A stretch of DNA of 33,980 nucleotides. Source: Fusobacterium necrogenes. GTDB taxonomy: Bacteria > Fusobacteriota > Fusobacteriia > Fusobacteriales > Fusobacteriaceae. Every line of letters begins with the position of its first letter. The stretch's first letter is position 1. The notes under the pieces were generated by a model that saw nothing but the letters and a program-made list of their open reading frames with translations, had not been told where the DNA came from and did no database searches. This document shows positions 1-33,980 of this stretch, one piece after another. The translations under genes were made by a program, and so were the position numbers. The stretch spans positions 1 to 33,980 of the forward strand of contig NZ_UGGU01000001.1 of NCBI RefSeq assembly GCF_900450765.1, written 5' to 3'.

Positions 1-14
1 TGAATCTTCAAGCC

Positions 15-467
15 ATGAACAAACGAATTAAAAGTTTAGAAGAAAAATTAAGAAAAAATAAAATCAAAAAATCAAGCTTTAGTCAAGCAGAAAGAAAAAA
101 AAGAGCTAGAAATTTGATAATACTAGGAGCTAATTTTGAAATACTGGGATACGAAAAAGAAGAAAATACTGTTATATTAGGTTTTTTAAAAGAAAATATA
201 AATAAAATCAAGCAAAATAGAGAACTGTATAAAGAAATAGGACAATCCATTTTAGATGAGAGAGCTAAAACTAGACTTGAAAACAAATTAGAACATACTT
301 CTCCAGAAACAAGACAAGTCAATTCTGATGAAATAAAAGAACTTTTAATACTATCTAAAAAATATAATATATCAGAATATATAAAAAAAGAGTTTAATAA
401 AACTCTCTGGGAAAAACTTACTTATAAAGAATTTATTTTAATTAAAAAAAATTTTACTGGAATATAA
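15..467 (+). CDS. TraD-like mobilisation accessory protein
   Basis: This 150-residue, strongly basic and charged protein probably assists the relaxase at oriT. A segment near residues 24-45 (KKRARNLIILGANFEILGY) resembles the short conserved core of TraC/TraD-type accessory proteins encoded beside MobQ/Ti-type relaxases; the family call is from memory. The rest is predicted helical with coiled-coil character. No ribosome binding site is visible in the window. The frame is open to the left edge, and if the sequence is circular an ATG spanning 33980-2 would add five residues, so the 5' end is uncertain. On a circle it would follow mobA, the transglycosylase and the tnpB element on the same strand, which fits a mobilisation operon split by the insertion. 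A perfect hairpin terminator overlaps its stop codon. Confidence 0.55.
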   Translation: MNKRIKSLEEKLRKNKIKKSSFSQAERKKRARNLIILGANFEILGYEKEENTVILGFLKENINKIKQNRELYKEIGQSILDERAKTRLENKLEHTSPETRQVNSDEIKELLILSKKYNISEYIKKEFNKTLWEKLTYKEFILIKKNFTGI

Positions 468-492
468 AAAAGCTAGATAATCTAGCTTTTTT
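466..492. terminator. Bidirectional terminator between convergent genes
   Basis: A perfect 12-bp inverted repeat (AAAAAAGCTAGA, loop TAA, TCTAGCTTTTTT) has an A tract on one side and a T tract on the other. It can act as an intrinsic terminator on both strands and serves the TraD-like gene (+) and the HTH/AbrB-like gene (-), whose stop codons flank it. Confidence 0.85.
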
Positions 493-1001
493 TAATATGT
501 TATCATCAAAATTTTTTTTCTCAAATTTAAAGTTAGTCTAACTTCACGCCCCTGTAAATTTTTTAATTTTTGTCCTATGAAAAAAATAAAACTATATCTA
601 TCTTTAATAATCTTTCTTTTTTCAAAAATATAATCATCATTTTCTTCGTGTTGTAATATTATTTTATTTGTTAAATAAGTACAATATATTTCGTTATTCT
701 CATTTAAATTAAATCCTATAGCTATATCTTTTGGTATAATTATATAAATTCTTTCACTCTTTACCTGTACTAAAACCTTTTTTGATAGCTCTTGATTATA
801 GTAATATTCTTCTATTTCTTTATGATCTTTAGTAAAAACTGGATTTTCTAACAATCTTTTTATTAAATCATAATTTATAAATAATTCGTTTGATTCTATT
901 TTTCTTAAAGTTGGAGCAGATATTCCTAAAAAATTAGCTAAATCATTGATAGTAATTTTATTTATTTTACGAGTAATTCTAATTTTATCTCCTATTTTCA
1001 T
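492..1001 (-). CDS. HTH / AbrB-like regulator, third gene of type III toxin-antitoxin locus
   Basis: This 169-residue protein has an XRE-like helix-turn-helix at about residues 8-50 (ITINDLANFLGISAPTLRKIES). A second region, about 75-115 (SERIYIIIPKDIAIGFNLNE), has the strand-rich pattern and IPK motif of SpoVT/AbrB swapped-hairpin domains. It is likely a DNA-binding regulator; the domain calls are pattern-based. Its start overlaps the stop of the upstream toxin gene by 4 bp (ATGA), so the two are translationally coupled and share one transcript. Classical type III loci consist of antitoxin RNA and toxin only, so a co-transcribed regulator is unusual. It could repress the promoter at 1715-1743 or be an unrelated passenger. 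It lacks the C-terminal tail found on its toxin neighbour. Confidence 0.6.
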   Translation of the reverse strand: MKIGDKIRITRKINKITINDLANFLGISAPTLRKIESNELFINYDLIKRLLENPVFTKDHKEIEEYYYNQELSKKVLVQVKSERIYIIIPKDIAIGFNLNENNEIYCTYLTNKIILQHEENDDYIFEKRKIIKDRYSFIFFIGQKLKNLQGREVRLTLNLRKKILMITY

Positions 1002-1504
1002 TTTTCTAGCCCTAAATCCTTTAAATTATTTTGAACTTTCTTTTTCCAAGAATCATTAGCTAATTCTTCCCCAATACTTAATTCTTTATGAAAATATTGT
1101 AATGTGGAATATTTTAACAAAATACTATTTTTAGGAATCTCTGGATTTTTTAATGCTTTTTTATATTTTTTTATATATGTTTCTAATTTCTTAGACAAAA
1201 AATCTTCTTTCCCTAGTAATAATTTATATTCGTCATCATTTATATATACTTTTGTTGTTGTATCTACAAATTTGACAAAGTCATTAATTATAACAGCTTT
1301 TGTTAGATCTAAACCCTTTGTTTTTTCTTTATTTGTAAAAATTGCATTTTCGTGCTGAATATTACTTCTCAAAGGAACAGCAAAAATCATACCAAGACAT
1401 TTAACTAATGTAGTACAAGCATATGGTCTATTCTCTTTTTTCTCCATTTCTGAACATTCTTTGTATTCATCAAAAAATTCTTTTTTTAAAAAATTAAATT
1501 TCAT
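998..1504 (-). CDS. Type III toxin, TenpN/CptN-like endoribonuclease
   Basis: This 168-residue protein is probably a ToxN/AbiQ-superfamily endoribonuclease that is held inactive by a repeat RNA. The diagnostic block is at about residues 26-75: NRPYACTT, then FAVPLRSNIQHENA, then KGLDLTKAVII. It fits what I recall of the TenpN/CptN branch (FAIPLRSNIxH...GLDYSKAVVI) better than ToxN proper. The context is decisive: tandem 44-nt repeats and a terminator lie directly upstream on the same strand (1568-1708), which is the classic type III order of promoter, RNA repeats, terminator, toxin. Translation starts after a modest AAGGCAGGT site. The last 17 residues, SWKKKVQNNLKDLGLEK, form a tail shared with the zeta toxin and ArdC on this plasmid and seem to lie outside the toxin fold. 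Confidence 0.75.
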   Translation of the reverse strand: MKFNFLKKEFFDEYKECSEMEKKENRPYACTTLVKCLGMIFAVPLRSNIQHENAIFTNKEKTKGLDLTKAVIINDFVKFVDTTTKVYINDDEYKLLLGKEDFLSKKLETYIKKYKKALKNPEIPKNSILLKYSTLQYFHKELSIGEELANDSWKKKVQNNLKDLGLEK

Positions 1505-1567
1505 AAAATACCTGCCTTAATTTTATTGATAATTTAATTATAACATATATTTTTATTTTTAAATATG

Positions 1568-1594
1568 AAAAAAGCTCTCTGAATGAGAGCTTTT
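1568..1594 (-). terminator. Attenuating terminator between RNA antitoxin and toxin gene
   Basis: Read on the minus strand, a 10-bp stem (AAAAGCTCTC / GAGAGCTTTT, loop ATTCA) is followed by a run of T. It sits between the repeat RNA and the toxin start. In known type III systems this terminator sets the excess of antitoxin RNA over toxin mRNA by partial readthrough. Confidence 0.85.
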
Positions 1595-1611
1595 CAATCT
1601 TCTATTGAATA

Positions 1612-1707
1612 TTTCTTTTGATTATCCTGTTCGCTATTCTACGAACATATCTTCTCAATGAGCTTTCTTTTGATTATCCTGTTCGTGGCTCTACGAACAT
1701 ATCTTCT
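1612..1707 (-). repeat. Two 44-nt tandem repeats of the RNA antitoxin
   Basis: Copies at 1664-1707 and 1612-1655 match at 40 of 44 positions. All four differences fall in or next to the hairpin loop, so both GTTCG/CGAAC stems are kept. The 8-nt spacers differ (GCTCATTG and TATTCAAT on the minus strand). With only two units joined by such short variable spacers, this is not a CRISPR array. Confidence 0.9.
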
Positions 1708-1714
1708 TATAAGA

Positions 1715-1743
1715 ATTATAGCATATTTTTAATATAAAATCAA
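1715..1743 (-). promoter_or_regulatory. Promoter of the type III antitoxin-toxin operon
   Basis: On the minus strand TTGATT (1743-1738) and a perfect TATAAT (1720-1715) are separated by 17 bp. The predicted start, about 1708, coincides with the first RNA repeat. Confidence 0.8.
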
Positions 1744-1751
1744 CAATATAT

Positions 1752-1819
1752 TGCGGGAGTACCCGCACCCCGCTTGATCTTGGAAAAATATAAAATATAA
1801 AATTTTCTCTTTTTCCAAG
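1752..1819. repeat. Bipartite hairpin element, copy A
   Basis: A small GC-rich hairpin GCGGG-AGTA-CCCGC (1753-1766) is followed by CCCCG and then a long AT-rich hairpin bounded by CTTGGAAAAA (1779-1788) and TTTTTCCAAG (1810-1819). The same two-part arrangement recurs at 16875-16942. The function is unknown. Its long hairpin lies just downstream of the resolvase stop codon and could also terminate that operon; the GC hairpin borders the -35 of the type III promoter. Confidence 0.6.
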
Positions 1820-1829
1820 CTCTCATATT

Positions 1830-2465
1830 TTAATTATTCTTCATTGATTTTTTTATATTAAAAAGTGTTGTTTTTCCTATTCCAGTAGCTTTAATACAAT
1901 CTTTTGTCTTAATATTACCTGCGATCCAAGCGTCTATATATCTTTTCTGCTCTGCTGTCAAATTCTCTTGTTTATTTGGTCTACCTATTACTTTATTTTT
2001 CTTAACTGATATTTTTCTTCCCTTCTCGTCTACTGGTAAAGCGTCATAAGCTCCTGCTTGTCTTTCTTTTTTTACTTCAACTTCCTTTTCAGCAAAATAT
2101 GCTAATAAATTCAAAGCTGTAGGTTGCAATATTTCTTTAACGAACTCATTTTCATTATTAGTATTTAATAGCGGCATATTTAAGATTTCTATGTAAACCC
2201 CTTTTGCTTCTAATAATCTAAAGGTATTCAATATATCTTTTTTATTACGCCCCAGTCTGTCTAATTCAGTTACTATAAGAATATCTCCTACTATTAAATC
2301 GGCTAAAAGTTCCTTCCATTTAGGCCTTTCTAGTGTTCTTCCTGTAATCTTATCAATATAAATATTTTCTTCACTTACTCCTGCTTCTCTTAGTAGTTTT
2401 AATTGTCGATCTAATACTTGCTCTTTGGTTGACACTCTAGCATATCCTAATTTTCTACTTTTCAT
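1830..2465 (-). CDS. Serine recombinase / resolvase (Tn3-resolvase type)
   Basis: This 211-residue recombinase probably resolves plasmid multimers. The N-terminal catalytic domain (about 1-140) begins GYARVSTKEQ with nucleophile Ser12. It continues with the resolvase signature LIVGDILIVTELDRLGRNKKD near residues 57-77. The C-terminal part (from about 165) is a helix-turn-helix DNA-binding domain (TKDCIKATGIGKTTLFNI). The length is normal for small resolvases, and no integrase-type extension is present. Its start overlaps the zeta toxin stop codon by one base, so it is the third gene of the antitoxin-zeta-resolvase operon. Inverted repeats upstream of that operon (3731-3845) are a plausible res site. 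Confidence 0.9.
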   Translation of the reverse strand: MKSRKLGYARVSTKEQVLDRQLKLLREAGVSEENIYIDKITGRTLERPKWKELLADLIVGDILIVTELDRLGRNKKDILNTFRLLEAKGVYIEILNMPLLNTNNENEFVKEILQPTALNLLAYFAEKEVEVKKERQAGAYDALPVDEKGRKISVKKNKVIGRPNKQENLTAEQKRYIDAWIAGNIKTKDCIKATGIGKTTLFNIKKSMKNN

Positions 2466-3406
2466 TATTCCTTCCCTAAAGTTAAAGCTTTTCTATCATT
2501 TGAAAGTTTTTTTTCCCAAGAACTCATATCTTTATTATTTTCTAAAGAATTTTCTCTCTCTTTCAAAAGTTTTTCAAAAGGATTTTCTTTTTCTTTTATA
2601 CTATTTTCTTTTTCTCTTTCTATTATAGCTATTTCTTCTTTTGGTGCTTTACGTTCATTCATATATTCTAATACTTTATCATAACCTTTTAAAATTTGTT
2701 TTTTCTCATCTTCGGATAAAGTTCTTTGAAATTCTTTAGAGATTAATGTTCCTGGATCAATATTAGGTGTTTCTTTCATTGAGTATAAACATTCATTTTC
2801 TCTATTATAAATTCTAATATTAGAAAATACTTTTGCATTGTATAATTTACTTAAATTATTAGCTATATTATCAACCACAATTTGATGATCCTTTTTTAGT
2901 GTTGCTCTTGGTTGAAGTCCTAATTTTATCATTTCTTCATATCTATTTAAAGTACCCAAATAAGAAACTTCTGGCCTTACTTGAATTACAGCCATTTCAA
3001 CTTGATAACCTTTTTTAGAAAGTTCTTGTTGTGTTTTTAATGGTGTTTCTGATGTTCTTAGTGTTCCTTCTATAATTAAATTATATCCTTCATCACTTAA
3101 TTTATTAATTAAAGCTTCTGTCATTTTCCCTGCAAAAGTTTTAGTATATTCTACTGCTTCTTTTCCATACATTTTTTGTAATTCTATAAAATGAGGGTGT
3201 TTTTTTCTAAAATCATCTCCATTTATAACAATTAAATTCTTATTTTCTTTTTCTAGTAAAGCTGTCAGTCCACTTTTACCTGCTCCTGGTTGTCCTCCAA
3301 GAAGAAAAGCCTTTTTTTCTTCTGTAATTTCAATATTTTCTGTAAGTCTAACTTTTATTTCTTCAAATGCTTTTTTAAATTCACTTTCAGTAAAATTATC
3401 AATCAT
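2465..3406 (-). CDS. Zeta toxin family kinase
   Basis: This 313-residue protein belongs to the zeta/PezT family, which phosphorylates UDP-N-acetylglucosamine and blocks cell-wall synthesis. Walker A GGQPGAGKS lies at about residues 37-45. It is followed by INGDDFRKKHPHF (substrate Asp/Arg region), the family block IIEGTLRTSETP, RYEEMIKLGLQPRAT, and KDHQIVVDNIANN. After the kinase domain comes a charged, Lys/Glu-rich linker of about 60 residues. The protein ends in SWEKKLSNDRKALTLGKE, the tail also found on the type III toxin and ArdC. The upstream 85-residue gene is the likely antitoxin (10-bp gap) and the downstream gene is a resolvase. Zeta-plus-resolvase is a known plasmid-stability theme; the tail is the odd feature. 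Confidence 0.92.
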   Translation of the reverse strand: MIDNFTESEFKKAFEEIKVRLTENIEITEEKKAFLLGGQPGAGKSGLTALLEKENKNLIVINGDDFRKKHPHFIELQKMYGKEAVEYTKTFAGKMTEALINKLSDEGYNLIIEGTLRTSETPLKTQQELSKKGYQVEMAVIQVRPEVSYLGTLNRYEEMIKLGLQPRATLKKDHQIVVDNIANNLSKLYNAKVFSNIRIYNRENECLYSMKETPNIDPGTLISKEFQRTLSEDEKKQILKGYDKVLEYMNERKAPKEEIAIIEREKENSIKEKENPFEKLLKERENSLENNKDMSSWEKKLSNDRKALTLGKE

Positions 3407-3416
3407 AATTTAACTC

Positions 3417-3674
3417 CTAATTTAATTTTTTTAAAACTTCTAAAGCTAGATCTAATTTAATATTAGCTTCATTTAATTTTTCTATAGTTTCATATTCTGG
3501 TTTAAAGATATTACGATATATTTCTGAAATAATTTTTTCTAATACTCTAACAGGGTTTAAAGATTCATAACTAATATTATTCTCATCTAAATATTTATCA
3601 TAGTCTGCTAATATTTCTGCACTTTTTTCTCTTAATATTTCCCTTCTTAAATTAATTTCATATAAACTTGCCAT
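3417..3674 (-). CDS. Putative antitoxin of the zeta toxin (epsilon-like)
   Basis: This 85-residue protein is acidic and nearly all helical, with no enzyme motif. It lies 10 bp upstream of the zeta toxin on the same transcript. Size, position and helical character match epsilon-type antitoxins, which bind zeta and block its ATP site. I do not see convincing residue-level similarity, so the assignment rests on context. It starts after a clear AAGGAG site. No DNA-binding domain is obvious, so if the operon is autoregulated, either the resolvase or an unrecognised domain must bind the upstream inverted repeats. Confidence 0.65.
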   Translation of the reverse strand: MASLYEINLRREILREKSAEILADYDKYLDENNISYESLNPVRVLEKIISEIYRNIFKPEYETIEKLNEANIKLDLALEVLKKLN

Positions 3675-3708
3675 AGTATCAACTCCTTAAAATTATAATA
3701 AATTATTT

Positions 3709-3737
3709 CTTATAATTATTATATCACAATAGTTCAA
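3709..3737 (-). promoter_or_regulatory. Promoter of the antitoxin-zeta-resolvase operon
   Basis: On the minus strand TTGAAC (3737-3732) and TATAAG (3714-3709) are 17 bp apart. The -35 hexamer is part of the half-site AGTTCAAAAAAGTATA, so a protein bound there would block RNA polymerase. Confidence 0.55.
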
Positions 3738-3845
3738 AAAAGTATATAAAATTTTAAAGTTATTTTTGAACTGTTTTTTTAAAAAATTTTATAGAAAAAT
3801 ATATAAATTTCTAGTAGTTCAAAAAGTATACTTTTTTGAACTACT
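3731..3845. promoter_or_regulatory. Inverted-repeat array: operator and/or res site
   Basis: Four half-sites of AGTTCAAAAAAGTATA form two dyads. One is a near-perfect 33-bp palindrome at 3813-3845 centred on GTATAC. The other is a looser dyad at 3731-3772 with the arms further apart. The 16-bp half-site at 3731-3746 is an exact reverse complement of 3827-3842. A compact palindromic site plus an accessory site beside a resolvase operon resembles a res site. Overlap with the -35 box also suits autoregulation. Both roles are inferred. Confidence 0.6.
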
Positions 3846-3856
3846 GTTTAAAAAAG

Positions 3857-3950
3857 AAAAAAGGTAGCATGTAGCTACCTTTTTATATTTGCTTATTTGT
3901 TGGGATTCTATACCCTTGATTATTTAGATAGAGTTTCTCTCTCTTTTCTT
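3857..3950 (-). ncRNA. Candidate small RNA downstream of the Abi gene
   Basis: A consensus promoter (3957-3985) and an intrinsic terminator (3859-3884) bracket about 94 nt with no open reading frame. The RNA can form AGAG/CTCT and GGG/CCC (GGGTATAGAATCCC) hairpins before the terminator stem. It lies between the Abi gene and the zeta operon on their strand. Its role is unknown. It might be an antitoxin-type or regulatory RNA for the Abi protein or the leader of something lost. Confidence 0.5.
3859..3884. terminator. Bidirectional-looking intrinsic terminator
   Basis: The stem GGTAGC (3863-3868) and GCTACC (3874-3879) is flanked by an A tract and a T tract. On the minus strand it ends the small RNA and any readthrough from the Abi gene, insulating the zeta operon. 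Confidence 0.8.
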
Positions 3951-3956
3951 GAATAG

Positions 3957-3985
3957 ATTATACCATGAATATAAAATAAATTCAA
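3957..3985 (-). promoter_or_regulatory. Promoter of small RNA downstream of Abi gene
   Basis: On the minus strand TTGAAT (3985-3980), a 17-bp spacer ending in TGG (extended -10), and TATAAT (3962-3957). The Abi stop codon lies only 16 bp upstream, so this promoter is separate from the Abi transcript. Confidence 0.7.
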
Positions 3986-4000
3986 TTATAAGCAGTTATT

Positions 4001-4843
4001 TTATAAATTTTTTATTCTATTTAACATAGTTTCTAATTTAGAATGCATTCTATAATCACTAAATCCATTTAACAAATTTATTAATTTTATCTTTATTTTA
4101 TTAAACTCTATAGGATCATCAATTATAATTTTCATTACAAAAAAAATAATCTCAATTTCTTTATTACTTATGGAATCCCATTCTACTTTTTTCAATTTTT
4201 TTGGAGGAAATAATATTTTTCTAGACAATAATGGCATTCCGTGAGCACAAATATTTCTAATTTCAACTAAAAATTTAAACCAAGAACTTAAAATATTAAT
4301 GTCTATTCCATTATAATTTTCTCTTGAAAAATATTTTCTATCGCGAAGTATCATATTTGAGTAAAATTTTGAAATTTGTCCAAAAGAAAGTATTTCAATA
4401 ATTTTATATAATGGTGGATCATCATCATATCTGGAAAAATGGTTTTCAATCATTTGATTTTTTTCTTTATTTACTTTTTTTAAAATTTCTTCAATAAAAA
4501 TAGTATGAAAATTTGATTTATCAAAATGACTTTGGTTTAAATAACCATGATTTCCATACTTTAAAACATGATAATACGCCAATTCTGTTTTTAATTTAGT
4601 TTCAATTACTCCTAACCCATAAAATATAATATTTCTAATTTCTATATCTAAATTATATAAATTAATAAGATTTTCAATCTTTAAGGGTGTCGAACTAAAA
4701 AACTCTCTGAATAAAAATAATTTTTGATAATTATTACGCTTCAAAAACTCTCTACATTTAGTTTCATCAACAATGAGAATACCCTTAGATTTTATATTTT
4801 CTATCTGTTTTTCTATTGGTAAAGGTGGCTTAGATTTTCTCAT
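4001..4843 (-). CDS. Abi_2 family (AbiD/AbiF) abortive-infection protein
   Basis: This 280-residue protein has the N-terminal Abi_2 signature KPPLPIEKQIENIKSKGI, then FLKRNNYQKLFLFREFF. Next come the DIEIRNIIFYGLGVIETKLKTELAY helices, and at about residues 193-210 EIRNICAHGMPLLSRK. The RNICAH segment is an R-x4-H HEPN ribonuclease motif, as in AbiF/AbiD phage-exclusion proteins. It probably acts in the cytoplasm by cleaving RNA during phage infection; the substrate is unknown. The length is normal for the family. The start follows CGAGAGGAAATTTAATATT, a GAGAGGA-type ribosome site. A small RNA gene with a perfect promoter and terminator lies directly upstream (4869-4971) and another lies downstream, pointing to RNA control like that of abiF-associated RNAs. 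Confidence 0.85.
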   Translation of the reverse strand: MRKSKPPLPIEKQIENIKSKGILIVDETKCREFLKRNNYQKLFLFREFFSSTPLKIENLINLYNLDIEIRNIIFYGLGVIETKLKTELAYYHVLKYGNHGYLNQSHFDKSNFHTIFIEEILKKVNKEKNQMIENHFSRYDDDPPLYKIIEILSFGQISKFYSNMILRDRKYFSRENYNGIDINILSSWFKFLVEIRNICAHGMPLLSRKILFPPKKLKKVEWDSISNKEIEIIFFVMKIIIDDPIEFNKIKIKLINLLNGFSDYRMHSKLETMLNRIKNL

Positions 4844-4868
4844 AATATTAAATTTCCTCTCGTAATAA

Positions 4869-4971
4869 GAAAAACCCTCTCAAAAAAGAGGGTATATCTT
4901 AATTAATTATATTTTTTGTATGGAACGTATTCCGCTATTTAAATATTAAAAAAAGCTCTTCCATCTCTATT
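4869..4971 (-). ncRNA. Structured RNA upstream of Abi_2 gene (abiF-RNA-like)
   Basis: A perfect sigma-70 promoter (4978-5006) should start a transcript near 4971 that ends at the terminator at 4870-4893, giving about 103 nt before the Abi start codon. The RNA contains GGAA-TACG-TTCC (4933-4922). The same TTCCAT segment can alternatively pair with ATGGAA near the 5' end (4964-4959), so a hairpin/long-range switch or pseudoknot is possible. A conserved RNA motif upstream of abiF genes has been reported (abiF RNA motif). That this is a member is inferred from position and layout only. Confidence 0.65.
4870..4893 (-). terminator. Terminator between the structured RNA and the Abi gene
   Basis: On the minus strand ACCCTCT / AGAGGGT forms a 7-bp stem with a T-rich loop, followed by TTTTTC. 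It lies 27 bp upstream of the Abi start codon, so expression of the Abi protein must depend on readthrough, as in type III toxin-antitoxin loci. Confidence 0.8.
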
Positions 4972-4977
4972 GATTTT

Positions 4978-5006
4978 ATTATATATGATAATAACTTTTT
5001 TGTCAA
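4978..5006 (-). promoter_or_regulatory. Perfect-consensus promoter for the Abi leader RNA
   Basis: On the minus strand TTGACA (5006-5001), a 17-bp spacer and TATAAT (4983-4978). This is an exact sigma-70 consensus and one of the strongest promoters in the window, in keeping with high-level transcription of a small RNA. Confidence 0.85.
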
Positions 5007-5049
5007 TCTTTATTTTTATTAATGAATTTTCTTCTTCCTCTCTTTTATT

Positions 5050-5439
5050 TTACAGTTTTCTTTTTTCTAATTCGTCTATAATATTTAAAATTTGCTCTAA
5101 TTTTTCTTTTTTTAAATTTTTTCTTTTAGAATTATTCATTATTAAATCTTTTTGTTGTTCTGCAGAAATGTATTCAACTGGTAAATATCCACATTCAATA
5201 TCTTTTTCCAATAAATTTATTTCATACTCTAATTCCTGTTTTGTTATTGGTTCAAACTCTTTATTCATATATTTTGGTTGTGCTTCATTAACTATATTTC
5301 CAACATGAATACTCACAAGATAGCTAGCTAAAGTAAGATCTTCTTTTAATTCCTTTACCTTTCTTTCACATTCTTTTAAAGCACCTATACTAAAATCTTT
5401 TTTTATTTCATTTATTCTTTCCTGTAAATTTTTATACAT
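5050..5439 (-). CDS. Hypothetical coiled-coil protein
   Basis: This protein has 129 residues from the ATG at 5439, chosen because AAGGAGAG lies 8 bp upstream; an in-frame ATG at 5463 would place that site inside the gene. It is highly charged and predicted almost fully helical, with a Lys/Glu-rich C-terminus of coiled-coil character. No membrane segment, signal peptide or catalytic motif is visible, and I do not recognise the family. It ends upstream of the Abi leader promoter, so its transcript is separate from the Abi RNA unless readthrough occurs. Confidence 0.6.
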   Translation of the reverse strand: MYKNLQERINEIKKDFSIGALKECERKVKELKEDLTLASYLVSIHVGNIVNEAQPKYMNKEFEPITKQELEYEINLLEKDIECGYLPVEYISAEQQKDLIMNNSKRKNLKKEKLEQILNIIDELEKRKL

Positions 5440-5556
5440 TTTTATCTCTCCTTTTTTATTCAAATAACAAACAATATTTTTCTGTTTATATTGCTTATTA
5501 TAGCATAATACACTTTTAAATACAAATTTCTTCTATAAAACACGCTTTATTAAATT

Positions 5557-5970
5557 TTAATAGTCATCATAATAATTATTTCTATAGCTTCTTGCAGATA
5601 ATAAAATTACCGCAAAAATTAAAAATATTAAACTAAATCCTAAAATTAAATATAATATTACCATTACTATATAAATCGCTGCTGCTATTGTTCCATATAC
5701 AAGATCTGTTTTCTTATACATCATGTAAATAGCATATAATATCATAACTATACCTATTGCTATAAGTATTACTCCAGATATGGAATCATTTGAAGGTTTA
5801 TACAATATTCCTATAACAATTAATATAGATCCAATAAAAGGCATTTTAAAATTCTCTTTACAAAACATTTTTATATTAAATCTTTTTTCATATTCAAAAT
5901 TTACTTTTTCTTTTACTTTAGGTAAATACTTGAGTATGCAAATTATAATTAATATTTCAACAATAAACAT
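5557..5970 (-). CDS. Hypothetical membrane protein, about four transmembrane helices
   Basis: This 137-residue protein has hydrophobic segments at about residues 1-16, 44-58, 65-84 and 92-124 (the last possibly two helices). A positively charged loop and a Tyr/Asp-rich tail (NNYYDDY) complete it. It sits in the inner membrane by prediction. The start follows GAGGGTG with a 6-bp spacing. It lies downstream of the rep1 gene on the same strand, next to a duplicated segment. The role is not recognised; entry exclusion or membrane stress are only guesses. Confidence 0.6.
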   Translation of the reverse strand: MFIVEILIIICILKYLPKVKEKVNFEYEKRFNIKMFCKENFKMPFIGSILIVIGILYKPSNDSISGVILIAIGIVMILYAIYMMYKKTDLVYGTIAAAIYIVMVILYLILGFSLIFLIFAVILLSARSYRNNYYDDY

Positions 5971-5990
5971 TATAACACCCTCTTATTTTC

Positions 5991-6556
5991 ATTAAAATTG
6001 CTTTAAAAAGACTTTCAGCTATTTTTTAATTATTTTTTACGTTTACTTAGACAAAATCGATTTAAACGTAGTTTTGTGCTTTCATAGCACGTTCTATATA
6101 ACTTTTTATCATTCCTTTGTAAATTGTAGGTTGAGCTTCTTTAGTTTTAAAAATAAAAGTTACTTCTATTTGTTGCTCTTTGATTAAAAGCTCTATTGCT
6201 TCTTCTTCAATTTTTAATTTATCATAAGTATCTAATTTCTCAAATATTTCCATATAGTCTATTTCTATAGGGTTTTCTATAGTATCATTTTTTTCTGTAT
6301 ATTCTTTATTATTTTTAGAATTAATTTGTCTTTCCCCTTTTTTTATTTTAGCAGAAAATAAAGCTTCAACATTTTTGACATCTTTATTTTCAATTATAGC
6401 TGAATATGTTTCTCTAAGATAAAGTTCTGTATCTTTTAATGATAAACGTTTTCTTATTCTTAATACGGATTCTTTATTAGTCTTAGTAAAATTAACTCCA
6501 AGTTCTTTAAATAAATTTTCAAAAAAATCAAGCTCATCATCTATATCATGATTTTT
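5991..6556. repeat. Segmental duplication, copy 1 (rep1 3' half and flank)
   Basis: About 570 bp are closely similar to 8186-8776 in the same orientation. The first ~125 bp, which include about 70 bp of non-coding DNA beyond the stop codon, are almost identical. Similarity then continues through the C-terminal coding half and stops at the variable linker. The duplication joined one C-terminal module to two different initiator N-termini. Confidence 0.85.
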
Positions 6557-7276
6557 ATTTTTTGTTGATTTTGTTTTTGCTTGATTTATATTATGTTTAG
6601 TGCAGAAATTCTGCACACGCGTTGGCAGTTTTTCCGCACACGCGTTGGCAGTTTTTCCGCACACGGAAGAATTTTTATTCGTGTGCGATTTATCCGCACA
6701 CGGAATAGAGTCAGAATTATTGGTGCTTTCTGATGATTTTATTTGTTTAACTTCCAAAATTTTATTAATATAATCTTCTTTTGTTGAAAGATTAGTGTAA
6801 CTAATTTCTAATTTTTTACATAAAAGTCTTAACTCTCTATATGTTAAAGTCCTAATATAATCTTCTGTTAAATCTTCATCAGACAAAGCTCTATTATATG
6901 CTAATTCTTTGATTGATTCTGTACTCGATAAAACACTTACTAAAAATTCAAAATTTACTTTGTAGTAAGTTTTAATAGGTTGTCCTAATTTTTTGATAGA
7001 AATTATACCAAGTTGTTGAGCTTGTTTTTTTATTGATGTAATTCTAGTACGTGGCATATTAGTAAATAAAAATATATCATCATCTGTTGCAAAGAACATC
7101 TTATCTTCTGTTAGTTGATTATTTGTAAGAAAGTAATTATATTGATTTACTAAGAATGAAATAAAAACAGCTAAATCTAGTCCATATTTAGCTAAGATTT
7201 TTTTGTTAATAAATAGGTTTGCTTCTTGAGATAATGTATTTATAAAAATAATATCCCAGTTAATTGATGTATTCAT
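6062..7276 (-). CDS. Replication initiator protein 1 (winged-helix, modular)
   Basis: This is a 404-residue protein from the ATG at 7276, chosen for its AGGAGG site; the frame is open further upstream. Residues 1-110 look like a winged-helix initiator domain (LFINKKILAKYGLDLAVFISFL, then FLFTNMPRTRITSIKKQAQQ). A SAP-like stretch follows at about 150-180 (YRELRLLCKKLEISYTNLS). Next is a low-complexity linker encoded by iteron-like DNA repeats. The C-terminal region of about 170 residues, starting near DDELDFFENLFKEL, is shared almost intact with the second initiator gene. Phage- and plasmid-type initiators of this layout bind the origin and recruit helicase; the exact Rep family is not recognised. 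The leader is opposed by an antisense RNA (7409-7550), implying copy-number control. Confidence 0.75.
   Translation of the reverse strand: MNTSINWDIIFINTLSQEANLFINKKILAKYGLDLAVFISFLVNQYNYFLTNNQLTEDKMFFATDDDIFLFTNMPRTRITSIKKQAQQLGIISIKKLGQPIKTYYKVNFEFLVSVLSSTESIKELAYNRALSDEDLTEDYIRTLTYRELRLLCKKLEISYTNLSTKEDYINKILEVKQIKSSESTNNSDSIPCADKSHTNKNSSVCGKTANACAEKLPTRVQNFCTKHNINQAKTKSTKNKNHDIDDELDFFENLFKELGVNFTKTNKESVLRIRKRLSLKDTELYLRETYSAIIENKDVKNVEALFSAKIKKGERQINSKNNKEYTEKNDTIENPIEIDYMEIFEKLDTYDKLKIEEEAIELLIKEQQIEVTFIFKTKEAQPTIYKGMIKSYIERAMKAQNYV
6613..6703. repeat. Iteron-like repeats inside rep1, likely origin
   Basis: Two exact 23-bp direct repeats (6613-6635 and 6636-6658), each starting GCACACGCGTTGGCAG, are followed by GCACACGG (6659-6666), an inverted CGTGTGCG (6680-6687) and GCACACGG (6696-6703). 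The tract is far more GC-rich than its surroundings. The 23-bp period is not a multiple of three, so the repeats give different peptides and are more likely kept as DNA sites. Origins inside rep genes are known in RepA_N-type plasmids. Confidence 0.7.
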
Positions 7277-7373
7277 AATTCCTCCTAAGTTTTTTATAGC
7301 AAAAAAACAGCTCTCTAACAAAGCTAGTCGAACTGTTTTTGCTAAATTAGGAAAATTTATCTAAATAAAAGGG

Positions 7374-7402
7374 TTGACGTACCCCCAAAAAAAGAGTATA
7401 AT
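7374..7402 (+). promoter_or_regulatory. Promoter of the antisense RNA opposite the rep1 leader
   Basis: TTGACG (7374-7379), 17-bp spacer CCCCC-A7 type, TATAAT (7397-7402). The block GGTTGACG-Y-ACCCCCAAA through TATAAT is repeated on the minus strand at 11606-11634 upstream of the par operon. The GGGT...ACCC symmetry around the -35 box may be an operator. Confidence 0.8.
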
Positions 7403-7408
7403 TATTCC

Positions 7409-7550
7409 ATAATAAAAATAAAAAAACAAAACGACAAAGTTAAGCAATATCAAAATGTTGAAACTAACTTGTTGAGATTAGCAAGTTGTTTCTTACTAGC
7501 TTTGTTGAGAAGCTCTTAAAGTGCGGGAACACTTTGAGAGCTATTTTTTT
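7409..7550 (+). ncRNA. Antisense RNA opposite the rep1 leader
   Basis: The transcript from the promoter at 7374-7402 runs about 140 nt to a very strong terminator. That terminator has a 13-bp stem at 7511-7523/7530-7542, loop CGGGAA, then seven T. A second hairpin, AACTTG/CAAGTT, lies near 7465-7488. There is no plausible reading frame. A rep1 mRNA starting near 7570 on the minus strand would be fully complementary to this RNA, the arrangement used for copy-number control by countertranscripts. Confidence 0.7.
7511..7550 (+). terminator. Terminator of the antisense RNA
   Basis: The 13-bp stem AGCTCTTAAAGTG / CACTTTGAGAGCT contains one G-T pair, has loop CGGGAA, and is followed by A and seven T. 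Confidence 0.9.
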
Positions 7551-7576
7551 ACTATATTATTCTATTTTTATTAATT

Positions 7577-7605
7577 ATAATATATTTTCACACTTGATTT
7601 GTCAA
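7577..7605 (-). promoter_or_regulatory. Candidate rep1 promoter
   Basis: On the minus strand TTGACA (7605-7600), 17 bp, TATTAT (7582-7577). It would give a leader of about 290 nt that overlaps the whole antisense RNA. A weaker TTGTTA-17-TATAAA closer to the gene is an alternative. Confidence 0.6.
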
Positions 7606-7631
7606 GATTTTTATATTACTTGTATATATTT

Positions 7632-7659
7632 TTCTATGTTTCACACGTGAAACATAGAA
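7632..7659. repeat. parS-like palindrome 1
   Basis: A perfect 28-bp palindrome with 13-bp arms (TTCTATGTTTCAC / GTGAAACATAGAA) has a 2-bp centre, AC. The core half-site TGTTTCAC is the half-site of chromosomal parS, but here the halves are split by 2 bp. It lies immediately after the lipoprotein stop codon. Confidence 0.75.
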
Positions 7660-7660
7660 C

Positions 7661-8149
7661 TTACTTTTTTCTAGTTGATGAAATATCTTTTCCTGCAACT
7701 GTTAATTCTACAACATCTTTTGCTACAACTAATGTCATTCCTGTTGTTTTGTTTATTCCTTGATTAGCATAAGAAAAAGTTGTTCCATTAGATATTATAT
7801 TACTTACAAAGCCTTTGATATAATATTGCTTTATAGAATCACTTTCTTGTTTTAGTTGTATTGAACTTATTTCCATATCAAAAACGTCTGGTGTTCTAGG
7901 AGTTACAATTACTTTTTTATCAAGAGAATAATAGATTTCATCTGGATCTAAACAAGTAATTCTATATTCATTTCCCTTTAAATGTTTTATAGTTATTTCT
8001 TTATAGTAATAATTGGCCTGATTTTTAGGTACTGTTTCTCTAGTATAAGTTCCAGGTAAATATTTTTTTACAGTATCTTCATCAGATGACCCACACCCTA
8101 TAAGTGCTAAAATAGTTACAACTCCTACTAATAAATTTTTTATTTTCAT
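7661..8149 (-). CDS. Small lipoprotein
   Basis: This 162-residue protein has a lipoprotein signal peptide: basic start MKIKN, hydrophobic stretch, and lipobox LIGC with the acylated Cys at position 19, followed by GSSDEDT. The Ser/Asp residues after the Cys leave its final membrane unclear. The mature part is strand-rich with no recognised domain. It follows a good GGAGGG site. On conjugative plasmids such lipoproteins may act in entry exclusion or as a VirB7-like factor, but it is far from the T4SS operon and nothing in the sequence fixes a role. A decayed second copy of its 5' end lies at 9470-9535. Confidence 0.75.
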   Translation of the reverse strand: MKIKNLLVGVVTILALIGCGSSDEDTVKKYLPGTYTRETVPKNQANYYYKEITIKHLKGNEYRITCLDPDEIYYSLDKKVIVTPRTPDVFDMEISSIQLKQESDSIKQYYIKGFVSNIISNGTTFSYANQGINKTTGMTLVVAKDVVELTVAGKDISSTRKK

Positions 8150-8185
8150 CTTTAAACCCTCCTTATTGAATAAAACTAATAATTT

Positions 8186-8776
8186 ATTAAAATTGCTTTA
8201 AAAAGACTTTCAGCTATTTTTTAATCATTTTTTACGTTTACTTAGACAAAATCGATTTAAACGTAGTTTTGTGCTTTCATAGCACGTTCTATATAACTTT
8301 TTATCATTCCTTTGTAAATTGTAGGTTGAACTTCTTTAGTTTTAAAAATAAAAGTTGCTTCTATTTGTTGTTCTTTAATTAAAAGTTCTATTGCTTCTTC
8401 TTCAATTTTTAGTTTATCATAAGTATCTAATTTTTCAAATATTTCTATATAGTCATTTTTTTCTATATCATCATTTTTTTTCTTTGGAGATTTTTCTATA
8501 CTATTATTTTTATTATCTACTATCTTTTCTTTATTAGTTTTAGAATTAATTTGTCTTTCTTCTTTAGCTATTTTTGTAGAAAAAAGAGCAGCTATATTTT
8601 TTACGTCTTTATTTTCTTTTAATGCTCTATAAGTTTCTCTCAAATAACTTTCTGTATCTTGAAGTGATAAATGTTTTCTTAATTTTAATACCGAATCTTT
8701 ATTTGTCTTAGTAAAGTTTATTCCAAATTCTTTAAATAAATTTTCAAAAAAATCAAGCTCATTATCATGTACATGA
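8186..8776. repeat. Segmental duplication, copy 2 (rep2 3' half and flank)
   Basis: This is the partner of 5991-6556. On its left edge lies ~25 bp that also matches the 3' end of the DUF3102-like gene (9536-9560), so the junction records at least two rearrangements. Confidence 0.85.
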
Positions 8777-9315
8777 TTTATATTATTAGTTTTTCTTTCT
8801 TTAGTATGATCTATTATTAGTAGTCTTTGATTATCCGCTAACGGGTTAGCCGCTAGTGGATTTTCTACTTTCGGTAAAAAGTTAGAATTTTCGGTAGTTT
8901 CAACCGAAAGTGGATTTTCTATTTTCGGCTCTTTTTCAACTTTTTTATAAATTAATGAATAACTTTCATCTATACCTTCAATATCTGCTACTATATTATT
9001 ATGTAATTCAATAGAATAAGGTGTAGGAACTTCATAAATTATATAAAATGTTTCTACTACTTTCCCTTTCTGTCTTAATTCAAAATAATGGCAATAATTG
9101 AAAGTTCTTAGCTCTCTCAAAGCACTTTTACAAGCTGTTATTCCGTCAGTTTTGCAAGTTGCTAGATGTTCTAATACTATTTTCCAATCGGAAGGGCGCC
9201 CTACTAAGTAGGTTAAAAGTCCAGTTGCTTTCCAAGAAAGTCTATTATCATTAATTCCTGTTTTATCAATTTGAACATAAGGATTTTCCCTCGTTTTTAA
9301 TTTTATAACTGCCAT
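8257..9315 (-). CDS. Replication initiator protein 2 (helix-turn-helix, modular)
   Basis: This 352-residue protein has an N-terminal domain of about 105 residues (DNRLSWKATGLLTYLVGRPSDW...ALRELRTFNYCHYFELRQKGK) of the helix-turn-helix type common in plasmid and phage initiators. It is unrelated to the N-terminus of rep1. A linker with peptide repeats (ENPLSV, ENPLAANPLAD) follows, then a C-terminal module nearly identical to that of rep1, ending in the same sequence (IERAMKAQNYV). It starts after an AGGAGG site. A second initiator could act on its own origin or replace rep1 in another host. Whether both are active cannot be told; both reading frames are intact. Confidence 0.75.
   Translation of the reverse strand: MAVIKLKTRENPYVQIDKTGINDNRLSWKATGLLTYLVGRPSDWKIVLEHLATCKTDGITACKSALRELRTFNYCHYFELRQKGKVVETFYIIYEVPTPYSIELHNNIVADIEGIDESYSLIYKKVEKEPKIENPLSVETTENSNFLPKVENPLAANPLADNQRLLIIDHTKERKTNNINHVHDNELDFFENLFKEFGINFTKTNKDSVLKLRKHLSLQDTESYLRETYRALKENKDVKNIAALFSTKIAKEERQINSKTNKEKIVDNKNNSIEKSPKKKNDDIEKNDYIEIFEKLDTYDKLKIEEEAIELLIKEQQIEATFIFKTKEVQPTIYKGMIKSYIERAMKAQNYV
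8850..8928. repeat. Direct repeats in the rep2 linker
   Basis: Two 25-bp copies (8850-8874 and 8904-8928) sharing AGTGGATTTTCTA and ending TTTCGG differ at 3 positions and are 54 bp apart. Nearby CCGCTAACGG and TTTTCGG motifs add to the array. It occupies the same place in the gene as the rep1 iterons and may be a second origin. Because 54 is a multiple of three, a protein-level repeat is also possible. Confidence 0.55.
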
Positions 9316-9385
9316 ATATATGTTCCTCCTAATTTATTTTTAGAAATAAATAACTTAGTTATTGCAGTCTACTAAATGTTATATG

Positions 9386-9420
9386 ATCTTAAAGAATGGC
9401 CATTCTTTGGGAGATTTTTT
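9386..9420 (+). terminator. Perfect palindrome with T tract upstream of rep2
   Basis: The 18-bp palindrome AAAGAATGGCCATTCTTT (9391-9408) is extended by ATCT/AGAT arms and followed by eight T on the plus strand. It looks like a terminator for a short plus-strand transcript opposite the rep2 leader, by analogy with rep1. I could not find a convincing promoter for such an RNA. It could also be an operator. Confidence 0.5.
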
Positions 9421-9469
9421 TTCATTTTATAATTAAAAAGTTTAAAAATATTACTTTATTTCAGGAAAA

Positions 9470-9535
9470 TATTACAGTATCTTCATTAGATGATCCACAA
9501 CCTAAAAGTACTATTTTATTTTCATATTTAAATCT
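9470..9535 (-). pseudogene. Decayed copy of the lipoprotein gene 5' end
   Basis: Minus-strand sequence encodes IVLLGCGSSNEDTVIF, matching the lipobox and next residues of the lipoprotein at 7661-8149 (LIGCGSSDEDTV). Most of the signal peptide is deleted, the ATGAAAATAAAA start is out of frame, and a stop soon follows. The flanking bases upstream also match the intact gene. It is a remnant left by rearrangement. Confidence 0.8.
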
Positions 9536-10166
9536 CCTTATTGAATAAAACTAATAATTTTTCTAAAAGTTTAGCAGCTTCTTTTTTATCTTTTTCATCT
9601 AAAGAGTTATAATTATTTTTAATATTTAATTCTAACTGTTCAAAATTAAATGTTTCAAGATTAAAAATATTTTCTTGATTAATATACTTATCTTCAATTT
9701 TTTGTGGTATTGGAGCAAGTAAACATTTTATTTCATCTAATGAAGATCCATTATTTAATAATTCTATTATAGTGTCTTTTTGCTCGTGTTGACAAATTTC
9801 ACTTATTAATCTGAAAGGTAGTAATGCTACTATTTCTTTTCCTTTTTCACTACTAACTTCTAAATATAAATTATATTTTTGTTTATATCTCCAAGCAGTA
9901 GTTCTATTAAAATTATTTGATTTTAGCCATTCTAAATAGATTCCTTCTCCATTTTCTTTACCTAATGTTTGATAGACTTCTTCAAATATTTTTCCAAGTG
10001 CTAATGCTCCTTTTGCATTAATTAAAGTAAGTTCATAGCTTTTTTGTCTTAGAAAATCCCCGTATTCTCCTGAATAAATTTCATTGTCATAATTTAATGT
10101 ATCTTTTGATATGATCTCTTTTATAGTTCTTGTATTAAATTTATCTTTTAAACTTCTACTACTCAT
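9528..10166 (-). CDS. DUF3102-like protein, putative centromere-binding partner of ParA
   Basis: This 212-residue protein has a central segment (about 50-110) of NAKGALALGKIFEEVYQTLG, then YLEWLKSNNFNRTTAWRYKQKY and LLPFRLISEICQ. These follow the pattern of DUF3102-type proteins, with a likely helix-turn-helix in NFNRTTAWRYKQ. Canonical ParB motifs (GERRxR and the CTP-binding box) are absent. It is immediately downstream of parA on the same transcript, and a 42-bp parS-like palindrome separates the two genes, so it is the best candidate for the protein that binds these palindromes. The start follows GGAG. Its 3' end sequence is duplicated in front of the intact lipoprotein gene. Confidence 0.65.
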   Translation of the reverse strand: MSSRSLKDKFNTRTIKEIISKDTLNYDNEIYSGEYGDFLRQKSYELTLINAKGALALGKIFEEVYQTLGKENGEGIYLEWLKSNNFNRTTAWRYKQKYNLYLEVSSEKGKEIVALLPFRLISEICQHEQKDTIIELLNNGSSLDEIKCLLAPIPQKIEDKYINQENIFNLETFNFEQLELNIKNNYNSLDEKDKKEAAKLLEKLLVLFNKEI

Positions 10167-10180
10167 ATTTGCTCCATTCT

Positions 10181-10222
10181 TTTTTAATTCTATGTTTCAC
10201 GTGTGAAACATAGAATTAAAAA
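10181..10222. repeat. parS-like palindrome 2 (longest), between parA and its partner
   Basis: This perfect palindrome has 20-bp arms around a GT centre and contains the same core as the other copies (CTATGTTTCAC / GTGAAACATAG). It overlaps the parA stop codon and lies 15 bp before the next gene. Its length and central position make it the strongest candidate centromere or par-operon operator. Confidence 0.8.
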
Positions 10223-11346
10223 TTAATATCAAATTTATTTTTATTCATTTTTTCTTCGATGATATAATCTCCAACTTCTTTAAATGAAGACTGAATTTCT
10301 TCAATTTTTTTAGCTTTACTTTCCCATATTGTTTTACCTTTGTGAAGCAATACTTCTATTTCAGAAGTATTAGGGATAGGATTTGGGAATAATATATCTG
10401 TATTTTCTATTGCTTCCACTAATTCTTTTTTGTATAAATTTTGAATTTTCTTATCTTCATATTTGTTAATCATAACAGCTAAAACTTTATCTACTCCTGT
10501 TTCATCAACGACATTTAATACTCCTTCTGTTGTTACTCTATCACAGAATGTAGGGATAATTATTTTATCCGACGCTTTGACAAATACACTATCAATTTTC
10601 ATAGTAGGAATACTGTCAATTAATATATAATCATATTCATTTTTAAGTTTCTCTAAGAATAAAGGAAGTTTTAGTAAAAATTGAGTTCCAAAAGTGCTAC
10701 TTTCTAACGGTATGAAAAATAAATTTTCTCTTAATTTAATAATATCCCCAGTTCCAGATTTTACAAATTCTTTTAAACCTCCAGCAAATTCAATTCTTTC
10801 TCCAAAACAATAATCAATAATATTATTTTGAGAATCCGAAGTTAGTAATAAAACTTTTTTGTTTTGTAAGGCTAAATACGCTCCTAATTGAACAGTTATG
10901 AAAGTTTTTCCAACTCCACCTTTATTTACTTTTATAGTTATAATTTTACCCACTTTTGTATTCTCCTTTTTTTCTAAATTTTCTACAGGTAGACTTACTA
11001 ATTTTAACTTTAATTTATGATCCTCTAAAAATTCAATTTGTACTTTGTTTTCTTTTTCTAAATTTACTCCTAAATCATCTAATATTCCAAGTGGTAGATC
11101 TAATTTTCTACCACTTTGCAATTTAATATTTCTTTTAAGCTCAATGATTTTTCCATTTTTTGCTTTTTCATATGTTTCAGATTCATTATTTCCATTTAAT
11201 ATAATTTCTTTATTTTTATAGAAAAAGCTAAGAGCTATATTCCCTAAATGGTTTATCATAGCTTGATTTAAAGAGATAGTAGCACTATTTAATCTGCTTA
11301 ATCTACCGTCTTTTCTATATTTCATCATTAGTTTTAATTCTTTCAT
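10216..11346 (-). CDS. parA: ParA-type partition ATPase with N-terminal AbrB-like domain
   Basis: This 376-residue protein starts at the ATG at 11346, 9 bp after AGGGAG; an in-frame GTG at 11352 is too close to that site. The C-terminal two-thirds is a ParA/MinD-type ATPase. It has deviant Walker A KVNKGGVGKT (about 137-146), the switch SDSQNN, and Walker B-like YDYILIDSIPTM. The N-terminal 125 residues are extra. They include RKLDLPLGILDDLGVNLEKE, with the strand-turn pattern of AbrB/SpoVT DNA-binding domains, so this ParA may bind and repress its own promoter as type Ia ParAs do. The operon is 41-residue ORF, parA, DUF3102-like gene. An antisense RNA opposes its leader. Confidence 0.9.
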   Translation of the reverse strand: MKELKLMMKYRKDGRLSRLNSATISLNQAMINHLGNIALSFFYKNKEIILNGNNESETYEKAKNGKIIELKRNIKLQSGRKLDLPLGILDDLGVNLEKENKVQIEFLEDHKLKLKLVSLPVENLEKKENTKVGKIITIKVNKGGVGKTFITVQLGAYLALQNKKVLLLTSDSQNNIIDYCFGERIEFAGGLKEFVKSGTGDIIKLRENLFFIPLESSTFGTQFLLKLPLFLEKLKNEYDYILIDSIPTMKIDSVFVKASDKIIIPTFCDRVTTEGVLNVVDETGVDKVLAVMINKYEDKKIQNLYKKELVEAIENTDILFPNPIPNTSEIEVLLHKGKTIWESKAKKIEEIQSSFKEVGDYIIEEKMNKNKFDINF

Positions 11347-11363
11347 TGACACACACTCCCTAA

Positions 11364-11489
11364 TTATTGACTAAGAAATTTAAAGAAGTTATCTAAATCT
11401 TTTTCAGTATGGAATGTTGCTGTAATTTTATTTCCTTTAAAGTTTATAACTACTAATACACTTCCGTCGTCATTATAATGTAAGCTCAT
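11364..11489 (-). CDS. Small 41-residue protein leading the par operon
   Basis: This short frame, MSLHYNDDGSVLVVINF... ending KFLSQ, has a good ribosome site (CTAGGAGAGTGATATA-ATG) and ends 17 bp before the parA start. The composition is normal and soluble, with a strand-rich first half and an amphipathic helix at the end. It is not hydrophobic, so it is unlike Fst-type toxins. It may be a leader peptide or a small regulator; I do not recognise a family. Confidence 0.6.
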   Translation of the reverse strand: MSLHYNDDGSVLVVINFKGNKITATFHTEKDLDNFFKFLSQ

Positions 11490-11505
11490 TATATCACTCT
11501 CCTAG

Positions 11506-11534
11506 TTGAATTTTTTTAAATTGAATGATATAAT
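11506..11534 (+). promoter_or_regulatory. Promoter of antisense RNA in the par leader
   Basis: TTGAAT (11506-11511), 17-bp spacer, TATAAT (11529-11534) on the plus strand, pointing towards the minus-strand par promoter. Confidence 0.7.
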
Positions 11535-11540
11535 ATTTTT

Positions 11541-11597
11541 GCGAGAAATAATATACCATTCAAAAGGGTTGCTTAATTAATTAGGCAATCTTTTTTT
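11541..11597 (+). ncRNA. Short antisense RNA opposite the par operon leader
   Basis: About 57 nt run from the predicted start to a terminator made of TTGCTTAA / TTAGGCAA and seven T (11567-11597). The RNA ends two bases before the predicted start of the par mRNA, so it is entirely complementary to that leader. The par leader itself folds into a near-perfect hairpin (GAATG...CATTC, 11522-11560) across the RNA's 5' end. Control of parA or of the small ORF is inferred. Confidence 0.65.
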
Positions 11598-11605
11598 ATA
11601 AGTAT

Positions 11606-11634
11606 ATTATACTCTTTTTTTGGGGGTGCGTCAA
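11606..11634 (-). promoter_or_regulatory. Promoter of the par operon
   Basis: On the minus strand TTGACG (11634-11629), 17 bp, TATAAT (11611-11606). Over about 30 bp it differs at one base from the promoter of the rep1 antisense RNA at 7374-7402. Confidence 0.8.
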
Positions 11635-11644
11635 CCACATTTTT

Positions 11645-12946
11645 TTATTTTCCTAATGTAAGTTGTAAATTATCTTTAGCCAGTTTGTTAGCCCAAGAAT
11701 TATTAGAGGTTGTAGCCACTTCTAAATTATTTCCCATATCTTTAGCTAGTTTTTTAGCCCAGACATTTTCTTTTTCAAGTTCATTTAATTTATCCTCTAA
11801 ATATTTAAAAGATTCAATATCACGTGTACCTACGTCTATTCTACCTTTATCAATAACTTCATTGTTTTTTATATGTTCAAAATAAAATTTATAAATACCT
11901 TCATTTTTTTGATAAAGTTCATTATCTAATTTTTTTATTTCTTCTAACAAGTCTTTAGTTAATTTTAAATCAGCGTAACTTTTAAGACCATTACTACGTT
12001 CGTTAAACTCAATACGCCAATATTCATTATCAGTTGTTTTATTAATAATCTTTTCTTTAGAGTGTTCAAGATATCTGCTATATAATAGTTCACTTGCTTT
12101 TTCAGCTTCTATACTTGCTTTAAAAAGTTCATTAAAATCATTTTTTAAAACTTTGATCCAACTTTGTAAATAAGCTCCGTGATTATCAATATGTGTAGCT
12201 TCTAATTTGATACCTAATTTTCCTTGTAACATCATTGCTCCAAGTTCAGCTACAAGCTCTTCTCTGGCATATTTTTCACTTCCAAAGTTATTTGTTATAT
12301 CTCTATTTAGTTCCTTTCCAGTTGAATGTACCATTTCATGTAATACAGTTGCTAGATAACTTTCTTGACTTTTGAAAGTCTCTTTTAATGGAATTAGGAT
12401 TTTATCTTTACTTGGAGTATAAAAAGCATCTGGTTGTGCAGTTTCAATAATAGGTACTTTAGAACTTTTTATAAAATTTTCTGCAATCTTTAAAGTTTCT
12501 GTTTTTTCTAAAGGTTTTAAATTAAGTGGTGGTATTCCTTCTACATCATTAGCATTGAAAACTCTAAAATAATTAGGAATAGGTGTATCTAATTTTACTT
12601 TAACTTTTTTTTCTACTCCTAATTCTGGATTTTTCTGCTTTTCCTCTTTTTCAAAAATCCATTTTTCTAATATTATACTTTTTGCTCCTGGTTTTATTTT
12701 CCACCCTTCATCTTGTGCTTGTTTAAATGTAACCCAACGAGGATCGTTATATTCATTTATAAGAGAAGCGTGGAAAGTTTTTAAAACATTTCTGCCTTTA
12801 TATGTTACATCTGATGAAGGATTTTTTGGTAATAGCATTTCTGGTGTCCAACCTTTTTTCCATTCAAGACCTTGTTTTTCCATTTTTTTGATGATTTCTT
12901 CAACTAATTTTTTTCTATCATTCATTAAAATATCAAGAGCTTTCAT
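11645..12946 (-). CDS. ardC: ArdC-like antirestriction / zincin protein
   Basis: This 433-residue protein starts at the ATG at 12946, 8 bp after AAAGGAG. The N-terminal domain (about 1-125) is the ArdC ssDNA-binding type (WKKGWTPEMLLPKNP, YKGRNVLKT, WVTFKQAQDEGWKIKPGAKS). A zinc-metallopeptidase domain follows with HEMVH near residue 200 and the downstream helix REELVAELGAMML. ArdC proteins protect incoming DNA from restriction; ArdC of pSa is known to enter recipients during conjugation. The C-terminus ends in SWANKLAKDNLQLTLGK, and a partial earlier copy (VWAKKLAKDMG) lies about 25 residues before it. This tail is shared with both plasmid toxins. The gene is third in a topB-small ORF-ardC operon. 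Confidence 0.9.
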   Translation of the reverse strand: MKALDILMNDRKKLVEEIIKKMEKQGLEWKKGWTPEMLLPKNPSSDVTYKGRNVLKTFHASLINEYNDPRWVTFKQAQDEGWKIKPGAKSIILEKWIFEKEEKQKNPELGVEKKVKVKLDTPIPNYFRVFNANDVEGIPPLNLKPLEKTETLKIAENFIKSSKVPIIETAQPDAFYTPSKDKILIPLKETFKSQESYLATVLHEMVHSTGKELNRDITNNFGSEKYAREELVAELGAMMLQGKLGIKLEATHIDNHGAYLQSWIKVLKNDFNELFKASIEAEKASELLYSRYLEHSKEKIINKTTDNEYWRIEFNERSNGLKSYADLKLTKDLLEEIKKLDNELYQKNEGIYKFYFEHIKNNEVIDKGRIDVGTRDIESFKYLEDKLNELEKENVWAKKLAKDMGNNLEVATTSNNSWANKLAKDNLQLTLGK

Positions 12947-12951
12947 TAAAA

Positions 12952-13089
12952 TCACTCCTTTACATTACCATTTTCATCTGCTTCTAGTTCTTCATTATCT
13001 ATGATAATTTCCTTGTCATGCTCACGAGATACCCCTATTCTTGCTAAATATTCCTCTATAGTTTCATTATTTTGTTTATCCCATTTCAT
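12952..13089 (-). CDS. Small 45-residue acidic protein between topB and ardC
   Basis: This frame starts MKWDKQNNETIEEYLARIGV and ends ENGNVKE. It has an AAGGAG site 8 bp upstream and stops 5 bp before the ardC start. It is acidic and mostly helical. The gene's own ribosome site, and ardC's site embedded in its last codons, support real translation and coupling. The family is not recognised; it could be a chaperone or inhibitor of ArdC. Confidence 0.6.
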   Translation of the reverse strand: MKWDKQNNETIEEYLARIGVSREHDKEIIIDNEELEADENGNVKE

Positions 13090-13119
13090 ATAGTTTTTCT
13101 CCTTATTTTTTATATTATA

Positions 13120-15207
13120 CTAATTATCGGCTTTTTTATTTTTGAATCCGTCTATTTCAAAATTTACATATATTCCGTTTAGTTTTAATTTTAGGTAAGC
13201 TTCATATTCTTTCCCTTCTTTATTGGACATTTTAAAAGCTTGTTTTTTCCCTGCTAACATACCTTTTAATTTTACTTTTGTTACCTTTATAGGATTGTTA
13301 AAATGTTTTGTATCTTCCCAGAGAAAAAATTTACATTCCTGGTTAGAACAAGTATAAAATATTTTTCCCTCTTTAGATTTTTTCTGATGTACTTGCCCTT
13401 TTTTACACATAGGACAAGTTCCTAAACTTTCTAATGTTTCATCTTTTTTTATTTTTTCAATCTCAATATTTTGATTGATTATACTCTTTAATTCTTCTTC
13501 TGCTAGGTTTAAAATATCCTCTATAGATTTTTCTTCCCTATAGATTTTTTTTAGTAACTTACTAAACTCAACTGTTCTTTCTGAATATAGATTGATATTA
13601 AGTTTATCTAATATTTCTATTAGTTTTTCTCCAAGCATTTCAATAGAATAATTAGATTTATTTTGAGAAATATATCCATATTTCTTAGCATTCTCAATAA
13701 TACCTGTTCTAGTTGCTTCAGTTCCTATTTCTACTCCCTCTAAAATAGCTTTATAATCTTCATCATCACTATCTTTTAATTCCTTTTTAAATGGATTTTT
13801 AAGATAATTAGATAATTCTTCTTCACTTATTTTTTTAGGTGGGGAAGTTTTCTTTTCTTTAGCTTCAAATATTATCTCAAATTCCTCATTTTCAGTAAAA
13901 TGAGGTAATTCATTTTTAAAATCTTTAGACTCATATTTATAAAATCCTTCTTGAATAATAGCTTCTCCAGTCAGCTTAAAAGTAATATTTTTATCATTTA
14001 AACTTTGAATAACTATAGTTGTTTTTTCTGTTAGCGTTTTCTCTTTTAAAAAATTAGCAATAAATCTATTTTTAACAATCTCATAAATTATTTTCTCATT
14101 TCCTGTTAATTCTTGTGGAATTTTCTTTGTTGGAGTAATAGCACTATGGCTTTCTATCTTTGATGAATCAAATATTCTTTTAGAATCAAGAAAATCAAGC
14201 TCATCATGCACATCAATCACTTTGATTAGCTCTTTAACTTTATTTTTTTCATTTTCTGCTAAATACTCTGTATTTGTTCTAGGATATGTAATATATCCAT
14301 TTTCATATAATTTTTGTATTATTTTTAAAGAACTTGCAAAATCTATTTTATAATTTTTAGATAAAAAACTCTGTAAAGTTGATAAAGAAAAAAGCTTACT
14401 TGCTTGTTTAGTTACTTCTTTTTTCTCTATTTCTATAATTTTGACCTTACCACTTAATTTTTTAGCTATTTCATTAGCTTTTTCTTTAGTATCTTCTTTT
14501 CTTTCATCAGTCAAAGTAACTTTTATATTATCTTTTTCTAATATTCCCTCAACTTGGTAATAATTTTTTGAAATAAAATTCTTTATTTCCATATCTCGAT
14601 CATATATGTATTTAATTATAGGAATTAATACTCTTCCACAAGCTAACTTCTGACCACTCTTAACTGTTAAATAAACTGTTAGATTAATACCTAATAACCA
14701 ATCAACCTCTGTTCTGGCCAGACCTTCATTATATAAATTTCTATAATCTTTATTATTTTTCAAATTTTGAATTTCTTTTCTTATGGTTTCATCTGTTTGC
14801 TCTGGTAACCATAATCTTTTTATAGTTTTATTTGTTCCAATTTCTTTTATAATATTATCTATAATTAATTGTCCTTCTCTATCTGCGTCGCCACAGTTAA
14901 TTATTTCTTCTACATCATTTCTATTAATTAACTCTTTTAATATCTTAAATTGTTTTTTTATTCCCTCATCATTTTTCAATTTATATAAAAAATCTTTAGG
15001 TACAAATGGTAAAGGTATTTCATTCCATTTAATTTCATTATTGTTCAAATAATCATAAATTGAATAAAGCTCTAATATATGTCCAAAAGCCCACGATATA
15101 ATGTACTCACTATTTTCTATATATCCATCTTTTCTTTCTTTAACTCCTAAAGCATTAGCAATATTTTTTGCTAAACTTGGTTTTTCTGCAATTATTAATT
15201 TTTTCAT
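13120..15207 (-). CDS. topB: DNA topoisomerase III (TraE/TopB type)
   Basis: This 695-residue type IA topoisomerase starts with the Toprim domain (LIIAEKPSLAKNIANALG at residues 3-20; CGDADREGQLI near 100). It continues with the type IA core LARTEVDWLLGINLTVYLT. The active-site tyrosine is in ITYPRTNTEYL (about residue 306). A C-terminal zinc ribbon, CPMCKKGQ...CSNQECKFFLW, lies at about 625-660. Plasmid topoisomerase III enzymes such as TraE of RP4 decatenate and relax DNA during replication and transfer. The length matches the family. It starts 62 bp from a divergent plus-strand promoter and heads the topB-orf-ardC cluster. Confidence 0.95.
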   Translation of the reverse strand: MKKLIIAEKPSLAKNIANALGVKERKDGYIENSEYIISWAFGHILELYSIYDYLNNNEIKWNEIPLPFVPKDFLYKLKNDEGIKKQFKILKELINRNDVEEIINCGDADREGQLIIDNIIKEIGTNKTIKRLWLPEQTDETIRKEIQNLKNNKDYRNLYNEGLARTEVDWLLGINLTVYLTVKSGQKLACGRVLIPIIKYIYDRDMEIKNFISKNYYQVEGILEKDNIKVTLTDERKEDTKEKANEIAKKLSGKVKIIEIEKKEVTKQASKLFSLSTLQSFLSKNYKIDFASSLKIIQKLYENGYITYPRTNTEYLAENEKNKVKELIKVIDVHDELDFLDSKRIFDSSKIESHSAITPTKKIPQELTGNEKIIYEIVKNRFIANFLKEKTLTEKTTIVIQSLNDKNITFKLTGEAIIQEGFYKYESKDFKNELPHFTENEEFEIIFEAKEKKTSPPKKISEEELSNYLKNPFKKELKDSDDEDYKAILEGVEIGTEATRTGIIENAKKYGYISQNKSNYSIEMLGEKLIEILDKLNINLYSERTVEFSKLLKKIYREEKSIEDILNLAEEELKSIINQNIEIEKIKKDETLESLGTCPMCKKGQVHQKKSKEGKIFYTCSNQECKFFLWEDTKHFNNPIKVTKVKLKGMLAGKKQAFKMSNKEGKEYEAYLKLKLNGIYVNFEIDGFKNKKADN

Positions 15208-15227
15208 TATTACCCCCTTATTAGAAT

Positions 15228-15256
15228 TTGTTTCATTTTTTCTTTTATGATATAAT
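15228..15256 (+). promoter_or_regulatory. Promoter of the plus-strand gene at 15287
   Basis: TTGTTT (15228-15233), 17-bp spacer, TATAAT (15251-15256), 30 bp before the start codon. Confidence 0.65.
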
Positions 15257-15286
15257 TAAAAGAAAAATTTGAGGTGTATTTCCAAC

Positions 15287-15871
15287 ATGATAAATTTTGA
15301 AAATGTTTTATCTATTTTAAAAAAAGAGTACTTTAAAATTAATAGAGAAATTTTAAGATTTGATTTTTTATATAATAATTTTCACATATTCTTTTTTTAT
15401 AAGCCAACCTTAATAAAAAATGGAAAGGATATGTTTGTTTTCAATGCTGATATTAATAATGTTATTATTTCTAAACCTCTTTATTTTCATAATGATGTAT
15501 TCTTAATAACTTCTATTCCTAGAGAAATTTTTAGATACTTCCTTGAAATTTCTCCTAAACCTTCTTCATTTTTTGAAGATGTCAAAGAAAAAATCTTAAA
15601 TAATCAAGTTAATTATGCTTCTTCAAATATTAGAGAAGTAGAGAATAGTTACAATACTTTTATAAATAATTTTCCTAATTTTAAAATGGATAAACCATAC
15701 TTTTGGAGATTAACTACTGCTAGAATGTCCCCACTTATAGAAGAAAAATTAAAGAATAATTATAATATAACTAATCAGCAAATTAAATTTTTAAAAGACA
15801 ATAATAAAACAGCTCAATTTACACATAACCCTGCTAAAGAACGAGTTTTAATTATTAATTTAAAAAAGTAG
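15287..15871 (+). CDS. Hypothetical protein, possibly DUF6037-like
   Basis: This protein has 194 residues from the ATG at 15287. GAGGTG lies 10 bp upstream; a TTG 18 bp earlier coincides with that site and is not a credible start. The N-terminal part (LKKEYFKINREILRFDFLYNNFHIFFFY) and the C-terminal part (KPYFWRLTTARMSP...LKDNNKTAQF) remind me of DUF6037 proteins, but I am not certain. It has no signal peptide, membrane helix or catalytic motif. It is an isolated plus-strand gene with its own promoter between minus-strand operons and converges directly on the next gene, with no space between stop codons. A single-gene cargo acquisition is likely. Confidence 0.6.
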   Translation: MINFENVLSILKKEYFKINREILRFDFLYNNFHIFFFYKPTLIKNGKDMFVFNADINNVIISKPLYFHNDVFLITSIPREIFRYFLEISPKPSSFFEDVKEKILNNQVNYASSNIREVENSYNTFINNFPNFKMDKPYFWRLTTARMSPLIEEKLKNNYNITNQQIKFLKDNNKTAQFTHNPAKERVLIINLKK

Positions 15872-16315
15872 TTAAATATTTTGTACCCAACTAGCAATAA
15901 AAAATTTACTATCTATTGCTAATTTTTTTTCTACTTCATCTTTTTTAAATGAATCTTGAATATTAAGTATTTTTAAAATCTCTTCTATGCTTAAAGGAGA
16001 AGATAAATATTTCTCTATTATTTTAGCTTCATTACTAAAACTAAATTCTTTATTTGATTGATAGCTAGGATAACCTAAAAAAAGTCTTATATCTTTAATA
16101 TTTAATTCTACTAATTCTTTTACATCTGGCTTCCATAACCAAAATTTCTTTAGTGATAATATTAAAATCCAATTTAATTCATCACATAAAAAATCCATAT
16201 ATTTTTTTTCTTCAATCTTGTATTTATAAATTAAAATATTAGTATATTCTTTATATCTTGCATGACTTTTTACACCATTAAAATTATAAGAAAACCATAT
16301 ATTAATATCTTCCAT
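15872..16315 (-). CDS. Hypothetical protein, tandem paralogue B
   Basis: This 147-residue protein is similar along its length to the upstream neighbour at 16413-16841. Both start ME(D/V)..., have FxYxxNxxKxHA(R/K) near residue 10-20, a WxLILSxxxxWLWK-type core (about 48-62), an ELxExxIKxI segment, and end with IA(S/L)W(V/I)QN. Sequence identity is low, so the duplication is old. It is rich in Trp, with no recognised family, signal peptide or membrane helix. The start follows GGAGGGAGA. Immunity or effector-binding roles are only guesses. Confidence 0.6.
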   Translation of the reverse strand: MEDINIWFSYNFNGVKSHARYKEYTNILIYKYKIEEKKYMDFLCDELNWILILSLKKFWLWKPDVKELVELNIKDIRLFLGYPSYQSNKEFSFSNEAKIIEKYLSSPLSIEEILKILNIQDSFKKDEVEKKLAIDSKFFIASWVQNI

Positions 16316-16412
16316 TCTCCCTCCTAACTCTGATTACTTACAATGAAATACAAAGCAGTAATAATAAATATCATTACTTTTTTATATCTTTATCATCTTT
16401 AAAAATGAAAAA

Positions 16413-16841
16413 TTAACAATTTTGTATCCATAAAGCTATATAAAAATTAGTACTTCCTGACATTAGTAATATATCTTTTACTTTTTCTTTTATTTTAGAA
16501 TTTTCAAATTCTAAGCACTCTACAATTTCATCAAGTGTATATGGTTCTTTTAAATACTTTTTTTCTATTGAACTAAAGGATTTATATTTAATACACCTTT
16601 TTTTGGGTTTAAAAGTAAGAGTTTTAATCGAAATTTCCATTAACTCTTGATTATCTGTTTTCCAAATCCAAGCTTGATTATTTGATAATATTAACTTCCA
16701 ATTTGAATCATTGAGATAAAATTTATCTAATTCTTCATCACTTTTATCAGTTGAATATATTACTAAATCAATTAAATCTTTAGATTTTGCATGATTTTTA
16801 AAAGTATTATTCCCATATAAAAAATACATATTGACTTCCAT
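16413..16841 (-). CDS. Hypothetical protein, tandem paralogue A
   Basis: This protein has 142 residues from the ATG at 16841, preceded by AAAAGGAG with 8-bp spacing. The frame is open 96 bp further upstream, but that stretch is the bipartite hairpin element and encodes an unlikely Cys-rich peptide. The protein has the same core as its downstream paralogue (WKLILSNNQAWIWKTDNQELMEISIK; C-terminus YIALWIQNC). The family is not recognised. The gap to the second paralogue is 97 bp and shows no terminator, so they are probably co-transcribed. Confidence 0.6.
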   Translation of the reverse strand: MEVNMYFLYGNNTFKNHAKSKDLIDLVIYSTDKSDEELDKFYLNDSNWKLILSNNQAWIWKTDNQELMEISIKTLTFKPKKRCIKYKSFSSIEKKYLKEPYTLDEIVECLEFENSKIKEKVKDILLMSGSTNFYIALWIQNC

Positions 16842-17124
16842 TTCTAAACTCCTTTTTAACTTTCCTCTGAACTTGTGGGAGCACCCACACCCCCGTTGGA
16901 CTTGATGAAAGAAAAAATCTAAAGATTTTTCTTCCATTCAAGCCCTCAAAATTTATTTAAGATATATCACTATAAAAAAACTAAAGCTAAAATTATTCCT
17001 AAATAGTAATCTTTTTCTAAAAAGGCTTTCTAAAATCGTATTTAACGCACTTTTTAAACCTTGTTTGAAGTTTATATCGTCTTGATTTTAAAAACCTTTT
17101 AAACAAGTAATAAACCTATTATAA
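16842..17124. other. Intergenic region after the T4SS operon
   Basis: About 280 bp lie between the barrel-protein stop and paralogue A. It holds bipartite hairpin element copy B (16875-16942). Near 17040-17105 it holds an AT-rich stretch with CTTGTTT / AAACAAG arms about 45 bp apart. There is no clear terminator with a T tract and no convincing promoter. Confidence 0.4.
16875..16942. repeat. Bipartite hairpin element, copy B
   Basis: GTGGG-AGCA-CCCAC (16875-16888) is followed by CCCCCG and a long AT-rich hairpin from CTTGATG (16901) to CATTCAAG (16942). Compared with copy A, the short stem keeps its length while a C-G pair becomes T-A on both sides, a compensatory change. The long hairpins have similar size but different inner sequence. 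Confidence 0.6.
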
Positions 17125-18060
17125 TTACAACATTACTTTTATACCTGCACTAAATATATTCATATCACTTGAAGTGGTAAAAGACTTCTTATAATCATAT
17201 CTTACGTATAGTTTTGACACCTCATTATATTCTGCCTTTAATTCGATTCCTATTCTTCCTTCTTGTTCAAAATGATCTTTAGTGCCTTTATATTTTCTAT
17301 TCTCTAAAAATTCATAATTGTAAGAAAAGATAGGAGTAATACTTATTCTTAAATCATCATCATATATTACTTTTTCAAGTTCACTTCCTACCCCAAAATT
17401 AATAGAATCATTTTTAATTTTTTTATTATTTATATTTACTGCTTTTTCTTTTACTTCTGTTCTTTTTATATCTGTTTCAAAATATAGTTTTGGATAAAAA
17501 TTATCATAGTAATTATCTATCATATCGCTATATTTACTGTATAAACCTATAAATCTAGTATCTAATTTGTAATCTGAATTTTTTTCTTTTTCTTTACTTA
17601 TTCCTCCATAAGCTGTTATAAAAAATTGAGTAAAATCTGAATAATCTTTGTAGTTATAAAAAATATTAAATTGTCCAAAATCTCCAGTTAATTTTGTTTT
17701 ATTATATTCATTATCAAGATCTGTATAATTTAAGTTGAATCCTATTCTTTTTTCAAGTTCTGGGGAATAAGAATATAATAAATTAATTCCATTTCCTGTA
17801 TTATCATTAATATTTGAATATGTATATCCTAGTTTATAAATATTTTCTCTATCAGTATTATCATCTGCTAATGTTTTTAATAAGTAATCATTATTAATTT
17901 TCATCAAAGAATACTTTGTAAATAATGGCGTTTTTAATTCTTTTCCAGTATTTATTACACTCATATTTGTATCAAATTCTAGTCCAGTATATCCACGCTC
18001 AAGATCTACTGCGAATACCAAACTTTGACAAGCAATTAAACCTAATATAACTTTTTTCAT
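17125..18060 (-). CDS. Outer-membrane beta-barrel protein, last gene of the T4SS operon
   Basis: This 311-residue protein has a signal peptide (MKKVILGLIACQSLVFA, cleavage about residue 17). It is followed by regularly spaced amphipathic strands rich in Tyr, Asn and Asp, such as FNIFYNYKDYSDFTQFFITAYGG and LYVRYDYKKSF. It ends in a strand with alternating hydrophobics (NIFSAGIKVML). This resembles the barrel domain of fusobacterial autotransporter-type proteins without a passenger. It starts 13 bp downstream of traF and probably belongs to the T4SS operon. A role in surface exclusion, mating-pair contact or as an outer-membrane anchor is inferred. No standard Trb gene matches it. Confidence 0.7.
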   Translation of the reverse strand: MKKVILGLIACQSLVFAVDLERGYTGLEFDTNMSVINTGKELKTPLFTKYSLMKINNDYLLKTLADDNTDRENIYKLGYTYSNINDNTGNGINLLYSYSPELEKRIGFNLNYTDLDNEYNKTKLTGDFGQFNIFYNYKDYSDFTQFFITAYGGISKEKEKNSDYKLDTRFIGLYSKYSDMIDNYYDNFYPKLYFETDIKRTEVKEKAVNINNKKIKNDSINFGVGSELEKVIYDDDLRISITPIFSYNYEFLENRKYKGTKDHFEQEGRIGIELKAEYNEVSKLYVRYDYKKSFTTSSDMNIFSAGIKVML

Positions 18061-18073
18061 TTTTTACTCCTTT

Positions 18074-18610
18074 TCAATGTTTCACACGTGTAACATAACT
18101 AAAATTTATTTTACTTGCTTCTTTTAAAATTTTATCTTTTTTTATAATTCCAAAATACCTAGAATCATAACTGTTATTATCTGATCCAAGTAATATATAC
18201 TCATTTTCTTTTAGTACATAATCTATAGGTAATTCTGAATTTAATTTTTTCCCTTGTAAATCATATTTTTTTATATTTCCTTTAAACTCTCCATTTATAT
18301 ATAAGTTATTATTTTTGACTTGAATACTATCTCCAGGAATACCTTTTATATATTTAACTAAATAATTAATATGTTGTGGTAGATATTCTCTTTCCCAAAT
18401 TATTTTTTTTGCATTATCTGGAATCTCTATATATACAATTTTATTTCTTTCTAAGTTTTTAATATCTTGTAATTTATATATTCCTTTAGGTATTGAAGGG
18501 GTTATATTTATACAGTAATTATTATAAATATATAATTTTACTGTATAAACAATCCCTAAAGTTATAACTAATATTTTTATAAATTTTTTCAGTTTATTTC
18601 TTATAATCAA
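18074..18610 (-). CDS. traF: TraF-like signal peptidase (S26), pilin maturation
   Basis: From a TTG at 18610 the protein has 178 residues; GGAGGA lies 10 bp upstream. An in-frame ATG at 18640 has no ribosome site and would lengthen the overlap with trbL, but cannot be excluded. It has one membrane anchor (LVITLGIVYTVKLYIY), then the catalytic Ser in TPSIPKGIY, the Lys in YLVKYIKGIPGD, and SYDSRYFG near the C-terminus. This is the S26C pattern of IncP TraF, which cuts the TrbC pilin precursor and closes it into a ring. Its presence with a TrbC-type pilin suggests a cyclic pilus subunit here. Confidence 0.85.
   Translation of the reverse strand: MIIRNKLKKFIKILVITLGIVYTVKLYIYNNYCINITPSIPKGIYKLQDIKNLERNKIVYIEIPDNAKKIIWEREYLPQHINYLVKYIKGIPGDSIQVKNNNLYINGEFKGNIKKYDLQGKKLNSELPIDYVLKENEYILLGSDNNSYDSRYFGIIKKDKILKEASKINFSYVTRVKH
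18077..18096. repeat. parS-like palindrome 3 (degenerate)
   Basis: ATGTTTCAC-AC-GTGTAACAT has the same core as the other three palindromes, with one mismatch in the right arm, and lies over the last codons of traF. The coding constraint may explain the mismatch. Confidence 0.55.
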
Positions 18611-19541
18611 GAGTATTTGTTCCTCCAGTATTATTTGCATAGGCGTTAAATGTATTTGAAGATGTATTACCCATATTTTTAACTCCCATTGCTGCTTGTC
18701 CTGCTAGTGATTGTGCTGTTCTTGTATTTGTAATACCTAAAGAAGATATACTACCAGATAATAGAGTAGATACAAATGTAGGTATTTTTGTCATCATAAA
18801 TACAAATAGTATCATAATTGCTAAGCTATATATAACTGTAAAAAGTTCTATTTCTCCTATTGAATCAGTAGGGAAAAATATATTATTCCTATATTTTTCA
18901 TAGAAATTTAAAATTATAGTTATAAACATTATCTCAATTCCTTGAGCGAATAAACCATGTATTCCTTTTAAAGCTATATCTTGAGTATTTTTAAATGCAC
19001 CAAATGGCATAAGTATTATAGCTGTTGCTGTTACAATAAAAAATTTAACAAAACTTACTGTAATTTCTATTCCTATAAATAAAGCTCCAATAGCAAGGAA
19101 AAAAGTAAAAATTAATACCGCAGTAGGTACACTTTCTATAGATACTATTGGTATTGCGTCTAAACCTACAGTAGATCCAGATATTAATAATATTCCTTTT
19201 ATAAACTCTGAAAGATCATTAAATACTACACCAGGAGAAACTTTCAATTCTGTTGAAGGAATACCCAAAGTAGCTAAATTCCCAAGTTGAATAAAACCTT
19301 TTAAAAGAATATCTACAATATTAGAAAAATCTTTAATTAAATAAATGAAAAATCCATAAATAAAAATTTTTCTTATCAATTTAATAAAAACATTTAAGCC
19401 TTCTTCTTCAATAAATAAAAATGTTAAAGTTATATCTATCATAATCATATAATAAATCATACGAATTGAAGTATCAGTTAAGTTTTTAACCATTGTAATA
19501 TTGACATTCTGAAATTCTTTTATAATTGCTGTAAAATCCAT
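18594..19541 (-). CDS. trbL: TrbL/VirB6-like polytopic inner-membrane protein
   Basis: This 315-residue protein has six or so hydrophobic segments: about 28-45, 55-68, 130-150, 155-180, 200-212 and 230-250. The central EITVSFVKFFIVTATAIILMPFGAF block is typical of TrbL/VirB6. The C-terminal tail is Ala/Gly/Asn-rich and soluble, as in TrbL. It forms part of the inner-membrane channel. Its start overlaps the small membrane gene upstream by 22 bp. Its 3' end contains the traF ribosome site and start. Confidence 0.8.
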   Translation of the reverse strand: MDFTAIIKEFQNVNITMVKNLTDTSIRMIYYMIMIDITLTFLFIEEEGLNVFIKLIRKIFIYGFFIYLIKDFSNIVDILLKGFIQLGNLATLGIPSTELKVSPGVVFNDLSEFIKGILLISGSTVGLDAIPIVSIESVPTAVLIFTFFLAIGALFIGIEITVSFVKFFIVTATAIILMPFGAFKNTQDIALKGIHGLFAQGIEIMFITIILNFYEKYRNNIFFPTDSIGEIELFTVIYSLAIMILFVFMMTKIPTFVSTLLSGSISSLGITNTRTAQSLAGQAAMGVKNMGNTSSNTFNAYANNTGGTNTLDYKK

Positions 19542-19837
19542 ATTCCACCTCTATAAAGAAGTAATACTGTTAGTATTACAAAGTAAGTTTTTAAAAATAA
19601 ATAATTAGTAGTTATTTTTAAATTTTTTAATATAATTTCAATTAAAATAATAACAATTCCTACAATTAGAAAATCAAAAGAAAAATTAAAGATCGTTATT
19701 TTAGTATCTAAAAATCCTAATAATATAAGAAAAAAGTAAATAGTATATTTTTTTTTGTTTTCTAAAGATTTTAAGATTTTTGTTTTATCTAAAAAATAAA
19801 AAATATAAATAATTACTAATATTTGTAGTATAATCAT
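19520..19837 (-). CDS. Small membrane protein in the T4SS operon
   Basis: This 105-residue protein has hydrophobic segments at about 1-16, 31-45, 51-70 and 83-97, and Lys-rich cytoplasmic loops. It overlaps both neighbours (4 bp with trbJ, 22 bp with trbL), so it is tightly coupled to the transfer genes. Its place between trbJ and trbL matches that of trbK, the IncP entry-exclusion gene. However, it lacks a lipobox and is polytopic, so homology is not claimed. Confidence 0.65.
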   Translation of the reverse strand: MIILQILVIIYIFYFLDKTKILKSLENKKKYTIYFFLILLGFLDTKITIFNFSFDFLIVGIVIILIEIILKNLKITTNYLFLKTYFVILTVLLLYRGGIWILQQL

Positions 19838-20640
19838 AACTTAATACTCTTTCCTGTTAGAGTTTTTAATTCTTGTAGTTTTATATTTTCTTTTTCTTCC
19901 TGTCTACTACTAATTTCTTCCAACTTTTGTTTTGAACTTTCTACCTCTTGAGATTCTGTATTTTTTGCCATAGCTTGAGCTTTATTTGATGTTTCAACTA
20001 ATATACCTAATTGGTTTATATCTGATGAAATTTTCCCTAATAAACTGTTTGTTACTTGTAACGCTTCGACTATTCCTGTACTCGATTTCGACGCATTTAA
20101 AAGTGTTTGTAAATTCTGTTGATCTGCTCCAACTTTGGCAGCAAATCCTTTTTGTGTCATTACATCATATAATGCTGTATTTGATTCTTGCCTTGCTTGT
20201 CTTATATTTTGATCCATTTTTTCCATATATTCTTTAGTTATACCTATTTTTTCAAATTCTTGTGGTTTCTCTTTAAATAATTCCATATATCTATCTGATA
20301 CTTTTTGAGTATCAAACATAGCTGATTTATAAGAATCAAGCATATATCCAAGCTCTCTGTAATAATCCTCTATATAAACTATATTTCCTTGAGAAATTTG
20401 AGTAGATAAATTTTTTAACATTGCATATTGATTTTCAATTTGTCTTACTTGATTTTCAATCTGATTTATTAAACTAAGACCTTGTTGTATTTGTTCTGTT
20501 CCCATTAATTGTTGTTGAGTATATATTTTAGTTACTACTTTAAGTATTTCTGTTATTCCTTTAATACTGATACTTTTAGCAAATAGTGTTGTTGATAATA
20601 ATATAGTTGCAATCCCTATTAATAATTTCTTTATTTTCAT
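19834..20640 (-). CDS. trbJ: TrbJ/VirB5-like periplasmic T4SS protein
   Basis: This protein has 268 residues from the ATG at 20640, chosen for its GGGAGGAAT site; an ATG 24 bp earlier has none. Its signal peptide is MKIKKLLIGIATILLSTTLFA. Long amphipathic helices follow (QIQQGLSLINQIENQVRQIENQYAML), then the pattern of P-type TrbJ with a Lys/Glu-rich C-terminal tail. TrbJ/VirB5 proteins sit at the pilus tip or in the periplasm and aid mating contact. A parS-like palindrome lies just upstream, between trbE and trbJ. Confidence 0.8.
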   Translation of the reverse strand: MKIKKLLIGIATILLSTTLFAKSISIKGITEILKVVTKIYTQQQLMGTEQIQQGLSLINQIENQVRQIENQYAMLKNLSTQISQGNIVYIEDYYRELGYMLDSYKSAMFDTQKVSDRYMELFKEKPQEFEKIGITKEYMEKMDQNIRQARQESNTALYDVMTQKGFAAKVGADQQNLQTLLNASKSSTGIVEALQVTNSLLGKISSDINQLGILVETSNKAQAMAKNTESQEVESSKQKLEEISSRQEEKENIKLQELKTLTGKSIKL

Positions 20641-20651
20641 ATTCCTCCCTT

Positions 20652-20679
20652 TTCTATGTTTCACGTGTGAAACATAGAA
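20652..20679. repeat. parS-like palindrome 4
   Basis: A perfect 28-bp palindrome with the same 13-bp arms as copy 1 and a GT centre lies directly after the trbE stop codon and 11 bp before the trbJ start. Confidence 0.75.
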
Positions 20680-23100
20680 CTATATTTTTAAAAACTCTTG
20701 AGTAAATTCATCTGGAGAGTTAGTATGTCTTTTTATTTCATCTGCTTTTGCTAATTCTTCTGCTCTTGAACTGGCAACAAGTTTTAAAGTATTTTTTCCT
20801 AGAGCTAGAGAAAACTTCCTAGCAAATCCTGTTGATGTTTTTATAAAATAATCTTTTTTTTCTGTTGCATTAGCTATCAAATTTATTTCTTCTTCATTTA
20901 AAGCAAATTTTTTATAAGTTTCTATGTAAGTTTCAGTTTTTGCATTAGGGTTAGCTAAAAATATTTTAGTTTTACAAGCGTCATTTACTGCTGTAAATAA
21001 TGGAGAATTTAATATATCCCCTAATTCTTGAGTTGCAAATACAACACTTGTATTTTTTCTTCTTAAAACCTTTAGCCATTCCCTTATTTTATCTGCAAAT
21101 ACTGGGTTATCAAAAAACGCCCAACACTCATCAAGTACCAATAATGTAGGATCTCCATTTAGTTGTATTTCTATTTTATGGAATAAGTACATTAAAAGAG
21201 GAACAAGAGCTTTTTTATTATTTAATATTTGATTCATTTCAAATACATTCCAGTTTGAATTTTGGAGTTCTTCATTATTAGAATCAAAATATTTTCCTAG
21301 TGGACCAGTTATTAAATATGGACTTAATGCTTCTTTTAATTCTGGATCTGCTAGATATGTTGAAAATGTTGTTAAAGTCCTATATTCTACAGGCGAATCA
21401 GAAACAAGCTCTAATGCTTCCCATACTTTCTCTTTTTGACTCGGAGTCAGAACTTTATTTTCTGCACTGAATATATCTAATATCCAGTCAAATGCCCATT
21501 CAAGCTCTATATTTCTTCTTATTTTTTCTTTTTCTTCTTCTTCCTCTGATAGTATTTCATCATTTAATTTACCTAGTCCTTTGAATGGTTGAAATGAGAT
21601 ATTATCTATTCCTAAATCATAGAATATTCCTCCATTAGCGTATGTAGCTACTTTTGACGACGCCCCCTTATCAAATATGAATACTCTTGCTTTTTCATAT
21701 TTCATAAATTGAGTATATAACATAGCTAAAAATACTGATTTTCCGCTTCCAGTAGGCCCTACTACTGCTGTATGTCCAACATCATTTACATGTAAATTTA
21801 GTAAAAATGGATTTGTATTATCTGTTTCAGTAAAAATTAATGCAGGAGCTTTTAAATGTTTATTAATATATTCCCCATTCCATATTGATGTGATAGGGAA
21901 TAAATGAATAAATTGTAAAGTATTTAATACTGGCTCTCTTTGATTTGAAAATATATTACCTGGTAAACTTCCAAACCAAGCTTCTTTACAATTAACTGTT
22001 TCATTTATTATTATAAAACCTTTATTTTCTAATACTTTTTCTAAATATTCTACTTTTTTATCTAATTCTGTTTTATTTTTTGAAGATAAAAAGATAGTAG
22101 AGTTATATAAACCTTGTGTTAAATAATCTCCTTGAGTTAAAGTTATTTGCGATTCTATTTCATTAGCCCTTCTAACTGCGTCAAGATTGATCTTTCCACT
22201 TTCTGGATCTCTACCAGATAATTCATTAAATACCCTTGTAAAAAAGCTCAATTTCCCTTGTAATGTACTTTTGTAAGCTTTTTCCATTTTCTTTAAAGCT
22301 TGTTGTTTACTTAAAAAGATAAATCTAGTAACCCATCTGTATTCAAAAGGCAAATTATTGAGTTCATCTAATAAGCAAGGCTCTGTAAAATTAGGCAGTC
22401 CTATTATTGAAATAGCTTTTATATAAGTCTTTCCTAATTTTAGATCTTCCAAATTTCTAAGAAGTGGAGTATCACATAAATAGTTAGCTAAAGCGAATGG
22501 AACTACTGGCATATTTACTTTCGTTTCTTTTTCACTTACACAAGAATGTAAGTAAGTTAGCGTTTCTTCTGGTGTAAGCTCTCTTGCTTCTAAAAAAATC
22601 TCTTTAAAAAGGTTAAAAAATCTATTGAATGATTTAATAAAATCCTCTAATGAAGTATCTGAGATAATTTCTTCCAATTTCTTTTCTATAAAAAATTCAG
22701 ACATTTTATTTTCTATATCTCTTGGTACTAAATAAGTTAAAGTTACATAATATTCATTGATATAATATTCTGCATTTTGACCTATAAAATGTTCTTTTCT
22801 TTCTTCTTCAATAATTCTTCCTGCTAAAGTTTTAAAGTTAGATTCTATATATTTATCAGCTTTTTTTCTTCTGACTTCTACATGAATAGTCCAGTTTTCC
22901 TCAATTCTTTTCATTAAGTTATTTGATCTTTCTACCAGATTTTTTATTTGCTCCTCTGTATAAGAAATTAAATCAAATCCCCTATATTTAAAAGTTTTTT
23001 GATATGATCCATTTTTATTTAGTACTATTCCATTTTCTTTTAGAACTAACCAACTAACCTCATCAGATACTTTAGCCCTTTTTTTAAATTCACTAATCAT
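20680..23100 (-). CDS. trbE: TrbE/VirB4-like T4SS ATPase
   Basis: This 806-residue cytoplasmic ATPase powers substrate transfer and pilus assembly. The N-terminal part (about 1-400) is the VirB4/TrbE-specific domain. The RecA-like domain carries Walker A AVVGPTGSGKSVF (about residue 450), Walker B TLLVLDECWAFF (about 655), and the downstream RKNTSVVFATQELGDI motif typical of VirB4. The length is right for a complete protein. It starts 10 bp after trbD, and a palindrome and trbJ follow. Confidence 0.95.
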   Translation of the reverse strand: MISEFKKRAKVSDEVSWLVLKENGIVLNKNGSYQKTFKYRGFDLISYTEEQIKNLVERSNNLMKRIEENWTIHVEVRRKKADKYIESNFKTLAGRIIEEERKEHFIGQNAEYYINEYYVTLTYLVPRDIENKMSEFFIEKKLEEIISDTSLEDFIKSFNRFFNLFKEIFLEARELTPEETLTYLHSCVSEKETKVNMPVVPFALANYLCDTPLLRNLEDLKLGKTYIKAISIIGLPNFTEPCLLDELNNLPFEYRWVTRFIFLSKQQALKKMEKAYKSTLQGKLSFFTRVFNELSGRDPESGKINLDAVRRANEIESQITLTQGDYLTQGLYNSTIFLSSKNKTELDKKVEYLEKVLENKGFIIINETVNCKEAWFGSLPGNIFSNQREPVLNTLQFIHLFPITSIWNGEYINKHLKAPALIFTETDNTNPFLLNLHVNDVGHTAVVGPTGSGKSVFLAMLYTQFMKYEKARVFIFDKGASSKVATYANGGIFYDLGIDNISFQPFKGLGKLNDEILSEEEEEKEKIRRNIELEWAFDWILDIFSAENKVLTPSQKEKVWEALELVSDSPVEYRTLTTFSTYLADPELKEALSPYLITGPLGKYFDSNNEELQNSNWNVFEMNQILNNKKALVPLLMYLFHKIEIQLNGDPTLLVLDECWAFFDNPVFADKIREWLKVLRRKNTSVVFATQELGDILNSPLFTAVNDACKTKIFLANPNAKTETYIETYKKFALNEEEINLIANATEKKDYFIKTSTGFARKFSLALGKNTLKLVASSRAEELAKADEIKRHTNSPDEFTQEFLKI

Positions 23101-23110
23101 TAAAACACCT

Positions 23111-23374
23111 CTATCCCTCGTGATAATACTCTTTTTCTTTTATATATTTCTTGAGAAAAATAGTTAAAACTAATGGATCTTTTTTGGTAAAAAAATATAT
23201 CATAAAATGTAAAATTAATGAAAATAAAAGCATTATAACACTTTCAAATATAACTACAAAACATAGTCCTAATGCAGCATTTAAAATAAAAGCTTCTCTG
23301 CTTATTCCCATTATTGTTTGTGGTTTTAATAATGTTTGACAAGTAGGTACTTTTAAATTTTCAGTTTTTTTCAT
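23111..23374 (-). CDS. trbD: TrbD/VirB3-like inner-membrane protein
   Basis: This 87-residue protein begins with a short cytoplasmic N-terminus containing the VirB3-type KVPTCQTLLKPQTIMGISREAF. A long hydrophobic hairpin follows (about 30-63), and it ends with a basic tail (IFLKKYIKEK). It partners with TrbE in the inner-membrane complex. It overlaps trbB by 4 bp and is followed by trbE after 10 bp. Confidence 0.8.
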   Translation of the reverse strand: MKKTENLKVPTCQTLLKPQTIMGISREAFILNAALGLCFVVIFESVIMLLFSLILHFMIYFFTKKDPLVLTIFLKKYIKEKEYYHEG

Positions 23375-24324
23375 TCCTTAACCTCCCTTATAATATATTT
23401 TCCTTCATCAAATCCTAAAACTTCTTTAATTTCAACAACTTTTCTTTCTCCATTAACTCTTTTAAGAACTACAACTAAGTTAATAGCTTTTCCTATCAAT
23501 TTTTGTTGTTTATCTACTGATTTTCTCTGATTATATTGCTCAAGTTGTTCTAAAGCACCTTCTGTTGAATCAGAATGAATTGTTGATACTCCACCACCAT
23601 GTCCAGAGTTCCAAGCTGTTAAAAGATCTAAAGAAGTAGCTCCTCTAATTTCTCCTACTACTATTCTGTCTGGCCTTAATCTCATTGTCGAATAAAATAA
23701 TTCTTCCATTGAAGTATACATAGAAGTTTTTAATGATATTTTATTAGGACATAAACTTCTAATTTCTTTTGTATCTTCTAAAATAACTAGCCTATCTTTC
23801 TTAGGAATAGCACCTATACAAGCATTGGCGAATGTTGTTTTTCCTGTAGAAGTTCCCCCAACAATTAGGATATTTTTATAATCATTTATAGCTTTTTCTA
23901 TTACTCCTTTTTGAAATTCTGTCAGAGATCCCATTTTTACATAATCATCTAAAGTAAAGATTAATATAGATTTTTTTCTTATAGTAAAAATAGGATTGTC
24001 AGCATTCGGAGGAATTACAGATTCAAATCTGAATCCTGTATCTGGTAGTTCAGCCGACATTCTAGGATTTTCTTTATCTACTTTAGCTTCCATAAAAGTA
24101 GCAACAGTATTTATTATTTTCATAGCTTCTGCATTTTCAAGTGTTATTCCTGTAAAGTACATTCCTTTAGTTAAGGAATCAACCCATACTGTTTTATCAT
24201 CATTTAGCATAATTTCTATAATATCTTCATCTTCAAAATACGCATTAATTTTTTCTCCTAAAGAACTTTTCAAAATAGCAAATATTCTATCACTATAAAT
24301 ATTTTTTCTATCTATACTATTCAT
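23371..24324 (-). CDS. trbB: TrbB/VirB11-like secretion ATPase
   Basis: This 317-residue traffic ATPase forms a hexamer at the inner face of the channel. It has Walker A LIVGGTSTGKTTFAN (about 156-170), the Asp box RLVILEDTKEIR, Walker B MRLRPDRIVVGEIRG, and the His box TAWNSGHGGGVSTIHSDS. These are all in the order and spacing of VirB11/TrbB. The start has an AGAAGGAAAT site inside the end of the upstream gene, overlapping by 8 bp. Confidence 0.95.
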   Translation of the reverse strand: MNSIDRKNIYSDRIFAILKSSLGEKINAYFEDEDIIEIMLNDDKTVWVDSLTKGMYFTGITLENAEAMKIINTVATFMEAKVDKENPRMSAELPDTGFRFESVIPPNADNPIFTIRKKSILIFTLDDYVKMGSLTEFQKGVIEKAINDYKNILIVGGTSTGKTTFANACIGAIPKKDRLVILEDTKEIRSLCPNKISLKTSMYTSMEELFYSTMRLRPDRIVVGEIRGATSLDLLTAWNSGHGGGVSTIHSDSTEGALEQLEQYNQRKSVDKQQKLIGKAINLVVVLKRVNGERKVVEIKEVLGFDEGKYIIREVKE

Positions 24325-24631
24325 TATTTCCTTCTATCTTTGAATTTTCTTGAAATTCTTTTATATTTTTATCTTGCAAATTTTTATATCTAATTATTTC
24401 TTCCTTTAGGATCTTTGATATATTTTCTTGAAAGTCTTTATTATCTTTATTTTCATCTAAAATTTGAAGTAACTCATCATCACTCATTATCTCTGTAAAA
24501 ACTTTACTAAACATATTAAATACGTATTTTTTCTTTTCTTCTTTCATTTTTCTTAATCTTTCTAATAATTGAGCTTCATTTTCTGAAAATGATGATAAAT
24601 TCTTTTTTCTTCTTATTTTCTTTTCTTGCAT
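24317..24631 (-). CDS. Small helical protein between traG and trbB
   Basis: This 104-residue, highly charged, all-helical protein has no membrane segment (RRKKNLSSFSENEAQLLERLRKMKEEKKK... DDELLQILDENKDNKDFQ). It overlaps trbB by 8 bp and sits 17 bp after traG, so it is co-expressed with the two cytoplasmic ATPases. A role as a coupling-protein or VirB11 cofactor is plausible from position, but the family is not recognised. Confidence 0.6.
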   Translation of the reverse strand: MQEKKIRRKKNLSSFSENEAQLLERLRKMKEEKKKYVFNMFSKVFTEIMSDDELLQILDENKDNKDFQENISKILKEEIIRYKNLQDKNIKEFQENSKIEGNNE

Positions 24632-24648
24632 AATTTATAATCTCCTTT

Positions 24649-26391
24649 TTATTTACTCGGCTTTATTTTTGCTTTATCCTTAAAATAAGGATTGTTAAAA
24701 TAAGTTACTTTTATTCCTCTATAAGTAGGTTTTCCTTTAAAAAATATAAGATTTTTTTTATCAGAATATCTCATTACTTCTTCTGGAGTAAGTAATTCCC
24801 TAGCTATTTTATTTTCTGATATATTACCTGTATCTAATTTTAATGCTTTAAAACTTTTATTTTGAGTTTTTAGAGTTCTTTTTCCTAATAATGCTGAAAT
24901 TAACTCAGCTGTAGCTTTATCTGTAGCTTGTGGAGTATAAAAAACTGCTGTAGAACAGTTCTCTAAAATCATATTTTTATCTCCATAAGCTTGTCTAAGT
25001 TGATTAATTCCTTGAGCAATTACTACTGCTTTCATTCCATAACCTGCTATATATGCAAGTGCTTTTTCTAGTAAAGGAATTTTACCAAATGCAGGGAACT
25101 CATCAAGCATAAGAAGTAACTTATGTTTATGTGGCATTTTATCTGGATCTTCCATTTTAGGACATAAAATTCCTATTATTTGAGAGATTAAAATACGAAT
25201 TAATGGAGATAAAACAGATATTGACACAGCTTCTATAATTACATATAAATCTACTGGTGTTTTATCATTCATTAAATCATTTATCTTAAAATCAACTGCT
25301 GTTGTATTTTTCCTAATAATAGGATCTTTATATAGAGTTATTGCTGTAATACATGATGAAATAATACCAGAACTTTCTCTTGGATCTTTATTTATTATTT
25401 CTGCGGCTGTTCTTGATACAATAGGGTGTGTACCTGGATTTATTCCTGCATTTTGTGATGAATCATAAATTGTATTAAAAAATTCTGGATCATCACTATG
25501 ATTAAATTTCATTAGCTCTAAAATTCTCTCTAGTATTGGTTTACTTGGATCGTTAAAAAAGTCCATTACATGTCCTAAACTTGCTACTTCTCCTTTTTTA
25601 GTTTTTTCATAACAAACATGAAGAATTAAAGCTACTAATAAGGCACTTGCTTGTGTTACCCAATGATCTCTTGCTTTTCCTTCTCCTGGATCAGTAAGAA
25701 TGTCTGCTATAATTTGAGCGTCTACATATTCATATTTAGTTCTTAATCTAATTTGTGCTAATGGGTTATATGAACTTGAATTTTCATCATGTGGAGCAAA
25801 TTTTATAATTTTATGCTTTAAAATTTTCTCTCTAAAACCTGCTGTTTTTACATAGTTTTCTTTTTTCAAGTCTAAAACTATTGATGAAGATTGCCAGTTT
25901 AAAAGAGTAGGAATAATAACTCCTACCCCTTTACCTGCTCTTGTAGGTGCTATCAATGCTATATGAGTATTAGAATTATCTATTACTTTATATTCCTTGA
26001 ATAAACCTTTAGCTAAACCTAGTATTACTCCGTCAGTATATTTATTTTTTAAAACTCCCAATAAATCTAAGTCATCTAAATTAGCCCAACGTGCTGTTCC
26101 ATAACTATTATCTTTTTGTCTTTTAAGAATAATTCCTCCAGTTATTCCAATTAAAATTAAAAATGTTCCTAACATTAATCTAAATGCTTTATTTATAAGA
26201 AAATTTGTAGAATATTCTTTATAATAAGGTAATAAAAAGAATGGATTTTTTATATCTTCCATTGTTATACCATTTGCTTTATAATAAATATAAGTATTTC
26301 CTGTATATAAAGTCATTAGAATTAAAATTGCTAGTACAAGAAAAAATATTAATATTGTTTTTTTTATCTTTCTTTTCATTTTTATTTTCAT
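24649..26391 (-). CDS. traG: TraG/VirD4-like coupling protein
   Basis: This 580-residue type IV coupling protein recruits the relaxosome and protein substrates to the T4SS. It has two N-terminal membrane helices (about 10-30 and 68-87). Walker A IALIAPTRAGKGVGVIIPTLL (about 142-162), the VirD4 segment SSIVLDLKKENY, and Walker B LLMLDEFPAFGKI (about 425-437) follow. The AGYGMKAVVIAQGINQL motif comes next. It lies 11 bp downstream of trbI. If the shared C-terminal tail of the toxins and ArdC is a transfer signal, this is the protein that should read it. Confidence 0.95.
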   Translation of the reverse strand: MKIKMKRKIKKTILIFFLVLAILILMTLYTGNTYIYYKANGITMEDIKNPFFLLPYYKEYSTNFLINKAFRLMLGTFLILIGITGGIILKRQKDNSYGTARWANLDDLDLLGVLKNKYTDGVILGLAKGLFKEYKVIDNSNTHIALIAPTRAGKGVGVIIPTLLNWQSSSIVLDLKKENYVKTAGFREKILKHKIIKFAPHDENSSSYNPLAQIRLRTKYEYVDAQIIADILTDPGEGKARDHWVTQASALLVALILHVCYEKTKKGEVASLGHVMDFFNDPSKPILERILELMKFNHSDDPEFFNTIYDSSQNAGINPGTHPIVSRTAAEIINKDPRESSGIISSCITAITLYKDPIIRKNTTAVDFKINDLMNDKTPVDLYVIIEAVSISVLSPLIRILISQIIGILCPKMEDPDKMPHKHKLLLMLDEFPAFGKIPLLEKALAYIAGYGMKAVVIAQGINQLRQAYGDKNMILENCSTAVFYTPQATDKATAELISALLGKRTLKTQNKSFKALKLDTGNISENKIARELLTPEEVMRYSDKKNLIFFKGKPTYRGIKVTYFNNPYFKDKAKIKPSK

Positions 26392-26402
26392 TAATTACAC
26401 CT

Positions 26403-27599
26403 CTATTTTATAGGCTCTAAAACTATATCAGAATTAACAATAATATTAAATTTTTGTCCTGTTGCGATAGTTATTTCTGGGGAAACATTCATAACTTTTT
26501 CAGCAAACTTTGTACCTATATTAATAATTTGTTCTCCTGCACCTTCTCCTGCTGCACGTTTCCAATCATCATCTTTATCATTTTCAACTATTGCTGTTCC
26601 TGCTCCAATGATTGAAGATAAAACTACAGAAGTAAGTAATTTTCCATAATGATTATTAACTTTTCCAGTAACTCCCGCATAACCGCTTAGATCTGTTCCT
26701 ACGAATCTATCTAACTGAATACTTTTTCCACTTGGAAATATTATTCTTTCCCAAATTATCATTATTCTATCCTGGCCAAAAGTTACATTTGAATCATACA
26801 TTCCTAATAATCTAGCCCCTTTAGGAATTAGTAAATGATTTCCAGTTGTACTATCATATACATTTTCTCTTACTTGTCCTATCATTCTACCTGGTAATGT
26901 TGATTTAACACCAGTTATAAATATACCTGGAATTATACTTCCTGCATTAACTTGATATTCTGACAATGAAGAAATAACTTCATAAGGGTTGTATATCGTT
27001 ACCTTATCTTCATTTACCCCTTTTAAAAATTCTTTTTTCTCTTTTATTTTATTTTGATCTGCTTCTTGTGGTAATATATTTCCAAAATTTGGCATACTAG
27101 CATTCGTTGCTGTTCCTGGAATAAATCCTGTTGTTGTTTGTTGTGTTTGTTCTGGATCATCAAATTGAATTACTGACTTTCTAGCTGCTAATTCTTCTTG
27201 TAAAAGTTGTTCATAATAAGCCTTTAAAGTTTCATCTAACTTTTCTTCAATTTTTATTTGTGGTTTTATTTCTTTAATATTATTTGAAGTGTCAGTAGTA
27301 TTAGTTGTTTTCTCTTTATTTTGAACTAAAAACTGACTTTTTTCTCCTGCATATCCTATGTTTTCTGTAATTTTTTTTCTATTATTAATAGGTGCTGTTC
27401 CTTCTTGTGTTTGTTCTGCTTTAGGGGTAGAAATTTCTTTTAATTTAGAACTAACTAAAGATGAAATTATTACAAATATAAGTAATATTAATACCAATCC
27501 CAATCCTACTAATGTTATTTTTTTTTTATTTATTTTATTTTCAGATTTAGGTTCGTAATTTTCCATATCTTCTATATTTTTTTCTATATTTTCCTCCAT
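26403..27599 (-). CDS. trbI: TrbI/VirB10-like channel protein
   Basis: This 398-residue protein has a cytoplasmic N-terminus and one membrane helix (KKITLVGLGLVLILLIFVI, about 26-44). A low-complexity periplasmic linker follows, then the conserved VirB10 domain from about residue 205. That domain has GSIIPGIFITGVKSTLPG, LLIPKGARLLGMYDS and IIFPSGKSIQLDRFVGTDLSG. It spans the envelope and forms part of the outer-membrane core. It overlaps trbG by one base at its start. Confidence 0.93.
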   Translation of the reverse strand: MEENIEKNIEDMENYEPKSENKINKKKITLVGLGLVLILLIFVIISSLVSSKLKEISTPKAEQTQEGTAPINNRKKITENIGYAGEKSQFLVQNKEKTTNTTDTSNNIKEIKPQIKIEEKLDETLKAYYEQLLQEELAARKSVIQFDDPEQTQQTTTGFIPGTATNASMPNFGNILPQEADQNKIKEKKEFLKGVNEDKVTIYNPYEVISSLSEYQVNAGSIIPGIFITGVKSTLPGRMIGQVRENVYDSTTGNHLLIPKGARLLGMYDSNVTFGQDRIMIIWERIIFPSGKSIQLDRFVGTDLSGYAGVTGKVNNHYGKLLTSVVLSSIIGAGTAIVENDKDDDWKRAAGEGAGEQIINIGTKFAEKVMNVSPEITIATGQKFNIIVNSDIVLEPIK

Positions 27600-28384
27600 T
27601 ATTCCTCCTTATATCTGTAATTTTTATTTTTTATAACTATTCTTTTATTTCCTAATTTTAATACTCCTTCTTCAAATATTCTATCAATAATATAATAGTT
27701 ACCTTGTATTCTAAAATTAACTAATTGATCTTGTTTTGACCCTTTTTCTCTAATATAAAAAACTGGTAACTCTTGAGTATTTTTTAATACAAAATAAGTT
27801 TTTTGTCCGTCATCAAAAATAGATGAAGGTGTAAAATCATATCTTTTTGTACTTACTGTATAATTATAGTTATGATCTTCTAAATTTCCTGTTGTTACTA
27901 TAGTTTTTTCTTTAGCTTCTTGGATCTTCATAACTTCATCTGGATATAACCATTTAACTACTGGGTTGTACCACTCTTTAGCAGAATATAAATTGATGTT
28001 ATACATTCTTTTATTTGTGTTAATTATTAAGTTTGTTCTTAAATTAATTGAAAATGGTTTAATATATATTACTTGTCTTGTACCCTCACTTGAGCCTGTT
28101 GTACTTTGAGATTTTTGCCACCTTGCTGTATCTCCTCCAGATACACTAATGATTTGTTCATTTGGAGCTAACATAATAGCTGTTAAATAATTAACTCTAC
28201 AATAAATTGTATACATTGCATCTTCATTATATACAAAGTTTGTCTGTACTCCATTTTTCGCTTCCCTTATACCAGATATAATAACTTGCTTATTTGGTGT
28301 TATTTGCTCTAAAACTGTATTAGCTGAATAGCTATTTGCCGCTATTATTAAACTAAAAATTATTGCAATTTTTTTTATGTGCAT
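27599..28384 (-). CDS. trbG: TrbG/VirB9-like core-complex protein
   Basis: This 261-residue protein has a signal peptide (MHIKKIAIIFSLIIAANSYS). A VirB9/TrbG N-terminal domain with strand-rich pattern follows (FVYNEDAMYTIYCRVNYLTAIMLAPNEQI, then SINLRTNLIINTNKRMYNINLYS). Its C-terminal VirB9 domain includes PSSIFDDGQKTYFVL. It builds the outer-membrane pore with TrbI. The start overlaps trbF by one base. No VirB7-type lipoprotein gene is seen next to it. Confidence 0.92.
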   Translation of the reverse strand: MHIKKIAIIFSLIIAANSYSANTVLEQITPNKQVIISGIREAKNGVQTNFVYNEDAMYTIYCRVNYLTAIMLAPNEQIISVSGGDTARWQKSQSTTGSSEGTRQVIYIKPFSINLRTNLIINTNKRMYNINLYSAKEWYNPVVKWLYPDEVMKIQEAKEKTIVTTGNLEDHNYNYTVSTKRYDFTPSSIFDDGQKTYFVLKNTQELPVFYIREKGSKQDQLVNFRIQGNYYIIDRIFEEGVLKLGNKRIVIKNKNYRYKEE

Positions 28385-29109
28385 TATTCCTCCTCTTTAG
28401 ATATTGAAAAATCCTCAACTATTATTCCTAAAGGATTTATATTAATCTCATCTATTTCTTTGGGTTGCTCATTTGTTATTGTAAATAAACCAACAAAATT
28501 AGAATTAGAAATCTCTAGTCCTTCTGCTGAATACATTTTTTCATTCCATTTAACTTGATATGTATTTTTTGTTCTTGGAACTTTATTAAAGCTAGTTATA
28601 TTTATATCTCTCGAAATTAATTGTTTTGCTAAATTATTAGTATCTTCATTAATTAATATATCTTGGTGTTTTTGTAACATAGCTTCAGTCAAAAAATAAG
28701 ATAATTGTCGAAAGTTTCTTGAGTACAAAACACTATCTCTAGGAATAGCTCTCATTTTACTTACAATATCTCTTATGAAATATCTATTTTCTATTTCTTT
28801 AGGAATATATATTTGATCCGCTTTTCTAATAGCTTTTGCTTCTCCTACTTTATCAACTTCTACAACATAAGGAATTAATGTCGATCTTGTTGATAAGTAA
28901 ATACAACCTAATGTTGATATTATTGTTAAAGTTATCATTAATAAAGCTATTATTTTATAAGTATTTACTCTTTTACTTTGTTGTGCATAAAACTCAAATA
29001 GATCTTCTGTAGCTTTATCATAATCTACTTCTTTTTTTGATTTATTATTTTCTTTTTTCTCTGAATTTAATTCCTTATTTTTTTTTTTAAATATATCTAG
29101 TTTATCCAA
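28384..29109 (-). CDS. trbF: TrbF/VirB8-like inner-membrane protein
   Basis: This 241-residue protein has a Lys/Glu-rich cytoplasmic N-terminus, one membrane helix (IIALLMITLTIISTLGCIYL, about 53-72), and a periplasmic VirB8/TrbF domain. That domain includes LIPYVVEVDKVGEAKAIRKAD and, near the end, ININPLGIIVEDFSIS. It links the channel to the inner membrane. It overlaps trbC by 8 bp, in a stretch that includes part of a G7 tract region. Confidence 0.9.
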   Translation of the reverse strand: MDKLDIFKKKNKELNSEKKENNKSKKEVDYDKATEDLFEFYAQQSKRVNTYKIIALLMITLTIISTLGCIYLSTRSTLIPYVVEVDKVGEAKAIRKADQIYIPKEIENRYFIRDIVSKMRAIPRDSVLYSRNFRQLSYFLTEAMLQKHQDILINEDTNNLAKQLISRDINITSFNKVPRTKNTYQVKWNEKMYSAEGLEISNSNFVGLFTITNEQPKEIDEININPLGIIVEDFSISKEEE

Positions 29110-29404
29110 TCATTACCCCCCCTGTAATATTGAATAGTCCTAATAGTACACTTGCCCCACCTACTACTGCTAATGCCACTACTATTCTAATTATTTTTCC
29201 CATTATTCCAGAATCTTGTGTAAGCACCCAACCAAAAGCAGACGCTACAATAACAACTAAAGCTATCACCTTTGCCATTGGCCCACTTATTGATTTAGAT
29301 ATTTCGTCGGCAGGACTTTCCCATACCATTTTAGAGTTAGTACTTGCAAAAGTTGCTACACTCCAGAATAAAGATAACATTCCAATTTTAAATTTTTTTA
29401 ACAT
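29102..29404 (-). CDS. trbC: TrbC/VirB2-like pilin
   Basis: This 100-residue pilin precursor has a long signal peptide (to about residue 21, ATFAS). A short segment MVWESPADEISKSISGPMAKV is characteristic of TrbC. Two hydrophobic helices (about 45-60 and 69-90) follow, joined by a small basic loop. In IncP plasmids TrbC is trimmed and cyclised by TraF, whose homologue is encoded here at the end of the operon. It is the first gene of the operon, with a strong AGGAGG site. Seven consecutive G residues encode part of the C-terminus. Confidence 0.9.
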   Translation of the reverse strand: MLKKFKIGMLSLFWSVATFASTNSKMVWESPADEISKSISGPMAKVIALVVIVASAFGWVLTQDSGIMGKIIRIVVALAVVGGASVLLGLFNITGGVMIG

Positions 29405-29437
29405 AATAAAACCTCCTATAATATTTAAGTTGTCTTT

Positions 29438-29466
29438 ATGATATCACAAAACTTTTATTTTGTATA
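29438..29466 (-). promoter_or_regulatory. Candidate promoter of the T4SS operon
   Basis: On the minus strand TATACA (29466-29461), 17 bp, TATCAT (29443-29438), followed by the trbC ribosome site. Both hexamers are imperfect. Confidence 0.4.
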
Positions 29467-29505
29467 GATATATTACAAAAAAAAAAAAAAAGTAGTAGCA
29501 AAAAG

Positions 29506-29534
29506 TTGACTAGCATTTTTTTTAATGGTAAAAT
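29506..29534 (+). promoter_or_regulatory. Promoter of the mobilisation operon
   Basis: TTGACT (29506-29511), 17-bp spacer, TAAAAT (29529-29534). A run of 15 A (29477-29491) lies just upstream. The transcript would contain the whole oriT-like region as a 5' leader of about 165 nt before mobA. Confidence 0.7.
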
Positions 29535-29550
29535 TTAAGAAAATTTCACA

Positions 29551-29649
29551 CGCACTTTTGTGTGCCAACACTAAAGTGCACGTTTACAAGTTTCTCAATT
29601 TTTTTCAAAAATTGCAGAAACTTACACGTGGCAGGAACAGATTTCCTGC
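29551..29649 (+). other. oriT-like cluster of inverted repeats
   Basis: Three structures follow one another upstream of the relaxase gene. The first is a 12-bp inverted repeat with one mismatch (29552-29563 and 29568-29579; right arm ACACTAAAGTGC). The second is a long hairpin at about 29578-29631 with nested arms AAGTTTCT/AGAAACTT and CAATTTTT/AAAAATTG. The third is GCAGGAA-CAGAT-TTCCTGC at 29631-29649. The AAAGTGCAC next to the first repeat resembles the TAAGTGCGC nick region of MobQ-type origins such as RSF1010. The position and layout suit oriT; the nick site is inferred. Confidence 0.65.
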
Positions 29650-29704
29650 ACCATTCTAAATAACTCTATCGAGTGTCTACGACCAAAAAAGGGGGTGTTA
29701 TCAA

Positions 29705-32035
29705 ATGGCTAATTATTACTTAAATATGAGTTATGGTAAAGTGGGAAAAACTAATGCCCATTTTGACTACATTACAGCTAATGGTAAATATACTGGAAAA
29801 GAAAAAGAACTAGTATATGAATCTCATAATATGCCAAACTGGGTAACGTCTGCTAAAGAATTTTGGGAAATAGCTGATAATAACGAAAGAGTTAATGGAA
29901 GGACTTATAGAGAAGTAAGAATATCATTACCAGAAGAACTAACTAAAGAAGAAAATATAGAACTTTTAAATCAATTTTTAAAAGAAAATTTTTCTGGACA
30001 TTATTATAGTGTTGTCATACACGATAAAGAAACACAACCAGGTTTTGAATATGTAGAAAAACATAAAAATATACACGCTCATATTATGTTTTGCCCTCGT
30101 GTTATAGATAATATTGAAAGAAAAGATCCAAGTAAATATTTTAAAAAATCAAATTCTAAAAATCCAGAACGTGGAGGAGCGGCTAAAGATCCAAAATGGA
30201 ACGAAGTAGAAACTCTTTTAAAATTAAGAAAAGACTGGGAATTATTACAAAATCAGCATTTAGAATTACATAATATAAATGCTCGGGTTAGTTGTGAAAC
30301 ATTGGAAAAACAAAGACAACAAGCTTTAGAAAAAGGCGATTTTGATAAGTACGAACAACTTAATCGTTTACCAGTACATATAAATAGTATTACACTTAAT
30401 AAAATAAATAAAACTGAATACGAAAAAGAACTAATCAAAGAATTTTTAGCTAATAGAGAAATTAAGTCAATCAAAGATAAAATTTATCAAGAAGTTCTTA
30501 ATGAAAGAGCTAAAAATAAAGAAACTATTAATGTATTTGACGCTTCTATTTCTAAGAAAGAAAAAGAAAATGCTTACAACAAATTAATGGCTAAGAAAAA
30601 TAAAATTGATAGTAATAATTTATTAATTAGTCAACTTCAAAATATTAATATAAAAAATGAAGTTTATTCTAAATTAATTCCTGGATATAGGGAAAAAGTA
30701 AATGAATTAAATAATATTATTAAAGAACAAGAACTTTTCACACAAGAAGAGTTTAATTTACTTGCACAAAAATATAATAATATAAAAGCTATGGAATCAA
30801 CTATTGATCCTAAATTATTTGAAAAAGAAAAAGAGAATATAATCAATGATATTCATAAAAATATTGAGAAATTAGAAAAAGAAAATACTGTACTAAATGA
30901 TGAAATTCAACAAATATTTATAAATAATTCTAAAAATAAAGAGTTCATTAAAGAGTTAGAAAATAATTATCTAAATATTGACGTTAAAAAATCTATAAAT
31001 AATATTATTTTAGCAACTAAAGATAAGGAAAATATCCAAAAGAAACTTGATTTAATCGAACTTCAATTAAGTAATTCAAGAAAGACTACATTAAATATTT
31101 TATCTAAGAAAAAATATATTCCTCTTGAAAAAGAAATTAAGAAACTTAAAGAAGAATTACTAGCAAAAGAAAGTGTAGGAGATTCTAAACAAATTGAAAT
31201 TCTAAAATCAATTATTAATAAGAAAGAAAAAGAACTTAAAGATATTGAAATTAGCTGTACTAAAGATATGGATAAATTTATTCGTATCAAAGAATCTTTT
31301 GAAAAGAAACTACATAATAATAAAGCTGAACTTAATATTAAATTACAAGCAATTAATAACTCTATTGAAAATAGTAAGAAAGAAATCTTATTATCAAATA
31401 AAGAAGTTAGAACTCATCTAAGTAATACTATTAATTCTAATAAAGAATTACTTGAGCTTAATAAAGAAAAACTTGAGAAATTGAAATTTCTCAAAAAGAC
31501 ATTAAATAAAGATATTAAAGAATTAGAAGTAATAGCTTACTTATCATTAACTAAAGGAAAATATGGAAGATTACAAGATAAGTTCTCTAAAAATATGGAT
31601 AGAATAGATCAAATAAATGTTGAATTAATCAAACTAAAAGAAAATAAATTATTTAATATGTTCTCCATTAGAAAGCTTGAGAAAGAAAAAACTTTACTTG
31701 AAGAAGAATCAAGCAGAATTTCTAAAGAGTTTAAAGAATTAAAAGCTTCTATTTCTACAGATGATTTAACTAATGAGATATTGAGAATAAAAACAGCTTT
31801 AGCCGAAAAAGAAAATAATATAGATAAGCAGATCCAAGATATTTTAGATGAAAATAAAGAATTACATTCAATAAATAATATTTGTTATAACTTATACGAT
31901 AATTACAAAGACTTGGAACAAAAACCTATTTATGAAAAATCTTTAGATTTATTTACTGGAAATACTACAACTAAAAATACTGGATCTTGGAACATACAAA
32001 TAGAAAATGATAATGAAAAAGTAATCAGAATGTAG
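29705..32035 (+). CDS. mobA: MobA/MobL family relaxase
   Basis: This 776-residue relaxase nicks oriT and pilots the DNA. The N-terminal domain has the catalytic-Tyr context KTNAHFDYITANGKY (Tyr22). It continues with YREVRISLPEEL and the metal-binding histidine motif HKNIHAHIMFCPR near residues 120-132, as in MobQ (MobA/MobL) relaxases. From about residue 230 to 740 the protein is long Lys/Glu-rich coiled coil with no primase or helicase domain. It ends in SWNIQIENDNEKVIRM, which loosely matches the tail of the plasmid toxins and ArdC. It is first in the plus-strand operon and starts after GGGGGTG. No truncation is seen. Confidence 0.93.
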   Translation: MANYYLNMSYGKVGKTNAHFDYITANGKYTGKEKELVYESHNMPNWVTSAKEFWEIADNNERVNGRTYREVRISLPEELTKEENIELLNQFLKENFSGHYYSVVIHDKETQPGFEYVEKHKNIHAHIMFCPRVIDNIERKDPSKYFKKSNSKNPERGGAAKDPKWNEVETLLKLRKDWELLQNQHLELHNINARVSCETLEKQRQQALEKGDFDKYEQLNRLPVHINSITLNKINKTEYEKELIKEFLANREIKSIKDKIYQEVLNERAKNKETINVFDASISKKEKENAYNKLMAKKNKIDSNNLLISQLQNINIKNEVYSKLIPGYREKVNELNNIIKEQELFTQEEFNLLAQKYNNIKAMESTIDPKLFEKEKENIINDIHKNIEKLEKENTVLNDEIQQIFINNSKNKEFIKELENNYLNIDVKKSINNIILATKDKENIQKKLDLIELQLSNSRKTTLNILSKKKYIPLEKEIKKLKEELLAKESVGDSKQIEILKSIINKKEKELKDIEISCTKDMDKFIRIKESFEKKLHNNKAELNIKLQAINNSIENSKKEILLSNKEVRTHLSNTINSNKELLELNKEKLEKLKFLKKTLNKDIKELEVIAYLSLTKGKYGRLQDKFSKNMDRIDQINVELIKLKENKLFNMFSIRKLEKEKTLLEEESSRISKEFKELKASISTDDLTNEILRIKTALAEKENNIDKQIQDILDENKELHSINNICYNLYDNYKDLEQKPIYEKSLDLFTGNTTTKNTGSWNIQIENDNEKVIRM

Positions 32036-32047
32036 GAGGAATGAAAA

Positions 32048-32593
32048 ATGAAAAAAATATTATTTTTTATAATTTTTAATTGCTTATTTAAAGTTTATGC
32101 AGACGTTGATTTGAAGGAATACTACCAACAAAAAATAATAGATCCAAATAAAGCTATTACAGCTTATAATGATGTTCATAGATTTTCTAAAGAATTTAAT
32201 GTTGATGAAAAGCTCATAACTGCCATTATTGAAGTAGAAAGTAACTTTTCTAATGAAATTAAGAGCAAAAAAGGTGCTATAGGTTTAATGCAAATTATGC
32301 CAGGAACAGCAGAATTATTAAATATAGATCCTAATGATTTAACTCAAAATATCTATGGTGGAATTAAGTATTTTAAATTTTTATTAGAGAAAAATAATAA
32401 TTATATTCCTTTTGCACTTGCTGCATATAATGCAGGACAAGGGAACATAGTCAAATATGATAGTATTCCACCATTTCCAGAAACTCATTCTTATATTGAA
32501 GAAGTTTTAAATATATATAATAATTTAACTGGAATAAATAATACATTCTTTTCTAACGAATTTAGTAATACTAATTTTAATTGGGAGGCTTAG
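32048..32593 (+). CDS. Lytic transglycosylase (VirB1-like)
   Basis: This 181-residue SLT-fold enzyme opens peptidoglycan for the secretion channel. It has a signal peptide MKKILFFIIFNCLFKVYA. The catalytic Glu64 is in IIEVESNFSNEI, followed by KKGAIGLMQIMPGTAELL, then NIYGGIKYFKFLLEK and FALAAYNAGQGNI, all in family order. It starts 12 bp after mobA with an AGGAGGAAT site. It is complete and ends just before the left side of the tnpB element. In most systems the VirB1 gene is in the T4SS operon; here it travels with the relaxase. Confidence 0.92.
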   Translation: MKKILFFIIFNCLFKVYADVDLKEYYQQKIIDPNKAITAYNDVHRFSKEFNVDEKLITAIIEVESNFSNEIKSKKGAIGLMQIMPGTAELLNIDPNDLTQNIYGGIKYFKFLLEKNNNYIPFALAAYNAGQGNIVKYDSIPPFPETHSYIEEVLNIYNNLTGINNTFFSNEFSNTNFNWEA

Positions 32594-32684
32594 AGCTGTT
32601 AGAAAAAATATGGAATTTCATATAAAATTATATAAATGATTTATAGTGTAATGATATTGAGGTAATAAAAGGAGTTAATGGAAG

Positions 32685-33818
32685 ATGATACTAGCGAAGA
32701 AAGTTAGACTTTATCCAACTAAAGAGCAAGAACAAAAATTATGGCAATCTATAGGAACTGCGAGATTTATCTATAACTATACTATCGCAAAACAAGAAGA
32801 AAACTATAAAAATGGTGGTAAATTTATTAGCGATGGGGTCATTAGAAAAGAATTAACTCAACTAAAAAAATCTGAGCTAATTTGGTTAAATGAAGTATCA
32901 AATAATGTAACTAAACAAGCAGTAAAAGATGCGTGTAATTCCTATAAAAGATTTTTTAAAGGTTTAGCTAATAGACCAAAATTTAAAAGCAAAAAGAAAA
33001 GTAAACCTAGTTTTTACAATGACCCTATAAAATTAAAAATTAAAGGTAGAAAAGTTTTGATTGAAAAAGTAGGTTGGATAAACATAAGAGAACAAATACC
33101 TATTGGAGTTAAATACAACAACCCTAGAATTACCTATGATAATAAATATTGGTATATATCTGTTGGAGTAGAAGTTGAGAAAAAACAAGAAGAACTGACA
33201 GATATTTCATTAGGAATAGATTTAGGATTAAAAGATTTAGCTATTTGTTCAGATGGACAAGTTTTTAAAAATATCAACAAAACCAAAAAAGTTAAAAAAT
33301 TAGAAAAAAGATTAAAACAAAAACAAAAACAAATTAGTAGAAAATATGAGATGAATAAAATAAAAAAAGAGGGAGGTGTAAGTTGTCAATTTATAAAAAC
33401 TAAAAATATAGAAAAGTTGGAAAATACAACAAGACTGATACATAGAAAATTAAGCAATATTAGAAATAACTATCTTCATCAAGTTACAACAAATATAGTG
33501 AAAACCAAACCATATAGAATTGTAATAGAAGATTTGAATGTTTCTGGAATGTTGAAGAATAAACATCTATCAGATTCAGTAAGAAGACAGTGTTTTTATA
33601 AGTTTAGAGAGTATATAACATATAAGTCAGAGTTATATGGAATAAAACTAGTAATAGCAGATAGATTTTATCCATCATCAAAAACTTGTAGTCATTGTGG
33701 TTCTATAAAGAAAGATTTAAAACTAAAAGATAGAGTTTATAGTTGTTCACATTGTGGAACAGTAATAGATAGAGATTATAATGCTTCTCTGAATTTATCT
33801 ATGTATAAATTAGCATAA
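32685..33818 (+). CDS. tnpB: TnpB RNA-guided nuclease of an IS605-type element
   Basis: This 377-residue TnpB has an N-terminal helix-turn-helix/wedge region (KKVRLYPTKEQEQKLWQSIG, FIYNYTIAKQ). RuvC motif I is GIDLGLKDLA (Asp179), motif II is RIVIEDLNVSG (Glu282), and the zinc ribbon is TCSHCGS...YSCSHCGT (Cys335, 338, 354, 357). Motif III DRDYNAS contains Asp364. All catalytic residues are present, so the nuclease is probably active. TnpB proteins cut DNA guided by an omega RNA made from the element's right end, which helps retain the element at its site. The start follows AAGGAG with 10-bp spacing. Confidence 0.95.
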   Translation: MILAKKVRLYPTKEQEQKLWQSIGTARFIYNYTIAKQEENYKNGGKFISDGVIRKELTQLKKSELIWLNEVSNNVTKQAVKDACNSYKRFFKGLANRPKFKSKKKSKPSFYNDPIKLKIKGRKVLIEKVGWINIREQIPIGVKYNNPRITYDNKYWYISVGVEVEKKQEELTDISLGIDLGLKDLAICSDGQVFKNINKTKKVKKLEKRLKQKQKQISRKYEMNKIKKEGGVSCQFIKTKNIEKLENTTRLIHRKLSNIRNNYLHQVTTNIVKTKPYRIVIEDLNVSGMLKNKHLSDSVRRQCFYKFREYITYKSELYGIKLVIADRFYPSSKTCSHCGSIKKDLKLKDRVYSCSHCGTVIDRDYNASLNLSMYKLA

Positions 33819-33962
33819 TTTCACAAACAAGAAAATGCTAATGTGTAGGACGCGTTGTATCCGAATTTAAGCCTTTGGAGAGTTATATCAAACGAAAGTA
33901 GCTTAGGCAAAATCGGACTTGTAGAAGAAGGAAATAAACAAATTTCTATATTTTTATAGATT
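33819..33962 (+). ncRNA. Probable omega RNA (reRNA) of the tnpB element
   Basis: The non-coding right end downstream of tnpB contains a stretch (GCCTTTGGAGAG near 33869, then GAAAGTAGCTTAGGC near 33894) of the kind conserved after tnpB genes. A hairpin near the element end follows. By analogy with known TnpB systems this strand gives the scaffold RNA, with the guide copied from DNA just past the right end. The boundaries are approximate. Confidence 0.6.
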
Positions 33963-33980
33963 TTTGGCAACGGGAATAAA

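What the first reader, a model, noticed from the sequence alone, without database searches (positions are those of the whole stretch)
32600..33980. tnpB-only element with intact nuclease and omega RNA splitting a mobilisation operon
All RuvC and zinc-ribbon residues are present but tnpA is absent. The insertion lies between the transglycosylase and, on a circle, the TraD-like gene, whose own ribosome site is missing in the window. The element may now drive or shut off that gene. The guide would be copied from DNA at the left edge of this window if the right end is at 33980.
Basis: inference. Interest (0 to 1): 0.5.

Follow-up and report, generated by a model that had tools for sequence, protein, structure and literature searches.

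The report
TnpB element inside a ribosome-binding site
A small mobile element carrying an RNA-guided DNA cutter has landed between a plasmid gene's ribosome-binding site and its start codon, and most of its relatives in other bacteria and phages sit in the same kind of place.

Summary
Confirmed and sharpened. The element is 32589-33973: an intact TnpB, no tnpA, and a RAGATH-18 guide-RNA scaffold. That makes it an IS607-type tnpB-only element. Its right end (CAACGG, 33973) is shared by relatives. The next bases, 33974-33980 joined to 1, restore the traD start codon across the contig ends, which supports a circle. Related contigs carry the uninterrupted transglycosylase-traD junction with a Shine-Dalgarno (SD). 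Here that SD (GGGAGG, 32583-32588) is stranded 1.4 kb upstream of traD.

The wider result is a family pattern. Of 122 non-redundant copies with a well-scoring guide-RNA end, 92 end 3-15 nt before a start codon, against 13.5% of GG sites in the same loci. Left flanks are SD-like (GAGG in 41 of 52). The published target motif of this TnpB clade (AGGAG/GAGGG) therefore looks like the Shine-Dalgarno itself. Insertion weakens predicted SD pairing in 35 of 35 reconstructed sites. Yet one copy sits before a single-copy fabD, so translation must survive. I found no paper stating this link.

The element is a new member of a known kind. Its effect on traD, and any guide activity, are inferred.

The parts
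29705..32035 (+). MobA/MobL-type relaxase, first gene of the split operon
   Evidence: PF03389 E 3.5e-24; 66% identical and in the same order in L238
32048..32593 (+). Lytic transglycosylase (SLT). Plasmid-derived part ends at 32588; the last codon and stop come from the element, replacing a tail GINESSSHEQTN with A
   Evidence: PF01464 E 2.9e-24; read-through of the joined flanks
32583..32588 (+). GGGAGG: traD's original Shine-Dalgarno, left flank of the element and presumed target-adjacent motif (joined with base 33974 it reads GAGGG)
   Evidence: Empty-site reconstruction; left-flank consensus of 52 copies; published TAMs AGGAG/GAGGG (PMC11061315, section 6)
32589..33973 (+). tnpB-only IS607-type element, 1385 bp; exchange in the GG at 32587-32588 / 33972-33973
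   Evidence: Left end GG+5 nt+AGCTGTTA and right end CAACGG shared with relatives
32685..33818 (+). TnpB RNA-guided nuclease, 377 aa, RuvC triad D179/E282/D364 intact
   Evidence: dN/dS 0.11-0.19 against five copies of G011
33813..33973 (+). reRNA (omega RNA) scaffold up to the right end
   Evidence: Model R1 match, 155.9 bits (the window sequence was one of the 15 used to build R1)
33872..33933 (+). RAGATH-18 motif
   Evidence: RF03064, 72.4 bits, E 7.3e-13
33974..33980 (+). First 7 nt of the predicted guide (GAATAAA); start uncertain by about 1 nt
   Evidence: Right-end boundary and published guide position (PMC11061315); inference
1..13 (+). Rest of the predicted 20-nt guide: traD codons 1-5
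   Evidence: Same; follows from circularity; inference
1..467 (+). TraD-like gene; its ATG is base 33980 plus bases 1-2
   Evidence: PF06412 E 3e-5; relatives L238-L240

Best explanation
This is a transposase-less IS607-type element that inserted at a GG inside the Shine-Dalgarno of traD, in the sense direction of a relaxase-transglycosylase-traD operon on a conjugative plasmid. Its TnpB clade recognises SD-like DNA (AGGAG/GAGGG) as target-adjacent motif, so its natural target is the translation-initiation site of genes. The guide at the right end is the traD initiation region (about GAATAAATGAATCTTCAAGC). TnpB with this guide should cut copies of the plasmid that lack the element (SD followed by guide). 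It should spare the occupied copy, where CAACGG precedes the guide. That retains or spreads the element among sister plasmids. Transcription of tnpB, reRNA and traD probably comes through from the operon. traD translation is weakened but probably not abolished. Shown by sequence: anatomy, boundaries, empty sites, SD displacement, family-wide pattern. Inferred: RNA production, cutting, drive, level of traD.
For: RAGATH-18 at gathering score; nuclease residues intact. Right end identical in phage and chromosomal copies. Empty SLT/traD junctions with SD in L238, L239 and L240. Exact empty sites for two further copies of this lineage in G011: fabD (SD present in 11 of 12 genus genomes, absent only in occupied G011) and kdsD (11 of 12 likewise). 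Right ends 3-15 nt before a start codon: 92 of 122 copies at 90 bits or more, ATG alone 77 of 122; null 3989 and 2262 of 29,536 GG sites. Left flank GAGG in 41 of 52 against 8.7%, GGAGG 31 of 52 against 2.4%. Reverse-strand control 1 of 52. TnpB dN/dS 0.11-0.26 among tnpA-less copies. TAMs measured for 23 systems of this clade (PMC11061315).
Against: No RNA, cleavage or read data. 30 of 122 well-scoring copies have no qualifying start codon after the right end, and only 10 of 28 with weaker matches do. One G011 copy (L065) is not before a gene. The window's exact TAM was not measured. The copy has no transposase in its genome, so it may be immobile. Copies are related, so the binomial P (2.6e-54) overstates independence, although sites were de-duplicated.
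Confidence: 0.78

Rival explanations
1. The Shine-Dalgarno preference is passive: IS607 exchanges at any GG, coding insertions are lost by selection, and in AT-rich genomes the surviving GG sites are mostly SDs. TnpB target choice plays no part.
For: IS607 TnpA needs only a GG, with (G)GG preferred and no further motif seen (PMC6188088 passages). GG sites in the same loci are already near a start codon in 13.5% of cases and GGAGG sites in 35.5%.
Against: Observed 75% (92 of 122) against 35.5% for GGAGG sites; reverse-strand control 1 of 52; GGAGG in 31 of 52 left flanks against 2.4%. AGGAG/GAGGG was found as TAM in vitro from random libraries, which selection on insertions cannot explain. Passive loss of coding insertions may still add to the pattern.
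Confidence: 0.2
2. The insertion simply knocks out traD: a decayed, immobile insertion with no present role.
For: No tnpA in the element or genome; predicted SD pairing falls from -10.7 to -4.3 kcal/mol; the GG next to the start is mostly paired in the predicted leader fold.
Against: TnpB is intact and under purifying selection (dN/dS 0.11-0.26). A same-lineage copy sits in the same position before the single fabD of G011, a gene expected to be needed. The traD frame is intact.
Confidence: 0.2
3. A domesticated, TldR-like regulator: TnpB kept at this place to repress or tune traD through its guide.
For: Guide overlaps the traD start and the element is co-oriented with traD.
Against: TldRs are RuvC-dead (PMC13418256 passages); here the triad is intact. 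Relatives sit before unrelated genes, so there is no conserved regulatory partner.
Confidence: 0.05
4. Assembly artefact: the contig ends are unrelated and traD is not downstream of the element.
For: No read data; nothing in the calls points this way.
Against: The ends rebuild an in-frame ATG, the standard CAACGG right end and the SLT-traD order of L238-L241.
Confidence: 0.02

Closest known systems
ISFba1 and the RAGATH-18/IS607 TnpB clade (PMC11061315)
   Same: TnpB fold and RuvC triad, RAGATH-18 reRNA 3' of tnpB, AG-rich motif at the left end, guide taken from the right flank
   Different: No tnpA here. That paper reports the AGGAG/GAGGG TAM; 'start codon' and 'ribosom' do not occur in its held text, and it was not among the papers holding 'Shine-Dalgarno' with IS607 and TnpB
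IS607-family transposons (ISXfa1, PMC10711439; IS607/IS1535, PMC6188088)
   Same: GG at both ends, no target duplication, exchange at GG
   Different: Those carry the serine transposase TnpA; this copy does not
TnpB gene drive of IS605 elements in plasmids (PMC11870625)
   Same: Proposed role: cut plasmid copies that lack the element
   Different: IS200/IS605 family, another transposase; shown experimentally there, inferred here
TldR RNA-guided repressors (PMC13418256)
   Same: Derived from TnpB, use a guide RNA
   Different: Nuclease-dead and domesticated; this one keeps its nuclease residues

Membership tests
RAGATH-18/IS607 TnpB systems | RAGATH-18 RNA directly 3' of tnpB | tested here: met
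   RF03064 72.4 bits at 33872-33933, 53 nt after the tnpB stop
RAGATH-18/IS607 TnpB systems | TnpB with intact RuvC triad, closest to ISFba1 | tested here: met
   8IAZ best PDB hit, D/E/D aligned; that 8IAZ is ISFba1 TnpB is inferred from its length, the A at D371 and PMC11061315
RAGATH-18/IS607 TnpB systems | AGGAG or GAGGG next to the left end | tested here: met
   Left flank GGGAGG; joined flanks contain GAGGG. Recognition itself not tested
RAGATH-18/IS607 TnpB systems | RNA-guided cleavage of the target | not testable with these tools
   needs biochemistry
IS607 transposon (autonomous) | Serine-recombinase TnpA with N-terminal DNA-binding domain | tested here: not met
   No tnpA in the element; none over cut-off in the genome. 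Filed only as a tnpA-less derivative
IS607 transposon (autonomous) | GG at both ends, no target-site duplication | tested here: met
   Joined flanks restore an uninterrupted SD-ATG without duplication; same for fabD and kdsD in G011
IS200/IS605 | Y1 transposase TnpA | not tested
   No separate search for Y1 TnpA; the 96 nt before tnpB hold no such gene, and RAGATH-18 is reported only with IS607 TnpB
IStron | Group I intron within the element | tested here: not met
   No group I intron in the Rfam scan of the window
TldR | Inactivated RuvC | tested here: not met
   D179/E282/D364 present

The most novel reading that the evidence does not exclude
RAGATH-18 IS607 elements are translation-site parasites: their TnpB motif has converged on the Shine-Dalgarno. 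Each guide is therefore a host gene's initiation region, and each insertion makes one RNA that is guide RNA upstream and mRNA downstream. TnpB loading and ribosome loading then compete on it, so TnpB levels set expression of the captured gene (here plasmid traD), and precise excision restores the SD like a switch.
Probability: 0.2. Interest if true: 0.78.

Novelty: new member of a known kind. Interest (0 to 1): 0.55.

Why it matters
TnpB is the ancestor of Cas12, and how its target motif fits the element's life is an open question. If the motif of this large clade is the Shine-Dalgarno, these elements have a site before nearly every gene, avoid coding sequence and insert in the sense direction. 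Host promoters would then supply the guide RNA. It would also mean that many genes in Firmicutes and Fusobacteriota genomes are translated from a transposon end instead of their own SD (PMC11061315 counts 10,258 RAGATH-18/TnpB loci; how many lie before genes is extrapolated from my sample). That is directly testable with reporters and insertion mapping.

Tried and rejected
Promoter or terminator in the element: 7 promoter-like sites against 10.0 expected, 0 terminators; rejected as evidence. Self-target of the guide in the genome: one site, C3:1793960, with 2 mismatches, preceded by AAAGAGAGA; no matching motif, so unlikely to be cut. Relatives of the whole region in the plasmid collection: only distant TnpB matches and no place covering 80% of the query, none for TraD; TraD in genome contigs: none. 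Close relatives of SLT in the genus: none besides the window. Group I intron/IStron: none in Rfam. First right-end finder (regular expression) missed 53 of 174 loci; replaced by covariance model R1, which gave a like result (74 of 113 against 102 of 150). Left ends were found for 58 of 113; 3 with several candidates (L096, L123, L115) and 3 judged spurious by eye (L084, L127, L086) were dropped. The left-end finder requires a GG 4-7 nt before the end motif, but not GAGG. In one search one row (L221) was dropped for a short flank, and rows L185 and L231 (partial model matches) were left out. L066, L067 and L077 were not given to R1. The 90-bit cut is mine. In one search the L240 TraD row picked a wrong upstream ATG; the true start is read. 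The co-direction test (34 of 52 with a same-strand ORF ending near the left end) is crude, and its antisense count of 0 should carry little weight.

Full report
WHAT IS THERE. The window is the whole contig C1 (33,980 bp) of a 2.0-Mb, 5-contig genome. The right end of the contig carries a TnpB gene (32685-33818) followed by a RAGATH-18 RNA at 33872-33933 (RF03064, 72.4 bits). PMC11061315 (outline, sections 5, 6, 12 and passages read) reports that RAGATH-18 co-occurs only with IS607-type TnpB, forms the guide-RNA scaffold, and that 23 such TnpBs cut DNA next to 5'-AGGAG or 5'-GAGGG. The window TnpB is closest among solved structures to 8IAZ, which I take to be ISFba1 TnpB of that paper. The catalytic residues align (D179, E282, D364). 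No tnpA is present: 96 nt separate the left end from tnpB, and no IS607 transposase passes the NCBIfam cut-off in the genome.

BOUNDARIES. The right end ...TTTTTGGCAACGG is shared by phage and chromosomal relatives and ends at 33973. The left end is GG, 5 nt, then AGCTGTTA; relatives have GG, 4-6 nt, AACWGTTR or close variants. Exchange at GG without duplication is the known IS607 mode (PMC6188088 passages; PMC10711439 section 25). The element is therefore 32589-33973, with uncertainty of 1-2 bases inside the GG.

INSERTION SITE. The right flank is GAATAA followed by A(33980)TG(1-2), the in-frame start of a 155-aa TraD-like protein. The left flank is AATTGGGAGG, the end of the transglycosylase gene. 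Joined, they read AATTGGGAGG/GAATAAATG: an SD, a short spacer and a start codon, with the transglycosylase frame running 12 further residues into traD. Uninterrupted versions exist. In L238 (G013) relaxase, transglycosylase and traD follow one another (66, 70 and 54% identity), and the traD start overlaps the transglycosylase end behind GGTGAGG. L239 and L240 show the same overlap with GGAGG and GGAG, though there the relaxase is on the other strand. So the element split an SD from its start codon, changed the transglycosylase tail to A-stop, and broke the gene overlap.

A FAMILY PATTERN. I built a covariance model of the guide-RNA scaffold from 15 sequences and searched 171 sources. Of 163 right ends typed into the script, 1 was dropped for a short flank and 150 stayed after removing near-identical flanks. 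A start codon opening a frame of at least 50 codons (or 30 if cut by the locus end) lies 3-15 nt after the right end in 102 of 150 (ATG in 84). Among the 122 with 90 bits or more it is 92 (ATG 77), with distances peaking at 6-8 nt; among the other 28 it is 10 (ATG 7). For other GG sites in the same loci, both strands, it is 3989 of 29,536 (ATG 2262); for GGAGG sites 173 of 488 (ATG 137). An earlier regular-expression pass on largely the same loci gave 74 of 113 against 3290 of 24,044. For 52 copies with both ends found, the left flank holds GAGG in 41, GGAGG in 31 and AGGAG in 14, against 8.7%, 2.4% and 1.1% of 11,200 GG sites. A reverse-strand start left of the element occurs in 1 of 52. Downstream genes are diverse and mostly matched from their first residues: fabD, kdsD, glycerate kinase, lactate dehydrogenase, serine dehydratase, cyanophycin synthetase and others (20 of the 73 proteins listed were scanned, 2 of them without a family).

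EFFECT ON TRANSLATION. Predicted pairing with the anti-SD (ACCUCCUUA) in the 20 nt before the start falls in 35 of 35 reconstructed sites, median -10.6 to -3.3 kcal/mol; random 20-mers give -2.1. For traD it falls from -10.7 to -4.3. Two sister copies in G011 give exact empty sites from congeners. fabD is single-copy in all 12 genus genomes. Its SD is present in 11 (-11.3 to -12.6) and displaced in G011 (-3.0); G006 reads AATTAATAGAAGGGGG-TAGT-ATG where G011 has AATTAATAGAAGGGGG/element/TATT-ATG. kdsD behaves alike (-6.4 to -8.4 against -4.0). Because fabD is expected to be needed, the occupied form must still be translated at some level. That is inference from gene content, not a measurement.

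HOW IT PROBABLY WORKS. TnpB plus a reRNA whose guide is the traD initiation region should cut plasmid copies that lack the element, where GAGG/GAGGG precedes the guide sequence. It should spare the occupied copy, where CAACGG precedes it. Such cutting works as a gene drive for IS605 elements in plasmids (PMC11870625 passages). With up to 3 mismatches the guide has one other site in this genome, with 2 mismatches and no such motif before it. Purifying selection on TnpB among this copy and five transposase-less copies of G011 (dN/dS 0.11-0.26), where no IS607 transposase passes the cut-off, fits a role that persists without transposition. Co-orientation with the operon (34 of 52 copies have a same-strand ORF ending near the left end) would let host transcription supply tnpB and guide.

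IS IT KNOWN. The element type is known. That its TAM and insertion site are the Shine-Dalgarno was not stated in any paper I found. Searches IS607+Shine-Dalgarno+TnpB, IS607+ribosome binding site+TnpB, IS607+start codon+TnpB, TnpB+Shine-Dalgarno+insertion sequence and IStron+ribosome binding site listed no paper that does so by title, abstract start or the passages I read. PMC11061315 speaks of 'AG-rich' TAMs at the left end and has no occurrence of 'start codon' or 'ribosom'. Only the open-licence library was searched; subscription papers and most preprints were not, and the 2017 RAGATH paper is not held.

VERDICT. The surprising part is the clade-wide match between TnpB target motif, insertion site and Shine-Dalgarno.

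Noticed in passing
L214, L159, L133, L140, L143, L181, L193, L179 (interval between left end and tnpB): In RAGATH-18 elements lacking a full tnpA, an antisense ORF of about 50-60 aa encoding a ribbon-helix-helix-like protein sits in tnpA's place, in phage and chromosomal copies; three of them tested match RHH_3 (PF12651, E 1e-16 to 5e-19). A possible small regulator of the element.
   Followed up: partly
window 1600-1704 (-): Two tandem 6A RNAs (RF02925, 63.8 and 72.3 bits), an RNA family for which I recall no known function, on the plasmid.
   Followed up: no
window 11645-12955 and 20680-26391 (-): ArdC-type anti-restriction protein, a VirB4-like ATPase and a VirD4/TraG-like coupling protein: the plasmid looks conjugative, not only mobilisable.
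   Followed up: no
L068, L069: Frames starting like TnpA (MEFISIEEFAKK...) are cut short by internal deletion and run on to a tnpA-tail remnant before tnpB, showing how tnpB-only copies can arise.
   Followed up: no
L239, L240, L241: In three relatives the MobL relaxase is divergent from the transglycosylase-traD pair instead of upstream in the same operon.
   Followed up: no
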